Assembly: GCF_947500605.1 (NCBI RefSeq)
Contig: NZ_CANMSJ010000002.1
Coordinates: 62,001 to 126,000 of the forward strand
Length of the DNA: 64,000 nucleotides
Direction: 5' to 3'
DNA from: an uncultured Lacinutrix sp.
GTDB lineage: Bacteria; Bacteroidota; Bacteroidia; Flavobacteriales; Flavobacteriaceae
Positions 1 through 64,000 of the stretch are shown here, piece after piece. The position numbers were made by a program, and so were the translations under genes. Below the pieces are notes generated by a model. The model worked only from the letters and a program-made list of their open reading frames with translations, was not told the DNA's origin and did no database searches. Position 1 is the first letter of the stretch, and every line of letters starts with the position of its first letter.

Positions 1-1841
1 AACAAGACAAAACTAACGATTTTATAAACACCTTTTTAGCAAAGCACGATGAAGGTGGCATTATGCCTATTTGGGATTTAAGTGCTAATTACACTGGTTG
101 TATGATTGGATATCATGCTGTGCCTGTTATTGCAGATGCTTATTTAAAAGGTATTCGTGGTTACGATAAAGACAAAGCTTTAGAAGCAATGATGCATAGT
201 GCAACGCGTGATAAATTAGGATTAAAAAGTTATAAAGAATTTTGATTTATTCCTGTAGAAGAAGAAAGTGAATCGGTTTCTAAAACTTTAGAATACGCAT
301 ACGATGATTGGACGATTGCCGAAATGGCAAAGGCAATGAATAAAAAGGAAGTTTATAAAGAGTATACAGAAAGAGCACAAAACTACAAGAACGTTTTCGA
401 TCCAGAAACACAATTTATGCGAGGACGTTTTCGTAATACTTGGTTTACTCCTTTCGATCCTTACGAAGTCAATTTTAATTATACCGAAGCTAATGCATGG
501 CAATACAGTTTTTACGTGCCTCAAGACATTTCTGGATTTACCAATTTACTTGGCGGAAAAGATAAATTAGAAGCCAATCTAGATAAGTTATTTGTTGCCG
601 AATACAAAACTTCTGGTCGACATCAAGTAGACATTACAGGTTTAATTGGGCAATATGCGCATGGAAACGAACCGAGTCATCACATGGCTTATTTGTACAA
701 TTTCGTTAATAAACCATATAAAACACAAGAGAAAGTACATCAAATTTTAACCCAGTTATATACTAATACACCAAATGGCATCTCAGGAAATGAAGATTGC
801 GGACAAATGAGCGCATGGTATATTTTTAGCTCAATCGGTTTTTATCCTGTTACACCTGGAAGCAATCAATATATTATTGGAACACCTTTATTTAACAAAG
901 CAACTTTTAACTTAGAAAGTGGAAAAACATTTACTGTTTCTGCTGAAAATTTAAGTGACACAAACATCTATATCGCGTCAGCAACTTTAAATGAAAAACC
1001 ATACAATCAATCTTATATTTCTCATGAAAACTTAATGAATGGTGGAACACTTCATTTTAAAATGAAAGACTCTCCAACAGATTGGGCAACCAAAGACAAC
1101 GAAATACCAGAAACTAGAATTGAAGATCACATTATTATTACACCTCCATTTATTTCGAAAGGAAAGACTGCTTTTAAAGGCGAAACTAGAGTTGAATTAC
1201 AAAGCAACACAAAAGACGCTTCAATTTATTACTCTGAAAACAATTCTGATTTCAAAATATACAAAAAGCCTTTTACCATTTCTGAAGCTGAAACATTAAA
1301 AGTCTATTCACAATTAAACGGAATAAAAAGCAAGACGTTAACCACAAATTTCTTTAAAATAGATCCTGATTTATCTATTAAATTAGACTCAGAATATGCT
1401 AACCAATATAATGCAGGTGGAAATAATGCTTTAATAGATGGTATTTTAGGCACTCAAGATTTTAGAACTGGTACTTGGCAAGGTTATTTTGATACAGACT
1501 TAATTGCAACAGTAGATTTAGGAAGCAGCAAATCTATAAACATGGTAAAAGTAAATTTTCTGCAAGACCAGCGTTCTTGGATTTTTCCTCCATCAGAGGT
1601 TTCATGCTTAGGATCTAACGATGGTATTAACTTTTCTATAATTGATAGCTTAATAAAAATAGACAACAGCACTCCTTCCGAAACCGTTAAAATTAACACT
1701 ACCTATTTTAAACAAGTTTCAAAAAAGTATCGTTTTATTAAAGTGATCGCAAAAAAACTAGGTCAGCTCCCAAAATGGCACTTAGGACATAAAGACAATG
1801 GAAGAAGTTGGTTGTTTGTAGACGAAATCATCATTAAATAA
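1..1841 (+). pseudogene. GH92 alpha-mannosidase, 5'-truncated by window edge and interrupted by an in-frame TGA
   Basis: The reading frame is open from base 3 to the TAA at 1839-1841 except for one TGA at 243-245. Both sides belong to one glycoside hydrolase family 92 exo-mannosidase: upstream of the stop is GCMIGYHAVPVIADAY, and downstream are GNEDCGQMSAWYIFS and GFYPVTPGSNQY, all typical of GH92. The residue expected at the stop is Gly (KEF-G-FIP), so one GGA-to-TGA change explains it. The remaining C-terminus looks like a chitobiase-type beta-sandwich domain followed by an F5/8-type C carbohydrate-binding domain (LIDGILGTQDFRTGTWQGYF, then VDLGSSKSINMVKVNF). GH92 enzymes remove alpha-mannose from N-glycans. 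An ATG at 324 could start a C-terminal fragment, but this would lack most of the catalytic region. A sequencing error is possible because the downstream part shows no other decay. Confidence 0.85.
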
Positions 1842-1922
1842 CTATACAAAAACCATACAAAGAGCCTAAAACACAAAACTGAAAACTTATTTTATCTACA
1901 TTTAGGCAAACTAAAAACTAAC

Positions 1923-3239
1923 ATGAACCAACAAAAATCTTACCGCTCATCATTTATTTTACTAACTGCCTTATTCTTTCTTTGGGGATTTATTACCGTT
2001 TTGGTAGACTCTTTAGTTCCAAGATTAAGAGAATTATTTACCCTTAGTTATTCTCAAGCTATATTAGTTCAATTCGCTTTTTTTGGAGCTTACTTTATAC
2101 TATCTGTTCCGGCTAGTTATATTTTATCGAAAATTGGTTATAAGAAAGGAATAATTCTAGGTCTATTAACTATGGCTTTAGGCTGTTTGTTATTTTATCC
2201 TGCGGCTTCTTATCGTGAGTTTGGAATTTTTCTTGTTGCTTATTTTATTTTAGCTGGAGGTATTACATTATTACAAGTAGCTGCAAATCCATATGTTGCT
2301 GTTTTAGGTAATGAAGATGGAGCATCTAGTAGACTAAACCTATCACAAGCTTTTAATTCTTTAGGAACCGCAATTGCTCCTGCTGTTGGTGCTTTATTTA
2401 TTTTAAGCGATACTATTAAAACCAAAGCAGAAATAGCATCACTTACAGAAACAGCCAAAGATACTTATTTAGCTACAGAAGCCTCTGCTGTTCAAAAGCC
2501 ATTTTTAGGCTTAGCTATTTTTATTATCTCTATTGCTGTCTTCTTTTTATTCGCAAAACTACCTAAACTAATTGGCGAAAAATCTACTGGCACTTATACC
2601 GATGCTTTTAAACAAAAGAATTTAATGCTGGGTGTCCTTGCTCTTTTCTTTTATGTTGGAGCTGAGGTGTCTATTGGAAGTTTTCTTGTAAACTATTTTC
2701 AAGATATGAACATGGTACCCATAATAAGAGAAAGCAACTCTTTAATGAATATTGCAAACACCGTAGCTAGCGTATTTTTTAAATCTCTTGAAGGTGCAGA
2801 TAACAAGGCTCTACTAGGTATTTTTGTTATTTTTTATTGGTCTGGAGCCATGATAGGTCGTTTTGTAGGCACCTACCTTACTAAGATAATGAAACCAGGC
2901 AAAGTACTAAGTATCTTTGCTTCAATAGCAATTCTATTAATTATTATTTCTATAAGTACAACGGGCTTATTATCTATGTGGAGCATTCTTGCAGTTGGTT
3001 TATTTAACTCAATAATGTTTCCAACAATATTTGCTTTGGCAATTAATGGTATTGGAGACCTTAAACCAAAAGCTTCTGGATTACTATGTATGGCAATTGT
3101 AGGTGGTGCTATTATTCCACTAATATGTGGAAGTTTAATAGATTCTATAGGATTTAAATTAGCCTTTTTATTTATTACTATTTGTTATGGTTATATACTA
3201 TATTATGGCTTTAGAAACTCAAGAAAATTAATTTCATGA
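1923..3239 (+). CDS. FHS-family sugar:H+ symporter (FucP/GluP/NagP-like MFS permease)
   Basis: A 438-residue MFS protein with about 12 hydrophobic segments. The N-terminal FFLWGFITVLVDSLVPRLRELF and LQVAANPYVAVLG motifs are characteristic of the fucose/glucose-galactose/N-acetylglucosamine permease group. It imports a monosaccharide across the inner membrane; the exact sugar cannot be read from sequence. It lies 81 bp after the GH92 gene, and its stop codon overlaps the start of the glycosylasparaginase gene (ATGA), so the three probably form one operon. The context suggests mannose or N-acetylglucosamine released from N-glycans as substrate (inference). Confidence 0.88.
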   Translation: MNQQKSYRSSFILLTALFFLWGFITVLVDSLVPRLRELFTLSYSQAILVQFAFFGAYFILSVPASYILSKIGYKKGIILGLLTMALGCLLFYPAASYREFGIFLVAYFILAGGITLLQVAANPYVAVLGNEDGASSRLNLSQAFNSLGTAIAPAVGALFILSDTIKTKAEIASLTETAKDTYLATEASAVQKPFLGLAIFIISIAVFFLFAKLPKLIGEKSTGTYTDAFKQKNLMLGVLALFFYVGAEVSIGSFLVNYFQDMNMVPIIRESNSLMNIANTVASVFFKSLEGADNKALLGIFVIFYWSGAMIGRFVGTYLTKIMKPGKVLSIFASIAILLIIISISTTGLLSMWSILAVGLFNSIMFPTIFALAINGIGDLKPKASGLLCMAIVGGAIIPLICGSLIDSIGFKLAFLFITICYGYILYYGFRNSRKLIS

Positions 3240-4237
3240 ATAGAAGAAAATTTCTAAAAAATGCAACTTTATCTACTGCAGGCTTAGCAGTTGGCAGTAC
3301 ACTTATTAGCTGTGCTGAAGATTCTAAAATTAACAAACCAGTTATCTCCACTAAAGCAACAACATCTTTTCCATTAGTTGTTGCAACTTGGGATGTTAAA
3401 AATGCTACCGAAGCTGCATATAAAGTTTTAGAAAAAGGAGGAAATGCTTTAGATGCCGTAGAAGCCGGTTGCCGTATTGAAGAAGCAAACGAAAAAGGGC
3501 AATCTGTTGGAAAAGGAGGCTTACCAGACAGAGACGGAAACGTAACTTTAGACGCCTGTATTATGGATAAAAACGGAAACTGTGGTTCTGTCGTTTATCT
3601 TCAAAATGTAACACATGCAATCTCTGTTGCCAGAAGTGTTATGGAAAATACACCACATGTTATGTTAGCAGGAAAAGGAGCAGAAGAATATGCTTACTCT
3701 ATAGGTTTAAAAAAAGAAAACCTGTTAACCGAAGCTTCAAAAAAAGCTTGGGAAACATGGAAAATAGAAGCTAAATACAAACCCATTATTAATATAGAGA
3801 ATCACGATACTATTGGCATGATTGCTATTGATAAAAATGGTGATATCTCTGGCGCTTGCACAACAAGCGGATTAGCTTATAAAATGGGTGGACGTGTTGG
3901 TGACTCTCCAATTATTGGCGCTGGTCTATTTGTAGACAACGAAATTGGTGGTTGTGTAGCTACTGGTTTAGGCGAAGAGGTTGTAAAAACAGTAGGCAGT
4001 TTTTTAGTAGTTGAATTAATGAGACAAGGTAAAACACCTCAAGAAGCTTGTGAAGAGGCTATTAGAAGAATTGTAAACAAACCAAATAGTAATTATAAAA
4101 ATTTTCAAGTTGGTTATGTTGCTGTAAATAAAAAAGGAGAAACTGGAAGCTATGGCATTCACCAATGGTTTAGCACCACAAAATATCAAGATGGTGTTAA
4201 CGAAAATACTCAAGCAGATTTTATTATTAAAGCCTAG
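3236..4237 (+). CDS. N4-(beta-N-acetylglucosaminyl)-L-asparaginase (glycosylasparaginase)
   Basis: A 333-residue Ntn-hydrolase of the aspartylglucosaminidase family. It cleaves the GlcNAc-Asn bond left when N-glycans are degraded. The precursor self-cleaves before the nucleophile Thr in HDTIGM, and GGRVGDSPIIGAGL and ATGLGEEV are the family substrate-binding loops. The N-terminus has a twin-arginine start (MNRRKFLKNATLS), a hydrophobic stretch and a lipobox-like LISC at about residue 26, so export by Tat with lipid anchoring is likely. It is translationally coupled to the sugar permease (4-base overlap), and with the upstream GH92 mannosidase it forms an N-glycoprotein catabolic unit. Confidence 0.9.
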   Translation: MNRRKFLKNATLSTAGLAVGSTLISCAEDSKINKPVISTKATTSFPLVVATWDVKNATEAAYKVLEKGGNALDAVEAGCRIEEANEKGQSVGKGGLPDRDGNVTLDACIMDKNGNCGSVVYLQNVTHAISVARSVMENTPHVMLAGKGAEEYAYSIGLKKENLLTEASKKAWETWKIEAKYKPIINIENHDTIGMIAIDKNGDISGACTTSGLAYKMGGRVGDSPIIGAGLFVDNEIGGCVATGLGEEVVKTVGSFLVVELMRQGKTPQEACEEAIRRIVNKPNSNYKNFQVGYVAVNKKGETGSYGIHQWFSTTKYQDGVNENTQADFIIKA

Positions 4238-4282
4238 ATATCTTTCCATTATCCTCCAAGGTTTTAAATACTAAAAAAGATA

Positions 4283-4310
4283 AAAAGCCGAAACATAAGT
4301 TTCGGCTTTT
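4283..4310. terminator. Intrinsic terminator after the N-glycan operon
   Basis: Perfect 12-bp stem: AAAAGCCGAAAC (4283-4294), loop ATAA, GTTTCGGCTTTT (4299-4310). The A and T tracts at the two ends allow termination in either direction. It lies 45 bp after the glycosylasparaginase stop. Confidence 0.85.
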
Positions 4311-4502
4311 CCATATAATTTATTCATTATAACATCTTTTTGTGCTCTATTAAGCAAGCTACAACACCATGAATAAAAACTCAACACTACATTTTTTTTT
4401 GCAAAAGTTTTATTATTAGCATAATTTCCAACTCAAATAGTCCTGTCTAAATTTAAAATTGCTAATAATTTAATGCACAAATCATCATTTTAAGGACATT
4501 CC

Positions 4503-4510
4503 TAAATTTG
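4503..4510 (+). promoter_or_regulatory. Candidate -7 element for the LRR gene
   Basis: TAAATTTG matches the Bacteroidota sigma -7 consensus TAnnTTTG and lies 57 bp before the ATG at 4567. No clear TTG at the -33 position was seen. The rest of the 4238-4566 gap holds only the terminator at 4283 and AT-rich sequence with no ORF. Confidence 0.4.
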
Positions 4511-4566
4511 TGGCAATAAATTTAAGTTTTAGCTTTATTTTTACTCGATATTGAAAAACAAATACA

Positions 4567-5472
4567 ATGAAAAAAATTACTTACCTATTACTTTTAATTT
4601 CATTTCCTACACTTGCTCAGGTATCTATTCCAGATGTTAATTTTGAAACAGAACTTATTGCTCAAGGTATTGATACAGACGGTGTAGTTAACGGGCTAAT
4701 ATCTAATGCAGATGTACTTGCTAAAACTGGAACTTTAGATGTTGACAGTAAAATGATTGCAGACTTAACAGGTATAGAGGCCTTTGCGAATATTAATCGA
4801 TTATACTGTGAAAATAACAATTTAACCGCTTTAGACATATCTGCACTTACTGGGCTAACTCAATTAAGAGCTGGAAATAATAATTTAAGCACTTTAGTTG
4901 TTACAACTAATACTGCTTTAACTCAATTACTTTTTGACAACAACAACATTAGTACAATTAATGTTTCCAATAATACGCTCTTAACTAAAATTAATGCTCA
5001 TAATAACACTCTAACATCTATAAATCTTTCATCTAACACCGCATTAGAAATATTAAGACTTCAAAGTAATAACCTGTCAGATTTAGATGTTTCCAATAAT
5101 TCATCATTAACACTCTTTACATGTCCTAGTAATCCATCTTTAATTTGCATTAAAGTATTTGATGTTGCTTATGCCGAAGCTAATTTCACAAAACCAGCAG
5201 ATGCAACTTTTTCTACAAGCTGCACATTAAATACTTCCGATTTTAATTTAACGCAAAACATTAGCATCTATCCTAATCCAACTTCTAGTTCTGTATCAAT
5301 TTCTAGTTCTACTAAAATTTTAAGTTTAGAACTTTACAATTTATTAGGCAAACGCATTCTTATTACTAAAAACAGTAATAAATTAGATTTATCAAATTTA
5401 AACTCTGGAGTTTATTTAGTTAAAATTCAAACTGAAAAAGGAGAGACCACTAAAAAAATTATAAAAAACTAA
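4567..5472 (+). CDS. Secreted leucine-rich-repeat protein with T9SS type A sorting domain
   Basis: 301 residues. A signal peptide (MKKITYLLLLISFPTLAQ) is followed by IPDVNFE, a common start of Bacteroidota LRR surface proteins. About five or six degenerate leucine-rich repeats follow between residues 65 and 185, with recurring NNNLxxLxxxxxxxLxxL patterns (ENNNLTALDISALTGLTQL is one). The last 75 residues (SIYPNPTSSSVSI ... LYNLLGKRI ... LNSGVYLVKIQTEKGETTKKIIKN) are a type A type IX secretion sorting domain, so the protein should cross the outer membrane through T9SS. Binding partner unknown. It appears monocistronic, with terminators on both sides. Confidence 0.87.
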   Translation: MKKITYLLLLISFPTLAQVSIPDVNFETELIAQGIDTDGVVNGLISNADVLAKTGTLDVDSKMIADLTGIEAFANINRLYCENNNLTALDISALTGLTQLRAGNNNLSTLVVTTNTALTQLLFDNNNISTINVSNNTLLTKINAHNNTLTSINLSSNTALEILRLQSNNLSDLDVSNNSSLTLFTCPSNPSLICIKVFDVAYAEANFTKPADATFSTSCTLNTSDFNLTQNISIYPNPTSSSVSISSSTKILSLELYNLLGKRILITKNSNKLDLSNLNSGVYLVKIQTEKGETTKKIIKN

Positions 5473-5499
5473 AAAGCTATTAAACACACCTATTTAAAA

Positions 5500-5531
5500 A
5501 AGAAGCAATTAGTACAATCTGATTGCTTCTT
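5500..5531 (+). terminator. Intrinsic terminator of the LRR gene
   Basis: Stem AAGAAGCAATTAG (5500-5512), loop TACAAT, CTGATTGCTTCTT (5519-5531) with one G-T pair, running into a long T tract to 5538. Confidence 0.85.
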
Positions 5532-5583
5532 TTTTTTTGAAGTCATGTTAATAAATTATAAAGCAAACCTGCGTTAAGTTTTG

Positions 5584-5591
5584 TAGTTTTG
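5584..5591 (+). promoter_or_regulatory. Candidate -7 element of polA
   Basis: TAGTTTTG fits TAnnTTTG and lies 23 bp before the polA ATG, which would give a short leader. No convincing -33 TTG was found. Confidence 0.45.
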
Positions 5592-5613
5592 GTATTCTAT
5601 CAAAATTCCAATT

Positions 5614-8460
5614 ATGTCAGATAACAAACGTGTATTTCTAGTCGATGCTTTTGCCTTAATTTTCCGTGGCTACTATGCCTTTATAAAAAATCCAAGAATC
5701 AATTCTAAAGGCGAAGATACTTCTGCAATAATGGGTTTTATGAACTCATTATTAGACGTCATTAAACGTGAAAGACCAGACCATTTAGCCGTTTGTTTCG
5801 ATAAAGGCGGAAGTACAGACAGAGTAGAAATGTTTGAAGCCTATAAAGCCAACAGAGACGAAACTCCCGAAGGTATTAAAACAGCAATACCATATATCAT
5901 GGAGATTTTAAAAGCCATGCATATTCCTATTGTTGTAAAAGCAGGTTTTGAAGCCGATGACATTATTGGAACCTTAGCTAAACAAGCCGAAAAAGAAGGT
6001 TACCAAACGTTTATGGTAACACCAGATAAGGATTTTGCGCAATTAGTAAGCGAAAACATTTTTATGTATCGCCCAATGTTTGGTGGTGGTTACGAAACTT
6101 GGGGAATACCAGAAGTACAAAAGAAATTTGCAGTTACCGATCCCTTACAAGTTATCGACTTTTTAGGAATGATGGGAGATGCCAGTGATAATATTCCTGG
6201 ATTACCAGGCGTTGGAGAAAAAACAGCTAAGAAGTTTTTAGCAGCTTATGGCACCATGGAAAATCTTTTTGCAAATACACACGAGCTTAAAGGTAAAATG
6301 AAAGAGAAGATAGAAGCCAATCAAGAATTGGGTTTACTCTCAAAAAAACTAGCAACAATAATGCTAGACGTCCCTGTGACTTTTAACGCTAAAGATTTTG
6401 AATTGGATCAGCCAGACATTCCAAAAGTGACTGAAATTTTTAAAAAATTAGAATTTAGAAGACTCATAGATAATTTTAATAAAACATTTACTTCTGGAGC
6501 TCCTGCAACTGTAACCGCAGAATCTTCAGCTAAAAAAGAAATAAAAGTAACACCTAAGGAAGCCGAAAGTGCTGGAGCAGGACAATTTAATTTGTTTGGA
6601 GGCGAGAGTCCTTCCGCGGAAGCGACAACAGAAGACGCTTTTACAAGAAAAACAATAGAAAACACATCGCACTTTTACCAAAGTGTAGCGCCAGGAATGG
6701 CAACCAAGCTTTTTATTAAAAACTTAATGAATCAAACTTCGGTGTGTTTCGATACTGAAACCACAGGCTTAAATCCGTTAACAGCAGAGCTTGTTGGTAT
6801 TGCATTTTCTTGGGAAGTTGGCAAAGGATTCTATTTACCATTTCCAGAAGACAAAGAAGAGGCACAGGCTATTATCGAAGAATTACGATGCTTTTTTGAA
6901 GCAGAAAACATTCAGAAGATTGGTCAGAATTTAAAATACGATATTAAAGTATTAGCCAAATATAACATTCAAGTTAAAGGCGAATTGTTCGATACTATGT
7001 TAGCGCATTATCTAATTAATCCAGACATGCGCCACAACATGGATATATTAGCAGAAACATACTTAAACTACACACCTGTTTCTATAACAGAATTAATTGG
7101 TAAAAAAGGAAAGAATCAATTATCAATGCGCGATGTTCCGTTAGAGAAACAAACAGAATATGCGGTTGAAGATTCTGATATTACATTACAATTAAAAGAA
7201 CATTTTGAAAAAGAATTAGGAGAAGCTAACACCAAAAAATTATTCACAGATATTGAAGTGCCTTTAGTACGTGTACTAGCTGCAATGGAATTGGAAGGTA
7301 TTAATCTTGATGTTGACTTTTTAAATTCTTTATCTATAGATTTAAACAAAGACATAGACACCTTAGTTGCTAAAATTTACGAAGTTGCTGGCGAAGAATT
7401 TAATATTGCCTCTCCAAAACAATTAGGAATTATATTGTTTGAAAAACTAAAACTAGTAGACAAACCTAAAAAAACCAAAACTGGACAGTATAAAACGGGA
7501 GAAGATATCTTATCTGCTTTAGCAAAAGAGCACGAGATTATTAGAAATATCTTAGAATACCGTGGATTAGCAAAGCTAAAAAGCACGTATGTGGATGCTT
7601 TACCTCTTCAGGTGGAAGAAGCAACTGGTCGTGTACACACAGACTATATGCAAACCGTTGCTGCTACAGGACGTTTAAGTAGTAACAACCCTAACTTACA
7701 GAATATCCCGATACGTACAGAACGTGGACGTCAAGTGCGTAAAGCCTTTATACCGCGTAATGACGACTACATTTTATTAGCTGCCGATTATAGCCAAATA
7801 GAACTACGTATAATTGCTGCATTAAGCGAAGAAGAAACCATGATTGAAGCCTTTAAAAACGGAGAAGATATTCACGCCTCTACCGCCTCTAAAGTTTTTA
7901 ATGTGCCTTTAAATGAAGTTACCAGAGACCAACGTAGTAATGCCAAAACCGTAAACTTCGGGATTGTGTATGGTGTGTCTGCTTTTGGATTAAGTAACCA
8001 AACCGATTTATCGCGTGGTGAAGCCAAAGAGCTTATTGACACCTATTACGAAACCTATCCAAAGCTTAAAAAATACATGAGCGCTCAAGTCGAGTTTGCG
8101 CGCGATAATGGGTATGTAAAAACCGTTTTAGATCGTAGACGTTATCTAAAGGATATTAATAGTGCTAACGCTATTGTGCGCGGTGCTGCAGAGCGTAATG
8201 CGGTTAATGCACCAATACAAGGTAGTGCTGCAGATATTATTAAAATTGCCATGATTAACATCTATAACAAACTAGAAGCTGGTAATTATAAAACCAAAAT
8301 GCTATTACAAGTACATGATGAATTGGTTTTTGATGTCTTTAAACCTGAATTAGAGGAAATGAAAACATTAATTAAAACCGAAATGGAACAAGCCTTTAAA
8401 ATGGAAGTGCCTTTGGATGTGGAATTGGATACTGGTTTGAATTGGTTGGAGGCGCATTAA
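5614..8460 (+). CDS. polA: DNA polymerase I
   Basis: 948 residues with the full three-domain layout. The 5'-3' flap exonuclease is at about 1-290 (FLVDAFALIFRGYYAF, GFEADDIIGTLA, TPDKDFAQLV, GDASDNIPGLPGVGEKTA). The 3'-5' proofreading exonuclease is at about 355-540, and its metal-binding DTETTG at D380/E382 is intact. The polymerase domain has motif A LAADYSQIELR (D725), motif B RSNAKTVNFGIVYG and motif C QVHDELVF (H901-D902-E903). It fills gaps in repair and removes Okazaki primers. The linker between the first two domains (about 300-350) is low-complexity and contains a CTTCCGCGGAAG palindrome (6611-6622). ATG at 5614 is the only plausible start. Confidence 0.97.
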   Translation: MSDNKRVFLVDAFALIFRGYYAFIKNPRINSKGEDTSAIMGFMNSLLDVIKRERPDHLAVCFDKGGSTDRVEMFEAYKANRDETPEGIKTAIPYIMEILKAMHIPIVVKAGFEADDIIGTLAKQAEKEGYQTFMVTPDKDFAQLVSENIFMYRPMFGGGYETWGIPEVQKKFAVTDPLQVIDFLGMMGDASDNIPGLPGVGEKTAKKFLAAYGTMENLFANTHELKGKMKEKIEANQELGLLSKKLATIMLDVPVTFNAKDFELDQPDIPKVTEIFKKLEFRRLIDNFNKTFTSGAPATVTAESSAKKEIKVTPKEAESAGAGQFNLFGGESPSAEATTEDAFTRKTIENTSHFYQSVAPGMATKLFIKNLMNQTSVCFDTETTGLNPLTAELVGIAFSWEVGKGFYLPFPEDKEEAQAIIEELRCFFEAENIQKIGQNLKYDIKVLAKYNIQVKGELFDTMLAHYLINPDMRHNMDILAETYLNYTPVSITELIGKKGKNQLSMRDVPLEKQTEYAVEDSDITLQLKEHFEKELGEANTKKLFTDIEVPLVRVLAAMELEGINLDVDFLNSLSIDLNKDIDTLVAKIYEVAGEEFNIASPKQLGIILFEKLKLVDKPKKTKTGQYKTGEDILSALAKEHEIIRNILEYRGLAKLKSTYVDALPLQVEEATGRVHTDYMQTVAATGRLSSNNPNLQNIPIRTERGRQVRKAFIPRNDDYILLAADYSQIELRIIAALSEEETMIEAFKNGEDIHASTASKVFNVPLNEVTRDQRSNAKTVNFGIVYGVSAFGLSNQTDLSRGEAKELIDTYYETYPKLKKYMSAQVEFARDNGYVKTVLDRRRYLKDINSANAIVRGAAERNAVNAPIQGSAADIIKIAMINIYNKLEAGNYKTKMLLQVHDELVFDVFKPELEEMKTLIKTEMEQAFKMEVPLDVELDTGLNWLEAH

Positions 8461-8468
8461 TTTAATAG

Positions 8469-8560
8469 TTTGGGCGTTACCCGAAAAAGGGTCAGGCTAT
8501 ACGTTGCAAGTCCTCGTTCGTGCCTCACTGTGGGCTTTCCACTACTATCCTTAACGCAAA
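8469..8560. repeat. REP-like palindromic element after polA
   Basis: A roughly 90-bp G+C-richer block starting TTTGGGCGTTACCC and ending TCCTTAACGCAAA, so GCGTTA (8474-8479) and TAACGC (8552-8557) form inverted ends. Inside are an ACCC-GAAAAA-GGGT hairpin (8479-8492) and GTGGGCTTTCCAC. I recall elements with the same GGGCGTTACC ... TAACGC ends from other flavobacterial genomes; only one copy is visible here. It begins 8 bases after the polA stop and ends just before the next gene. Confidence 0.6.
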
Positions 8561-8565
8561 TAAAT

Positions 8566-8817
8566 ATGATGAATAATTTTGAAACTATAAACACAGAATA
8601 TTTAAGAGCATCTCGAACAATAGAAACTGTAATAGTTTCAAATGAAAATTCAAGCACACTTTTCTTTATTTATAATTATGAAGGGATTTCATTTAGAGTG
8701 TTTAAAACTCATATTGATTTGATACATTTTTTTTTAAATAAATCAGAAGGTATTATTCATTTTGATAATGAGAATGCAGTTGATGATTTTCTTAGTGAGG
8801 TGAAATTAGCTGCATAA
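8566..8817 (+). CDS. Hypothetical protein, 83 aa
   Basis: A small acidic soluble protein (MMNNFETINTEYLRASRT...). A longer reading frame exists back to a TTG at 8470, but it runs through the REP-like element, so the ATG at 8566 (or 8569) is the likely start. The pattern is alternating hydrophobic strands (TVIVSNENSSTLFFIYNYEGISFRVF) followed by helices, with no motif I recognise. It sits between polA and the restriction endonuclease gene and could belong to the accessory island. Function unknown. Confidence 0.55.
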   Translation: MMNNFETINTEYLRASRTIETVIVSNENSSTLFFIYNYEGISFRVFKTHIDLIHFFLNKSEGIIHFDNENAVDDFLSEVKLAA

Positions 8818-8885
8818 AAAGACACTAATTTAATTTAATTATAACCACCTAATGCAAGATAAATAAAAAGCAATACCTTTAGTTT

Positions 8886-9596
8886 ATGGAAGAAAACAAA
8901 TTATTAGAAATAATAACAAAATATTTCGAAGATAAAATTTTTGAAAATCATAAAATCAATGCATTAAAAACGCATTCAAAACTTAAATCTTATAAGATAA
9001 ATCCTATTATAGTTAAATACCTTTCTAAAATTCTTGAAGACAATTTCACTCCGTTAGGAATTGCAAAAGCATTGTATTATCCAAGAATATTAGGAACCTC
9101 AATAAACACATCTTTTGGAACGAGAATACAGAATATGTTTGTGGAATTAAATCTTGCTAATGGTTCGTTAATAAAAGGAATGGATATTGAATTTATAGAT
9201 AAAGTTGATAATCGCAAAAAATGGTGTCAATTAAAATCTGGTCCAAACACAATAAACTCAGAAGATGTAAATCCACTTTTAAAGAAATTCACAACTGTTA
9301 CTAATCTTGCAAGAACCAATGCAATGACAATGAATAACTCGGATCTAATTTTAGGCGTTCTATATGGAGAAGAAGACCAACTAAGTCAACATTACAAAAA
9401 AATTGATTTACAATTCCCTGTTATTGTGGGAAAAGAATTTTGGTATAGAATTACAGGCTTCGAAAATTTTTACACTAAATTAGTTTCAAATTTAGACATG
9501 ATGATTTTAAATCTTGACACAGAAGACTTCTTTAAACAAGGCTACATCGCTTTATCTAAAGAAATAGAAACTTCTAATTTATTTGATTTTAAATAA
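8886..9596 (+). CDS. Type II restriction endonuclease (EcoO109I/PmeII-like PD-(D/E)XK)
   Basis: 236 residues. The block TSFGTRIQNMFVE, KGMDIEFID and CQLKSGPNTINSEDV is what I expect of the EcoO109I/PmeII type of PD-(D/E)XK nuclease, with D in GMDIEF and Q-x-K in QLK as likely metal-site residues (Q in place of the usual E is common in such enzymes). It should cut unmethylated double-stranded DNA at the site protected by the methyltransferase encoded head-on to it. The last 55 bp overlap the 3' end of that methyltransferase on the other strand. The subfamily is assigned from memory of motifs; restriction nuclease as such is fairly secure because of the partner gene. Confidence 0.78.
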   Translation: MEENKLLEIITKYFEDKIFENHKINALKTHSKLKSYKINPIIVKYLSKILEDNFTPLGIAKALYYPRILGTSINTSFGTRIQNMFVELNLANGSLIKGMDIEFIDKVDNRKKWCQLKSGPNTINSEDVNPLLKKFTTVTNLARTNAMTMNNSDLILGVLYGEEDQLSQHYKKIDLQFPVIVGKEFWYRITGFENFYTKLVSNLDMMILNLDTEDFFKQGYIALSKEIETSNLFDFK

Positions 9597-10813
9597 TATT
9601 TATTCAAAAAACTAATAATTGAATACCCGATTTCTGTACCTAAATTACAAGGCACCGCATTACCTATCTGCTTGTATTGTTGAGAAACAGAACCCATAAA
9701 TTTCCAGTCGTCTGGAAACGTTTGAATCCTTGCATATTCTCGAACTGTAAAAGGTCTTGTTTCATCAGGATGACATCTTTCTGTTTGCTTCTGCGCAGGA
9801 CTACAGGTTAGAGTTAAACTTGGTTCATCCCAACCAATACGTCTTGCCATTCCTGTTTTCCCACCACCTAAATAAAAACTTTTACCCATATATTCCTTTT
9901 GAATATCCAGAGGTAAATTTCTCCAATATCCTTTTGGTGGTACTAAATCTAATATTGCTTTTTTATGTTCCGGATATTTTGAACCTTCAGATTTTGGAAC
10001 ATTAGAATCGTAAAGCTTTCCTTTCTTCAAAGCATCAGATAAATTATAAATAGTTTGATATGGTTTAGGGTATTCATATTTGATATCAATATCTTTTCTA
10101 ATACCAACAACTATTATTCTTTCTCTTTTTTGAGGGACTTTATAATTTACAGCTTTCAAGACTTCAACAGGAACAACATTGTAACCAATTTCATCAAGAA
10201 TAGACAACATACCTTTTAACGTTTCACCTTTTTCGTGAGAGCGCAAACCTTTTACATTTTCACCAATACAAATTGGAGGATTGACTTCTTTCACTGCACG
10301 AGCGAATTCATAAAACAAAGTTCCTCTAGCATCTTCTAAACCAAGTTTTTTTCCAGCATAACTAAAAGCCTGACAAGGAAAACCACCTGTAACAATATCG
10401 ACCTCTCCTTTAAATTCTTCAAAACTAAAAGATTTAATATCTCCTTCTAAAACGTTCCAATTTGGCCTGTTTTTCCTTAAAGTTTGACAAGCCCATTTAT
10501 CAATTTCGTTTAAAGCAGCGCATTTTATTCCTGCTTTTTCAAGGCCAATCGCTAAACCTCCAGCTCCCGCAAATAGCTCTAAAACTTTAAATTCTTTAAT
10601 CGGTTTTTCGGAATTATCAACGACTTCATCAATAATATCAAATAAAGGCTTTATCAAATTATTAATATCTTCTTTTTTATATACTCGATACTTACTTATT
10701 GGCTCTCTTAAAGCTTCAAGTGTTCCGTTTTTATCCCATCTCCTTAAAGTGTCAGTAGATTTGCCCAATAATTCAGCAGCTTCAGATATAGAATAATAAC
10801 TTTTAATAACCAT
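9542..10813 (-). CDS. DNA (cytosine-5) methyltransferase with N-terminal MerR-type HTH
   Basis: All main C5-methylase motifs are present: I FAGAGGLAIG, IV GGFPCQAFS (catalytic Cys), VI GENVKGL, VIII QKRERIIVVG, IX RPFTVREYARIQTFPD and X QIGNAVP. The first 60 residues (YYSISEAAELLGKSTDTLRRWDKNG ... YRVYKKEDI) are a MerR/excisionase-type winged helix fused to the enzyme. I place the start at 10813 (423 aa), because a -7 element at 10839-10846 predicts a transcript start near 10833, leaving little leader for the ATG at 10825 (427 aa). The target-recognition part (GGGKTGMARRIGWDEPSLT, SPAQKQTERCHPDE) resembles my recollection of GGNCC-type enzymes; specificity is an inference. It protects host DNA from the convergent nuclease. 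Confidence 0.92.
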   Translation of the reverse strand: MVIKSYYSISEAAELLGKSTDTLRRWDKNGTLEALREPISKYRVYKKEDINNLIKPLFDIIDEVVDNSEKPIKEFKVLELFAGAGGLAIGLEKAGIKCAALNEIDKWACQTLRKNRPNWNVLEGDIKSFSFEEFKGEVDIVTGGFPCQAFSYAGKKLGLEDARGTLFYEFARAVKEVNPPICIGENVKGLRSHEKGETLKGMLSILDEIGYNVVPVEVLKAVNYKVPQKRERIIVVGIRKDIDIKYEYPKPYQTIYNLSDALKKGKLYDSNVPKSEGSKYPEHKKAILDLVPPKGYWRNLPLDIQKEYMGKSFYLGGGKTGMARRIGWDEPSLTLTCSPAQKQTERCHPDETRPFTVREYARIQTFPDDWKFMGSVSQQYKQIGNAVPCNLGTEIGYSIISFLNKYYLKSNKLEVSISLDKAM

Positions 10814-10846
10814 ATTATGCAACATTATGTATTGGTTACAAATTTA
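10808..10846 (-). promoter_or_regulatory. Methyltransferase promoter with start-site dyad
   Basis: On the minus strand TAAATTTG (10846-10839) fits the -7 consensus. An AACCA/TGGTT dyad (10808-10812 and 10833-10837) spans the predicted transcription and translation start, and a CATAAT direct repeat lies inside it. Its position would suit autoregulation by the enzyme's own HTH domain (inference). Confidence 0.4.
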
Positions 10847-10931
10847 AATAAGATTTTTGAATAATCATTAAAATTTATAATTATAATTATCAACAGTAAT
10901 TAAATTTTAAAAAAAACCAGTCCAAATAATT

Positions 10932-11432
10932 TTATCGTAACCCATAATTATGATTTTTTGCATAATTATCAGCTTCTTTCGTTTGAACCATATCGACTTG
11001 AAAATCTCTAGCTCTTAAAATCCTTGTCCATGGAAAGCTATATCCTGTATTTAATGACTTTACCAAGACTCTTGACTTTTCGCCATCATCCATGAATTCT
11101 AAAACTAAATAAATATCATCTGGACTTTCATCTTCAAGTAACGTATGAAATTTAACAATTTGTCCAGCTCTATTAGGAATAAAAATATTTTTATTAGCAT
11201 CCTTTAAATAAAACTTTTGCCCTTCACTGTTAAGATATATATCAAGCATTTCTGTTTGTATTATATCAACTTCTAACAAATAAGCAAACACACAACTAAT
11301 TTCCCTTGTCTTCTCAGTACAAATTTTAACTTTAGATTTCTCACCTTTTTCAAAAAACTCTAAAACAACATGCAATTGATTTTGCGACGAATTTATAAAT
11401 TTAACCATTTGACCTCTTCTACTTGGTATCAT
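10932..11432 (-). CDS. Unknown protein with two tandem ~80-residue repeats
   Basis: 166 residues, no signal peptide, no family recognised. It is built from two copies of one unit: IPSRRGQMVKF...LHVVLEFFEKGEKSKVKI...DIIQTE (from residue 2) and IPNRAGQIVKF...IYLVLEFMDDGEKSRVLV...DMVQTKE (from about residue 84). Each unit looks beta-rich. It is transcribed in the same direction as the methyltransferase, whose start is 106 bp downstream of this gene's stop, so it could be co-transcribed upstream of it. Function unknown; an accessory gene of the restriction island is possible. Confidence 0.7.
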   Translation of the reverse strand: MIPSRRGQMVKFINSSQNQLHVVLEFFEKGEKSKVKICTEKTREISCVFAYLLEVDIIQTEMLDIYLNSEGQKFYLKDANKNIFIPNRAGQIVKFHTLLEDESPDDIYLVLEFMDDGEKSRVLVKSLNTGYSFPWTRILRARDFQVDMVQTKEADNYAKNHNYGLR

Positions 11433-11532
11433 ATTTTATTGTTTTAAACAAAATTATCATATAAACCAACAGTAGTCAACATACAATAAGTATCATCTTA
11501 CTATATTTAGTATTTAAATAAAAACTAATTTA

Positions 11533-11853
11533 ATGATTTGGTATGCAAGAAAATCTAGCGATGATGGAAAAGGAATGAATAAGGGAATTCTTTTTCATGA
11601 AGGAGGACACTATTCTCGAAATAAACAACATGCAAAAGAATATGTTGAATCTCTTGGTCTAAAATGGGAAGAAGAATTAAAAACCATTAATACTAAAGAC
11701 GAATGGTTTTATTTTACTGATTGGGAAGAACTAGATGAAGAAGAGTTTTATGATTTTGATGGGAACACACATAAACGATGTCACAACTGTAAACATGTAG
11801 TAAGAATATTAACCGAAATGAATCTTTGTAAAAATTGTAACGTTTATACTTAA
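11533..11853 (+). CDS. Small protein with C-terminal zinc ribbon, 106 aa
   Basis: A charged, soluble protein that starts MIWYARKSSDDGKGMNKG and ends with a CxxC-x14-CxxC motif (CHNCKHVV ... NLCKNC), which should bind one zinc. The middle is rich in acidic and aromatic residues (WEELDEEEFYDFDG). No family recognised. The ATG at 11533 is the first in frame. It is followed after 30 bp by another small gene and may be co-transcribed with it. Confidence 0.6.
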   Translation: MIWYARKSSDDGKGMNKGILFHEGGHYSRNKQHAKEYVESLGLKWEEELKTINTKDEWFYFTDWEELDEEEFYDFDGNTHKRCHNCKHVVRILTEMNLCKNCNVYT

Positions 11854-11883
11854 TAAAAACATTAACCAAATTAACATTGTAAA

Positions 11884-12093
11884 ATGAGAACAATAAAGAA
11901 AGAACTTTATGCCATTTACAAAGATAAAAATCACATGGGCAATGAAAGAGGTGATTCAAAAGAAGATGCTATAAAATCCTATTTAATTGCAGCAGACTTA
12001 GAAGACTACATCTACAACATAGAATTAACAAATCAGTACACTGCTGTCATAGCAATAAACGGAATACATCATTATACGATAAAACTACACTAA
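11884..12093 (+). CDS. Hypothetical small protein, 69 aa
   Basis: Starts MRTIKKELYAIYKDKNHMGN and contains a helix-rich middle (SKEDAIKSYLIAADLEDYI) and a beta-like end (YTAVIAINGIHHYTIKLH). No family recognised. An ORF on the opposite strand covers 11714-11959, but this one follows the preceding zinc-ribbon gene in the same direction and has a more protein-like composition. Confidence 0.5.
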   Translation: MRTIKKELYAIYKDKNHMGNERGDSKEDAIKSYLIAADLEDYIYNIELTNQYTAVIAINGIHHYTIKLH

Positions 12094-12111
12094 ACATCGT
12101 AAAACTACTTC

Positions 12112-12909
12112 CTATCCCCTAAAATACTCCATACACTTAATTGCAGGATTTGTTTTTCGGTTTTTAAAACTATGCGCAAAACTGCTTACTATTAAAATAA
12201 TAGCAGCCACTAGCGCTGCATAAGCAACAGTACTATTAGCATCGTTATTGGCAACATAAATAGCAATTAAAGCCCACGCACCCACAAGTGCAAACTCGCG
12301 CATGTTTCGTTTCCAGGTCACTGCTATATTTATTATGGTTGCTATTACTATTAATAAAACGGTCCAAAATGTTGGAGACAATCCAAAACCGTCCCAATTA
12401 TATTTTACTAAAACTGCAGAGACGTTAGCAATACTAGCTACCGTAATCCAACCACTATAAATTACAAAAGGCCACCATAAAAACACAATTACAGAAATTG
12501 GAGCATCAAATAGTTCCATTTTATTTTTAAGCACTATTTGTAATAGAGAGAATAGTATAATAAAGATAAATATTGAGGATAGTAAGGTGTAACCGTAAAT
12601 CCATGTCACAATCCAAGCACAATTAGCAATACAGGAGACTAAAAACCACCAACCTGTTGTTAAAATAAAAGCGTCGTCTCTAACCTTTACAAATAAACTA
12701 CGTCCTTGATAGACTATAAACCCTGTTAAAAACAGATAGATTAATCCCCATATTGAAAACGCATAACCTGCTGGAGTAAATAATGTATTATAGTCTTTAG
12801 AAATCGCTCCTATGGTTGTGTTATTTAATAAACCTGTATTAGATAAATAGTTCATTACAATAACACAAACAAATGCAATACCGTTAATTATTTGTAGTAA
12901 TTTTTTCAT
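12112..12909 (-). CDS. TspO/MBR-like tryptophan-rich membrane protein
   Basis: 265 residues from the ATG at 12909 (MKKLLQIINGIAF); an in-frame ATG at 12924 would add five residues. There are about seven or eight hydrophobic helices with clustered tryptophans (GYAFSIWGLIYLFL, TTGWWFLVSCIANCAWIVTW, VFLWWPFVIYSGWITVA). This resembles the long TspO-related membrane proteins found in many Bacteroidota rather than the classical 5-TM TspO. An inner-membrane location is expected; ligand unknown. It ends 18 bp after the convergent small gene. Confidence 0.65.
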   Translation of the reverse strand: MKKLLQIINGIAFVCVIVMNYLSNTGLLNNTTIGAISKDYNTLFTPAGYAFSIWGLIYLFLTGFIVYQGRSLFVKVRDDAFILTTGWWFLVSCIANCAWIVTWIYGYTLLSSIFIFIILFSLLQIVLKNKMELFDAPISVIVFLWWPFVIYSGWITVASIANVSAVLVKYNWDGFGLSPTFWTVLLIVIATIINIAVTWKRNMREFALVGAWALIAIYVANNDANSTVAYAALVAAIILIVSSFAHSFKNRKTNPAIKCMEYFRG

Positions 12910-13023
12910 ACTTATAATATACAAAAAATTAAAAAAATGGTACGCACAAAAAACGAAATCTATTTTTTAATTATTACCAAAGCCCATAGCAAACAAGATT
13001 GCTAATTATAAGTTTAAGCGCCA

Positions 13024-13086
13024 ACCAACTCCCAAAGCTCCACAACTTCTTCAGCACGCCAATTTTGGTCACGCTTTGTTTTATCT
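13024..13086. repeat. Left 63-bp direct repeat flanking fic (relict methyltransferase 3' end)
   Basis: Matches 14107-14169 at 61 of 63 positions; mismatches are at 13029 and 13038. Read on the minus strand it encodes the tail ...VELWELVGA-stop, so it is a complete alternative 3' end of the methyltransferase gene that now ends at 14097. Both mismatches are third-position Glu changes (GAG versus GAA). A TAGCAA/TTGCTA dyad lies beside it at 12987-13004. Confidence 0.9.
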
Positions 13087-13102
13087 TAACAACAAATTAA
13101 AC

Positions 13103-13131
13103 TATCTTTGATACTATCAAATGATAGTATC
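13103..13131 (+). promoter_or_regulatory. fic promoter and palindromic operator
   Basis: TATCTTTG (13103-13110) fits the -7 consensus. It runs into a perfect inverted repeat, GATACTATCA (13110-13119), spacer AA, TGATAGTATC (13122-13131), which ends at the base before the ATG. A protein bound here would cover the transcription start and start codon. The Fic protein's own C-terminal winged helix is the obvious candidate ligand (inference). Confidence 0.7.
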
Positions 13132-14088
13132 ATGCAAAAACCACCATACGAGATTACCTCAAAAATTCTAAAATTGATTAGCTCAATTTCAGAAAAAATT
13201 GGTACTATAAATGCAAATTATATAAATAAACCCTCTCCAACTTTAAGAAAGCAGAATAGGATTAAAACTATCCATTCCTCTTTAAAAATAGAAGGCAATA
13301 CCTTATCTGAATCTCAAATAACGGCATTACTGGAAAACAAAAAAGTGGTTGGCCCTAAAAAAGATGTGCTTGAGGTTTTAAATGCAATTTCGGTTTATAA
13401 TAATTTAGAAAGCTACAAACCAAATAATGAAACCTCTTTTTTAAAAGCGCATACTGTTTTAATGGATGGTTTAGTAAAAAAACCAGGAACCTACAGAACC
13501 GAAAGTGTTGAGATTGCAAAAAACGATATTGTTGCGCATATTGCTCCTCCATATAAAAATGTGCCTTTTTTAATTAAAAACCTCTTCGATTATATAAACA
13601 ACGATGATGAAATAGACTTGATAAAAAGCTGCGTGTTTCATTATGAGTTAGAATTTATTCATCCTTTTCTAGATGGTAATGGTAGAATGGGACGTTTATG
13701 GCAAACTGTAATTCTAATGGAAAAATATCCTGTTTTCGCTTACATTCCATTTGAAACATCTATTAGCAATGACCAAAAAAGCTATTATAACGTTCTTGGA
13801 GCATGTGATAAATTGGGGAGCTCGACAAAATTTATTGAGTATATGTTAGGTATAATTGATACCTCGATTAACGATTTACTTAATTTCAACAATAGAACTT
13901 TTACCACAATAGATAGGTTGCAACATTTTATAAGTTTAAATAAAACCGAGTTTTCTAGAAAAGATTACATGAGCATTTTTAAAGATATCTCTTCTGCGAC
14001 AGCTAGTCGTGATTTAAGAAAAGGAATTGAATTGAATCTGTTTCAAAAAACAGGAGAGAAAAACAAAACTATTTATTTAATTACTTAA
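13132..14088 (+). CDS. Fic family protein (AMPylase-type) with winged-helix C-terminus
   Basis: 318 residues from ATG 13132. The core motif HPFLDGNGRMGR is intact (catalytic His), so nucleotidyl (usually AMP) transfer to a target hydroxyl is expected. Upstream, SLKIEGN matches the (S/T)xxxE(G/N) inhibitory helix, which here lies N-terminal to the Fic core (class II). The C-terminal 65 residues (RLQHFISLNKTEFSRKDYMSIF...SATASRDLRKGIEL) look like a winged-helix DNA-binding domain. A longer TTG-initiated reading frame is unlikely because it would run through the operator. The gene lies alone between 63-bp direct repeats, which suggests acquisition as a cassette. Confidence 0.9.
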   Translation: MQKPPYEITSKILKLISSISEKIGTINANYINKPSPTLRKQNRIKTIHSSLKIEGNTLSESQITALLENKKVVGPKKDVLEVLNAISVYNNLESYKPNNETSFLKAHTVLMDGLVKKPGTYRTESVEIAKNDIVAHIAPPYKNVPFLIKNLFDYINNDDEIDLIKSCVFHYELEFIHPFLDGNGRMGRLWQTVILMEKYPVFAYIPFETSISNDQKSYYNVLGACDKLGSSTKFIEYMLGIIDTSINDLLNFNNRTFTTIDRLQHFISLNKTEFSRKDYMSIFKDISSATASRDLRKGIELNLFQKTGEKNKTIYLIT

Positions 14089-14096
14089 TTCTATAA

Positions 14097-15164
14097 CTAA
14101 TCATTCACCAATTCCCAAAGTTCCACAACTTCTTCAGCACGCCAATTTTGGTCACGCTTTGTTTTATCTGAAGCCAATTTCACTTTACGTGTTAAACAGT
14201 TTTCCAATTTAAAACGTCCACCTTCGGCAAGTTCCTTTTTTATAGGATGTTCTTTTGCAACCTCAGTAATTTCTGCCATATTAGAGAATATAATAACCAA
14301 CTTACCATCTGGTAATAGTCTCTTTTTAGCTTCAGCAAAAAACTCTGGAAATAGGTTATCGTTATAATAAATAGCTTCGTCATTTTTATCTAAATCGTGA
14401 GCAGCAGGTAACCAAGGTGGATTAAAAACAATCAATTCGGTTTGTTTTTCAAACTTTCCAAAAAGAGGCGCAAAATCTAGTTCTATTTTTCTAGACATTT
14501 TAGTATCTCCTAATGTCTCTGCTAAGCCAACAATAGCATTTGGGTTTGTATCTGTACCAAACACTTTTTGAAAACCATGTTTTACCATTTGAAAAGACAA
14601 CACACCAGAACCAATACCAACATCTATTACAGATTTTTTTGGTCCTTCGTAACGCTTTAACCAATTATCGAACAGTATTAAATGATCGAATCGTGTTGGA
14701 AAATACACACCATAAAAAGGATGTATTTTGTTTCGTAATACAGGAAGTATAATTCCGTTTTTATGCCATTGCCAAGCACTATTTAGTCCTTGTACTTTAG
14801 TAAATGGTAATAAAAAATTATCATCTTCTGGATATAATTCTTTTAACCAACCAATAGCAGGTGCTTTTTTAACGGTTAATTTATGGTCAACAATTTTTAT
14901 ATAAATAAGCTTTGCTAATTCTTTATAAGCCAAACGATAATCGCGCTGCTCTTGAAAAGTCTCGTTAGGAAACTTTCCGTTTAAGTGCTTGTGTAACGCT
15001 TTAAGCAAATCTAAACCGTTGCTATAAAATTCTGTTATCATTACAGGTTTACCAGCTTCTAATCCTTTAATCGTACGATTAATGTTAATAGAGCGATTAA
15101 ACTGCACTAATGGCTGTTCTGGTAAAAAAGGTGCTGGTTTATTTATAATTATATCAGAAATCAT
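14097..15164 (-). CDS. Class I SAM-dependent methyltransferase (NPPW type)
   Basis: 355 residues. The Rossmann motif VIDVGIGSGVLSFQM and VFGTDTNPNAI, followed by LIVFNPPWLP, are those of N- or amino-group methylases related to HemK/RlmG-type enzymes; substrate not identifiable. An N-terminal domain of about 130 residues precedes the catalytic part. Its final residues (VELWELVND) are encoded within the right copy of the direct repeat that flanks fic, so its 3' end was probably replaced during that insertion. It is transcribed towards fic and ends 8 bp from it. Confidence 0.8.
   Translation of the reverse strand: MISDIIINKPAPFLPEQPLVQFNRSININRTIKGLEAGKPVMITEFYSNGLDLLKALHKHLNGKFPNETFQEQRDYRLAYKELAKLIYIKIVDHKLTVKKAPAIGWLKELYPEDDNFLLPFTKVQGLNSAWQWHKNGIILPVLRNKIHPFYGVYFPTRFDHLILFDNWLKRYEGPKKSVIDVGIGSGVLSFQMVKHGFQKVFGTDTNPNAIVGLAETLGDTKMSRKIELDFAPLFGKFEKQTELIVFNPPWLPAAHDLDKNDEAIYYNDNLFPEFFAEAKKRLLPDGKLVIIFSNMAEITEVAKEHPIKKELAEGGRFKLENCLTRKVKLASDKTKRDQNWRAEEVVELWELVND
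14107..14169. repeat. Right 63-bp direct repeat flanking fic
   Basis: This copy lies inside the 3' end of the methyltransferase gene and matches 13024-13086 with two substitutions (14112, 14121). The distance between copies is 1,083 bp and the fic gene with its promoter is all that lies between. Confidence 0.9.
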
Positions 15165-15247
15165 AGGTTGTATGCGTTAAATTGAATTGCAGAATAATGC
15201 TATTAGCAAGACGTACTATTAAATAATGTTTTATTGAAACTTAGAGA

Positions 15248-17215
15248 CTAACGTCTCTTATTATTAGACTTAGATTTAAACTTTGCCTTATTCTTCCTTT
15301 GGTTAAAAGGAACATTAGGCACAGCATCGTTAAAGGTGTTTTTAGCATCACCTTTAGGTTTGTTTTTACGCCATTTGTCGGTTTTTTCCGGAAGTAATAC
15401 TTTTAGTAAATCTTCACGACCTAATTTGTTTAACGTCTTTTTAATCCAAGCTTTATTTTCGTCTTTATACCAAAAGAAAAAACGATGTTGCTCGTCTTTC
15501 TCTTTTTGCGAAATAGGTGTATTTACTTTTTTAAGCGTGTATGGATGGTAACCACTATAATAAATTACAGTTGCAACCGTCATTGGTGTTGGTGTAAAAC
15601 CTTGCACTTGCTCTAACTGGAAACCAAGATCTTTAGTTTCGGCAGCTAGATTTGCCATATCTTCAACTTCGCAAGCAGGATGATTAGATATAAAGTATGG
15701 TATTAATTGAAGCTTTAATTTCTTAGCGACATTAATTTTATCGAAACGCTCCTTAAACTTATGGAAGTATTTAAAAGAAGGCTTGCGCATTAGTTTTAAA
15801 ACAGGATCACTAGTATGTTCTGGAGCCACTTTTAGTCGTCCAGAAACGTGCTTAGTCATTACCTCTTCGGTATAAGCATCTAATTCTTTTGGATCTGCAT
15901 TTTTATTAAATTCTGGCACTAACATATCATGTCTAATTCCAGAACCAATAAACGATTTTTTAACCTTTGGATGCTTATCAACCGCTTGATACAATTCGGT
16001 TAATGGCTTATGTGATGTATCTAAATTACTACATATTACTGGCGAAATACAAGAAGGTGCCACACACTTGTCGCAAATAGATTGTACTTTACCTTTCATT
16101 TGATACATGTTGGCACTTGGTCCACCAATATCTGACAAATAGCCCTTAAAATCTGGCATATTAGCCACAGTATCTACTTCTTTTAAAATAGATTCTTGGC
16201 TACGAGACGCAATAAACTTTCCTTGGTGTGCCGAAATGGTACAAAAGCTACAACCACCAAAACATCCTCTATGAATGTTAATGGAGAACTTTATCATCTC
16301 GAACGCAGGAATTGGTCCACGCTTATTATATTTTGGATGTGGTAATCTTGTATATGGTAAATCGAAAGACGCATCAATTTCAGCTTCCGTCATAGTAGGA
16401 TACGGCGGATTTATCATCAAGGTCTTATCTCCTACTTTCTGAAAAATACGCCTTGCAGCCAATTTATTAGATTCCTGCTCGATTACTTTAAAGTTAGAAG
16501 CATATTTCTTCTTGTCCTTTAAGCACACTTCATGCGATACAATTTCTACATCTTCCCAATTTGCATTTTTAGGTATTGCTTCGTCTTTATCTAAAAGAAC
16601 AGCCGTTTGTAGTACCGTATTTATACTGCTAAAAGGTACTCCTTTTTCTAATAAACGCACAACTTCTCGTAAAGGTTGCTCACCCATACCGTAAACCAAC
16701 ATATCTGCTTTAGAGGTTTCTAAAATAGAAGGCATTAATTTATCACTCCAAAAATCGTAATGCGTTACACGACGTAACGATGCTTCAATACCACCAATTA
16801 AAACAGGAGTATCTGGCCATTTCTCTTTTAATATCTTAGAATATACAGATGTTGCATAATCTGGTCTAAAACCAATATCTCCATTTGGAGTATAAGCATC
16901 TTTATCTCTTTTCTTTTTATTAGCATTATAATTGCTAATCATAGGATCCATACAACCACCAGTAACACCAAAAAACAATTTTGGTTTACCCATTTTAACA
17001 AAATCCTGAAGATTATCTTTAACGTTAGGTTGTGGAACAATTGCTACACGCAAGCCAAAACTTTCTAACATACGCCCAATAACTGCTGGACCAAACGTTG
17101 GGTGATCTACATAAGCATCACCACTAAACAGGATAACATCTAGTGCTTCCCATCCGCGTATTTTCACCTCTTTATTAGTGGTAGGTAACCAATCTGAAAG
17201 TTTTAATTCTTGCAT
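15248..17215 (-). CDS. YgiQ family radical SAM protein
   Basis: 655 residues. The N-terminal UPF0313-type domain starts LSDWLPTTNKEVKIRGWEALDVILFSGDAYVDHP. A B12-binding-like half (FGVTGGCMDPMISNYNA, LIGGIEASLRRVTHYDFWSDK) is followed by the radical SAM cluster motif CFGGCSFC (Cx3Cx2C) near residue 325. A lysine/arginine-rich tail of about 40 residues ends the protein. It should bind a [4Fe-4S] cluster and cleave SAM; the substrate is unknown for the family. An AGAGAC/GTCTCT hairpin (15243-15258) overlaps the stop codon and may act as a terminator on the minus strand. Confidence 0.9.
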   Translation of the reverse strand: MQELKLSDWLPTTNKEVKIRGWEALDVILFSGDAYVDHPTFGPAVIGRMLESFGLRVAIVPQPNVKDNLQDFVKMGKPKLFFGVTGGCMDPMISNYNANKKKRDKDAYTPNGDIGFRPDYATSVYSKILKEKWPDTPVLIGGIEASLRRVTHYDFWSDKLMPSILETSKADMLVYGMGEQPLREVVRLLEKGVPFSSINTVLQTAVLLDKDEAIPKNANWEDVEIVSHEVCLKDKKKYASNFKVIEQESNKLAARRIFQKVGDKTLMINPPYPTMTEAEIDASFDLPYTRLPHPKYNKRGPIPAFEMIKFSINIHRGCFGGCSFCTISAHQGKFIASRSQESILKEVDTVANMPDFKGYLSDIGGPSANMYQMKGKVQSICDKCVAPSCISPVICSNLDTSHKPLTELYQAVDKHPKVKKSFIGSGIRHDMLVPEFNKNADPKELDAYTEEVMTKHVSGRLKVAPEHTSDPVLKLMRKPSFKYFHKFKERFDKINVAKKLKLQLIPYFISNHPACEVEDMANLAAETKDLGFQLEQVQGFTPTPMTVATVIYYSGYHPYTLKKVNTPISQKEKDEQHRFFFWYKDENKAWIKKTLNKLGREDLLKVLLPEKTDKWRKNKPKGDAKNTFNDAVPNVPFNQRKNKAKFKSKSNNKRR

Positions 17216-17461
17216 AACGCTGCAAAAATAGACAAAAAATGGCTCTTATCTATTATTATAAAAGGCTTTAGCTTAAAATTATGAGGTATCTTTTTATATA
17301 AATAAAAAACAATTGTCCTATTATGCTCTACCGTTTTGTGTTTTAGCTAAGAAATAAACAATGTGATGTAGTTATAAACAGTTGGTTTTCAAAAATGAGA
17401 AGGTAATTAACAAAGCTGCAAAACATATCAACAAAGTTATCAAATAAAATACGCCATACTA

Positions 17462-17492
17462 TTTGGTAATCAATAAGATTGTCGTAAATTTG
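17462..17492 (+). promoter_or_regulatory. rplM-rpsI promoter
   Basis: TTTG (17462-17465), 19 bp, then TAAATTTG (17485-17492): an exact fit to the Bacteroidota -33/-7 consensus and the clearest promoter in the window. The rest of the 17216-17539 gap is AT-rich, with no ORF or hairpin I would support. Confidence 0.75.
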
Positions 17493-17539
17493 CAAACTCT
17501 TTTTAAGAGAGGAATGTTTAATTATAAAATTTAAAAATT

Positions 17540-17995
17540 GTGGATACAATAAGCTACAAAACCATTTCAGCCAATAAAGCTACTGTCGATAAGCAGTGGG
17601 TTTTAATTGATGCTGATGGTCAAACTTTAGGGCGTATGTGCTCTCAAGTCGCAAGACTTTTAAGAGGTAAGCACAAGCCAAGCTTCACACCTCACGTTGA
17701 TTGTGGAGATAACGTAATCGTTATCAACGCAGAAAAAATCATCTTAACTGGAAACAAGTGGAATGACAAATCGTACATTCGTCACACAGGTTACCCAGGT
17801 GGTCAAAGAAGTTTAACTGCTACTGAATTGTTCGGAAAAGATCCGTCAAGATTAGTAGAGAAATCTGTAAAAGGAATGTTACCTAAAAACAAATTAGGAG
17901 CAGCTCTTTTCAGAAATTTAACTGTTGTTACAGGAACTAAGCACGCTCACGAAGCGCAAAAGCCTACAGTAATTAACTTAAACGAATTCAAGTAA
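17540..17995 (+). CDS. rplM: 50S ribosomal protein L13
   Basis: 151 residues, starting at GTG ([15 protein letters not shown]), the usual flavobacterial L13 N-terminus. The family motifs [34 protein letters not shown] and [11 protein letters not shown] are all present. It is an early-assembly protein of the large subunit. The stop codon shares its last base with the start of rpsI (TAATG), giving tight translational coupling. Confidence 0.97.
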
Positions 17996-18381
17996 TGGAA
18001 GTATTACACAAAATTGGTCGTCGTAAAACGGCTGTTGCTCGTGTTTACCTTAAAGAAGGTAAAGGACAAATCACGATTAACAAAAAAGACATTAAAGACT
18101 ACTTCGATACAGCTACGTTACAGTACAAAGTAAACCAACCGTTAGTATTAACTAACAACGAGGATACTTTTGACATTAATGTAAATGTATTTGGTGGTGG
18201 TATCACTGGTCAAGCAGAAGCTATCCGTTTAGCAATCTCTCGTGCAATGTGCGAATTAGATGCTGAACATAGATTAGTTTTAAAGCCAGAAGGTTTATTA
18301 ACAAGAGACCCAAGAATGGTGGAACGTAAGAAATTCGGACAGAAGAAAGCCCGTAAAAAATTCCAATTCTCGAAACGTTAA
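17995..18381 (+). CDS. rpsI: 30S ribosomal protein S9
   Basis: 128 residues. IGRRKTAVARVYLKEGKG opens the protein, and the conserved basic tail RDPRMVERKKFGQKKARKKFQFSKR ends it, reaching the ribosomal P site. The rplM-rpsI pair is conserved in nearly all bacteria. Confidence 0.97.
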   Translation: MEVLHKIGRRKTAVARVYLKEGKGQITINKKDIKDYFDTATLQYKVNQPLVLTNNEDTFDINVNVFGGGITGQAEAIRLAISRAMCELDAEHRLVLKPEGLLTRDPRMVERKKFGQKKARKKFQFSKR

Positions 18382-18389
18382 TATTATCC

Positions 18390-18556
18390 TTCAACAGTAT
18401 TGGAAATTTGTTTTTCATTTTTTCAATAGTGTTGAAAACACAAAAAAAATAAAACAGTTATTGTTGTCCATGTGTCTTTAAATTAAAGCACAGGATTTAG
18501 TCTAGCATCTAAATAATTAAGGCGAATTTTAATAAATGACCACTTAATTATTGCTA
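18390..18556 (+). promoter_or_regulatory. Structured rpsB leader (candidate autoregulatory region)
   Basis: The 202-bp gap before rpsB holds two dyads. The first is TTCAACAGTATTG (18390-18402) with CAATAGTGTTGAA (18424-18436), one mismatch. The second is AATAATTAAG (18512-18521) with CTTAATTATT (18543-18552), extended by TAGCA/TGCTA across a 4-base bulge. The second ends about 30 bases before the ATG. S2 represses its own leader in other phyla; whether this region does so is inference. Confidence 0.45.
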
Positions 18557-18583
18557 ATTCAACAGAACGTAAACTATTACAAA

Positions 18584-19369
18584 ATGGCAGTAGAAGTAAA
18601 AGAATTACTTGAAGCAGGTGTACACTTCGGTCACCTTACACGTAAGTGGGATCCAAACATGGCTCCTTACGTATATATGGAGCGTAACGGTATCCATATT
18701 ATCAATTTATACAAAACAGCAGCTAAGATGGACGAAGCTGGAGAAGCTTTAGCGAAAATCGCAGCCTCTGGTCGTAAAATCTTATTTGTAGCTACAAAAA
18801 AACAAGCAAAAGACATCGTCGCTGAAAAAGCGGGAGGTATTAACATGCCTTTTATCACAGAAAGATGGCCTGGTGGAATGTTAACTAACTTTATTACTAT
18901 TAGAAAAGCAATCAAGAAGATGGCTACTATTGATAGAATGAAGAAAGATGGAACATTTTTAACTTTATCTAAAAAAGAACGTTTACAAGTTGATCGTTTA
19001 AGAGCTAAGTTAGAAAAGAATTTAGGTTCTATTGTTGACATGACTCGTCTTCCAGCAGCTTTGTTTGTTGTAGATATTAAACGTGAGCATATCGCGATTA
19101 AAGAAGCACAGAAATTAAACATTCCTATTTTTGCAATGGTAGATACTAACTCTGATCCACGTCAAGTAGATTACGTTATACCATCAAATGATGATGCTTC
19201 TAAATCGATCGATAAAATTTTAACGCATGTTACTGAAGCTATTACTGGTGGATTAAATGCGCGTAAAGCTGAAAAAGATGCTAAAGCAGAAGGTAAAACT
19301 GAAGCTAAAGTTGAAAAAGCGGCTCCAGCTAAAACTGAAAAAGCAGCAGCTAACGAAGAAGAAGAATAA
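18584..19369 (+). CDS. rpsB: 30S ribosomal protein S2
   Basis: 261 residues from ATG 18584 (MAVEVKELLEAGVHFGHLTRKWDP), the normal S2 start; a TTG 33 bases upstream in frame is ignored. The family motifs RWPGGMLTN and IPIFAMVDTNSDP are present. The last 35 residues are a low-complexity Ala/Glu/Lys tail typical of Bacteroidota S2. It is followed by a terminator and then tsf, the standard order. Confidence 0.97.
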   Translation: MAVEVKELLEAGVHFGHLTRKWDPNMAPYVYMERNGIHIINLYKTAAKMDEAGEALAKIAASGRKILFVATKKQAKDIVAEKAGGINMPFITERWPGGMLTNFITIRKAIKKMATIDRMKKDGTFLTLSKKERLQVDRLRAKLEKNLGSIVDMTRLPAALFVVDIKREHIAIKEAQKLNIPIFAMVDTNSDPRQVDYVIPSNDDASKSIDKILTHVTEAITGGLNARKAEKDAKAEGKTEAKVEKAAPAKTEKAAANEEEE

Positions 19370-19389
19370 AACAATAAAATTATTACAAA

Positions 19390-19434
19390 TAAAGTCGTTT
19401 AGTTCTTTCTTAACAGAAATTAATTAAACGACTT
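19390..19434 (+). terminator. Intrinsic terminator/attenuator between rpsB and tsf
   Basis: AAAGTCGTTTA (19390-19400) pairs perfectly with TAAACGACTTT (19424-19434) across a 23-base loop, then a T run. It lies between two genes that are normally co-transcribed, so partial termination that sets the S2:EF-Ts ratio is possible. Confidence 0.65.
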
Positions 19435-19452
19435 TTTTAAATTATATTTACT

Positions 19453-20412
19453 ATGAGTGATGTAAAAATTTCAGCAGCAGAAGTAAACAAGTTAAGAAAA
19501 GCTACTGGTGCAGGTATGATGGATTGTAAAAAAGCCTTAGTGGAAGCTAAAGGTGATTTTGATGAAGCAATCAACGTATTACGTAAAAAAGGTCAAAAAG
19601 TTGCAGAAAAGAGAGCTGACAGAGATTCTTCTGAAGGTGCTGCTGTTACAAGAATTAATGCAGACAATACTGTTGGTGTTGCTATTGTATTAGGATGTGA
19701 AACAGATTTCGTTGGTAAAAACGAATCTTTCTTAGCATTAGCTGGACAATTTGCTGATATCGCTATCAACTTTGATAACAAAGAAGATTTCTTAGCTGCA
19801 GACTTTGGAGGTATGACAGTAGCCGAAAAATTAGTTGAACAAACTGGTGTTGTAGGTGAGAAATTAGAAATCAATGCATTCGAGAGATTAGAAGCTCCTT
19901 ACGTTGGTACTTACGTTCATATTAATAAAATTGGTGCATTGGTTGGTTTATCTCAAGCAGAAGAATCAGTGGCTAAAGATGTAGCAATGCAAGTCGCTTC
20001 TATGGGAGCAACTTCTTTATCTTACAAAGGTTTTGATGCTTCTTATGTAGCAAACGAAACTGAAGCAAGAATTGCAGTTATAGAAAAAGATAATATTGAA
20101 TTAGGGCGTTTAGGTAAAACACTTAAAAACGTACCTCAATATATTTCTATGGCTCAATTAACTCCTGAAGTTATGGCTAAAGCAGAAGAAGATGCTAAAG
20201 CACAATTAGCAGCAGAAGGTAAACCAGAAAAAATCTGGGGAAATATTTTACCAGGTAAAATGGATCGTTTTGTTAGCGATAACACTACTTTAGATCAAGA
20301 ACAATGTTTACTTGACCAAAGATTTATTAAAGACGAAAAGCAAACAGTTGCAGCTTATGTTGCATCTAAAAACGTTGAAGTAACTGCTTTTAAACGTGTT
20401 TCTTTAGGATAA
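19453..20412 (+). CDS. tsf: Elongation factor Ts
   Basis: 319 residues. The N-terminal UBA-like domain and the EF-Tu-binding motif VNKLRKATGAGMMDCKKAL are intact, followed by VLGCETDFVGKNESF and the C-terminal IWGNILPGKMDRFV segment. It is the guanine nucleotide exchange factor for EF-Tu. Length is normal for Bacteroidota, where EF-Ts is longer than in E. coli. Confidence 0.97.
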   Translation: MSDVKISAAEVNKLRKATGAGMMDCKKALVEAKGDFDEAINVLRKKGQKVAEKRADRDSSEGAAVTRINADNTVGVAIVLGCETDFVGKNESFLALAGQFADIAINFDNKEDFLAADFGGMTVAEKLVEQTGVVGEKLEINAFERLEAPYVGTYVHINKIGALVGLSQAEESVAKDVAMQVASMGATSLSYKGFDASYVANETEARIAVIEKDNIELGRLGKTLKNVPQYISMAQLTPEVMAKAEEDAKAQLAAEGKPEKIWGNILPGKMDRFVSDNTTLDQEQCLLDQRFIKDEKQTVAAYVASKNVEVTAFKRVSLG

Positions 20413-20470
20413 TAAATGCTCTCTGTTATTCCTAACGTAAGCTAAGAATCTCAAACAAACATTTAAAATA

Positions 20471-20507
20471 AAAAACCACTACTCTATTTTTAGAGCTAGT
20501 GGTTTTT
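20471..20507 (+). terminator. Intrinsic terminator after tsf
   Basis: AAAAACCACTA (20471-20481) pairs with TAGTGGTTTTT (20497-20507), with an inner CTCTA-TTTT-TAGAG stem; a T tract follows. Confidence 0.88.
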
Positions 20508-20525
20508 TTTATGCTTAAAAACACT

Positions 20526-20533
20526 TAATTTTG
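20526..20533 (+). promoter_or_regulatory. Candidate -7 element of pyrH
   Basis: TAATTTTG matches TAnnTTTG, 58 bp before the pyrH ATG. A TTTCCGCGAAAGCG short palindromic motif lies in the presumed leader (20545-20558). Confidence 0.45.
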
Positions 20534-20583
20534 CGTAACTAAAATTTCCGCGAAAGCGAAAATAACACACAGCGACATTCAAC

Positions 20584-21309
20584 ATGAAATACAAAAGAAT
20601 CCTCCTAAAACTATCTGGTGAAGCCCTAATGGGAAATCGCCAATATGGTATTGACCCAGAACGTCTAGCAGAATATGCACAAGACATTAAAGCTGTAACA
20701 GAAAAAGGTATTGAAGTTGCCATAGTAATTGGTGGTGGAAATATTTTTAGAGGTGTTGCAGGAGCTATGAATGGTATGGATCGCGTTCAAGGCGACCACA
20801 TGGGAATGTTAGCAACTGTTATAAACGGTTTAGCATTACAACAAGCACTAGAAGATGCAGATGTAAAAACACGTTTACAAACCGCTATTAAAATTAATGA
20901 AGTTGCCGAGCCTTTTATTAGAAGAAAAGCAATGAGTCACCTACGCAAAGGACGAGTAGTTATTTTTGGAGGAGGAACAGGTAACCCATATTTTACTACA
21001 GATTCGGCAGCCGTTTTAAGGGCTATTGAAATTGAAGCAGATGTTATTTTAAAGGGAACTCGAGTAGATGGTATTTACAATACGGATCCAGAAAAAGATG
21101 CTACTGCAATAAAATTTGATCATATTACTTTTGACGATGTCTTACGTAAAGGCTTAAAAGTTATGGATACGACAGCTTTTACATTAAGTCAAGAAAACGA
21201 TTTACCTATTATAGTTTTCGATATGAATACAAGAGGAAACTTAATGAAAGTAGTTACTGGAGAAAACATTGGAACTCAAGTAAGTTTATTACCAAAAGCA
21301 AGTAAGTAA
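20584..21309 (+). CDS. pyrH: UMP kinase
   Basis: 241 residues of the amino-acid kinase fold, phosphorylating UMP to UDP with ATP. Motifs: [52 protein letters not shown] and [14 protein letters not shown]. The order tsf-pyrH-frr is the common bacterial arrangement. Confidence 0.97.
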
Positions 21310-21383
21310 CATAAAACCTTAGAAATTGATAAATTTGTATCCGTTTCTAAAATTGTTTACTTTAGTATTTAAATTAAGAGATA

Positions 21384-21453
21384 TACTACTATCTAATTAA
21401 GTTTAATAGGCCTGATAAAATTCGGCTTAATTCTTGAATAAAGTATAGTAGTA
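21384..21453 (+). promoter_or_regulatory. Candidate structured leader of frr
   Basis: In the 159-bp gap before frr, TACTACTAT (21384-21392) pairs with ATAGTAGTA (21445-21453), and inside it AATTAAG (21395-21401) pairs with CTTAATT (21426-21432). No T tract follows, so it is not a simple terminator. The fold ends 15 bases before the ATG. A regulatory role is inference. Confidence 0.35.
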
Positions 21454-21468
21454 ACAAAAATTTTAACA

Positions 21469-22026
21469 ATGAACGAAGACATTCAATTTATTATAGATAG
21501 CACTAAAGAGTCTATGGAAAATGCTATCCAACACCTTATTAAACAATTCTCTAACATACGTGCTGGTAAAGCTAGTCCTGCAATGTTAGGTAGTGTTATG
21601 GTAGATTACTACGGTTCTCAAACACCATTAGCACAAGTAGCAAATGTTAACACTCCAGATGGTAGAACCATTACTGTTCAGCCTTGGGAAAAAAATATGA
21701 TTCAACCTATTGAAAAAGCAATTCAAATTGCAAATCTAGGTTTTAATCCAATGAATAATGGAGACATACTTATTATTAGTGTCCCACCTTTAACTGAAGA
21801 GCGCAGACGCGATTTAGCTAAGCAAGCAAAATCTGAAGCAGAAGATGCTAAAGTTGGTGTTCGTAATGCAAGAAAAGAAGCTAACAACGATATTAAAAAA
21901 GTTGAAGGCGTATCTGAAGATTTACAGAAGAATGCAGAAGCAGATGTGCAAACACTTACAGATGCTTCCTCTAAACGGATTGAAGAGATCTTAGCAAGCA
22001 AAGACAAAGAAATAATGACGGTTTAA
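21469..22026 (+). CDS. frr: Ribosome recycling factor
   Basis: 185 residues, the standard length. Motifs: FSNIRAGKASPAML, VNTPDGRTITVQPWEKNMI, the domain II segment DILIISVPPLTEERRRDLAKQAK, and VRNARKEANNDIKK in the long helix. With EF-G it splits post-termination ribosomes. Confidence 0.97.
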   Translation: MNEDIQFIIDSTKESMENAIQHLIKQFSNIRAGKASPAMLGSVMVDYYGSQTPLAQVANVNTPDGRTITVQPWEKNMIQPIEKAIQIANLGFNPMNNGDILIISVPPLTEERRRDLAKQAKSEAEDAKVGVRNARKEANNDIKKVEGVSEDLQKNAEADVQTLTDASSKRIEEILASKDKEIMTV

Positions 22027-22032
22027 ACGTTA

Positions 22033-22054
22033 AAAGCGACTTAATTGTCGCTTT
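22033..22054 (+). terminator. Intrinsic terminator after frr
   Basis: AAAGCGAC (22033-22040), loop TTAATT, GTCGCTTT (22047-22054), followed by a T tract, starting 7 bases after the stop codon. Confidence 0.88.
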
Positions 22055-22094
22055 TTTTTATACGAGGACTATTAACTTTATCGTTTATATAATT

Positions 22095-22835
22095 ATGAGC
22101 TATCTAAAATCCATATTCCTCTTGTGTGCTTTATTGTTTTCTACAATAGGTATATCGCAAGATTATAAGTTTATTCCTGAAGATCAAGAACGTTTAACAG
22201 ATGATCAGGTTAAAACCTTGCAAATCATGATTACTCCGGATGTTTTACTATTTAACGAAAAAGGTAAAATTCTTCCAATGTCTAATATGGAATTAATGGC
22301 TAATCCAGATTACAAACCATTATTTTATGCTAACGATGAAGGGAAAATTAAATCTGTAATATTTCAGAAAAAAAGTAATCATCCTGTTTTAATTAAAAAA
22401 AATCCTGAAGCAGATTTCGCAAAAGGAGAAAAAGCACTTGATTTTATTGTTACAGACTTAGAAGGAAACACAATTAAACTTTCAGAATTAAAAGATAAAG
22501 TGGTTGTTTTAAACTTTTGGTTTACAAAATGTGGTCCTTGTGTTGTAGAAATGCCAAAATTAAATGAACTTGTAAAAGAGTATGAAGATAAAGATGTTGT
22601 TTTTTTAGCAATTACATTTAACAAAGAAGGTATTGTAGAAAATTTTCTATACGAAACAGACTTTAATTACACTATAGTTCCAAATGCAAACGATGTTATT
22701 AACATGTATGGTGTACAAAGTTACCCAACCAGTATTGTAATTAATAAAAAAGGAGAAATAGTACTTAAAGAAATTGGATACAGAACAAACATTAAAAGCG
22801 TTCTTTCTAAGGCTATTAAAAACCAACTAAAATAA
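22095..22835 (+). CDS. TlpA-like thioredoxin-fold lipoprotein/periplasmic reductase
   Basis: 246 residues. An N-terminal signal sequence (LKSIFLLCALLFSTIGISQ) is followed by about 90 family-specific residues and a C-terminal redoxin domain with GEKALDFIVTDLEGNTIKLSELKDKVVVLNFW-type topology. The active site is NFWFTKCGPCVVEMP; the cis-Pro is probably in VQSYPTSIVI. It is probably a periplasmic thiol-disulfide oxidoreductase. It ends 3 bp before the DUF5686 gene, so the two are probably one operon. Confidence 0.85.
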   Translation: MSYLKSIFLLCALLFSTIGISQDYKFIPEDQERLTDDQVKTLQIMITPDVLLFNEKGKILPMSNMELMANPDYKPLFYANDEGKIKSVIFQKKSNHPVLIKKNPEADFAKGEKALDFIVTDLEGNTIKLSELKDKVVVLNFWFTKCGPCVVEMPKLNELVKEYEDKDVVFLAITFNKEGIVENFLYETDFNYTIVPNANDVINMYGVQSYPTSIVINKKGEIVLKEIGYRTNIKSVLSKAIKNQLK

Positions 22836-22838
22836 TTT

Positions 22839-24107
22839 ATGCGCAACCTTTGGTTATACACGCTTTTCTTTTGTTGTGCATTTATATTAAATGCCCAAAC
22901 ACCAGAAAAAGATACCGAAAAACCACAGGACTCTACAAAGTCTAGTGTTCTTTTAAAGCAAATAGGTAATGGTTTTTTTCCTACTAAGCTTTGGAATTTC
23001 GACTTACGCTATTTAGTTAAGTTTAATCAATATGAAGGCTTTAGAACTGGATTAGGAGGTGTAACTAACGATGAATTTTCAAAAAACTTTAGAATAGATT
23101 CTTATGGTGTGTATGGATTTAGAGATCATCGTTTTAAATACAAACTTGGTGGTGGTTTTCTTTTAAATGAAAAAACTAAAAGTTGGCTTAACGTTTCTTA
23201 CACAGATGATTTAATGGAAACTGGTAGCTCTAATTTTTTAACCGATGGCAGAACATTCTCTTTTTTCGAGCCACGTTTGCTTAATATTAGTTTGTTTCAT
23301 AAACACATTACTTCGGCTATATCTCTTGAACACGAAATAAACCCAAAGTTAATTACAGAGACAGAAATTGCTATTAGTAACATCACTCCAACTTACGACT
23401 ATAACTATATTCTTAACAATACATCTTACAACTCTTTTGAAACAACAACTGCTAAAGTTGCTTTGCAATGGAGTCCTTTTGTAGAATATGAAACTGTAGA
23501 CAGTAAAACAAAAACTACAGTAGATGGCTACCCTAAATTCACTCTACAATACAGTAAAAGTTTTAGAAATGTTTTTAATGCAGATTTTAATTTTTCGAAG
23601 TTAGATTTTAGGACCATTCATAAAGTTATACATAATAAGGATTCTCATACCATAGGAACTTTTTCTTTAGGCTTAGCCCACGGAGACACTCCACTAACGC
23701 ATTTATATCACGCATACCCAAACAATATTAATAAAGAAACAATTTTAAATCGTTTCTCTGTGGCTGGAATTAACAGTTTTGAAACTATGTTTTTTAACGA
23801 GTTTTTCTCAGATAGGTTTGCAACTTTAGTCGTTAAACACTATATCAAACCCTTTCATATTAGTAATTATTTTAAACCACAACTGGTTTTAATTACACGT
23901 TATGCTGTTGGAAATATGAATAATATTGCGAGACATGAAAATGTTAGTTTTGGAACTTTAAAAAGTGGTTATACAGAATCTGGTATCGAATTAAATAAGC
24001 TACTACTAGGTTTTGGGTTAAGTTTCACTTACCGCTACGGTGCATATCATCTACCTAAAGAGGAAGATAATATTGCTCTTAAATTCACTTTTAATATTAC
24101 ATTATAA
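22839..24107 (+). CDS. DUF5686-type outer-membrane beta-barrel protein
   Basis: 422 residues with a signal peptide (MRNLWLYTLFFCCAFILNAQ). FNQYEGFRTGLGG, VYGFRDHRFKYKLGGGFLL and the strand-rich C-terminus ending in aromatic TFNITL mark an outer-membrane barrel of the DUF5686 group, but without the N-terminal carboxypeptidase-regulatory-like domain seen in full-length members, so this is a short version. Function of the family is not established. Co-transcribed with the TlpA-like gene. Confidence 0.7.
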   Translation: MRNLWLYTLFFCCAFILNAQTPEKDTEKPQDSTKSSVLLKQIGNGFFPTKLWNFDLRYLVKFNQYEGFRTGLGGVTNDEFSKNFRIDSYGVYGFRDHRFKYKLGGGFLLNEKTKSWLNVSYTDDLMETGSSNFLTDGRTFSFFEPRLLNISLFHKHITSAISLEHEINPKLITETEIAISNITPTYDYNYILNNTSYNSFETTTAKVALQWSPFVEYETVDSKTKTTVDGYPKFTLQYSKSFRNVFNADFNFSKLDFRTIHKVIHNKDSHTIGTFSLGLAHGDTPLTHLYHAYPNNINKETILNRFSVAGINSFETMFFNEFFSDRFATLVVKHYIKPFHISNYFKPQLVLITRYAVGNMNNIARHENVSFGTLKSGYTESGIELNKLLLGFGLSFTYRYGAYHLPKEEDNIALKFTFNITL

Positions 24108-24132
24108 TTTCGAAAAATCTATAGGTTTTCCC

Positions 24133-24140
24133 TACCTTTG
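24133..24140 (+). promoter_or_regulatory. Candidate -7 element of the RND/MMPL gene
   Basis: TACCTTTG matches TAnnTTTG, 20 bp before the ATG at 24160, giving a short leader. Confidence 0.5.
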
Positions 24141-24159
24141 AAGCTCCTTTTAAAGCATC

Positions 24160-26571
24160 ATGGCGAAACAAAAAAAATCGAAATTTTGGGACATAGTGGC
24201 TAGACTAATTTTACGTAATAAAATTGGTATTCTTTTAGGCATTATAATAATTACTATTCTATTTAGTACACAATGGAAATACATGCGCTTCACTTATACC
24301 GAAGCAAACCTATTACCAGACGATCACGAAGTAAATATTGAGTATAACAACTTCTTAGATGTTTTTGGAGAAGAAGGCAACCTTATTGTTTTAGGTGTTA
24401 AAGACTCTACTCTTTTTACTGTCGAAAAATTAAATGCCTGGAATGCGCTTTCAGATAGTTTTAGAGCTTCAAACGAAGTAGAAAGTGTTGTATCTATTAA
24501 AGATTTACAAAAACTTGTAAAAAACACTAAAGAGCAAAAGTTCGATTTAGAACCTTTTATTAAAGATTCGGTTAAAACTACTGCTCAAATAGAAATACTT
24601 CAAGACGAGCTTTTTAACAAATATCCTTTTTACGATAACTTCTTATTTAATAAAGAAACAAAAACAGTAAGAACGGCTATTTACCTAAAAAAAGAGTTGG
24701 TAAATACACCTGCGAGAAAAGATTTTGTTATTGAAACTTTAATGAAAAAGGTTAAGGTTTTTGAAGACACCTACAAACTAGATGTTCGTGTTTCTGGAAT
24801 GCCATATATAAGAACTTTAAATGCTCAAAATATTGTAGATGAAATTGGTCTATTTGTTCTAGCTGCCTTAGGTATTACATCTTTTATATTCTTTTTATTC
24901 TTTAGATCTTTTCGTGCCACATTTATTTCTCTAATAGTTGTTTGCGTTGGTGTAATGTGGACACTAGGAATACTTGGTCTTTTAAAATACGAAATCACGG
25001 TTTTAACAGCTTTAATTCCGCCACTTATTATTGTAATTGGGATTCCTAATTGTATTTTCTTAATAAATAAATACCAACACGAAGTAAAATTACATGGTAA
25101 CAAAGTAAAATCACTACAACGTGTAATTACAAAAGTTGGTAATGCAACGTTAATGACTAACGTTACAACTGCCTCCGGGTTTGCTACTTTTATTATAACA
25201 GAAAGTAAGTTATTAAAAGAATTTGGAGTCGTAGCATCGCTTAGTATATTAGCTATATTTATACTTTGCTTACTTATCATACCAATTTTATACACTTTCT
25301 TACCTTACCCAAAAGAACGCCATTTAGAACATTTAAATAAAAAATGGATTGGTGGTTTTGTAGATTGGACTGTGCGTATGGTAAAAGAAAAACGCATTGC
25401 AATATATGCAACTTCTTTAGGATTAATAATAGTTTGCATTATAGGTATTTACAAAATTAAAGTTTCGGGTAGTTTAATAGAGGATATGCCTAAAAATGCA
25501 GAATTCTTTAGTGATATTCGTTTTTTTGAAGAAGAGTTTAACGGTATTATGCCAATGGAAATTATGGTAGATACCAAGCGTAAAAAAGGAGTTATGAAAT
25601 CGACGACCTTAAAACGCATGGAACAAATTGAAGATTTAATTACAGAAACACCAGAGTTATCTCGACCAATCTCTGTTGTTAGTCTTGTTAAATATTCTAA
25701 GCAGGCTTACTATAATGGTAACCCTAAATATTATCAGCTACCAACAAAACAAGAAGAGGCCTTTATTTTACCTTATGCTAAAAACTCTACCTCTGGAGAA
25801 GGTAATCTATTAAACAATTTTGTTGATTCTACAGGACAATATGCTCGTATTACTACATTTATGAAGGATATTGGAACCGATAAAATGGAACGTATCGAAG
25901 AGAATCTTCTTAATAAAATAAATAATGTTTTCCCTAAAGAAAAATACAATGTTAGTATTACAGGTAAAGCTTTAGTTTTTCAGAAAGGAACAACCTATTT
26001 GGTTAACAATTTAGCCTTATCGTTATCACTAGCGATATTACTTATTTCGCTATTTATGGCTTATATGTTTCGTTCTTTTAGAATGATTATTGTATCGCTA
26101 ATACCTAATTTATTACCATTAGTTGTAACCGCTGGATTAATGGGTTACTTAGGTGTCCCAATTAAGCCATCTACTATATTAGTATTTAGTATTGCTTTTG
26201 GAATATCAGTAGATGATACTATTCACTTTTTAGCAAAATACAGACAAGAATTACAAGCTAATAACTGGAAAATTAAAAAGTCGGTTTATGCCGCATTAAG
26301 AGAAACTGGTGTAAGTATGTTCTATACTTCTATTGTTTTATTCTTTGGCTTTTCAGTCTTTACTATTTCTAGTTTTGGTGGTACTGTTGCATTAGGAGCT
26401 TTGGTTTCGGTAACATTATTATTCGCTATGTTATCTAACTTGCTATTATTACCATCACTATTATTATCTTTAGAACGTAGTATTGCTAATAAAGAAACAC
26501 TAAAAAAACCTTCAATAAATATTATTCCTATTGAAAATGATTCTGATGAAAAATCTGAGGAAACGGAATAA
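24160..26571 (+). CDS. RND-superfamily exporter of the MMPL/SSD type
   Basis: 803 residues with two symmetrical halves. Each half has one TM helix (about 20-40 and 415-435), a large extracytoplasmic domain and a bundle of five TM helices (sterol-sensing-like); the second bundle contains FSIAFGISVDDTIHFLAKYRQ. It resembles the MMPL or hopanoid/lipid-exporter branch rather than the drug-efflux AcrB branch, which would be about 1,050 residues and encoded with an adaptor. Substrate unknown, with lipids or hydrophobic compounds likely. The C-terminal tail is acidic. Monocistronic with its own promoter. Confidence 0.82.
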   Translation: MAKQKKSKFWDIVARLILRNKIGILLGIIIITILFSTQWKYMRFTYTEANLLPDDHEVNIEYNNFLDVFGEEGNLIVLGVKDSTLFTVEKLNAWNALSDSFRASNEVESVVSIKDLQKLVKNTKEQKFDLEPFIKDSVKTTAQIEILQDELFNKYPFYDNFLFNKETKTVRTAIYLKKELVNTPARKDFVIETLMKKVKVFEDTYKLDVRVSGMPYIRTLNAQNIVDEIGLFVLAALGITSFIFFLFFRSFRATFISLIVVCVGVMWTLGILGLLKYEITVLTALIPPLIIVIGIPNCIFLINKYQHEVKLHGNKVKSLQRVITKVGNATLMTNVTTASGFATFIITESKLLKEFGVVASLSILAIFILCLLIIPILYTFLPYPKERHLEHLNKKWIGGFVDWTVRMVKEKRIAIYATSLGLIIVCIIGIYKIKVSGSLIEDMPKNAEFFSDIRFFEEEFNGIMPMEIMVDTKRKKGVMKSTTLKRMEQIEDLITETPELSRPISVVSLVKYSKQAYYNGNPKYYQLPTKQEEAFILPYAKNSTSGEGNLLNNFVDSTGQYARITTFMKDIGTDKMERIEENLLNKINNVFPKEKYNVSITGKALVFQKGTTYLVNNLALSLSLAILLISLFMAYMFRSFRMIIVSLIPNLLPLVVTAGLMGYLGVPIKPSTILVFSIAFGISVDDTIHFLAKYRQELQANNWKIKKSVYAALRETGVSMFYTSIVLFFGFSVFTISSFGGTVALGALVSVTLLFAMLSNLLLLPSLLLSLERSIANKETLKKPSINIIPIENDSDEKSEETE

Positions 26572-26589
26572 TAAAACGAGGTAAAAAAT

Positions 26590-26597
26590 TATATTTG
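26590..26597 (+). promoter_or_regulatory. Candidate -7 element of asnS
   Basis: TATATTTG matches TAnnTTTG, 19 bp before the asnS ATG. Confidence 0.5.
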
Positions 26598-26616
26598 CTA
26601 TCTAATAAATACAAAA

Positions 26617-28047
26617 ATGACAAAATTAACAATTGCACAATTATTAAAAGAAACAAAGCTACAGCAAGTAGAAGCAAAAGGTTGGGTTCGTACCTTTAGA
26701 GCTAAAAGATTTATCGCCTTAAATGATGGTTCTACTCTTAATAATATTCAATGTGTTGTTGATTTCGAAAATACAGATGAAGACACTTTAAAACGTATTA
26801 CAACAGGTGCTGCTGTCCATATTAAAGGAGAACTAGTAGAAAGCCAAGGTAAAGGACAGAGCGTTGAAATTGTTGTCTCTTCTATCGAAATTTTAGGTGA
26901 TAGTGATCCTGAAACATATCCTATTCAACCTAAAAAACACTCATTTGAGTTTTTAAGAGAAAACGCACATTTACGTACACGTACAAATACTTTTAGTGCT
27001 GTTATGCGTTTACGTTCTGCATTATCTTTTGCAGTTCATAAATACTTCAACGACAATGGTTTTAACTATATGCACACACCTATTATTACAGGAAGTGATG
27101 CAGAAGGTGCAGGAGAAATGTTTAGAGTAAGTACTTTAGATCAAAAAAATCCACCATTAACAGAAGATGGATCAATAGACCACTCTAAAAACTTTTTTGG
27201 AAAAGACACAAACCTTACTGTTTCTGGTCAATTAGAAGCAGAAACTTACGCAATGTCTTTAGGTAAAGTATATACTTTCGGACCAACATTTAGAGCAGAA
27301 AACTCTAATACTTCTCGTCATTTATCTGAATTTTGGATGATTGAACCAGAGGTTGCATTCATGGATTTAGCTGGAAACATGGATTTAGCAGAAGATTTCA
27401 TGAAGTCTGTTATCTCTTACGTTTTAGAACATAATGCTGAAGATTTAGAATTTCTAGATCAACGTCTATTTGATGAAGAAAAAACGAAGCCACAAGCAGA
27501 ACGTAGTGAGTTACGTTTAATTGAAAAATTAAAATTTGTAACCGATAACAATTTTAAACGTGTTAGTTATACTGAAGCAATAGACATTCTAAAAAATTCT
27601 AAACCGAATAAAAAGAAAAAATTTAATTATATAATTGAAGAATGGGGAGCCGACTTACAATCTGAACACGAGCGTTTTCTTGTAGAAAAACACTTTAAAT
27701 GCCCTGTGATTTTATTTGATTACCCAGCAAATATCAAGGCATTTTACATGCGTTTAAACGAAGATGGTAAAACAGTTCGTGCTATGGATATTCTTTTTCC
27801 AGGTATTGGAGAAATGGTTGGAGGTTCTCAACGTGAAGAACGCTTAGATGTTTTGAAAGAGAAAATGGCAGTTTTAGATATTTCTGAAGAAGAATTATGG
27901 TGGTACCTAGACCTACGTAAGTATGGAACTGCGGTACACTCTGGTTTTGGTTTAGGTTTCGAACGTTTAGTTATGTTTGCAACTGGAATGAGTAATATTA
28001 GAGATGTAATACCTTATCCTAGAACACCACAAAATGCTGAATTTTAA
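26617..28047 (+). CDS. asnS: Asparaginyl-tRNA synthetase
   Basis: 476 residues, class IIb. An OB-fold anticodon-binding domain (about 1-115: [22 protein letters not shown]) precedes the catalytic core with [21 protein letters not shown] (motif 2) and [15 protein letters not shown] (motif 3). The Asn-type signature [12 protein letters not shown] separates it from AspRS, which is encoded at 58877. Charges tRNA-Asn. Confidence 0.97.
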
Positions 28048-28073
28048 AAAGCATACCACATAAATAATTATTA

Positions 28074-28108
28074 AAACAATCTACTAATATCCATATTGTA
28101 GATTGTTT
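28074..28108 (+). terminator. Intrinsic terminator after asnS
   Basis: AAACAATCTAC (28074-28084) pairs with GTAGATTGTTT (28098-28108) across 13 bases, then T residues. Confidence 0.85.
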
Positions 28109-28141
28109 TTTTTATTTTTATACTTATACCAAATTAATATT

Positions 28142-29599
28142 ATGCTTAAACAATACTTACAGTTCAAATTATCGCAGAAATTGTCTCCGCAACAAATTCA
28201 ATTAATGAAATTGATACAATTGCCTACGCAAGCTTTTGAGCAACGTTTAAAGCAAGAATTAGAAGAAAATCCTGCTCTTGATACTGGAAAAGAAGACAAA
28301 GAGAACGAGTATGAGGATATGGATAATTCTCAAGATGAGTATGATGACAATGAGAAAATTGAGGCTGAAGATATTAATGTAGACGATTATTTAAGCGATG
28401 ATGAAATTCCAGATTACAGAACAAGCGTAAATAATTATAGTGCAGATGATGATGAAAAAAGTATTCCTTATGCTTCTGGAACGTCTTTTACACAACATCT
28501 AAAAACGCAATTAAACACATATCGTTTAAACGATGAAGAACGTGACATCGCAGAATTTTTAGTTGGAAGTGTTGATGAAAGTGGTTATATCCGCCGAGAA
28601 TTAAGTGATATAATGGACGATTTAGCATTTACGCAAAATGTATATACAACCGAAGAAAAAATTGAACATGTGCTTAAAATAGTACATCAATTAGATCCTG
28701 CCGGTGTTGGAGCTAGAGATTTACAAGAATGTTTAAGTATTCAGCTTAAAAGAAAAGAACAATCACCAGATGTAGCATTAGCATTAAATATTATAAACAA
28801 TGCTTTCGAAAGGTTTACAAAAAAACACTATAAAAAATTAATGTCTAAGTTCGATATTAGTGAAGAACAGCTTAAAGATGCTATTCATGAAATAGAACGC
28901 CTAAACCCCAAACCTGGAGGCAGTTATTCTGGTAACACTAGAATGATAGAGCATGTAATTCCAGATTTTGCAATCAAAATTGTAAATGGTGAATTGGAGT
29001 TGACCTTAAATGGAAGAAATGCTCCAGAACTGCATGTATCTAGAGAGTATAACAATATGCTTAAAGGCTACAAAGAATCTAAAGAAAAGTCTAAATCACA
29101 AAAAGATGCAGTCATGTTTATTAAGCAAAAACTTGATGCTGCAAAATGGTTTATTGAAGCTATAAAGCAGCGTCAGCAAACTTTATTTGTTACTATGAGT
29201 TCTATTATGCATTATCAAAAAGAGTACTTCTTAACGGGTGATGAGCGTAATTTAAGACCTATGATTCTAAAAGACATTGCAGACGAAATTGAAATGGATG
29301 TTTCTACCGTATCACGTGTTGCTAATAGTAAATATGTAGATACACCTTACGGAACTAAATTGATTAAGGAATTCTTCTCTGAGTCTATGACTAACGATCA
29401 AGGTGAAGAAGTGTCGACTAGAGAAATTAAAAAAATTCTAGAAACAGTTATAGAAGAAGAAAACAAAAAGAAACCTTTAACAGACGAAGCTTTAGCTAAA
29501 ATTTTAAAAGAAAAAGGTTATCCAATTGCAAGAAGAACAGTCGCTAAGTATCGTGAGCAGTTAGACATCTCTGTAGCACGATTAAGAAAGGAATTATAA
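28142..29599 (+). CDS. rpoN: RNA polymerase sigma-54 factor
   Basis: 485 residues from ATG 28142 (MLKQYLQFKLSQKLSPQQIQLMKLIQLP); an in-frame TTG at 28103 is rejected because it would pass through the asnS terminator. Region I is glutamine/leucine-rich, region II is a long acidic stretch (about 55-110), and region III carries the core-binding part, the HTH (DIADEIEMDVSTVSRVAN) and the RpoN box ARRTVAKYRE near the C-terminus. It directs transcription from -24/-12 promoters together with AAA+ activators. Confidence 0.96.
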   Translation: MLKQYLQFKLSQKLSPQQIQLMKLIQLPTQAFEQRLKQELEENPALDTGKEDKENEYEDMDNSQDEYDDNEKIEAEDINVDDYLSDDEIPDYRTSVNNYSADDDEKSIPYASGTSFTQHLKTQLNTYRLNDEERDIAEFLVGSVDESGYIRRELSDIMDDLAFTQNVYTTEEKIEHVLKIVHQLDPAGVGARDLQECLSIQLKRKEQSPDVALALNIINNAFERFTKKHYKKLMSKFDISEEQLKDAIHEIERLNPKPGGSYSGNTRMIEHVIPDFAIKIVNGELELTLNGRNAPELHVSREYNNMLKGYKESKEKSKSQKDAVMFIKQKLDAAKWFIEAIKQRQQTLFVTMSSIMHYQKEYFLTGDERNLRPMILKDIADEIEMDVSTVSRVANSKYVDTPYGTKLIKEFFSESMTNDQGEEVSTREIKKILETVIEEENKKKPLTDEALAKILKEKGYPIARRTVAKYREQLDISVARLRKEL

Positions 29600-29623
29600 C
29601 ATCAAATTTTAGATTAATAATTA

Positions 29624-30229
29624 ATGCATTGGCTACTTAAAAGCATATCCTTTATTTTTCATCCTATAATAATGCCATTATTAGGTGTTATTTTTTATTT
29701 CTCAAAATCACCTAGATATATTCCTCTAGAGGTTATGAAAGCGAAAATTATATCGCTAACTATACTTACAATTATATTACCAATACTGCTATATTTTTTA
29801 CTAAAAACAATAGGCAAAACAGATTCCATATATCTTAAAACCACAAAAGAGCGTATAATTCCATTATCATTAAACATTATTATATGTATTTTGATAATAC
29901 TACGCGTGTTACCTTCATATCAAATAATAGAATTATATTTTTTCTTTATTGGTATTCTAATATCAACTATTATTTGCCTAGTACTAGCTATTTTAAACTT
30001 TAAAGCTAGTATCCATATGATTGGTATTTCAGGAGTATTAATGTTCGCAATCGCTATATCCATACACTTTGGAAAAAACCTAAACGGTTCTTTAGCACTA
30101 TTCTGTTTAATAGCAGGAGCAATTGCAACTTCAAGATTGCACTTGAAAGCGCATACTAATGTGGAGTTAATTTTCGGTTTTTTTATTGGGTTATTTCCCC
30201 AATTATCAATCTTAAGCTACTGGTTATAA
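29624..30229 (+). CDS. Multi-TM membrane protein, PAP2-like C-terminus
   Basis: 201 residues with about six hydrophobic helices. KASIHMIGISGVLMFAIAIS and SRLHLKAHTNVELIFGFFIG resemble the second half of a PAP2-type phosphatase fold (His in each), but the canonical KxxxxxxRP motif is absent, so activity is uncertain. The 3' end overlaps the convergent PorT-like gene by 6 bp. It starts 24 bp after rpoN and may be co-transcribed. Confidence 0.6.
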   Translation: MHWLLKSISFIFHPIIMPLLGVIFYFSKSPRYIPLEVMKAKIISLTILTIILPILLYFLLKTIGKTDSIYLKTTKERIIPLSLNIIICILIILRVLPSYQIIELYFFFIGILISTIICLVLAILNFKASIHMIGISGVLMFAIAISIHFGKNLNGSLALFCLIAGAIATSRLHLKAHTNVELIFGFFIGLFPQLSILSYWL

Positions 30230-30928
30230 AATATAAAACATAAGACCAACCTTAATGGCATTGGCATCTATAACCTTAGCATCTATTGTAGAAGAACTAT
30301 TAAAAATAGGGTTTAAAGCATAGTACAAATAAAAATTCCAAGTATTATAACCTGCTCCTAATGTTAGCCCATATTGTAAGTTGTTAAAGGCACTATTATT
30401 TTTAAGACTAATATTTTCTGGAGAACCTTCAAACTTGGTACTATTCGCAAATATGTAACCTAATTTAAAGCCTGAATAGATACGCCAAAACTTATAATCT
30501 GTTGCTGTGGAAGTACGCCATCTATATTCTATTGGCATCTCAACCATGTAGGTTGTAAACTTGTTTTTAGTATAAGTAACTTCTGTTTCATCTATAATTT
30601 GAAATAATGTATCACCATTAGAATCCTCATAGATTTGCATATTTTGATTGAAAGAATTAAAAGACAAACCTAAACCTAAACCAATAGCCTTATTTCGTTT
30701 TTTATTAATTGGCATGTCTTTAGTATACCCAAAATGAAAACCTCCAGAAAAACCACTCTGAGATAATCCAGAAGGCTTTTTACCTATAAGATTGTACGTT
30801 AACCCAAAATAAAACTGATCTTCTTTATATAATGAATCAATTTCTTGAGTGTTGATATTTAATTCTTCTTGAGAAAAAGAGTAAAAGGTAATAAGACAAA
30901 GAGAAAAGAAAAGTATTATAGATTTCAT
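30224..30928 (-). CDS. PorT-family outer-membrane beta-barrel protein
   Basis: 234 residues: signal peptide (MKSIILFFSLCLITFYSFSQ), then alternating amphipathic strands (FYFGLTYNLIGKKPSG, KAIGLGLGLSFNSF, MVEMPIEYRWRT, FKLGYIFANSTKF) ending in VGLMFYIL, a barrel-type C-terminus. It fits the PorT-like 'outer membrane beta-barrel' family of Bacteroidota. Whether it takes part in type IX secretion like true PorT cannot be told. It has its own promoter region, since a terminator separates it from the exbD gene upstream. Confidence 0.65.
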   Translation of the reverse strand: MKSIILFFSLCLITFYSFSQEELNINTQEIDSLYKEDQFYFGLTYNLIGKKPSGLSQSGFSGGFHFGYTKDMPINKKRNKAIGLGLGLSFNSFNQNMQIYEDSNGDTLFQIIDETEVTYTKNKFTTYMVEMPIEYRWRTSTATDYKFWRIYSGFKLGYIFANSTKFEGSPENISLKNNSAFNNLQYGLTLGAGYNTWNFYLYYALNPIFNSSSTIDAKVIDANAIKVGLMFYIL

Positions 30929-31051
30929 TTGATTTTAATTTTTGTGCCTTATAGCTACAAGCCTAACGCTATTCTAAATTACTTTTTACAAATAATTTAT
31001 TTGCAATTATTCTATTTACAATATACTAAAATAGGAAGATTTAAAACAAAT

Positions 31052-31083
31052 AAAAGGCGTTTTGAAATTTCAAAACGCCTTTT
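31052..31083. terminator. Bidirectional terminator downstream of the exbB-exbD operon
   Basis: A perfect 16-bp inverted repeat: AAAAGGCGTTTTGAAA (31052-31067) and its complement (31068-31083), with A and T tracts on both sides. Confidence 0.88.
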
Positions 31084-31106
31084 TATAAAATTAAGAATAT
31101 ATGCTA

Positions 31107-31583
31107 CTAATTATCAAGTGCATCACCTTTTTTGGTAGTGTAATTAATTTTAAGTGCATTAGTTTTACGTAATTCTTGCTTAACATCTGTAAGCACACCC
31201 ATTTTTGCATCTCTATCTACTTTAAGAGAAACAGTAAGTGTTGGCACTAACTCTTCTGCTAATGCAGCACGTTCTGCAGCAATAAATGCTTGAACCTGTT
31301 CAACACTTTGCAACTTATCGTTTAATTGTATTCTATCTTCAGTACCATAAGTATCTATATAATTTGGACTTGGTTTTCCAATATAAATATAACTTATAGG
31401 CTTCTTTTTATCTAATTTCTCAATCTGATTTGCTTTTGGTAAACTATTTTGGATTATTAAATTATCCTCTTTAATTACTGTAGCAACCATAAAGAAAAAC
31501 AGAAGCATAAATACAATATCTGGTAAAGATGCTGTTGAAATTGGAGGTAAACCTCCATCTTTTTTCTTTTTAAATTTAGACAT
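31107..31583 (-). CDS. exbD: ExbD/TolR biopolymer transport protein
   Basis: 158 residues with one TM helix. The proton-path Asp is D22 in SLPDIVFMLLFFFMVATV. A periplasmic domain of about 110 residues follows. It forms an energy-transducing complex with ExbB for outer-membrane transport or integrity. Last gene of a four-gene minus-strand operon (32724-33491, 32240-32692, 31602-32237, then this). Confidence 0.92.
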   Translation of the reverse strand: MSKFKKKKDGGLPPISTASLPDIVFMLLFFFMVATVIKEDNLIIQNSLPKANQIEKLDKKKPISYIYIGKPSPNYIDTYGTEDRIQLNDKLQSVEQVQAFIAAERAALAEELVPTLTVSLKVDRDAKMGVLTDVKQELRKTNALKINYTTKKGDALDN

Positions 31584-31601
31584 AGTGTTTATGTTAATTT
31601 G

Positions 31602-32237
31602 TTAATCTCTTTTTGCCTCAGCTTCAGAGAATTTTTGAGGTACTATTGCTTTAATTGCTTCTAGCTTCTCTTTTAAGTTTTCTCTTACTTTTGGCTCTGT
31701 TGAAGGATCTTGATACATTTCTGTAGCTTGAACAAAATCCATTTCTAAATTTGGATAGTCCTTCTTAAACTCACGGTTTCTAATATCGTTGTAAGCTGCT
31801 AAAATTTCATTTTGCACAGCTATGTACGTTTTATAATCTGTAAGTCTATCGTTAGCTAAAGAAATAACTGCCTTGTCTAAGTTATCAGAAGAGGCTTTAT
31901 CACCTTCTCCTTTACATCTTTTACAAACGTCTTTTCCTTCTCCTCCTCCATTATCAAGAAATTTCACAGCTTGAGCTCTTAATTCATTAAGCGGTACAAG
32001 TTCTGAATCTCCTCCAGAAGTTAACAATATCTCATTTTTACTATTTAAAGTTAAAGCGAAAATGTTTTTTTCTTTAATAATAACAGGTACATCTGTTGGC
32101 GGCTCCCATGGTGGTAACTTTCTACTTAATCCAGAATCTGTTGCGATGTCTGTTGTTACTAGAAAGAATATAAGTAATAAGAAGGCAATGTCAGCCATAG
32201 AGCCTGCATTAACTTCTGGTGCTGATCTTTTTGCCAT
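31602..32237 (-). CDS. exbD: ExbD/TolR paralogue with CxxCxGxG insert
   Basis: 211 residues, longer than usual (about 130-160). The TM helix carries D16 in SMADIAFLLLIFFLVTTD. After the ExbD-like part (to about residue 95) there is GKDVCKRCKGEGDKAS, in which CKRCKGEG (105-112) is the CxxCxGxG pattern of DnaJ-type zinc fingers, present once. A charged helical tail follows. In the periplasm the two cysteines could bind metal or form a disulfide. It is 18 bp upstream of the second exbD. Confidence 0.88.
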   Translation of the reverse strand: MAKRSAPEVNAGSMADIAFLLLIFFLVTTDIATDSGLSRKLPPWEPPTDVPVIIKEKNIFALTLNSKNEILLTSGGDSELVPLNELRAQAVKFLDNGGGEGKDVCKRCKGEGDKASSDNLDKAVISLANDRLTDYKTYIAVQNEILAAYNDIRNREFKKDYPNLEMDFVQATEMYQDPSTEPKVRENLKEKLEAIKAIVPQKFSEAEAKRD

Positions 32238-32239
32238 AA

Positions 32240-32692
32240 TTATTTAATTAATTTTTTAACTCCTGAGAATACCATTGATGCAATTGCAACAACACTTAAT
32301 ATATAAAAAGCAATTAAACCACCTCCTACAAATCTTGATTCTCCTTCTGTTGCCATAACTCCATCGTAAGCATATACTTTACCTACTAAAGGATCTCCTC
32401 CTGAAAGACCATATCCTATTATTAGCACTAAAGCAAAAGCACCAACACCTATTAAAGTGTTTTTAATGTTTCCGCTACCACCAAATAAATTAGTGATTAC
32501 AAAGAAAACTACTAATGCTAATGTTAAAGCTAATATTATATAAGCTATCCAAGCCATTGGTTCTAATAAAGAAGTATCTCCTGCAGCTGCAAGACCTTTT
32601 ACTTCTTCTTCACCTTTTGCGATAATACGGAAAAGTGAAATTATACCAACTAAACTTAATAGAGCTACAACTATTTTTAAAATCTTATGCAT
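32240..32692 (-). CDS. Small membrane protein of the ExbBD operon
   Basis: 150 residues with about four hydrophobic segments (ILKIVVALLSLVGIISLF, MAWIAYIILALTLALVVFFVI, TLIGVGAFALVLIIGYGL, GGGLIAFYILSVVAIASMVFSGV). No named family recognised. Its fixed place between exbB and exbD in flavobacteria, as I recall the locus, suggests a structural partner of the complex. Confidence 0.75.
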   Translation of the reverse strand: MHKILKIVVALLSLVGIISLFRIIAKGEEEVKGLAAAGDTSLLEPMAWIAYIILALTLALVVFFVITNLFGGSGNIKNTLIGVGAFALVLIIGYGLSGGDPLVGKVYAYDGVMATEGESRFVGGGLIAFYILSVVAIASMVFSGVKKLIK

Positions 32693-32723
32693 AATCTTAT
32701 GTTTTTAAATTTTAGTTAATAGC

Positions 32724-33491
32724 TTATTTTTTATATTTCGATAACATATCCATTAAAGTGATAGAAGAATCTTCCATGTCATTTACAATACTGTCAATTT
32801 TTGCTACAATATAGTTGTAGAAAACTTGTAATATAATTGCTACAATAAGACCAAATACAGTTGTTAATAAGGCTACTTTAATACCACCTGCTACTAACGT
32901 TGCATCCATTCCACCTGCAGACTGAATTTTATCAAAGGCTTGAATCATACCAATTACCGTACCCATGAACCCTAACATTGGAGCTAATGCGATAAATAAT
33001 GATATCCAAGATACATTTTTCTCTAATTGTCCCATTTGAACTCCACCGTAAGCTACAACAGCTTTTTCAGCAGATTCTAAGCTATCGTCAGCTCTATCTA
33101 AACCTTGATAGAAAATAGATGCTACAGGACCTTTTGTGTTTCTACATACTTCTTTTGCTGCTTCAATACCACCTGATTGTAGTGCGTCTTCAACATTTTG
33201 AGTTAATTTTTTTGTGTTTGTAGAAGAAAGGTTTAAAAAGATAATTCTTTCAATAGCAATTGCTAATCCAAGAATTAAACAAAGTAATACAATTCCCATA
33301 AAACCAGGTCCACCTTCAATAAAACGTTTTTTAAGTTCTTGGTGGAACGTTAATTCTTCTGCTACATCATCTGCTGCTGCATCTTGTGTAGTCGCAATAG
33401 TCGTAGCAATTGTTGCTGCGCTCGTAGTTGCATTAGCTGTGCCAAATGCCATTAAAAATACTATGGCTAGGATAGAAAATAATCTTTTCAT
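32724..33491 (-). CDS. exbB: MotA/TolQ/ExbB proton channel family protein
   Basis: 255 residues. A signal-like N-terminus and an Ala/Thr-rich spacer precede the first TM helix (FMGIVLLCLILGLAIAIERI); the paired helices later (LFIALAPMLGFMGTVIGMIQAF, GGIKVALLTTVFGLIVAIILQVFYNY) are the ExbB core. First gene of the operon that continues with a small membrane protein and two exbD genes. Confidence 0.92.
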   Translation of the reverse strand: MKRLFSILAIVFLMAFGTANATTSAATIATTIATTQDAAADDVAEELTFHQELKKRFIEGGPGFMGIVLLCLILGLAIAIERIIFLNLSSTNTKKLTQNVEDALQSGGIEAAKEVCRNTKGPVASIFYQGLDRADDSLESAEKAVVAYGGVQMGQLEKNVSWISLFIALAPMLGFMGTVIGMIQAFDKIQSAGGMDATLVAGGIKVALLTTVFGLIVAIILQVFYNYIVAKIDSIVNDMEDSSITLMDMLSKYKK

Positions 33492-33673
33492 GTTTTTGAT
33501 CTTAATTTTATTAATTAGTTAAAGTGTTAAAGATATAAAAAAAAAGGAAGTAAATATAAAAATATTAATAGAGCTTGTAGAAAATTCTTACTCAAGCCCT
33601 AAATGTATTTTAATAATTTCCGATTTCAAATTAAATGAAAAAAAAGTTAAGTCTCAAATTTTAAATGATAATT

Positions 33674-34705
33674 TTAAGCCATTTCTCCTCTTAATGCAGT
33701 TTCATATATGGTTTTAAACAAGTTAGGTGTAATATTTTCTCCTAACAAATACATGAGTTTACTAACCGCTGCCTCGGTTGTGATGTCTTTTCCTGAAATT
33801 AAACCTATTTTTTTTAGTTTTTCACTAGTTTCATACTGTCCCATCATGACACTTCCGCCAGAACATTGTGTAATATTGATAATATGTATGCCTTTTTTAA
33901 TGGTTTCTTTTAATAATAAAATGAACCAATCTTCGGTTGTACAATTTCCGGCACCATAAGTTTCGATAATAACACCTTTTAGGTTTGGCGTATTAAATAT
34001 ACAGCGCAACAATTGTTCCGAAATGCCCGGAAACAACTTTATTAACGCTATATTTTTATCTAAATTTTTATGAACCAACAGTTTTTTTCTTTCATTGGGT
34101 TTAAATAACGCATCGTTATTTACCTTTAAATGTACGCCAGACTCTGCTAAATCAGGATAGTTTAAACTTGCAAAGGCTTCAAAATGCTCTGCGTTTATTT
34201 TTGTAGTTCTATTTGCTCTATATAATTTATATTCAAAATACAAGCACACCTCTTTAATTATAGGTTTACTATAATGTTGCAAAGAAGCAACTTGTATAGA
34301 AGTAATTAAATTCTCTTTGGCATCTGTACGCAAATCTCCAATTGGTAATTGAGAACCTGTAAACACTACTGGTTTTGCTAAATGTTCTAACATAAAACTT
34401 AAAGCAGACGCAGTATAACTCATTGTATCGCTACCGTGTAATACCACAAAACCATCAAATGTGTCGTAATTCTCTTCAATAACCTCAGCAATCTCAACCC
34501 AATATTTGGGCTCCATGTTACTAGAATCTATTGGTTCTATAAAAGAAAACGTTTCTATATTACAATCTAAAAGCTTTAGTTCTGGAATACGAACCAATAA
34601 ATTATCGAAATCAAACGCACGTAATGCTCCTGTTTCGGGATCTTTTATCATACCAATAGTTCCACCGGTATATATAAGGAGTATGTTCGGAATTGTTTTT
34701 GTCAT
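33674..34705 (-). CDS. ansA: Type I (cytoplasmic) L-asparaginase
   Basis: 343 residues. IYTGGTIGMI carries the first catalytic Thr, and VLHGSDTMSYTASALSFML the second Thr (GSDT). FTGSQLPIGDLRTDAKEN and GVIIETYGAGN are typical of AnsA. Converts Asn to Asp and ammonia. It lies 35 bp after tatD in the same direction, so the two may form an operon. Confidence 0.93.
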   Translation of the reverse strand: MTKTIPNILLIYTGGTIGMIKDPETGALRAFDFDNLLVRIPELKLLDCNIETFSFIEPIDSSNMEPKYWVEIAEVIEENYDTFDGFVVLHGSDTMSYTASALSFMLEHLAKPVVFTGSQLPIGDLRTDAKENLITSIQVASLQHYSKPIIKEVCLYFEYKLYRANRTTKINAEHFEAFASLNYPDLAESGVHLKVNNDALFKPNERKKLLVHKNLDKNIALIKLFPGISEQLLRCIFNTPNLKGVIIETYGAGNCTTEDWFILLLKETIKKGIHIINITQCSGGSVMMGQYETSEKLKKIGLISGKDITTEAAVSKLMYLLGENITPNLFKTIYETALRGEMA

Positions 34706-34740
34706 TTATTCGCTTTTAACTAACAGTATTTAGCTTTTGG

Positions 34741-35508
34741 TTACACGCCAAAAATGGCTTTAGAATTCTCTGTTGTAATATCGGCAATTTTTTCTTCAGA
34801 AATATTATAGATTTCCGAAAGCTTCTCCACGACCTTTAATATATAAGTACTTTCATTTCGCTTTCCGCGGAAAGGTTTTGGTGCTAAATAAGGAGAATCG
34901 GTTTCTAAAACAATATGTTTTAAATCGATTTCATTTAAAAACTGATCTATTTTACCATACTTAAATGTCGCTACACCACCAATACCCAATTTCATATTAT
35001 AAGAAATAGCTTGATGGGCGTGCTCTAAAGTTCCTGTAAAACAATGAAAAATCCCGTAAAGATCATCACTCTTTTCTTCTTCTAATATTTCAAAAATTTC
35101 ATCGAACGCTTCACGGCAATGTATTACAATTGGTAATTTATGTTGTTTTGCTAACTGTATTTGATATCTAAAAGCTTCTTGTTGTATTGCCAACGTACTT
35201 TTATCCCAATACAAATCGATACCAATTTCGCCAACGGCATAAAACTTATGGCTATCTAACATTTCTACAACATGTGCCAATTCCTCTTTATAGTTCTCCT
35301 TTACATGTGTTGGGTGTAAACCCATCATTAAAAAAATATTTTCAGGATAGTCTTTTTCTAATTGCAACATAGATGCTGTGTATGTAGAATCTATTGCAGG
35401 AATAAACAATCTTGAAACATTTGCTTCTATAGTACGCTGCATTACCTCCGCTCTATCTTCATCGAAAGCCTCACTATATAAGTGTGTATGTGTATCTGTA
35501 ATAATCAT
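34741..35508 (-). CDS. tatD: TatD family metal-dependent hydrolase
   Basis: 255 residues, TIM-barrel amidohydrolase. Metal ligands: THTHLYSEAF, GEIGIDLY, VIHCREAFDE, GIFHCFTG and LETDSPYLAP. PFRGKRNE is the conserved C-terminal signature. Members act as 3'-5' DNA/RNA exonucleases; cytoplasmic. Confidence 0.93.
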   Translation of the reverse strand: MIITDTHTHLYSEAFDEDRAEVMQRTIEANVSRLFIPAIDSTYTASMLQLEKDYPENIFLMMGLHPTHVKENYKEELAHVVEMLDSHKFYAVGEIGIDLYWDKSTLAIQQEAFRYQIQLAKQHKLPIVIHCREAFDEIFEILEEEKSDDLYGIFHCFTGTLEHAHQAISYNMKLGIGGVATFKYGKIDQFLNEIDLKHIVLETDSPYLAPKPFRGKRNESTYILKVVEKLSEIYNISEEKIADITTENSKAIFGV

Positions 35509-35520
35509 GCGGTAAAAATA

Positions 35521-35550
35521 AAAAAGTCATCGGTTTAATGATGACTTTTT
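35521..35550 (-). terminator. Terminator after the sigma/anti-sigma pair
   Basis: AAAAAGTCATC (35521-35531), loop of 8, GATGACTTTTT (35540-35550). A/T tracts allow function in both directions; on the minus strand it closes the unit 36945-35618. Confidence 0.8.
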
Positions 35551-35617
35551 ATGATTCTATTTTCTATAAAGTTCTGATAAATAAATTTAACCCTAACTAA
35601 AAATTATAATTTAGAGC

Positions 35618-36358
35618 TTACTCTAATTTATCTAACAACTTTTGAGCCTCTTTATAGTCGTCTGCTTCTTCAGAGATTTGTTTTAAAAGCACAATAGTAG
35701 CATCAATATTTTTTTGCTTCAACCTACTTAATGCCGAATACCACAATGCCCTGTCTTTATATGCAGATTCTCCTGCAATAATTTTATTTAATTGGGAGTC
35801 CGCTACCTTATAATTATCCAATTCTATATTAGTAATAGCATAATACAATTGTAATTCGCTGTTTTCAGGATCTTTTTCAAGCACATTTTTTAATAACACA
35901 TTTGCTTTTTCATAGTCCTTATTATTAAAGGCTTTTGTAGCAGCTATTAAATCTTTTACGCTACCTCTAACAATTGTCATTGGTTCGTGTGCGTTATAAT
36001 CTGAATACGTGGGATTAGAAAACTGATTAAAAGCAAAAACACCTAAAAAGATAACCACACTTGCAGCCATTGCCAGCTTTGCAAATCTAAACACTTTTGA
36101 AGGTTGTGGCTTAGTTGCTACTGCTTTCGCTTTATTAAAATGATTAGTAGATATACTTTCTAAGTTCTTTTTAAAGTCATTTGTTTCAGCTTCATTTCTA
36201 ATGCTATTTTGCAAATAAATAGTAGCGTCTAAAAACACTCTAAAACTTTGCGCAAATGCTTCGTCACTATCACGTCTGTTTTCAAAAGCTAGGCTTTCTT
36301 CCGCAGATAATTCATTATTTATATAACTATCGAATAAAATGTAATCCTGATCTTCCAT
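35618..36358 (-). CDS. Anti-sigma-factor-like membrane protein with periplasmic TPRs
   Basis: 246 residues. The N-terminal 85 residues (YILFDSYINNELSAEESLAFENRR...) have the composition of a cytoplasmic anti-sigma domain. One TM helix follows (FAKLAMAASVVIFLGVFAF, about 91-109), then a periplasmic region with TPR-like helices (AFNNKDYEKANVLLKNVLEKDPENSELQLYYAI, DRALWYSALSRLKQ). It is encoded 5 bp after the sigma factor gene, so it is probably its regulator. TPR-bearing anti-sigma proteins are common beside CHAT genes in Bacteroidota as I recall; the target is inferred from position only. Confidence 0.7.
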   Translation of the reverse strand: MEDQDYILFDSYINNELSAEESLAFENRRDSDEAFAQSFRVFLDATIYLQNSIRNEAETNDFKKNLESISTNHFNKAKAVATKPQPSKVFRFAKLAMAASVVIFLGVFAFNQFSNPTYSDYNAHEPMTIVRGSVKDLIAATKAFNNKDYEKANVLLKNVLEKDPENSELQLYYAITNIELDNYKVADSQLNKIIAGESAYKDRALWYSALSRLKQKNIDATIVLLKQISEEADDYKEAQKLLDKLE

Positions 36359-36363
36359 ATCAA

Positions 36364-36945
36364 TTAAAAATTAAGTTGATTAAATTTTGGCGACTCTTGA
36401 ACCAACTTTGTTAATTGCCCAATGCATAACGATTTCTTTTTTCGAGCATAAGCATAAGTTACACCTAAACTTTTAGCAACATCTTCCATAGATTTTATTT
36501 TAAAAGTTGCTTTTATTAAATCTTTACACGCTGTACCCATTTTTTGGAACATCTCGTTAAACAAAGCTTGTTTTTCTCCAAATAGCGAGGTTTCAAAGGC
36601 TAGTTCTTGTGCATCGTCATCTATAGATAAAACTTCTTCGTTAATTGTTACCTCTTTATTTTTATTTTTTTTGAGTGCGTTTAACCACTTACGTTTACAA
36701 AGCAAAAAGAAATAAGCATCAAAAGGACACGTAAGTTTCAAGTCTTGTTCTTTTGCTTGATTATATATAGTAACAATAGTTTCTTGTATAATGTCTTGCG
36801 CTTTATCTGCATCGCCACTATTCTGTTTTATATAATTAACCACTTTAGGCACGAACTTATCGTAAATAGCTTGTATAATAAAAGAGTTATTATTTAATAA
36901 TCCTTCTATATACTTTTGATCTTCATGAATTTTCTTCCCACTCAT
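36364..36945 (-). CDS. ECF-type RNA polymerase sigma factor
   Basis: 193 residues. Region 2 is IQAIYDKFVPKVVNYIKQNSGDADKAQDIIQETIVTIYNQ ending around FFLLCKRKWLNALKK. Region 4 is CKDLIKATFKIKSMEDVAKSLGVTYAYARKKKSLCIGQL, with an HTH. It lacks regions 1 and 3, as ECF factors do. It is divergent from the secreted-protein gene at 37097 (151-bp shared upstream region) and precedes the anti-sigma-like gene. Confidence 0.88.
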   Translation of the reverse strand: MSGKKIHEDQKYIEGLLNNNSFIIQAIYDKFVPKVVNYIKQNSGDADKAQDIIQETIVTIYNQAKEQDLKLTCPFDAYFFLLCKRKWLNALKKNKNKEVTINEEVLSIDDDAQELAFETSLFGEKQALFNEMFQKMGTACKDLIKATFKIKSMEDVAKSLGVTYAYARKKKSLCIGQLTKLVQESPKFNQLNF

Positions 36946-37096
36946 AAGTCCTTGTTTTTCGGTTAGTTTCCTACGAATTTAAAAAAACTTTAGAAAAGAG
37001 AGGTAACAATTTTTAAATGGTTTTGATATAAGGTTGTAAAAGGCAAAACGCCAATAACTTTATAACAAAACATTAAGCTATAAACATTTAGAAATT

Positions 37097-37534
37097 ATGA
37101 AAAATTCAATTTTAATTATCGCGACAGTAGTATTAAGCTTTTTAAATTTAAATGCTACAACCTTAAAAACGAACCCAAACACTGCAACAAGTGTAGATAT
37201 TACAAAAGATGAAATAGTACAAATTTTTGATTGGACTGTTAAAACAACAACTGGTGAATTTGCAGGAACAGCCTCTACTTTATTCGACGCCAAAAGAATA
37301 TCAAACATGTTAGGACAAGGCACGATAGTACTTGAGCAAAAAATCACCAACTATTATGTATTAAAAAGTGAAATGCATTCTAAAACTAATAGAGCTTATT
37401 TCTGGGAAGTAAAGAGCGAATACGGTTATGCTAAAGGATATAGCTCTAATGAGTTTTCTGCTAAAAAGATGATGCATTTAGTAGTAAAAGGAGATATCGT
37501 TTCTTACAAAATTATAGAGAGTAAAAACAAATAA
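37097..37534 (+). CDS. Secreted protein of unknown function, 145 aa
   Basis: Signal peptide (MKNSILIIATVVLSFLNLNA), then a mixed alpha/beta domain (EIVQIFDWTVKTTTGEF, QGTIVLEQKITNYYVLKSE, KMMHLVVKGDIVSYKII). No family recognised. It is transcribed divergently from the sigma factor and closed by its own terminator, so it is probably not in the PKD-CHAT transcript. It could be a target of the adjacent sigma factor (inference). Confidence 0.7.
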   Translation: MKNSILIIATVVLSFLNLNATTLKTNPNTATSVDITKDEIVQIFDWTVKTTTGEFAGTASTLFDAKRISNMLGQGTIVLEQKITNYYVLKSEMHSKTNRAYFWEVKSEYGYAKGYSSNEFSAKKMMHLVVKGDIVSYKIIESKNK

Positions 37535-37593
37535 AAAGCAGAATAGACACAAGAAGCTCTTGATGTATTATCGATATTAGATTACTACCTATA

Positions 37594-37626
37594 AAAGACC
37601 AGGAAATAATTTTTTTTCTGGTCTTT
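37594..37626 (+). terminator. Terminator after the 145-aa secreted protein gene
   Basis: AAAGACCAG (37594-37602) pairs with CTGGTCTTT (37618-37626). The loop holds a T run; a weak G-TTT tail follows. The rest of the 37535-37804 gap holds a TATCTTTA element (37773-37780), 24 bp before the PKD gene, as a possible promoter. Confidence 0.65.
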
Positions 37627-37804
37627 GTTTTACATTAAAAAGTATAGAATTAAAACAAGCTATTTGACTTATATAAAACCTAATTTACAGTTAATTAACT
37701 CAAAACAGCAAGTAATATAATGTACTTAAGAAATTAACAGATTTTCAATTAACTTTGAAATTACAGTTTTTGTATCTTTAAATTCTTAACCAACCAACGC
37801 TATT

Positions 37805-39763
37805 ATGAAAAATCTAATAACACTTTTCATTATTCTTTTTATCTCTCAAAAGGCAATAAGTCAAGAAAACCAAGTAGTAGATACAACTAGAAGAGTTGCT
37901 AATATTACATATAAAAAGAACGGTAGCGAAGTTACCTTTACACCAGAAACACCTCCATTAACTCAAATAGCAGGAGCTCCAACAGCATTTTACAAACACT
38001 TTTGGGAGCTAGGAGATGGTGATTACAGCAACGAAAAAGCACCTACAAAACAATATAAAAAAGAAGGCGAATACGAAGTTAAATATTGGGCAACCAATGT
38101 TTACGACAATGGAAAACCACCAACATCAAGGCCTAAAAAAATTAAAGTTGACGATGCTAATGATTCTGCAGAAGCTTCTAATACTATGGCAGACGATCTT
38201 ACGCTCTTGCGTAACAGAGAACCTATGCCCGAAGAAGAAATGGTTGTAGTTATGAGTTATAAAAATTATAAAGACTACGCTACTAGCGGAACGCTTCATC
38301 TTTATTTTAATGAACAAAAGTATAAAGCCGATAATTTTGAATTAGCAGATACCAGACTTTATAATAACGAAAGACAAATAGATAGTGAAGACTTTGTTTT
38401 TACACACGAAGTTAACGATGAGCGTAGTTTTTACGCTTCGTCTAAAAACGAAATAAATTTACTTCGTGCACATTTTCAAGACTCTACAGAAAAGGAAGAT
38501 CTTGAGCTTACACTTATGGAAACTAAAGCAACATATAAAAAATCAAGCACCATTGCTTTTGAGAATATGAAACCTAACGAAGAACGTAACATCTTCTACA
38601 CTTTTAAAACAACACCAGAAATGTTGAAGGATACAAGTGCCATAATTTCGGTTAGAAGTATTTATATTCCAGATAACAATTACAAAACTCACAAAGTAAA
38701 AGACATGGAAATGGAGATTGTAACCTCTCACGATCCTAATAAAATGTCATCAAATTCTACCTTTTTAAATTATAGATTGGTTCGTTTTAAAAGACCAAAA
38801 TTTAAAATTCGATTCCAAAACAATGGCGAAGGTCCGGCAAGCACTATTCGTTTGGAAACAGATGTTCCAGATATGTTCAATAAATCTACCATTCAAGTCG
38901 AAGACATGTATCCAAAGGTGAAAATCTGTCCAAAAACTGAAGTCAATTACAGTTGCCTAGACACTACCTATACCGATAAGCAAGCCATTTTCACTTTCAA
39001 AAACATCTATCTTCCTGGAAGCGAACAAAAAAATGTAAAGGATTACGATTCTACTCAAGGTTTTGTAAAATACAGTTTAAACTTTAGCAAAGATTTTCAT
39101 AAACAAAAAACGAAATCAAGAACCGCTATTATTTTCGACAAAAACGAACCTATAATTACCAATTATTCTACAACTCGTTTTTTACCAGGCATCTCAATTG
39201 GAGCAAAAACAGGGTACAATGCGTTTAGTGATCTTGAAGATTCTAAAAGTTATTTTGTAGGCGCTACTATTTCACCTTATAAATCTTACAAGTGGTATTG
39301 GCAGGTTGAGTTATTAAACAGTTTTCATGAATATAACGACAACACTACGGTTACTGTCGAAGATATTGACTCACCTACTTTTATTGGCATACAGCGTACC
39401 ACTAAAAAAACTAGTTACAATAATGTAGATTGGGAATTACCTGTTTTAGCACGATACAACGTAAATAATTATATTGGTTTAGGAGCCGGATTACAAGGCA
39501 TGATTTCGTTAAGTGAAAAGAATACCGAGAGCACAACTATAGAGCGAGCAGAAAGCATAAATGGAGTCGAAATTGGTCCCTACACTCAAATTAGTGAGAC
39601 CGCTAACAGCACAACAAATTCTTTTAACAACTTTAGAACTGGTTTTCTAGTAGAAGCCACTGCAGGTTTTGCGAGAATTGGCCCTAGTGTTGGAGCACGC
39701 TATGTTATCAGTTTTAAAGAAAACTATAATTACATGCAATTTTATGCTATCTGGAAATTCTGA
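37805..39763 (+). CDS. PKD-domain outer-membrane protein of the CHAT locus
   Basis: 652 residues. Signal peptide (MKNLITLFIILFISQKAISQ), one PKD domain at about 45-115 (FWELGDGDYSNEKAPTKQY then EYEVKYWATNVYDNG), a long beta-rich middle with DUF11-like features (FQNNGEGPASTIRLETDVPDM), and a C-terminal 200 residues that look like an outer-membrane barrel (ISIGAKTGYNAFSD ... GFARIGPSVGARYVISF ... MQFYAIWKF). Probably a surface or periplasm-facing sensor or scaffold. The CHAT gene starts 51 bp later. Confidence 0.72.
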   Translation: MKNLITLFIILFISQKAISQENQVVDTTRRVANITYKKNGSEVTFTPETPPLTQIAGAPTAFYKHFWELGDGDYSNEKAPTKQYKKEGEYEVKYWATNVYDNGKPPTSRPKKIKVDDANDSAEASNTMADDLTLLRNREPMPEEEMVVVMSYKNYKDYATSGTLHLYFNEQKYKADNFELADTRLYNNERQIDSEDFVFTHEVNDERSFYASSKNEINLLRAHFQDSTEKEDLELTLMETKATYKKSSTIAFENMKPNEERNIFYTFKTTPEMLKDTSAIISVRSIYIPDNNYKTHKVKDMEMEIVTSHDPNKMSSNSTFLNYRLVRFKRPKFKIRFQNNGEGPASTIRLETDVPDMFNKSTIQVEDMYPKVKICPKTEVNYSCLDTTYTDKQAIFTFKNIYLPGSEQKNVKDYDSTQGFVKYSLNFSKDFHKQKTKSRTAIIFDKNEPIITNYSTTRFLPGISIGAKTGYNAFSDLEDSKSYFVGATISPYKSYKWYWQVELLNSFHEYNDNTTVTVEDIDSPTFIGIQRTTKKTSYNNVDWELPVLARYNVNNYIGLGAGLQGMISLSEKNTESTTIERAESINGVEIGPYTQISETANSTTNSFNNFRTGFLVEATAGFARIGPSVGARYVISFKENYNYMQFYAIWKF

Positions 39764-39814
39764 TGCTAAGCCTCTTTTGGAAACTCACTCATTTGAAAAT
39801 TATTATAATTAATT

Positions 39815-42388
39815 ATGAAAAACCACTTACTCATTCTCTGTTTTCTTTGCTTCGGAAGTGTGTTTTCGCAAACCTTAGAAAATAGAATCTATGAGGCTAC
39901 AGACGCTTTTAATCTTACTAAATCTACTGAAGCATTAACTACATTAAACAATAGTATTACATCTTTTGAAGCACAATTGTCTACAACAGACGATTACTTG
40001 GCATTTGTAAACCTACTCCTAAATAAAGCACATTACTTAAAAGCGAATAACAATAATACAAAAGCGATTAATAGCTACGAAAAAGCGTTTCTGCTTTATA
40101 ATAATAAAGTTGCATCTGTTTATAAATACAATATTGTCGATTATTGTTTAATTCCATTAGGTGTGCTTTATAACGAAATTGGAGATCATACAGCTGCCGA
40201 AAACATTATAAAAACCTACATCTCATTAGCCGAAAAAAACAAAAACAATACACAACGTGTTGCAGGAGCTATAAATTTATCGCGTTTGTACCAAACCATT
40301 GGAAGGCATCAATTAGCTATTGATATTGCAAATTATGGCCTCAATATAAAACAAGCTAGTACGCTGCAAAAAAACAAGTTAAAACTTATAAAATCGAGAA
40401 GTGAAGCAAGGCTAAATAAAAAAGCAAAATTCATAAATAACGGTGACATTGTGCTTAACTTTAAAACACAATCTATAGAAGCTTTAGAATTGGCTTACGA
40501 AATAGCTATTCAAAAAAAAGATTATGTATTAGCTTTAAAAATATTTAAAAACTTAAAAGGGCTCAAAACGAATGTACTGTCATCAGCAAATAGTTTGTCT
40601 AAAATTTATATTGAAGAAGCACAACTCTACTTACTACTTAAGCAACCCGAGGACACTAAAAAAAGTTTGAAATCTGCTTTAAAATTATTGATTCCTAATT
40701 ATAGTTCTAAGGCAATGCCTTTAGAAACTGACTTATATCCAGAGAATGCTTTTATTGGGATTTTCGATTTATTTGCTGAAATACAAACCAATCCTAAAAA
40801 AGCAATTGAGTATTACAATTTAAGTTTTTATGTAAGTGATTTGCTCACTGAAAACATTACATCTCAAGAAGGGAAACTTATAGCACTAAACGAAAAACGC
40901 AAGCGAAGCGAAGAAAGTTTAAACCTATTATATTATCTACAAAATAACAGTGATGACACTAAATACACATTAGAAGCATTACAACTCTGCGAACGCTATA
41001 AAGCTTCGGTTTTAAAAGAAACTATTAGTAAAAAAAACTTATTAAAGGAACATCCAAAAGATTCACTTTTAATAACACAACAAAAGCTTTTAAATAATCA
41101 AGGACAGATTATTAATAAACTAACAAGGGCTCCTTTTACTAATTTTACTGAAGACCAAAAACTAGAACTTAGAGAACAATTATCTTCAATAAATATTGAA
41201 TTAAAAGACTTAAAAAGCATCATTAATAAAAAGTACACTACTAAGTCAAAAGCCTCTTTAGATATATTAAAACTTAATACTAAATTAATAAAAGACCAAT
41301 CTACATTGGTAAATTACTTTTATGGTAAAAATGCGCTTTATCAAATTATTGTTTCAGATAAAGCAACAGCTTTTAATAAGATTCTTTTAAATGATGTAAA
41401 TACTAAAGCTATTAAAACCTTTATAAAGTATTTTGATAATCCTTCTGCTATAAACAACAATATCTCTAAATATACTGCAGATGCGCATTCACTTTACAAA
41501 CTATTAAAATTAAATGAAGTAAAAGACAAAAAGAACCTCATTATTATTCCAGATGGCTTTTTAAATTTCATTCCTTTTGATGCCCTTTTAACTACAAAAA
41601 CTGAAAGTAAGACTTTCGGAAACATGCCGTTTTTTGTAAAATTTCATACAGCAGTTTTTAACTCTAACATTTCATTATATATAAAGGACAATTCTACTAA
41701 AGTAAAACATAGTGTTTTAGGTGTATTTCCTGTTTTCAAAAATACTTCTCAAGAATTAATTTACTCAATAGACGAAGCCAAAAATATTAAAAAAAAAATA
41801 GAGAGTACATTATTAATGCGTGATCAAGCCACTAAAAGTAACTTTCTAAAACAAGCCAACGAATACTCTATTCTTCATATATCCACACATGGAACAAGTG
41901 GTGATTTTTTTGAGCCTGCACAAATAGCTTTTATAGACCAACCAATATCTACTACCGAGCTATATGGGCTAAATTTAAATCCAGAATTGGTAGTTTTAAG
42001 CGCTTGCGAAACAGGTGTTGGCGAAATAAAACGTGGAGAAGGCGTTTTAAGTATTGCAAGAGGTTTCCAATATGCTGGAGCAAAAAGAATATTGTATTCG
42101 CTTTGGCAAATTAGTGATTTATCGACATCGCAAATAATGACTTCCTTTTACAAAAAATTGTACAATAGTAAATCTATAAGTTATGCGAATCAACAATCGA
42201 AGTTAGATTACATCAATAATGAAGATATAAAAAACTTAAAAAAATCACCATATTATTGGAGCGCCTTTACACTTTACGGAAGTTTTGATAAAGTTAATGA
42301 AACTAATAATTTATGGCTAATTATTGGACTGTCACTTGTAATTATAGTACTTTTACTGTGGTTATTTAAACGGAAAAATGGAAAATAA
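39815..42388 (+). CDS. TPR-CHAT caspase-like protease, membrane-anchored
   Basis: 857 residues. A signal peptide (MKNHLLILCFLCFGSVFSQ) is followed by TPR-like helical repeats (about 30-400), a coiled segment, then a CHAT domain (about 500-820) in which the catalytic pair is intact: H692 in LHISTHGTSG and C731 in VVLSACETGVGE. GFQYAGAKRILYSLWQISD is a further family signature. The end is one TM helix (WLIIGLSLVIIVLLLWLF) with a basic KRKNGK tail, so the protease domain should face the periplasm with its tail in the cytoplasm. CHAT proteins are clan CD cysteine proteases related to caspases and separase. The gene overlaps the next one by 11 bp. Confidence 0.9.
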   Translation: MKNHLLILCFLCFGSVFSQTLENRIYEATDAFNLTKSTEALTTLNNSITSFEAQLSTTDDYLAFVNLLLNKAHYLKANNNNTKAINSYEKAFLLYNNKVASVYKYNIVDYCLIPLGVLYNEIGDHTAAENIIKTYISLAEKNKNNTQRVAGAINLSRLYQTIGRHQLAIDIANYGLNIKQASTLQKNKLKLIKSRSEARLNKKAKFINNGDIVLNFKTQSIEALELAYEIAIQKKDYVLALKIFKNLKGLKTNVLSSANSLSKIYIEEAQLYLLLKQPEDTKKSLKSALKLLIPNYSSKAMPLETDLYPENAFIGIFDLFAEIQTNPKKAIEYYNLSFYVSDLLTENITSQEGKLIALNEKRKRSEESLNLLYYLQNNSDDTKYTLEALQLCERYKASVLKETISKKNLLKEHPKDSLLITQQKLLNNQGQIINKLTRAPFTNFTEDQKLELREQLSSINIELKDLKSIINKKYTTKSKASLDILKLNTKLIKDQSTLVNYFYGKNALYQIIVSDKATAFNKILLNDVNTKAIKTFIKYFDNPSAINNNISKYTADAHSLYKLLKLNEVKDKKNLIIIPDGFLNFIPFDALLTTKTESKTFGNMPFFVKFHTAVFNSNISLYIKDNSTKVKHSVLGVFPVFKNTSQELIYSIDEAKNIKKKIESTLLMRDQATKSNFLKQANEYSILHISTHGTSGDFFEPAQIAFIDQPISTTELYGLNLNPELVVLSACETGVGEIKRGEGVLSIARGFQYAGAKRILYSLWQISDLSTSQIMTSFYKKLYNSKSISYANQQSKLDYINNEDIKNLKKSPYYWSAFTLYGSFDKVNETNNLWLIIGLSLVIIVLLLWLFKRKNGK

Positions 42389-42824
42389 GCTCTGGGATCA
42401 TTTACTTCAAGAAGGATACAAAAAAATAAAACTAAGACTCACACAAACTAATCATTTTGAAGTAAGAGCTAGTATTAATGGTGTAAAAGGACTTTTTATT
42501 TTAGACACAGGAGCATCTAATAGTTGTATTGGTTTTGAAGATGTCGATTTTTTTAACCTAAAAGCCAAAGCTTCAAACATAAAAGCTGCAGGAGCAGGAG
42601 CAACAGATATGCTAACTCAAACAGCATCTAAAAACACTATTAAAATTGGTAGTTGGAAAAACTTAAACCTTACCTTAGTCCTATTCGATTTAACACATGT
42701 AAATACAGCCTTAACAATGCATAATGCAAAACCTGTAAATGGTATTATTGGTGCTGATGTATTAAAAAAAGGAAAAGCAATTATAGATTATAACAAGAAA
42801 TACCTTTACTTAAAATCGCTATAG
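42378..42824 (+). CDS. Retropepsin-like aspartic protease
   Basis: 148 residues, no signal peptide. LFILDTGASNSCIG carries the catalytic Asp (D43, DTGAS), and NGIIGADVLKKGKAIIDY is the hydrophobic-Gly segment near the C-terminus of the fold. A single lobe implies an active homodimer, as in retroviral proteases and the bacterial gag-asp/Perp/TIGR02281 groups. The start overlaps the CHAT gene by 11 bp, so translation is probably coupled. Two protease genes of different classes, coupled like this, suggest a proteolytic relay or shared substrate (inference). Confidence 0.88.
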   Translation: MENKLWDHLLQEGYKKIKLRLTQTNHFEVRASINGVKGLFILDTGASNSCIGFEDVDFFNLKAKASNIKAAGAGATDMLTQTASKNTIKIGSWKNLNLTLVLFDLTHVNTALTMHNAKPVNGIIGADVLKKGKAIIDYNKKYLYLKSL

Positions 42825-42883
42825 TGCAATAATTTTATTACATTTATTAAGCTATGCCTTTCACATAAAAACTCCCTTAAAAT

Positions 42884-43516
42884 ATGAGTACCTCCATTGT
42901 TATTGCAGACGACCATCCATTAATGCTTCGCGGCTTAAGTGATTTTTTATCCTCTAAAGGATACAACATTTTAGGAAAAGCAGAAGATGGACAGGCGGCA
43001 TACAATCTCATTATTAAACACAAACCAGATATTGCTGTTCTAGACATAAGAATGCCTTATTTAACAGGCTTAGATGTTGCCGAACAATGTCAAAAATACG
43101 AGCTAGACACGAAAGTAATTTTAATTACTTTCGATAATGAAGAGGCTCTTTTCGATAAAGCGAGAGCATTTAATGTATATGGTTATATATTAAAAGAATT
43201 TGCTATTGAAGAAATTGAAATATGTATTGGTCATGTTGAAAAAAACGAAAAGTATTTTAGTGAAGAAATAGCCTCTTATTTAAACTCTAAAATAAAATAC
43301 TCTAATGCACACATTAAAGATTTACTAACCAAAACAGAATTGAAAGTTGTTAAGCTGCTATCGAAAAACAAATCTAATCAAGAAATTTCCGATACGCTAC
43401 AGAGTTCTATAAGAACAATAGAAAAACACAGAAGCAATATTGTAAAGAAATTAAAACTTCAAAAGTCTCATAATGCACTTATGCTTTGGGCTAATTTGAA
43501 TAAAGATTTATTCTAG
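42884..43516 (+). CDS. NarL/LuxR-type response regulator
   Basis: 210 residues. The receiver domain has the acidic pair D9-D10, phospho-acceptor D54 (VLDIRMP), T82 and K104, all intact. The C-terminal HTH (LLTKTELKVVKLLSKNKSNQEISDTLQSSIRTIEKHRSNI-type GerE fold, about 145-205) is complete. No histidine kinase is encoded in the window, so the partner is elsewhere. It is the last gene of the plus-strand PKD-CHAT-retropepsin run. The four palindromes that follow within 1.1 kb are good candidates for its binding sites. Confidence 0.93.
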   Translation: MSTSIVIADDHPLMLRGLSDFLSSKGYNILGKAEDGQAAYNLIIKHKPDIAVLDIRMPYLTGLDVAEQCQKYELDTKVILITFDNEEALFDKARAFNVYGYILKEFAIEEIEICIGHVEKNEKYFSEEIASYLNSKIKYSNAHIKDLLTKTELKVVKLLSKNKSNQEISDTLQSSIRTIEKHRSNIVKKLKLQKSHNALMLWANLNKDLF

Positions 43517-43655
43517 TTTTATTTCTTAAAATTAGATTTTTAGCGTTTTGAGATAATAATAAAATGCTTTTTAAAATTACTTTTTTTACACAAAAAACCC
43601 AACTAACCAACAATAACAAAGCTCACGAAGGATTATTAGCTAAATTTTAAATCCG

Positions 43656-43683
43656 AAAAAATACGTAGTTCTACGTATTTTTT
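43656..43683. promoter_or_regulatory. Array unit A: operator-like palindrome
   Basis: Perfect 13-bp arms (43656-43668 and 43671-43683) around TT; core TACGTAG-TT-CTACGTA. The centre is 31.5 bp before TATATTTA (43701-43708). It could also act as a terminator for the response regulator gene because of the flanking A/T tracts. Confidence 0.7.
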
Positions 43684-43713
43684 TTACCGTTTATTCGAAG
43701 TATATTTATAATG

Positions 43714-43782
43714 CTATTAATCAATGACTATAAGAGAAACCAAAGCTCTACATTATAACTAATGTAGAGCTTCTCTTTTTTT
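43714..43782 (+). ncRNA. Array unit A: predicted ~69-nt small RNA
   Basis: Predicted to start about 6 bases after TATATTTA (43701-43708). It begins with the conserved CTATTAATCAAT, has an AAG-rich linker and ends in a perfect stem, AAGCTCTACATTA (43743-43755), loop TAAC, TAATGTAGAGCTT (43760-43772), then CTC and a T run. No -33 element is visible. Ends are predictions. Confidence 0.6.
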
Positions 43783-43989
43783 AGCTGGTTGTTTTTTGAC
43801 TAAAACTAATCAATATCTTATCTTATTTCAATCCTTTCTTTTTTTCTGAAACAAGTCAATAATTAATAAAACTAGCGTTTTTAAATTAAAGAATAAATTA
43901 CAGTGTAACTTCAAAAAACATAAGAAATAACGCTAACCAGTATATAAAAAAGGGGTCTACAGTGTTTTACACATTTAATTAAATCTCAT

Positions 43990-44015
43990 AAAAATACGTA
44001 GTTCTACGTATTTTT
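43990..44015. promoter_or_regulatory. Array unit B: operator-like palindrome
   Basis: 12-bp arms (43990-44001 and 44004-44015) around TT, with the same TACGTAG/CTACGTA core. The centre is 31.5 bp before TATCTTTA (44034-44041), exactly as in unit A. Confidence 0.7.
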
Positions 44016-44046
44016 TAAATCAAATATTCACATTATCTTTATAATG

Positions 44047-44116
44047 CTATTAATCAATTACTTTAAGGGTAATTTAAGCTCTACATTACAACCTAATGTA
44101 GAGCTTTTCTTTTTTT
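44047..44116 (+). ncRNA. Array unit B: predicted ~70-nt small RNA
   Basis: Follows TATCTTTA (44034-44041). Shares CTATTAATCAAT with unit A, has a TTTAAGGG linker and ends in AAGCTCTACATTA (44076-44088) paired with TAATGTAGAGCTT (44094-44106), then a T-rich tract. The stem sequence is identical to A but the loop differs (CAACC). Confidence 0.6.
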
Positions 44117-44241
44117 AGTAAATAAACATTAGTGGTATCCTATATTACTTCAATTGGTTATTCTCTATAAAACGAGTTGTAAAGCTATTGATCTTAAGTT
44201 TTTTTACTTAACAATAAAACCCGGTAAATATTAAAACTAAA

Positions 44242-44265
44242 AAAACACGTAGTTATACGTGTTTT
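44242..44265. promoter_or_regulatory. Array unit C: diverged operator-like palindrome
   Basis: AAAACACGTA (44242-44251) and TACGTGTTTT (44256-44265). Two symmetrical substitutions relative to A/B (TACGTA to CACGTA and TACGTG) keep the outer pairing, while the inner G-C pair is lost. The centre is 29.5 bp before TATCTTTA (44283-44290), 2 bp shorter than the others. Confidence 0.6.
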
Positions 44266-44295
44266 AAATAGGTTATTGAAACTATCTTTATAATG

Positions 44296-44365
44296 CTATT
44301 AATCATCTATCATTAAGGAAAAACCAAAGCTCTACATTATTACTTAATTTAGAGCTTCTCTTTTT
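44296..44365 (+). ncRNA. Array unit C: predicted ~70-nt small RNA
   Basis: Follows TATCTTTA (44283-44290). Shares CTATTAATCA with A and B, has an ATTAAGGAAAAACC linker and a terminator stem AAGCTCTACATTA (44327-44339) with TAATTTAGAGCTT (44345-44357), one mismatch, then TCTCTTTTT. Confidence 0.55.
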
Positions 44366-44584
44366 AAACACTCTTAGTTTGTTAATAGTTACTTTCTACC
44401 AAGCTATTACATTTTCTATCTATTCTTTACTATTAATTTTAAAAAACAAAATTGAAATATATTGAAAACTAGCGTTTTTAAGTCTAATTAAAAAAGTAGA
44501 AATCAAAGTAAAAACCAAACACAAAACAAGCAAACAAGTAGTAAAACATAACAGTTCGAGCGTTTATTTTCTTTTTAAAAACTT

Positions 44585-44616
44585 AAAAAAAATACGTAGT
44601 TCTACGTATTTTTTTT
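44585..44616. promoter_or_regulatory. Array unit D: operator-like palindrome
   Basis: 15-bp arms (44585-44599 and 44602-44616) around TT, core identical to A and B. The centre is 31.5 bp before TATCTTTA (44632-44639). Confidence 0.7.
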
Positions 44617-44644
44617 AACGTTAATACAAGCTATCTTTATAAAG

Positions 44645-44714
44645 CTATTAATTGATTTTTAAGGGAAGAAATTAATTAAAAAAAGCTCTGTACTGTAAAA
44701 GGTACAGAGTTTTT
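44645..44714 (+). ncRNA. Array unit D: diverged ~70-nt small RNA
   Basis: Follows TATCTTTA (44632-44639). The 5' end keeps CTATTAAT and a TTTAAGGGAAG linker, but the terminator stem has a new sequence: CTCTGTAC (44686-44693), loop of 8, GTACAGAG (44702-44709), then TTTTT. The stem can extend outward through TTAATT/AATTAA. A changed sequence with kept stem and position argues for selection on structure. Confidence 0.55.
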
Positions 44715-44741
44715 AATTAATCCAAAAACAACCTCAAACCT

Positions 44742-44846
44742 ATGGAAGAATTAGATGACACAAAAAACAACAAGCTAATTTTTGGAATTATTACTATTGC
44801 AATAATTCTAATTTGCTTTAACATTATTACTGTATTCGTGCATTAA
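44742..44846 (+). CDS. 34-aa single-TM small protein
   Basis: ATG at 44742, TAA at 44844-44846. MEELDDTKNNKLIFG is a charged N-terminus, followed by one hydrophobic helix (IITIAIILICFNIITVFV, about residues 16-33). It is framed by the unit D terminator 27 bp upstream and a strong terminator downstream. It could be expressed by readthrough of unit D or from an unseen promoter. No homologue known to me; the clean composition (acidic head, one TM) favours a real gene. Confidence 0.5.
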   Translation: MEELDDTKNNKLIFGIITIAIILICFNIITVFVH

Positions 44847-44860
44847 CACACTAAACTCTT

Positions 44861-44901
44861 AAACACAAAAAGCTCCTCTATTAGAGGAGCTTTTTGTGTT
44901 T
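44861..44901. terminator. Strong bidirectional terminator (small protein / odhB)
   Basis: 20-bp perfect arms, 44861-44880 and 44882-44901 (AAACACAAAAAGCTCCTCTA and its complement). It lies between the small protein gene and the convergent odhB, with A/T tracts inside the arms. Confidence 0.9.
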
Positions 44902-44917
44902 ATAAACTATTTATATA

Positions 44918-46132
44918 TTAAAGCTCTAAAGCTTTCTTAATATCATTGTTCATTAATAACTCTACTGGGTTTTCTAGGGCTTCTTTAACAGCAACTAAGA
45001 AACCAACACTTTCTTTACCATCGATAATTCTATGGTCGTAAGATAAAGCAACATACATCATAGGATGAATAACAACTTGTCCATCAACCGCAATTGGTCT
45101 TTCTATAATGTTATGCATTCCTAAAATACCACTTTGTGGTGGGTTAATAATTGGCGTAGATAACATACTACCAAAAACACCTCCATTAGTAATAGTAAAT
45201 GTTCCTCCTGTCATTTCATCTACAGTAATCTGTCCATCTCTTGCTCTAAGTGCTAAACGTTTTACTTCAGATTCTACACCTCTAAATGTTAAGCTTTCTG
45301 CATTTCTAATTACCGGAACCATTAAACCTTTTGGTCCAGAAACTGCAATACTAATATCTACAAAATCGAAAGTTTTCATTTCCTTACCGTCAATCATAGA
45401 ATTAACCGCTGGATACATTTGTAATGCACGAACTACTGCTAAAGAGAAGAAAGACATAAATCCTAAACCAACACCATGCTTTGCTTTAAACGTTTCCTTA
45501 TATTCTTTTCTAAGTGCAAAAATTGGAGACATATCTACTTCGTTAAAAGTAGTTAACATTGCTGTTGTGTTTTTAGCTTCAACTAAACGTTCTGCTACTT
45601 TACGACGTAGCATAGACATTTTAGAATTTGAAGAGCTACGGTTTCCACCTGTTGGCGTTCCCATAGAAGGCACTGCATTTACAGCATCGTCTTTAGTTAC
45701 ACGACCATCTTTTCCTGATCCAGAAATAGTACTTGCATCCATACCTTTTTCTGCTAAAATCTTTTTTGCTGCAGGACTTGCTGTACCTGTTGCATATGTT
45801 TTAGCTTCTGTAGCTTTTGGAGTTTCTACTGCTGCTTTTGGTGCTTCTGCTTTAGTTTCTACTTTTGGTGCATCAGAAGATCCTTCTGGTTTTGCAGCAC
45901 TTGTATCTATTAAACAAACAATTGCTCCAACTGCCACAGCATCACCTTCTTCAGCTTTTAGCGTTATTGTTCCGCTAGCTTCTGCAGGTAGCTCTAAAGT
46001 AGCTTTATCACTATCTACTTCTGCGATAGCTTGATCTTTTTCTACATAATCACCATCTTGAACTAACCATTCTGCTATTTCAACTTCTGTAATAGATTCG
46101 CCTGGCGAAGGTACTTTCATTTCTAAAATCAT
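44918..46132 (-). CDS. odhB: Dihydrolipoyllysine succinyltransferase (E2 of 2-oxoglutarate dehydrogenase)
   Basis: 404 residues. One lipoyl domain (about 1-80, lipoyl Lys in [12 protein letters not shown]), an Ala/Pro/Lys-rich linker, an E3-binding domain ([32 protein letters not shown]) and the catalytic core with [17 protein letters not shown]. Transfers succinyl from the E1 to CoA in the TCA cycle. It follows odhA, with a small secreted-protein gene in between. Confidence 0.96.
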
Positions 46133-46172
46133 CGTAATGTAATTTTGTTATAATGTCTTGTTTACTATTGTA

Positions 46173-46544
46173 TTATTTTGAAGAATACATTTGTAATCCA
46201 CTAATTTTATTATTGTTATCTAAAAGAAAAAAGGCTTCTCCTACTCCATTCTCGAAAGTTACTTTATAGTTATGCCCTGTTCTTATTATTTCTTTTAATT
46301 CTACTGCTTTAATATTACCTAAAGCTTCTGCATTAATGTTTGTTTTAAAGAATGTTTTCGTCTTTTCTAATGTCAATGTTTTTTGAAAGTTGGCACTAAA
46401 CATATTGTAAACACTCTCGAAATCTCCATTATTATAATTGGTTTGAAAATCTGAAATTACTGTTTTATAATTCGCCTCTTCAGTTTGGGCAAAACCCAAA
46501 GAGAAACTTAATACTGCAACTATAATTAATAAAATTCTTTTCAT
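46173..46544 (-). CDS. Small exported protein between odhA and odhB (DUF3887-like)
   Basis: 123 residues from ATG 46544 (MKRILLIIVAVLSFSLGFAQ, signal peptide); the longer frame that reads back into odhA is rejected. The mature part (ISDFQTNYNNGDFESVYNMFSANFQKTL, then an NTF2-like strand set) resembles DUF3887/NTF2-type domains. Its start is 20 bp after the odhA stop and its end 41 bp before odhB, so it rides in the TCA operon although it is exported. Role unknown. Confidence 0.7.
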   Translation of the reverse strand: MKRILLIIVAVLSFSLGFAQTEEANYKTVISDFQTNYNNGDFESVYNMFSANFQKTLTLEKTKTFFKTNINAEALGNIKAVELKEIIRTGHNYKVTFENGVGEAFFLLDNNNKISGLQMYSSK

Positions 46545-46563
46545 GATATTATATTTAAATGGT

Positions 46564-49320
46564 TTAACGCTGATTGTTTTTTGTTTTATCAAATACGTAA
46601 TCAATAACTTCTTGATGACGCTTTTTAGATCTAACAGAACTTCCTGCAGATGGTGCTCCATAAGCACGCCTTGATGCTACTCTAAATGTTTTAGCTTCAT
46701 CAAAATGCATTAACATATGTGCATAAGCTCCCATATTTCTTGGTTCTTCTTGAGCCCAAACAATATCTTCTGCTTTATTATATTTCTTTAATGCTTCACG
46801 CATTTTCTCTGCCGGTAATGGGAATAATTGCTCTACTCTTACAATAGCAATATCATCACGTTTTAAAGTTTCACGTGTTTCATCTAAATCGTAATAGAAC
46901 TTTCCTGTTACAAAAATTAATGTTTTAACCTTATCAACCTTTGCTTCTACATCATCAATTACTGTTTGGAAACTTCCGTTAACAAAAGACTCTACAGTCG
47001 ATACTGCTTTTGGGTGACGTAATAAACTTTTAGGAGTAAATACTATTAAAGGTTTTCTAAAATTTGCTTTCATTTGCCTTCTTAACAAATGAAACATGTT
47101 TTCTGGAGTTGTACAATCTGCAACAAACATATTGTCTTTTGCACATAATTGCAAGTAACGCTCCATTCTAGCCGATGAATGTTCTGCGCCTTGGTTTTCG
47201 TAACCATGAGGCAATAACATTACTAATCCGTTTTGTGTTTTCCACTTATCTTCTCCTGCAGAAATATACTGATCTAACATTATTTGGGCACCGTTACTAA
47301 AATCTCCAAATTGTGCTTCCCAAATAGTTAGTGTTTTAGGGCTCGCCATAGCATAACCATAATCGAAACCTACAACACCGTATTCTGATAATAATGAATT
47401 GTAAATATGAAATTGACCTTGCGTATCGCTTATGTTATTATGTAAGATAATTTCTTCTTCACTATCCTCTACCTTAACAACTGCATGTCTGTGAGAGAAT
47501 GTACCACGCTCTACATCTTGACCAGAAATTCTAACATTGTAACCTTCTGTTAAAAGTGATCCGTAGGCTAAATGTTCTGCCATTGCCCAGTCTAATTGAT
47601 TATCGTCGAACATCGTTTGACGAGACTCTATTAGTCTTTCTATTTTACGAATAAACTTTTTATCTTTTGGTAAGTTTGATATAACCTTAGTTATATCTTC
47701 TAAGTTCTTTTTAGAGACTTTGGTGTCTATATCTTTCATCATCTCTACTTCGTCAACACGTGTAAAATCTTTCCACGTAGACTCCATAAATGGTGTGATT
47801 ACTGTTTTATCTTCTTTTCTTGAAGCGTCTAATTTCTCTTCAAGAGTATCTTTATATGCTTTTTCTAATTGCTTAACATGGTCTTTTCCTATTACACCTT
47901 GAGCAATTAATTTTTCGGCATAGATATTTCTAGGGTTTGCGTGCTTAGAAATTGCCTTGTACAATTTAGGTTGTGTAAAACGTGGCTCATCTCCTTCGTT
48001 ATGACCATATTTTCTATAACCTAACATATCTATAAATACATCACGCTTAAAATTCATTCTAAAATCTAAAGCAAATAATGTAGCGTGTACTACTGCTTCT
48101 GCATCGTCTGCATTAACATGTAATACAGGAGATAATGTTACTTTACCAACATCTGTACAATACGTACTCGATCTAGCATCTAAGTAATTTGTAGTAAAAC
48201 CTACTTGGTTATTTACTACTATATGTATGGTACCATTAGTTTTATAACCATCTAATTGTGCCATTTGAACCAATTCGTAAACCAAACCTTGACCAGCTAT
48301 TGCTGCATCTCCATGGACTACTATTGGTAAAACTTTACTAAAGTCGTCTTTATAAAATTCATCTTGTTTTGCTCTTACAATACCTTCTACAACTGCTCCA
48401 ACAGTTTCTAAGTGAGATGGATTTGGTGCAATACTTAATCTTATTTCTTTACCAGAATCTGATTTTCTTTTGCTTGTCCATCCTAAATGGTATTTTACAT
48501 CACCATCAAACACTTTTTCTTCGTAATCTTTACCGTCAAATTCGCTAAAGATATCTTTTGCCGATTTTCCAAAGATGTTTGTAAGTGTGCTTAAACGACC
48601 TCTATGTGCCATTCCCATTATAAACTCTTCTACACCTAATTCTGCTGCTTTTTCAATGACAGCATCTAAAGCTGGAATTAAAGCCTCACCTCCTTCAAGA
48701 GAAAAACGCTTTTGCCCAACATATTTAGTATGTAAGAAACTCTCGAAAGACACTGCTTCGTTAAGTTTTTTAAGAATATGCTTTTTTTGATCTGAAGAAA
48801 ATGCGGGTTGATTATCGTTAATATTCAACCTCTTTTGTATCCATTGGATTTCTTCAGGTTTTCTAATATACATGTATTCTACACCTATAGAATCGCAATA
48901 AATGCTTTCAAGATGATTTATGATTTCTTGAAGCGACTGTGCTCCAATGCCCAAAATCTCACCTGCACTAAAAACAGTTGACAAATCGGATTGTGATAAA
49001 CCAAAATTTTCGATCTCTAAAGTTGGTGCATATTTTCTACGTGCACGTACAGGATTCGTTTTTGTAAACAAATGCCCTCTATTTCTGTAGCCATCTATTA
49101 ATTTGACTACCTGAAACTCTTTTTGAACATGTTCTGGAATTTGTGTAGAAACTCCTTCTACAATGTCTCCATCCATGCCATAACTCTCACTACCAAAGTC
49201 GTAGCCTTGAAAAAAGGCTCTCCAACTTGGCTCAACAGAGTCCGGGTTTACTTGGTATTGTTCGTATAAATCAGCAAAGTATGCTGTATGTGCTGCGTTT
49301 AAAAAGGAATATTTATCCAT
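46564..49320 (-). CDS. odhA: 2-oxoglutarate dehydrogenase E1 component
   Basis: 918 residues, thiamine-diphosphate enzyme of the SucA type. MDKYSFLNAAHTAYFADLYEQY is the usual N-terminal helix. Motifs include GMAHRGRLSTLTNIFGK, HGDAAIAGQGLVYE and HNEGDEPRFTQP. RPAAGS-type PSAGSSVRSKKRHQEVI closes the protein. It decarboxylates 2-oxoglutarate and passes succinyl to the E2. A TATTTTTG element on the minus strand (49366-49359), 39 bp upstream, is a possible -7 site. Confidence 0.97.
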   Translation of the reverse strand: MDKYSFLNAAHTAYFADLYEQYQVNPDSVEPSWRAFFQGYDFGSESYGMDGDIVEGVSTQIPEHVQKEFQVVKLIDGYRNRGHLFTKTNPVRARRKYAPTLEIENFGLSQSDLSTVFSAGEILGIGAQSLQEIINHLESIYCDSIGVEYMYIRKPEEIQWIQKRLNINDNQPAFSSDQKKHILKKLNEAVSFESFLHTKYVGQKRFSLEGGEALIPALDAVIEKAAELGVEEFIMGMAHRGRLSTLTNIFGKSAKDIFSEFDGKDYEEKVFDGDVKYHLGWTSKRKSDSGKEIRLSIAPNPSHLETVGAVVEGIVRAKQDEFYKDDFSKVLPIVVHGDAAIAGQGLVYELVQMAQLDGYKTNGTIHIVVNNQVGFTTNYLDARSSTYCTDVGKVTLSPVLHVNADDAEAVVHATLFALDFRMNFKRDVFIDMLGYRKYGHNEGDEPRFTQPKLYKAISKHANPRNIYAEKLIAQGVIGKDHVKQLEKAYKDTLEEKLDASRKEDKTVITPFMESTWKDFTRVDEVEMMKDIDTKVSKKNLEDITKVISNLPKDKKFIRKIERLIESRQTMFDDNQLDWAMAEHLAYGSLLTEGYNVRISGQDVERGTFSHRHAVVKVEDSEEEIILHNNISDTQGQFHIYNSLLSEYGVVGFDYGYAMASPKTLTIWEAQFGDFSNGAQIMLDQYISAGEDKWKTQNGLVMLLPHGYENQGAEHSSARMERYLQLCAKDNMFVADCTTPENMFHLLRRQMKANFRKPLIVFTPKSLLRHPKAVSTVESFVNGSFQTVIDDVEAKVDKVKTLIFVTGKFYYDLDETRETLKRDDIAIVRVEQLFPLPAEKMREALKKYNKAEDIVWAQEEPRNMGAYAHMLMHFDEAKTFRVASRRAYGAPSAGSSVRSKKRHQEVIDYVFDKTKNNQR

Positions 49321-49435
49321 TATTAAGTATAAGACGTGTTCGCTTCAACAAATTTTATCAAAAATACAACTTTCTCTAAAAATAGCTATGCTTTTCTTAT
49401 ATTTATGTCTTTCTTAACAAACTAATCTTTTTTTT

Positions 49436-49969
49436 ATGACTTTAAAAACGCTTTCTTTAATAAAAACTGTTGCATTATTCTTGCTACTACTCTTCACCTT
49501 TTCTACTATTTCTGCACAAGACAACAACCAAAAAAGTGATTTTTGGGAAAACGTGCGTTTTGGAGGTGGCTTAGGATTAAGCACAGGAAGTAAAGTTTTT
49601 AGCGCCACTTTAGCACCTAGTGCTATCTACGATTTTAATTCTCAATTCTCTTTAGGTCTAGCATTAAGTGGCACATATTATAGTCAAAAAGATATTGCTA
49701 AATCTACTATATTAGGTGCGAGTATAATTAGTTTGTATAACCCTATTAACGAAATTCAATTATCTGCTGAATTTGAACAAAACCATGTAAGCAGAAATTT
49801 TGACAATCCCATTTTTATAGACGACAACTATTGGATTCCTGCTTTTTTTGTTGGAGCTGGATACAGAACTAACAATATAACAATAGGTATACGTTACGAT
49901 TTACTTTATGATGATAACAAAAGTGTTTACGCTAATGCTTGGGTGCCTTTTATTAGAGTTTATTTTTAA
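49436..49969 (+). CDS. Outer-membrane beta-barrel-like protein, 177 aa
   Basis: Signal peptide (ALFLLLLFTFSTISAQ), then eight or so amphipathic strands (VRFGGGLGLSTGSKVFSATLAPSAIYDF, FSLGLALSGTYYS, NNITIGIRYDLLY) and a C-terminal aromatic FIRVYF. It is divergent from odhA. Proteins like this next to odhA are, as I recall, sometimes mislabelled 'alpha-ketoglutarate decarboxylase' by position; nothing in the sequence supports an enzyme. Confidence 0.72.
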   Translation: MTLKTLSLIKTVALFLLLLFTFSTISAQDNNQKSDFWENVRFGGGLGLSTGSKVFSATLAPSAIYDFNSQFSLGLALSGTYYSQKDIAKSTILGASIISLYNPINEIQLSAEFEQNHVSRNFDNPIFIDDNYWIPAFFVGAGYRTNNITIGIRYDLLYDDNKSVYANAWVPFIRVYF

Positions 49970-50099
49970 AAACCAACAACCTATTATTCCTGAAATAATC
50001 AACTATTTTAAATTAAGACAGAACAATCTTAACTAATGACTTTTATCATTTTTTTTATCTGTTTATCAATCTATTTTTGTTCAACAAATAGATAAACCC

Positions 50100-50603
50100 A
50101 TGAAAGCAACATTAAAACTAATTTCCGTATTATTTATAACACTACTTATAAGCTGCGGAGGTAAGGAAGAAAAAAAGAAAGAAAAATTTTCTTATCAAAA
50201 AAAAGCAATAACAGAACAAACAACAACTCCTAAAACAGAAGAAACACCAGCATCTAAAAAAGTAGATTTAGAAAATAAAGGTGTTGGACCTATTAAATCG
50301 GTAGACTTAAGTGCTGCTGTAAACCAAGAAATGGTAGCTCATGGAGCAGATGTATACAAAAAAATGTGTACTGCTTGCCATAGAACAGATAGAAAATTTG
50401 TTGGTCCAGCGCCAACAGGAATTTTAAAACGTAGATCTCCGGAATGGGTTATGAATATGATTTTAAATCCTGAACAAATGGTAAAAGAAGATCCTTTAGC
50501 TAAAGAATTACTAATAGAGTTTAATGGTTCGCCAATGGTAAACCAAGGACTTACTGAAGAAGATGCTAGAGCTGTTTTAGAATATTTTAGAACACTAAAA
50601 TAA
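50100..50603 (+). CDS. Lipoprotein cytochrome c (single heme)
   Basis: 167 residues. Lipobox LLISCGGKEEKKK near residue 20, a low-complexity Lys/Thr/Glu linker to about residue 80, then a class I cytochrome c fold: heme motif CTACH near 100 and distal Met probably in GSPMVNQG, ending with a C-terminal helix (EEDARAVLEYFRTLK). A periplasmic membrane-anchored electron carrier. Nearest terminator: the 20-bp hairpin at 50619. Confidence 0.88.
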   Translation: MKATLKLISVLFITLLISCGGKEEKKKEKFSYQKKAITEQTTTPKTEETPASKKVDLENKGVGPIKSVDLSAAVNQEMVAHGADVYKKMCTACHRTDRKFVGPAPTGILKRRSPEWVMNMILNPEQMVKEDPLAKELLIEFNGSPMVNQGLTEEDARAVLEYFRTLK

Positions 50604-50618
50604 TATACTACTTCTAGA

Positions 50619-50668
50619 AAATATTCTAAGTAATTTTTATACTTCTAGAAAAATTACTTAGAATATTT
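50619..50668. terminator. 20-bp hairpin terminator shared by convergent genes
   Basis: Perfect arms of 20 bp (50619-50638 and 50649-50668) around a 10-base loop ATACTTCTAG. The right arm runs into the coding sequence of the minus-strand gene (last codons and stop, 50654 onward). Also, TACTTCTAGAAAA occurs twice as a direct repeat beside and within it. Confidence 0.88.
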
Positions 50669-51007
50669 ATTTTTAAACCAAACCTTTTGCCATTCTCTTT
50701 TTAATATTAAAAAGGAAACTTGCTCTGCAAGTATTAAAGTATCGCTACCGTCTAAACTTTTAATTGTATCCTCTGGAACATCAATAATATAAAGAAGGTT
50801 TAAATACTCGGCAAATTTTTCTTGAATAAGCTTATAAACGATTTCGTGTAGTAATAGTTTTAAACTTTTAGGCAGAATATCTTCATCGAAATCAAGATCG
50901 ATATTAGCATATAAAAAATCCTTATTCAATTGAAGAATTAATTTTTTATATAAATTTAATTGATTCGCTTCGTCAATTAAATCTTGAAATGTTTCAGGAA
51001 GCTTCAT
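50654..51007 (-). CDS. Conserved-looking hypothetical protein, 117 aa
   Basis: An acidic alpha-helical soluble protein (MKLPETFQDLIDEANQLNLYKKLILQLNKDF...). No domain recognised. It follows the polyprenyl synthetase gene by 11 bp in the same direction, so it is likely co-transcribed. Its last codons lie in the right arm of the terminator hairpin. Function unknown. Confidence 0.65.
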   Translation of the reverse strand: MKLPETFQDLIDEANQLNLYKKLILQLNKDFLYANIDLDFDEDILPKSLKLLLHEIVYKLIQEKFAEYLNLLYIIDVPEDTIKSLDGSDTLILAEQVSFLILKREWQKVWFKNKYSK

Positions 51008-51018
51008 ATTATAAGACT

Positions 51019-51993
51019 TTATACTTTTCTTGTCATTAAAGAATTTCCAAAAGCTTTTAAAAGCTCTTTTTTCTCTTCAGAAATATTTAATGTTTCTAAA
51101 ACCAAAAAGGCCTTGTTTGTATAATTTTCAATTTCTTTCTGGGTTGCTTCCGCAGATCCACTGCTAACAAAAAATTGTTTTACAGTTTCAATTTTTTCAA
51201 AATTATCTTCTAAATTAACAGTGAACAATTGCTCCAACTGTCTTGCTTCAGAAGCATCTAAAAACGCTAAAGCTTTTAAATACAAATACGTCTTTTTATT
51301 CTCAATAATATCTCCACCCACTTGTTTTCCAAAAGTTTCAGGATTACCAAAAGCGTCTAAATAATCGTCTTGTAATTGAAATGCAATACCTAACAAACGA
51401 CCAAATTCGTAAATAGCGTCTTGGTCTTTTTGCGATGCGTTTGCAACAATAGCACCCATTTTCATGGCTGCACCAACTAAAACCGCTGTTTTATACTCAA
51501 TCATTTTTAAATACTCTGGAATAGTAACATCTTCACGTGTTTCGAAGTCCACATCGTATTGTTGTCCTTCGCAAACCTCTAAAGCGGTTTTGCTAAATAA
51601 TTTTGCTAAAGCTTGAAATGTTGCTGGTTCGTAATTTTCGAATAATTGATAAGCCATAATAAGCATGGCGTCACCAGATAAAATACCTGTATTAGTATCC
51701 CACTTTTCATGCACTGTTTGCTCTCCTCTTCTTAAAGGCGCAGCATCCATAATATCATCATGAACCAACGAAAAATTATGAAACACCTCTATACTTAACG
51801 CTGCATCCATCGCTTTTTTATAATCGCAATTAAAAATATCTGCGCTCATTAATGTTAAAACAGGACGTAAACGCTTACCGCCTAGCTTTAAAATATAATT
51901 AATAGGGTCGTATAAATTTTTTGGCTCTCGATCTTTATAAAAATTTTCTAAATAGTCTATAAATGTAGCTTGATAATCTTGAGTGTTCTGCAT
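51019..51993 (-). CDS. Polyprenyl (geranylgeranyl/farnesyl-type) diphosphate synthase
   Basis: 324 residues of the trans-prenyltransferase fold. First Asp-rich motif LVHDDIMDAAPLRRG, second FQLQDDYLDAFG; GGKRLRPVLTLMSA binds IPP. The residues before the first motif (SIEVFHNFSLVHDD) suggest a C15-C20 product, but chain length is uncertain. Supplies prenyl precursors for quinones or carotenoids. Confidence 0.92.
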   Translation of the reverse strand: MQNTQDYQATFIDYLENFYKDREPKNLYDPINYILKLGGKRLRPVLTLMSADIFNCDYKKAMDAALSIEVFHNFSLVHDDIMDAAPLRRGEQTVHEKWDTNTGILSGDAMLIMAYQLFENYEPATFQALAKLFSKTALEVCEGQQYDVDFETREDVTIPEYLKMIEYKTAVLVGAAMKMGAIVANASQKDQDAIYEFGRLLGIAFQLQDDYLDAFGNPETFGKQVGGDIIENKKTYLYLKALAFLDASEARQLEQLFTVNLEDNFEKIETVKQFFVSSGSAEATQKEIENYTNKAFLVLETLNISEEKKELLKAFGNSLMTRKV

Positions 51994-52151
51994 AGCACAA
52001 AAATAATGTAAAATAAATTCACCAAATAAAAGATACGTGTTAAGAAAACAATAAAACTTTGGAAACTTTTATTGTTTATAAAGTTTCCTTACGTACATTT
52101 GCATTTAAATTAATAAAAGAAGTTATCCGTTTTTTATGCGGAATATTAAAA

Positions 52152-52757
52152 ATGAGAGAGAAAATTATAAATAAATCTGGAGAATTGTTTTTAACACTAG
52201 GCTTTAAAAGTGTTACTATGGATGATATTGCCAACGAATTAGGCATATCTAAAAAAACCATTTATCAGCATTTTGATAATAAAACAAAATTAGTAGAAGC
52301 AACTACCCTTAGTATCTTCAATAGCGTTTGCGATGGTATAGATTGTATTTGCGAAGCATCGCATAATCCTATAGAAGAATTATACGACATTAAAATGTTT
52401 GTGATGAATTATCTTAAAAACGAAAAAACATCACCACAGTTTCAGCTAAAAAAATACTATCCGAAAATACACCAGCAATTACAAATGAAACAATTTGAAA
52501 AAATGCATGTTTCAGTAAAAGGAAGCATTCAAAAAGGTGTCGACACAGGTTTATTTAGAGAAAGCATAGATGTAGATTTTATCTCTAGAATGTATTTTAA
52601 TGGTATGTCTGGTATTAAAGACGAAAATATTTTTCCTTCAACATTATTTACAATGGAATATTTAATGGAAAGCTATTTAGAATATCACCTTAGAGCCATT
52701 TGCAGTGAAAAAGGATTACAAACACTTAATAAATTTATTAACACCAATCAATCTTAA
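52152..52757 (+). CDS. TetR/AcrR family repressor of the efflux operon
   Basis: 201 residues from ATG 52152 (MREKIINKSGELFLTLGFKSVTMDDIANELGISKKTIYQHFDNKTKLV, read as the standard TetR N-terminal HTH). A TTG-initiated extension to 52059 is rejected. The C-terminal ligand-binding region is all-helical and unique. Its stop is 3 bp before the tolC-like gene, so the repressor is the first gene of the efflux operon and probably autoregulates it. Confidence 0.9.
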   Translation: MREKIINKSGELFLTLGFKSVTMDDIANELGISKKTIYQHFDNKTKLVEATTLSIFNSVCDGIDCICEASHNPIEELYDIKMFVMNYLKNEKTSPQFQLKKYYPKIHQQLQMKQFEKMHVSVKGSIQKGVDTGLFRESIDVDFISRMYFNGMSGIKDENIFPSTLFTMEYLMESYLEYHLRAICSEKGLQTLNKFINTNQS

Positions 52758-52760
52758 CTA

Positions 52761-54068
52761 ATGAGAAAATTACTCATATTATTTAGTTTAATTATTAGCA
52801 CAATTGCATACTCACAAGAAATCAAAACTGAGTTTACTTTACAAGAAGCTATTGATTATGCTTTAGAAAACAACCGACAGTCTAAAAATGCGGCTTTAGA
52901 TATTGATGCTGCTATTAAACAAAAATGGGAAACTACAGCAACTGGATTACCGCAAATTAGCGCTACAATAGATTATCAAAATGCATTAAAAAGAAACGTT
53001 TTTGTTTTTGGAGACCAAATAATACAAGCGGGATCAAAACATACATTAACAGGTACTGCAACATTAAGTCAACTTCTTTTTGATGGCTCTTATCTTGTTG
53101 CGCTTCAATCTGCAAAAGTGTATTTAGAAATTTCTGAAAATGCTAAAATTAAAACAGATTTAGAAGTTCGAAAATCGGTTATTAATGCATACGGAAATGT
53201 ACTTTTAGCAAAAGAAAGTGTTTCTATATTAGAAAGAAACATAGCTGTACTAGAAAAAAACTTGAATGATATTACCAAGATATTCGAGAACGGCTTAGAA
53301 GAAGAAGAGAGTGTAGAACAGTTAAAAATTACACTATCTAGCGTAAAAAGCAACCTAAACAACACTTCGCGTTTAAAAGATTTAGCATACCAAATGCTAA
53401 ATATAACTATTGGTAAACCTATAAACGAGAGTATTGTTGTTGCTGAAAATCTAGATGCTCTAGCTGTAGCAAACATACAATTAGAGTTATTAGATACTAC
53501 AAACAATGCAGAAAACACAATAGATTATAAAATTGCTGCAAATGACAAAGTCTCTAAAGAACTATTGGTAAAACTCGAAAAAAGTAAAGCATTACCAACA
53601 TTAAGCGCTTTTGTTAATGGCGGATATTCTGGAAATAGAGAGTCTTTTAACTTTACAAACACAGGCGAAAAATGGTACGGATCTTCAATTTTTGGTGTAA
53701 GCTTAAATGTCCCAATTTTTAGTTCAGGTATGAGAAGTGCTGCCACGCAACGTGCTCAAATTAATTTAGAAAAATCTGAAATTAGCTTAACAGAAACCGA
53801 GCAAGTACTTAATTTACAAATACAGTCTGCCAAGAGTGATTACCAATTTGCAATTGAAGACTATCAAAACAAAAAAGAAAACCTAGCACTTGCAGAACGT
53901 ATTGAGAAAAAAAATCAAACTAAATTTTTTGAAGGTATTAGCTCAAGTTTCGATTTAAGACAAGCACAAACCCAATTGTACACTGCGCAACAGGAATTAC
54001 TTCAAACAATGTTAGATGTTATTACTAAGAAAGCAGAACTAGAAACATTACTAAACACAACTATCTAA
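52761..54068 (+). CDS. TolC-family outer-membrane efflux protein
   Basis: 435 residues with signal peptide (LLILFSLIISTIAYSQ). Two OEP repeats of long coiled helices, as in TolC (TLQEAIDYALENNRQSKNAALDIDAA..., FDLRQAQTQLYTAQQELLQTMLDV). It forms the outer-membrane duct for the RND pump encoded two genes downstream. Confidence 0.92.
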   Translation: MRKLLILFSLIISTIAYSQEIKTEFTLQEAIDYALENNRQSKNAALDIDAAIKQKWETTATGLPQISATIDYQNALKRNVFVFGDQIIQAGSKHTLTGTATLSQLLFDGSYLVALQSAKVYLEISENAKIKTDLEVRKSVINAYGNVLLAKESVSILERNIAVLEKNLNDITKIFENGLEEEESVEQLKITLSSVKSNLNNTSRLKDLAYQMLNITIGKPINESIVVAENLDALAVANIQLELLDTTNNAENTIDYKIAANDKVSKELLVKLEKSKALPTLSAFVNGGYSGNRESFNFTNTGEKWYGSSIFGVSLNVPIFSSGMRSAATQRAQINLEKSEISLTETEQVLNLQIQSAKSDYQFAIEDYQNKKENLALAERIEKKNQTKFFEGISSSFDLRQAQTQLYTAQQELLQTMLDVITKKAELETLLNTTI

Positions 54069-54090
54069 TCAATTTTACAAAACACTAATT

Positions 54091-55260
54091 ATGAAACATA
54101 TAATAACACTTTCTTTTTTAGCTATTTTATTAGCCTCTTGTGGTGGAAATAAAAAAAACACAGTCGAAAAAGTTTTAGAAACTAATAACTTAGAAAGTAT
54201 TAGAACAAAAAGAGCAGAGCTAGTAGCGGAGCAAGATGCGGTTCATTCTAAAATAAAATTATTAGACGACAGAATAAAAACATTAGACACAACTAAAAAC
54301 ATTCCTTTAATTACCACTTTTATAGCCAAAGAAGAGGTTTTTAATCACGTATTAGAATTACAAGGAAATGTAACAACAAAAAACCTTTTAATAATTACTC
54401 CAGAGTTTAGTGGTATACTAACAAATGTATATGTAACCGAAGGACAACGCGTATCTAAAGGTCAAATTTTAGCTAAAGTTGATGATGGTGGTTTAAGCCA
54501 ACAATTGGCACAATATAAGATACAAGCAGATTTAGCGAAAACTACTTTTGAACGTCAAGAACGTTTATGGAATCAAAAAATTGGTAGCGAAATACAATAT
54601 CTACAAGCAAAATCATCTTACGAGGCGCAACAGCAAGCTATTAACCAATTACAACAACAATTAAACAAAACAACGGTTAGAGCACCATTTAGCGGGACTA
54701 TTGATGATGTTATTACCGAAAAAGGAAGTGTTGTTGGAGCTGGTCAAACACCATTAATACAAATTGTAAACTTAGACAAGATGTATATTGAAACAGATGT
54801 GCCAGAAAGCTATGTAGCAGATGTTGTAAAAGGTAAAAATGTAACAGTCGAGTTTCCAATTTTAGGAAAAACAATAGATACAAAAATCCGTCAAGCAGGA
54901 GATGTTATTAATCCAGCAAACAGAACTTTTAAAGTAGAAATCGATGTTCCTAATAAAGACAAAAGTGTTAAACCTAACTTAACAGCAAGACTTAAAATTA
55001 ACGATTACACAAACCCAAAAGCCATTTTAGTACCACAAAGTATTATTTCGGAAAATGCAGATGGTGAGCAGTATGTTTATGTTGTAAAAAACAAGAAAGA
55101 AAATAACGAAGGAGAAGTAACCAAAGTTATTATTAAAACAGGAAGAACACAAGGTGATGTTATCGAGGTTTTAGCAAACATAGAAAATGGCACAGAGCTT
55201 ATAAAAGAAGGAGCACGTAGTGTTAAAGATGGACAAACCGTTAAAGTAATAAACTACTAA
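54091..55260 (+). CDS. HlyD/AcrA-family periplasmic adaptor (lipoprotein)
   Basis: 389 residues. Lipobox LLASCGGNKKN; a coiled-coil hairpin (about 40-70 and again near 150-180); biotinyl-lipoyl halves (GILTNVYVTEGQRVSKGQILAKVDDGG and TVRAPFSGTIDDVITEKGSVVGAGQ); and a beta-barrel and membrane-proximal part. Links the RND pump to TolC. It starts 23 bp after the tolC-like gene. Confidence 0.93.
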   Translation: MKHIITLSFLAILLASCGGNKKNTVEKVLETNNLESIRTKRAELVAEQDAVHSKIKLLDDRIKTLDTTKNIPLITTFIAKEEVFNHVLELQGNVTTKNLLIITPEFSGILTNVYVTEGQRVSKGQILAKVDDGGLSQQLAQYKIQADLAKTTFERQERLWNQKIGSEIQYLQAKSSYEAQQQAINQLQQQLNKTTVRAPFSGTIDDVITEKGSVVGAGQTPLIQIVNLDKMYIETDVPESYVADVVKGKNVTVEFPILGKTIDTKIRQAGDVINPANRTFKVEIDVPNKDKSVKPNLTARLKINDYTNPKAILVPQSIISENADGEQYVYVVKNKKENNEGEVTKVIIKTGRTQGDVIEVLANIENGTELIKEGARSVKDGQTVKVINY

Positions 55261-55270
55261 ACCAAAAAAC

Positions 55271-58200
55271 ATGACTAAAAAGAAAAAACAAGTCGATAAA
55301 GAATTTGGTTTATCATCCTGGGCAATTAACAACAAAACCACAATGTATGTGCTAATTGCTGTAATCTTTTACTTAGGTATTGCTGCCTTTTTCAGTATGC
55401 CTAGAGAAAACTTTCCGGAAGTAAACGAAACCAAAATTTACGTTAGCTCTATCTACCCAGGAAACACTGCTGAGGATATTGAAAAACTAATTACAGATCC
55501 CTTAGAAGACAAATTAAAAACAGTAAGTAATGTTGTAGAAATAACCTCAACATCTCAAGAAGATTACTCGATGTTAATTGTAGAGTTTGACGAAGGTATT
55601 ACTGTAGATCAAGCCAAACAAAAGGTTAAAGATGAAATTGATACTGAAACCTCTGGCGAAGATTGGCCAAGCTTTAATGGTGCTAAAGTAGAACCAGATG
55701 TATTTGAATTAAGTTTATCTGAAGAAATGCCAATCCTGAACATTAATATTTCAGGAGATTATCCAATTCAAAAATTAAAAGATTTTGCCGAATACCTTCA
55801 AGATGATATTGAAGATTTACAGGAAATTAAAAAAGCAGACATACGTGGTGCTCAAGAAAAAGAAGTTGAAGTTGCTGTAGACATCTATAAAATGATGGCT
55901 GCACAAGTTACTTTTAACGATATCATTGGTGCTATAAACAATGGAAACTTAACCATGTCTGCAGGTAATTTAAAAGCAAGCGGACAACGACGTACTATTA
56001 GAGTTTTAGGTGAGATTGAAAAACCATCAGAATTAGAAAACTTTGTGGTTAAATCTGAAAAAGGAAAATCTATTTACCTAAAGGATATTGCAACGGTCTC
56101 TTTTCAAGAAGAAGACCATACTACTTTTGCTAGAGAATACGGAGAACCAGTTGTTATGCTAGATGTTAAAAAACGTGCTGGTAAAAACATGGTTGCTGCT
56201 GCAGAGCAAATTCAGGTTATTGTTGCAGATGCTATCGCTAATGTATTTCCTCCAGATTTAAAAGTAACAATTACTAACGATCAGTCTTCAAAAACAATTG
56301 GTCAAGTAGACGATTTAGTTAACAATATTATTTTTGGTGTTATACTGGTAGTAACCGTTTTAATGTTCTTTTTAGGATTTAAAAACGCATTATTTGTTGG
56401 TTTTGCTATTCCAATGTCCATGTTTATGTCTTTAATGATATTAGAGTTACTTGGACAAAGTTTAAATACAATGGTTCTTTTTGGTCTTATTATGGGACTA
56501 GGAATGCTGGTTGATAACGGTATTGTGGTTGTAGAAAACGTGTACCGTTTAATGGAAGACGAAGGTATGGGCAGGATTGAAGCTGCCAAGAAAGGTATTG
56601 GAGAAATTGCGTTTCCTATTATTATCTCAACAGCAACAACTGTTGCAGCCTTTACACCATTAGCCTTCTGGCCAGGAATTATGGGAGAATTCATGAAGAT
56701 TTTACCAATAACATTATCTGTTGTATTAGGATCTTCCTTATTTGTAGCCATATTTTTCAACTCGGTATTAGTCTCAAAATTTATGACTATTGAAGATAAG
56801 GATATGCCTTTAAAACAAATTATTAGAACAACAATAATAGTGGGTCTTTTTGGTGTTCTTATTCTATTATTTGGAGGAACTTACAAAGGATTAGGTACCG
56901 TAATGATTTTTACAGCTATAATGCTTTGGGCTTACCGTTTCTTTATACGTAAATGGGCAAATAGCTTCCAAAATAAAGCTTTAGTAAATTTAGAAAACTG
57001 GTACGAGCGTCAATTACGTGGTTCTCTTTCAGGTTGGAGACCCTATATTTTAAGTATTGGTACATTTCTATTATTAATAGCTTCTTTTATTGCTTTTGGT
57101 ATTTCATTAAGTACACAAAGAACAAAAGTTGAGTTTTTTCCAGATAACAAGCCAAATCAAATTATTGTTTACATAGAATACCCTCAAGGTACAGCTATTG
57201 AAAAAACAAATGCTATTACAAAAGAAATTGAAAAACGTGTATTTACTGTTCTTAACCAAGACCAATATATGCTTAATGGTAAAAACTTTTTAGTAGAAAG
57301 TACCGTTTCTCAAGTTGGTGAAGGTGCAGGAAATCCTCAAACCGATGGTGGTTCTGCTGCCGAAATGCCTCATAAAGGTAAGATTACTGCATCCATGCGT
57401 GATTTTAAATTTAGAAAAGGAGAAGATAGTGAGTTATTGCGCCAAAAAGTACAAGCTGCATTAGTTGGTATTTATCCTGGTGTTTTAATTTCTGTTGAAA
57501 AAGATGCCAATGGACCGCCTGCTGGATCACCAATTAACATAGAAATTGAAGGTAACGACTACAATGAGCTTATTGCAACTGCAGAAAATATGCGTGAGTT
57601 TATTAACACAAAAAGTATTGCTGGTGTCGATGAACTTAAAATAGATGTTAATAAGGACAAGCCAACAATGCGAGTTACCATCGACAGAGAAAAAGCTGGA
57701 GAATTAGGTATTAGTGCAGCACAAGTAGGACAACAATTACGTAGTTCTATCTTTGGTTCTAAAGCTGGTATTTATAAAGAAGACGGCGACGATTTTGATA
57801 TATATGTACGTTTTAACGAAGAAAACAGATACAATAAAAGCGCTTTATTTAATCAAAACATTACGTTTAGAGATAATACTGGACAAATAAAAAGTGTTCC
57901 CATTTCTGCTGTTACTAAATACGAAAACAATTCAGGATTTAGTGCCATTAAACACAAAGACACAAAACGTGTTGTAACCGTTTATTCTGCATTATCACCA
58001 GGTTTTACAGATGCCGCCGCTATAGTAAATCAAATTCAAAACGAAATGAAAGCTTATGAAGGCTTGCCTAACGGAATAAAAATTGATTACACAGGTCAAA
58101 TTGAAGAGCAAAACAAACAAATGATCTTTTTAGTTGGTGCCTTTTTTACTGGATTAGGATTAATCTTTTTTATCTTAATATTCCAATTTAATTCGGTTTC

Positions 58201-58783
58201 TAAACCAACAATAATAATGATCGCTATTTTCCTTAGTTTTATTGGTGTCTTTGGTGGTATTGTAATTTCAGGAAGCGCATTTGTTATCATGATGACCATG
58301 GTTGGTATTATATCACTAGCCGGGATTGTAGTAAATAATGGTGTGGTGCTGTTAGATTATGCACAATTGCTTATAGATAGAAAGAAAGCAGAATTAGATT
58401 TAGAAAAAGAAGATTACTTATCTAACGAAGATCTTTTCGAAAGTATTGTAAAAGCAGGTAAGGCACGTTTAAGACCAGTATTATTAACCGCTATTACTAC
58501 CATTTTTGGATTAATACCGTTAGCCATTGGTTTAAACATTAACTTCTTTACACTGTTTGCAGACTTCGACCCAAATATTTACATGGGTGGAGATAACGTT
58601 GTTTTTTGGGGACCACTAGCTTGGACAGTAATATATGGTTTATTAATAGCTACTTTCTTAACATTAATTGTAGTTCCAATATTATTTTTCTTGTCTGTGA
58701 AATTCAAAATGTGGTTAAAGAGTAAATTTTCTTCAGATGAAAAAGAAGAAATAATTACTCTCGAAACTATAAATGAAGAGTAA
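55271..58783 (+). CDS. AcrB-type RND efflux transporter
   Basis: 1,170 residues, longer than AcrB (1,049), mostly because of an extra cytoplasmic segment in the middle and an acidic tail. WAINNKTTMYVLIAVIFYLGI and FSMPRENFPEVNE are the HAE1 start. TM4 carries the essential Asp pattern (GLIMGLGMLVDNGIVVVENV). Twelve TM helices in two repeats. Pumps hydrophobic compounds using the proton gradient; substrate unknown. Starts 11 bp after the adaptor. Confidence 0.94.
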   Translation: MTKKKKQVDKEFGLSSWAINNKTTMYVLIAVIFYLGIAAFFSMPRENFPEVNETKIYVSSIYPGNTAEDIEKLITDPLEDKLKTVSNVVEITSTSQEDYSMLIVEFDEGITVDQAKQKVKDEIDTETSGEDWPSFNGAKVEPDVFELSLSEEMPILNINISGDYPIQKLKDFAEYLQDDIEDLQEIKKADIRGAQEKEVEVAVDIYKMMAAQVTFNDIIGAINNGNLTMSAGNLKASGQRRTIRVLGEIEKPSELENFVVKSEKGKSIYLKDIATVSFQEEDHTTFAREYGEPVVMLDVKKRAGKNMVAAAEQIQVIVADAIANVFPPDLKVTITNDQSSKTIGQVDDLVNNIIFGVILVVTVLMFFLGFKNALFVGFAIPMSMFMSLMILELLGQSLNTMVLFGLIMGLGMLVDNGIVVVENVYRLMEDEGMGRIEAAKKGIGEIAFPIIISTATTVAAFTPLAFWPGIMGEFMKILPITLSVVLGSSLFVAIFFNSVLVSKFMTIEDKDMPLKQIIRTTIIVGLFGVLILLFGGTYKGLGTVMIFTAIMLWAYRFFIRKWANSFQNKALVNLENWYERQLRGSLSGWRPYILSIGTFLLLIASFIAFGISLSTQRTKVEFFPDNKPNQIIVYIEYPQGTAIEKTNAITKEIEKRVFTVLNQDQYMLNGKNFLVESTVSQVGEGAGNPQTDGGSAAEMPHKGKITASMRDFKFRKGEDSELLRQKVQAALVGIYPGVLISVEKDANGPPAGSPINIEIEGNDYNELIATAENMREFINTKSIAGVDELKIDVNKDKPTMRVTIDREKAGELGISAAQVGQQLRSSIFGSKAGIYKEDGDDFDIYVRFNEENRYNKSALFNQNITFRDNTGQIKSVPISAVTKYENNSGFSAIKHKDTKRVVTVYSALSPGFTDAAAIVNQIQNEMKAYEGLPNGIKIDYTGQIEEQNKQMIFLVGAFFTGLGLIFFILIFQFNSVSKPTIIMIAIFLSFIGVFGGIVISGSAFVIMMTMVGIISLAGIVVNNGVVLLDYAQLLIDRKKAELDLEKEDYLSNEDLFESIVKAGKARLRPVLLTAITTIFGLIPLAIGLNINFFTLFADFDPNIYMGGDNVVFWGPLAWTVIYGLLIATFLTLIVVPILFFLSVKFKMWLKSKFSSDEKEEIITLETINEE

Positions 58784-58820
58784 TTTATCAATTACTTAAA
58801 TACTATAAACGATTTAAACA

Positions 58821-58850
58821 AAAAATCCGAAGTCTTTACTTCGGATTTTT
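58821..58850. terminator. Terminator between the efflux operon and aspS
   Basis: AAAAATCCGAAGT (58821-58833), loop CTTT, ACTTCGGATTTTT (58838-58850), a perfect 13-bp stem. Confidence 0.9.
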
Positions 58851-58858
58851 TACTTTTG
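58851..58858 (+). promoter_or_regulatory. Candidate -7 element of aspS
   Basis: TACTTTTG matches TAnnTTTG and directly follows the terminator, 19 bp before the ATG. The upstream promoter region therefore lies within the terminator hairpin. Confidence 0.5.
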
Positions 58859-58876
58859 CAATTCTAATAAAATATT

Positions 58877-60625
58877 ATGTACAGAAGTCATAACTGTGGT
58901 GAATTAACTGCATCGCATATAAATACAGAAGTAACCCTTTCAGGATGGGTTCAAAAATCAAGAGATAAAGGTTTTATTGCTTGGGTAGATTTACGTGATC
59001 GTTACGGAATTACTCAACTTGTTTTTGATGAAGAAAGAACCTCTAAAGACATGCTTGAAAAAGCACAAAAATTAGGGCGTGAGTTTGTTATACAGGTTAA
59101 AGGAACTGTAATTGAACGTGCTTCAAAAAATCCTAATATGCCAACAGGTGATATTGAGATTTTAGTTTCAGAATTAAACATTTTAAACGAAGCGCTTTTA
59201 CCTCCTTTTACTATCGAAGATAAAACCGATGGTGGAGAAGATATTAGAATGAAATATCGCTACTTAGACATTAGACGTAATCCAGTAAAAAACAGTCTTA
59301 TTTTTAGAGCTAAAGTAACTCAAGAAGTAAGAAACTATTTATCTAACGGTGGTTTTATAGAAGTTGAAACGCCTTATTTAATTAAATCTACACCAGAAGG
59401 TGCTCGTGATTTTGTTGTGCCTTCTCGTATGAATGAAGGTGAATTTTACGCATTACCACAATCACCTCAAACATTTAAGCAATTGCTTATGGTTGGTGGA
59501 ATGGATAAATATTTTCAGATTGTAAAATGTTTTAGAGATGAAGATTTACGTGCAGACAGACAGCCAGAATTCACGCAAATTGATTGCGAAATGGCATTTG
59601 TTGAGCAAGAAGATATTTTAAATGTTTTTGAAGGTTTAACACGTCACTTACTTAAAGAGGTTAATGGTGTTGAAGTAGATAAATTCCCACGCATGCTTTA
59701 CGACGATGCTATGCGTTTATACGGAAACGACAAACCAGATATTAGATTTGGGATGGAGTTTGGCGAATTAAACGAAGTAACACAACATAAAGAATTTGGT
59801 GTTTTTAATAGTGCAGAATTAGTTGTTGGTATTGCTGTTCCTGGAGGAAACGCTTACACAAGAAAAGAAATAGATAAAATAATTGATTGGGTAAAGCGTC
59901 CACAAGTTGGTGCTTTAGGCATGATTTATTCTCGTTGTAATGACGATGGAACATATAAATCTTCTGTAGATAAATTCTACGATCAAGACGATTTAGCAAA
60001 ATGGGCAGAAATTACAGGTGCAAAAGCAGGCGATTTAGTTTGTGTACTATCTGGAGAAACTAATAAAGTACGTGCGCAATTAAGTGCTTTACGTATGGAA
60101 TTAGCAACACGTTTAGGCTTAAGAGATCCAAAAGTATTTGCTCCACTATGGGTAATTGATTTCCCATTATTAGAGTTAGATGAAGAAACTGGTCATTATC
60201 ACGCAATGCACCATCCATTTACCTCTCCAAAACCAGGTCAAATAGAATTATTAGACACTAATCCTGGAGATGTAAAAGCTAACGCTTACGATTTAGTTTT
60301 AAACGGAAACGAAATTGGTGGTGGATCTATACGTATACACGATAAAGCGACACAAGCGATCATGTTAAAACACTTAGGTTTTAGCGATGAAGATGCAAAA
60401 GCTCAGTTTGGTTTCTTAATGGATGCTTTCGAATATGGTGCTCCTCCACATGGTGGTTTAGCCTTTGGTTTAGATAGATTGGTTGCTATTTTAGGCGGAC
60501 AAGAAACAATTAGAGATTTTATTGCTTTCCCTAAAAACAATTCTGGTCGCGATGTAATGATCGATGCTCCTGCTCCAATTGATGACGCTCAATTAAAAGA
60601 ATTAAATTTAAAGCTTGATTTGTAG
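58877..60625 (+). CDS. aspS: Aspartyl-tRNA synthetase
   Basis: 582 residues, bacterial type with GAD insert. OB-fold N-terminus ([28 protein letters not shown]), motif 1/2 region ([23 protein letters not shown]), the GAD insertion domain (about 285-420), and motif 3 [15 protein letters not shown]. It charges tRNA-Asp. With asnS also in the window, the cell probably makes Asn-tRNA directly. Confidence 0.97.
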
Positions 60626-60656
60626 TTAATACCTTCAAGTTAACTGTTTATATATT

Positions 60657-60677
60657 AATCCCGCTTTTCGCGGGATT
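60657..60677 (+). terminator. Intrinsic terminator after aspS
   Basis: AATCCCGC (60657-60664), loop TTTTC, GCGGGATT (60670-60677), then a T run. Confidence 0.88.
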
Positions 60678-60696
60678 TTTTTATTAGATTAGATTT

Positions 60697-61251
60697 ATGA
60701 AACGAAAGAAGGTTTTAAAAATAGTAGGAATAGTTATAGGAGCCATACTTATTGTCATTGCAGCTTTATCTGCATTTGGTTATTATATGATGTATTATAG
60801 TTTATTGCCTAATGAAGGTGAATTTAAACACGATGCACATTATATAAATCCTGAAGAAGCCATTTTAAATGATGACTTTAACGTTTGTAATGAAAACTAT
60901 ATTTTTCAGTATTATAATCAGTCTGAAGTATTACCATATTTAAATGGCAAAAATGGCTTTAGAGATTATATAAATAAAAACTATGAAAATCGAAATTATT
61001 CAGATTCCGGGTATTTCAATATTAGATTTATTATTAATTGTGAAGGAAAAGCAGGACGATTTATAATGCATGAAAACAATCTTGATTTAGAACCACAAGC
61101 ATTTAATTCAGATTTAAAAAAACAACTTATTAATTTAACTACAAGCGTTAAAGAATGGCAACCTATATTTCTTTTCGAAAAAAATAGAGATGCATATATG
61201 TACGTTTCATACCGAATAGAAAATGGAGAAATCACTGAAATTATTCCTTAG
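60697..61251 (+). CDS. Membrane-anchored protein of unknown function, 184 aa
   Basis: One N-terminal TM helix (VLKIVGIVIGAILIVIAALSAFGYYMM) and an extracytoplasmic domain with two Cys (FNVCNENY and INCEGKAG) that could pair. The region SGYFNIRFIINCEGKAGRF ... WQPIFLFEKNRDAYMYVSYRIENGEI resembles the TonB-C-like 'energy transducer' fold seen in small Bacteroidota proteins, but this is uncertain. The last 29 bp overlap the next gene. Confidence 0.65.
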   Translation: MKRKKVLKIVGIVIGAILIVIAALSAFGYYMMYYSLLPNEGEFKHDAHYINPEEAILNDDFNVCNENYIFQYYNQSEVLPYLNGKNGFRDYINKNYENRNYSDSGYFNIRFIINCEGKAGRFIMHENNLDLEPQAFNSDLKKQLINLTTSVKEWQPIFLFEKNRDAYMYVSYRIENGEITEIIP

Positions 61252-62035
61252 TATAAGCTGTTTTATTTTTATCTTTTCATGTAGTAGTAAAAGAGAAAAA
61301 TCTGAAGCCACATATAATCGAGCCATACAATATCCGCAAGGCTCTATGATGAGTATTAATGGCATAAAAAGAGCTACAGAAATAGACTCTACCAATGAGC
61401 AAGCAGTCTACGAACTATCCGTAGCTTATTTAAAACGCGGCTTACCTCACAAATGGTTGCCACAATACAACAAAGCTGTAAAACTAGATTCTGTAACAAG
61501 AATTCCTTGGCGTGGTTATCTATATTTATGGTTTTACAGAGATTACAAAAAAGCTATTGCCGATTTTGATGCCAGCGATACGTTAACACCAAATTTTATA
61601 GATGCGCCTCAAGGGCACAGTGTAGATTACTGGAGAGGAATTGCTTATTTAGGTTTAAACGATTTTAAAAACTCTAACGCTTATTTTGAAAAAAACATAG
61701 CAAAAGAAACAGAAGAATTTGGCGAAGACTATGTTGATTTAACAGCTTTTCTATACAACGGTATTTCTTATTTTGAAGCAGGTAATTATGAAAAAGCACT
61801 TTTAAATTTCAACAAACAATTACAATACTCTCGTAACCTAAGCGCCGACGCTAAATATTATAAAGCACAAATTTTCAATGCAGAAGGTGACAACGAAAAA
61901 GCTTTAAAAATTATTAATGAAGCCATAGACGATTTTAATCAAGGTTATAGCAACAAGCGTGCGTATGTGGAAACGATGAAACAAATTTATATTCAAGATT
62001 TAACCGAACTCAAGTTTAAAATTGAAAACCTATAA
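61223..62035 (+). CDS. TPR lipoprotein, 270 aa
   Basis: Starts MEKSLKLFLSISCFIFIFSCSSKREKS with a lipobox FSCSS, then TPR units (EIDSTNEQAVYELSVAYLKRGLP, DYWRGIAYLGLNDFKNSNAYFEKNI, FLYNGISYFEAGNYEKALLNFNKQL, KYYKAQIFNAEGDNEKALKIINEAI). A protein-interaction scaffold in the periplasm. The ATG at 61223 overlaps the upstream gene by 29 bp in another frame, so expression is probably coupled. A terminator follows at 62050. Confidence 0.82.
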   Translation: MEKSLKLFLSISCFIFIFSCSSKREKSEATYNRAIQYPQGSMMSINGIKRATEIDSTNEQAVYELSVAYLKRGLPHKWLPQYNKAVKLDSVTRIPWRGYLYLWFYRDYKKAIADFDASDTLTPNFIDAPQGHSVDYWRGIAYLGLNDFKNSNAYFEKNIAKETEEFGEDYVDLTAFLYNGISYFEAGNYEKALLNFNKQLQYSRNLSADAKYYKAQIFNAEGDNEKALKIINEAIDDFNQGYSNKRAYVETMKQIYIQDLTELKFKIENL

Positions 62036-62049
62036 ATTCTTTTAATATT

Positions 62050-62074
62050 AAAATCCTGCTTCTCGCAGGATTTT
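62050..62074 (+). terminator. Intrinsic terminator after the TPR lipoprotein gene
   Basis: AAAATCCTGC (62050-62059), loop TTCTC, GCAGGATTTT (62065-62074), then TT. Confidence 0.87.
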
Positions 62075-62101
62075 TTGTTACTTTGATTTAAGTAACAAAT
62101 C

Positions 62102-63904
62102 ATGCCAAAAAAAACACTACTTAAGCGCATTTTAATTTGGAGGTATAAACATATCTCACAAAAAAACTTTGTCTTTATATTAAGTGTTTTGGTAGGTCTT
62201 TTTGCTGGAATTGCATCGGTAACTCTTAAAAACCTAACTTTTACCATACAAGCCGCTTTAGAAAAAGGTATTATTTTTTCTCAAAAGCAACTCTATTTTA
62301 TTCTCCCTTTTATTGGTTTGCTTTCGGTCTATTTAATAAAGAAATACTTTTTTAGAAAAGCATTTAATCCTGCAACTCCAACATTTATTAAAAGAGCTAT
62401 TCCGTCGTTATTATACTCTCTATTAAGACAAAAAGGATTATTATCTTATAAGTTAATATTTCATCCTTTAATTATGGCACCGTTAACAGTTGGTTTTGGA
62501 GGTTCGGTTGGGTTATTAGGTCCTGCAATTACATCGGGCTCTGCTATAAGTTCTAATTTAAGTAGACTGCTTCATATCGATAAAAAAACAAGAACGTTAC
62601 TTATTGCCTGTGCAACAGCTGGAGCCATGGCATCTATGTTTAAATCGCCAATTGCTGCAATTGTTTTCGCCGTAGAAGTCTTTAGTTTAGATTTAACATT
62701 CGCATCATTATTACCACTTTTAATAGCTTCTATATCTTCGGTATTAACATCCTATTTTTTTCTAGGAGACGAGGTGCTTTTCAACTTTACAATAACAGAT
62801 AAATTTACCATTAACGATACGCTATTTTTTATAGCATTAGGCATTTGCACAGGCGTAGCTTCTTTATATTTCACAAAAATATACTTTGCTATTTATTCCT
62901 TTTTTGAGCAATTTAAAACACGCTTTTTAAAATTACTTGTTGGTGGTTTTTCTATTGGTACCATGTTATATTTTATCCCACCTCTTTATGGTGAAGGTTT
63001 AAGTTTTACCAAAGATTTATTTGACGGTAATCATTTACACGCCTTAGGCTCATCATTTTTCGATGATTATTTAGACAACATCTGGGTTGTAATTGCTTTA
63101 CTTATTGGTTTCACAATATTTAAAGCCATTGCCATGACTACAACTTTTGCTGCAGGTGGTGTTGGCGGTGTTATTGTACCAACCATGGTAATGGGAAGTG
63201 CTTTAGGAAATGTTGCTGCTAAGATTATTAATAATTTAGGTTTAGGACATCAAGTTTCTGAAGCTAATTTCACCTTAGTTGGTATGGCTGGTTTAATTGC
63301 AGGAGTAATTCATGCGCCTTTAACTGCTATTTTCTTGATTGCTGAAATTACCGGTGGTTACGAATTGTTTATCCCGTTAATGATTACGGTTGCCATTTCG
63401 TATATGATTACAAAAAACTATATGGAGCATACCATATTTACTAAAGAATTAGCAGAAAGAGGCGATTTACTAACGGACGATAAAGATCAAAACGTTTTAA
63501 CATTAATGAGAATTGATGCCATTATTGAAAAAAACTTTGTGCAACTACATCCAGAAATGTCTTTAGGCGAAATGTTACATGAAGGTGTTGCTAAATCTAA
63601 TAGAAATTTATTTCCGGTTACAAACACCAAAAGCGAACTCGTAGGTATTATACTCTTAGATGATATTAGAACTGTTATGTTCGATCAATCTTTATACGAA
63701 TGTACAAGTGCCGAAACTTTTATGCATAACCCACCTGATTACATTATCTACGAAAAAGATACCATGCAAAAGGTTATGAAAAAATTTCAAAGTTCTGGAG
63801 CTTGGAATTTGCCTGTAATTAAAAACGGGAAGTATGTTGGTTTTGTTTCTAAATCGAAACTACTTACAGCTTATAGACAACAATTAATTAATGTGTCTTC
63901 TTAG
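62102..63904 (+). CDS. ClC-type anion channel/transporter with CBS domains
   Basis: 600 residues: a ClC membrane domain (about 1-445) and a C-terminal CBS pair (about 460-590: MRIDAIIEKNFVQLHPEMSLGEML; FMHNPPDYIIYEKDTMQKVM). The normal GxEGP selectivity motif reads GSVGLLGP, so the gating Glu is replaced by L139, and the internal 'proton' Glu position is V193 in FAVEVF (E192 is kept). That pattern suggests passive anion conductance rather than H+/Cl- exchange. The gene lies 66 bp after the TPR lipoprotein gene. Confidence 0.88.
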   Translation: MPKKTLLKRILIWRYKHISQKNFVFILSVLVGLFAGIASVTLKNLTFTIQAALEKGIIFSQKQLYFILPFIGLLSVYLIKKYFFRKAFNPATPTFIKRAIPSLLYSLLRQKGLLSYKLIFHPLIMAPLTVGFGGSVGLLGPAITSGSAISSNLSRLLHIDKKTRTLLIACATAGAMASMFKSPIAAIVFAVEVFSLDLTFASLLPLLIASISSVLTSYFFLGDEVLFNFTITDKFTINDTLFFIALGICTGVASLYFTKIYFAIYSFFEQFKTRFLKLLVGGFSIGTMLYFIPPLYGEGLSFTKDLFDGNHLHALGSSFFDDYLDNIWVVIALLIGFTIFKAIAMTTTFAAGGVGGVIVPTMVMGSALGNVAAKIINNLGLGHQVSEANFTLVGMAGLIAGVIHAPLTAIFLIAEITGGYELFIPLMITVAISYMITKNYMEHTIFTKELAERGDLLTDDKDQNVLTLMRIDAIIEKNFVQLHPEMSLGEMLHEGVAKSNRNLFPVTNTKSELVGIILLDDIRTVMFDQSLYECTSAETFMHNPPDYIIYEKDTMQKVMKKFQSSGAWNLPVIKNGKYVGFVSKSKLLTAYRQQLINVSS

Positions 63905-63918
63905 CAGTTAATTTTGAT

Positions 63919-63926
63919 TAATTTTG
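63919..63926 (+). promoter_or_regulatory. Candidate -7 element of the last gene
   Basis: TAATTTTG matches TAnnTTTG, 20 bp before the ATG at 63947. Confidence 0.45.
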
Positions 63927-63946
63927 CAATACAATATCTTATAAAA

Positions 63947-64000
63947 ATGAAATATATTATCTGGTTTTTCTTTATTGCAGCTTTCACCTCTATAATCTGT
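63947..64000 (+). CDS. 5' end of an exported or membrane protein (cut by window edge)
   Basis: Eighteen codons: MKYIIWFFFIAAFTSIIC, a signal peptide or first TM helix. No family can be assigned. A -7-like element 20 bp upstream supports the start. Confidence 0.5.
   Translation, partial: MKYIIWFFFIAAFTSIIC

Follow-up and report, generated by a model that had tools for sequence, protein, structure and literature searches.

The window, by which we mean the whole stretch of 64,000 nucleotides, encodes a NarL/LuxR-type response regulator (hereafter RR), and directly 3' of its gene lie four units composed of an operator, a promoter, a small RNA and a terminator (Table 1). According to Pfam matches, the genes leading up to these units encode, in order, a PKD/DUF7849 protein, a TPR-CHAT protein, a retropepsin-like protease and RR itself.

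Table 1. Genes and putative regulatory features at the RR locus, with positions in the window
Feature	Position	Strand	Basis or remark
TPR-CHAT protein, inconstant upstream neighbour	39815..42388	+	Pfam CHAT 8.8e-47; 40/80 loci
Single-domain retropepsin-like aspartyl protease gene 5' of RR	42378..42824	+	Pfam Asp_protease_2 8.5e-11; 80/80 loci
RR leader segment CTCCCTTAAAAT, candidate sRNA-binding site adjoining ATG	42872..42883	+	complementary to unit D (and B) loop region
NarL/LuxR-type response regulator RR (receiver and GerE domains), presumed array activator	42884..43516	+	Pfam Response_reg 1.4e-23, GerE 4.8e-11
Unit A operator TACGTAGTTCTACGTA	43662..43677	+	string match
Unit A -7-like element TATATTTA	43701..43708	+	string match
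Unit A sRNA, GCTATTAAT to end of T-run	43713..43782	+	terminator hairpin 43743-43772; predicted fold
Unit B operator	43995..44010	+	string match
Unit B -7-like element TATCTTTA	44034..44041	+	string match
Unit B sRNA with 5' hairpin	44046..44117	+	terminator 44076-44106; predicted fold
Unit C operator CACGTAGTTATACGTG, compensated arms	44246..44261	+	string match
Unit C -7-like element TATCTTTA	44283..44290	+	string match
Unit C sRNA, weakest predicted fold of the four	44295..44365	+	predicted fold
Unit D operator	44593..44608	+	string match
Unit D -7-like element TATCTTTA	44632..44639	+	string match
Unit D sRNA, second type, long 5' hairpin, AAGGGA loop	44644..44716	+	terminator 44681-44714; predicted fold

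An earlier note on this DNA had described four tandem small-RNA units with a shared layout, and string searches and folding place all four at the positions and with the geometry claimed. The promoter-start string TATNTTTATAANGCTATTAAT occurs in the window without mismatch at 43701, 44034, 44283 and 44632; with up to two mismatches it is found five times (0.01 expected in shuffles), the fifth match being a two-mismatch stray at 1641 on the minus strand. The operator string is likewise perfect at 43658, 43991, 44242 and 44589, and with up to three mismatches gives eight matches on both strands of the window against 0.05 expected. Distances from the palindrome centre to the -7-like element, recomputed from the coordinates, are 31.5, 31.5, 29.5 and 31.5 bp, as had been reported. 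The operator of unit C, said to keep its symmetry through paired changes, does so, and the terminator of unit D, said to differ in sequence, is of a second type, a near-identical terminator being common to units A, B and C. The predicted folds of transcripts A, B, C and D have z values of -5.5, -5.3, -3.0 and -7.9; a 5' hairpin of its own, longer than 2 bp, is predicted only for units B and D. Units A to C are divergent, the GGG loop being absent from A and C, and unit D retains the AAGGGA loop.

This arrangement is shared by the relatives of RR. A scan of named genomes returned 238 stretches encoding a relative, and the best 80 were taken; they bear flavobacterial names throughout (Lacinutrix, Bizionia, Olleya, Algibacter, Flavivirga, Tamlana and others), except L077, which is labelled Bacteroidia bacterium. 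A unit was defined as GCTATTAAT with at most two mismatches and a TACG...CGTA palindrome 48-54 bp upstream, located within 2.6 kb downstream of RR. By this rule, at least one unit lies downstream of the RR ortholog in all of the 80 best-matching loci as well as in the window, which together hold 201 units (1 to 7 per locus), and the offset from the operator to GCTATTAAT is 51 bp in 182 of them. The rule undercounts, Olleya sediminilitoris (L069) having eight operators, and it may also admit some background: the 201 units fall in 205 kb downstream of RR and the identical rule finds 50 matches in 2.97 Mb elsewhere or antisense, so that about 3-4 of the 201 units are possibly of this kind. The regulator of Lacinutrix algicola (L054) is 99% identical to that of the window, in line with a Lacinutrix-like source genome. 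The PKD gene is present in 39 of the 80 loci and the CHAT gene in 40, partly because contig ends cut some loci. A search of other genomes for the combined pattern, which the earlier note had put forward as a check, retrieved it from 18 of the 37 genomes of the family in a 60-genome panel, the window's own genome included; the strict composite pattern had no match in the 23 panel genomes outside the family, and its reversed control had none. Furthermore, RR matches of at least 46% identity occur in 14 of 38 genomes searched, with a unit downstream in 14 of 14. The locus is a tandem array with fixed operator-start geometry and terminators, and it is so in relatives too.

Two loci depart from this scheme. 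At L249 (genome G003), the protease gene is followed directly by one unit with its operator kept; RR is absent between the two and elsewhere in the genome at 1e-40, this genome being 89% complete, and the retention of an operator unit without an RR match suggests that another protein may read the operator. At L185 (G009), the RR match is partial (43-208) and contains one internal stop, yet units are kept.

The promoters of the family are uniform. In the 182 fixed-spacing units, conservation is strong or complete in the A-tract and the T-tract on either side of the palindrome, and TA at -12/-11 and TT at -8/-7 are found in 182 of 182 with a free spacer. The unit rule selected the palindrome ends and GCTATTAAT, and several motif counts were made on sequences selected with part of the motif concerned; the flanking tracts, the -12/-11 TA and the -8/-7 TT were unselected. 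The lack of a -33 motif, which the earlier note had remarked on, extends to the family comparison, where no such box is seen. A terminator was recognised in 192 of the 201 units, with its stem ending at a median of 64 nt, and the counts of structure given below leave out the 9 units without one. Two alignments were used, one of 68 of 136 distinct promoters (every second one) and one of the 97 of 145 units left by length and identity filters together with window units A and B. In these last 99 units, all 12 consensus pairs of the terminator show a two-sided change in at least one unit. The fixed operator-start distance and this covariation support the proposal, already made in the earlier note, that the units are probably multicopy sRNAs under activator-dependent promoters.

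The predicted structures point to two exposed segments. The first 9 nt, at the GCUAUUAAU 5' end, are predicted to be unpaired across the family with a mean probability of 0.74-0.91, and the segment that follows forms at least 5 pairs in 170 of 192 units, with a mean z of -1.46. A type 1 loop (UUAGGGAGAA / UUCUUAGGGAGAA) occurs in 72 of 192 units and [AG]GG[AG] in the loop region of 143; a type 2 loop, UUCUUU(U)GAGAGAGAAUU, was found in 17 units by a strict pattern. The alignment consensus shows one GGG block, and conservation of the transcript extends past +9 within sRNA types.

When the 5' part of the first unit containing GGG is scanned against the start regions of seven genes of the neighbourhood, RR stands out, its mean z being -1.70 (s.e. 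0.16, 78 loci) versus -0.37 to +0.46 for the six other genes; L105, with a mis-set start, was left out of the leader tests. The longest complement of the RR leader to sRNA nucleotides 9-34 has a mean length of 7.66 nt across 80 loci; the corresponding mean is 6.38 (sd 0.12) with shuffled leaders and 7.15 (sd 0.12) after exchange of sRNAs among loci, and 0 of 500 such swaps come as high as 7.66. The excess over shuffles is +1.28 for RR and ranges from -0.58 (PKD) to +0.51 (CHAT) for six control genes, CHAT itself being about 3 sd above its shuffles (6.68 versus 6.17, sd 0.16). Indeed, TAATAGC, the complement of GCUAUUA in the sRNA 5' end, is present in 44 of 80 RR leaders, in nearly every case 24-32 nt upstream of the ATG, versus 2 of 80 protease leaders and 0 of 256 others (2/336 in all), and CTCCC lies between -30 and +6 in 19 of 80 RR leaders versus 0 of 336 controls. 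The mean energy of the duplex between sRNA and RR leader is -13.0, compared with -9.2 (sd 0.27) for shuffled leaders; examples are AAATTCTCTCTC in Algibacter luteus (12 nt) and TCTCCCTAA in Seonamhaeicola (9 nt). In distant arrays, TCCCT precedes the RR start in 4 of 5 and is absent in L260. Taken individually, the duplexes of the window units with the RR leader are non-significant (P 0.11 for D, 0.25 for B, 0.62 for C and 0.79 for A), and with one locus for each of 29 groups, made from record titles with unassigned records each forming their own group, the comparison of matched with swapped sRNAs is of marginal significance: over 100 draws the median P is 0.0475, and half of the draws fall below 0.05. 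The RR's own mRNA appears from these complements to be the best-supported target of the sRNAs, and the resulting loop would be a negative feedback on the activator.

Other candidate targets were sought with the pattern ATTAATAGC-N(6-22)-TCTCC; the nine genomes searched, Flavivirga and relatives with a similar RR identity, are close kin of one clade and yield 50 matches versus 4 for the pattern reversed. Apart from the RR leader, it is the start region of a bactofilin gene (Pfam Bactofilin 3.8e-24, in the one genome tested) that recurs: string matching finds ATTAATAGC-N-TTCTCC in its leader in 8 of 9 genomes, five of them read in sequence, with TCTCC in the first codons; most other matches read fall within coding sequence. 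The order of the two complements, in RR and bactofilin leaders alike, precludes one continuous duplex with a single sRNA. On this complementarity, bactofilin is a second candidate target, which the sRNAs may repress. Another gene has ATTAATAGC before its ATG in two genomes and is also a candidate; its product has no Pfam match in the 80 residues scanned. From a search for ATTAATAGC-N(0-14)-ATG in 10 genomes, 40 of the matches listed, from three genomes and with AT-rich spacers, were picked by hand, and 3 of the 40 passed a filter that placed the site outside an open frame of 90 codons: two are one orthologous gene in two genomes and the third is a 60-codon ORF. At 7 other picked sites the ATG opens an ORF inside a longer open frame, and none of the loci fetched in one round for such matches passed a similar filter. 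The promoter of the PKD gene was also considered as an operator target and rejected, its 39 upstream regions containing 0 operators by rule, with a start-like element in some.

The 5' end of the sRNAs recurs under other operators. An exact search of 10 genomes for the complement of the type 1 loop matched the array in all of them and one further place in 7, where an sRNA-like unit has an identical 5' domain but a different body, terminator and palindrome; an eighth genome has a one-base variant of the loop, AAGGA (L286). By hand count, this second palindrome, AATACTCAATTTGAGTATT, is centred 43 bp upstream, compared with 43.5 for the array operator. In Lacinutrix-group genomes, the gene preceding the AATACTCAATTTGAGTATT palindrome and a unit starting GCTATTAATCAATTCTA encodes a GerE domain (1.3e-15) and has a PAS-like match that falls short of the Pfam cut-off. 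Similarly, an sRNA-like unit lies 84-94 nt downstream of 3 of 7 genes for RR paralogs, with 38-40% identity for those that have such a unit, the genes without one being three of G011 and one of G001, and no sRNA complement was seen in the leaders of the three unit-bearing paralogs. These second-operator and paralog units indicate that conservation of the 5' domain does not depend on the array, and their placement suggests that the PAS-LuxR-like protein and the paralogous RRs drive their neighbouring units. The same 5' end is found in sense orientation on mRNAs, including those of csgA (17 leaders), the PAS-LuxR gene and others, and a model (R1) of 68 array units from other genomes finds matches at E <=0.5 in 34 of 38 genomes.

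Among these mRNAs, csgA links the array to curli. CsgF is encoded in 13 of the 60 panel genomes, 11 of them of the same genus, and in all 11 the csgA-type genes start GCTATTAATCAATNTATATTTAACATG. An operator-like palindrome (at most two mismatches) lies 163-199 bp upstream of 13 of the 17 csgA-type starts, not at 43.5; the start element is absent at the two curli loci outside the genus. In the window's own genome, where csgE, csgF and a curlin-repeat gene are near site C12:66043, model R1 ranks csgA at the top with 25.2 bits, above the four array units, among the 150 of 7402 first-look candidates that were scored. The four sRNAs of the window pair with the csgA leader no better than with shuffles. 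The array palindrome farther upstream and the transcript 5' end suggest that the module probably co-controls surface fibres, and co-control of curli and sRNAs by RR in Lacinutrix-group genomes is plausible by analogy. In E. coli, the curli genes are controlled by CsgD, a LuxR/FixJ-type protein of the LuxR family. If RR controls csgA, both systems would be regulons in which curli genes answer to a regulator of the LuxR type; the present one differs by its sRNA array and by the 5' end that its transcripts have in common.

Beside these results, we observed that the curli operon of the window's own genome (L007 1519-4929 on C12, with curlin repeats, csgE and csgF) lies directly downstream of a type III glutamine synthetase gene, and that five genomes of the same genus have two or three csgA-type starts each.

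Taken together, we consider it fairly probable that the locus encodes a family of multicopy base-pairing sRNAs activated by RR, with feedback on RR, other targets, co-control of csgA and dosage by duplication. RR, probably phosphorylated, would bind TACGTA-N4-TACGTA palindromes centred about 43.5 bp upstream of GCTATTAAT (TACGTAgaacTACGTA being the palindrome that RR would bind, unlike AATACTCAATTTGAGTATT) and recruit RNA polymerase to a promoter in which the -7-like element stands alone. Each unit would be transcribed into an sRNA of about 70 nt with an unpaired GCUAUUAAU 5' end and an intrinsic terminator, the latter supported by covariation, and often with a small hairpin after the 5' end whose loop would expose GGG or GAGAGA. 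Two seeds, the 5' end and the purine-rich loop, may then pair with translation-initiation regions; the sRNAs would lower RR translation and thereby restrain their own activator. Tandem duplication may raise dosage and let copies diverge, and in the Lacinutrix group the palindrome farther upstream and the shared 5' end would bring csgA under the module.

The hairpins could alternatively form a protein sponge like CsrB/RsmY, in which (A)GGGA loops titrate an RNA-binding protein under a GacA-like logic, with the array serving dosage. The frequency of the type 1 loop and of [AG]GG[AG] fits such a role, as do the AAGGA variant of the dispersed copy, the identical 5' domain under a different operator, and the better folding of the region after the 5' end than of shuffles; against it, CsrA (PF02599) is found in 0 of 38 genomes by a search that detects the positive controls E. 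coli, B. subtilis and T. maritima, type 2 loops (GAGAGA) are devoid of GGA, and the complements in RR leaders are left unexplained. We deem this reading unlikely, bearing in mind that a protein other than CsrA could be bound. That the palindrome is instead a bidirectional terminator or some other boundary, with constitutive RNAs downstream, seems very improbable to us. While AAAAATACGTAG-TT-CTACGTATTTTT could fold into a hairpin that carries a T-run and the dispersed copies are intergenic with mostly non-orthologous neighbours in the genomes compared, the site in distant arrays, TACGTAACGTTACGTATTG, is without the long T-run and 192 of 201 units have a terminator of their own; the constant 51 bp from operator to start in 182 of 201 units and the occurrence of a different palindrome centred at -43 in the second sRNA locus disfavour it.

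It is also conceivable that GCTATTAAT is a mere discriminator or initial transcribed sequence rather than a shared seed and that the complements in RR leaders have another origin. The presence of the same sense 5' end on mRNAs such as those of csgA and the PAS-LuxR gene, and the wide occurrence of R1 matches, speak in its favour, but TAATAGC is nearly confined to RR leaders among the seven genes and recurs in bactofilin leaders, and the transcript is conserved past +9 within sRNA types; we consider this explanation unlikely. A wider reading of the base-pairing sRNAs is that the nine nucleotides GCUAUUAAU are the hub of a flavobacterial post-transcriptional network in which separate LuxR-type regulators, namely RR, the PAS-LuxR-like protein with its own palindrome at the equivalent position and the paralogous RRs, drive seed-bearing sRNAs next to their genes. 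Some mRNAs, csgA among them, begin with the sRNA seed and could themselves act as regulatory RNAs or as decoys on shared targets. We advance this wider reading tentatively, as possible and on balance doubtful.

The earlier note had not recognised the family, and at gathering scores Rfam yields no match to the window or to 11 related loci. A relaxed search of 43500-44950 gave 45 matches at E <=5, all below gathering, and 28 fall on a hairpin around 44840-44950; Flavo-1 (RF01705), singled out in that note, is not among them, and it is also absent from L091 10600-11000, where there is a single match at E <=1. Among the matches listed in open-access main texts, there is no earlier description of an RR with a tandem sRNA array.

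In its proposed working, the module resembles the Qrr system of Vibrio, where several near-identical sRNAs (Qrr1-5) are switched on by the response regulator LuxO, a luxO feedback loop is also part of the circuit, and the genes are sigma-54 dependent, dispersed and Hfq-dependent. Negative feedback in this quorum-sensing circuit has been described for the LuxR-Qrr loop of V. harveyi (PMC2680268). The likeness lies in several sRNAs presumably driven by one response regulator, here adjacent in 80 of 80 loci; the array differs by its NarL/LuxR-type RR, its -7-like element alone, its tandem order and the lack of an Rfam match, and the TA, TT and free spacer of its promoters, present in 182 of 182, do not conform to the sigma-54 consensus. 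GacA is a LuxR-family response regulator with a palindrome upstream of its sRNAs, which bear GGA loops. It drives several sRNAs that bind RsmA-type proteins, RsmX/Y/Z (PMC8871633); the array differs in that CsrA is found in none of 38 genomes and that its sRNAs have complementarity to the RR leader. The FopS/GibS family of Bacteroides comprises 14 paralogs, which fall into clusters of about 65 and 70 nt and have a conserved 5' part and terminator and action near start codons, is scattered over intergenic, antisense and 3'-UTR positions, and involves sigma-ABfr promoters and RbpB (PMC11697453). It shares with the array phylum, size and multicopy nature, and differs from it in being scattered, an adjacent regulator not being described in the sections of the source considered here (PMC11697453). 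Compared by description, the array resembles Qrr in its proposed working and FopS in size and copy number, this resemblance being distinct from membership in either family. A transcriptome study of F. psychrophilum names flavobacterial Rfp RNAs, and the terms LuxR and palindrome are absent from its main text (PMC9723704).

The base-pairing sRNA circuits of Bacteroidota in the literature searched come from Bacteroides and Flavobacterium. If the proposed model is true, it would describe a conserved regulator-sRNA feedback module of several flavobacterial genera, whose proposed transcription factor, operator, seed and targets were all read from sequence. It would furthermore provide a handle on the control of curli fibres and perhaps of bactofilin, and a seed that sRNAs have in common with the 5' ends of mRNAs under the same control would represent a new design principle.

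Several minor observations concern dispersed copies of these elements. An orphan transcript resembling an sRNA and about 100 nt long (L141, minus strand, about 1400-1520; C13:24655 in the window's own genome) shares the 5' end and has no operator at -51. Another unit starting with GCTATTAAT is found at L250, L251, L253, L258, L298 and L310, mostly downstream of one gene family; by eye, TCTCCC in the L250 and L253 unit is complementary to the type 1 loop, and the unit might act as a sponge. Exact copies of the palindrome lie between genes at L005 5142, L006 5078 and L008 5153, near SLATT, HAD-like (by eye) and PIN-domain genes. A fixed regulon of the exact palindrome was considered and rejected, since outside the array and curli the neighbours are mostly non-orthologous among 38 loci; a few pairs of sites do share a neighbour, for example L011 and L028.

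Downstream of unit D, a 34-codon ORF at 44742-44846 (+), consisting mainly of one hydrophobic stretch, matched no Pfam family and is present at 97% in L054, 1 of the 80 loci; by eye, L249 has a resembling ORF start after its single unit. Between this small ORF and an odhB-like gene lies a long hairpin, a probable terminator, at 44860-44903.
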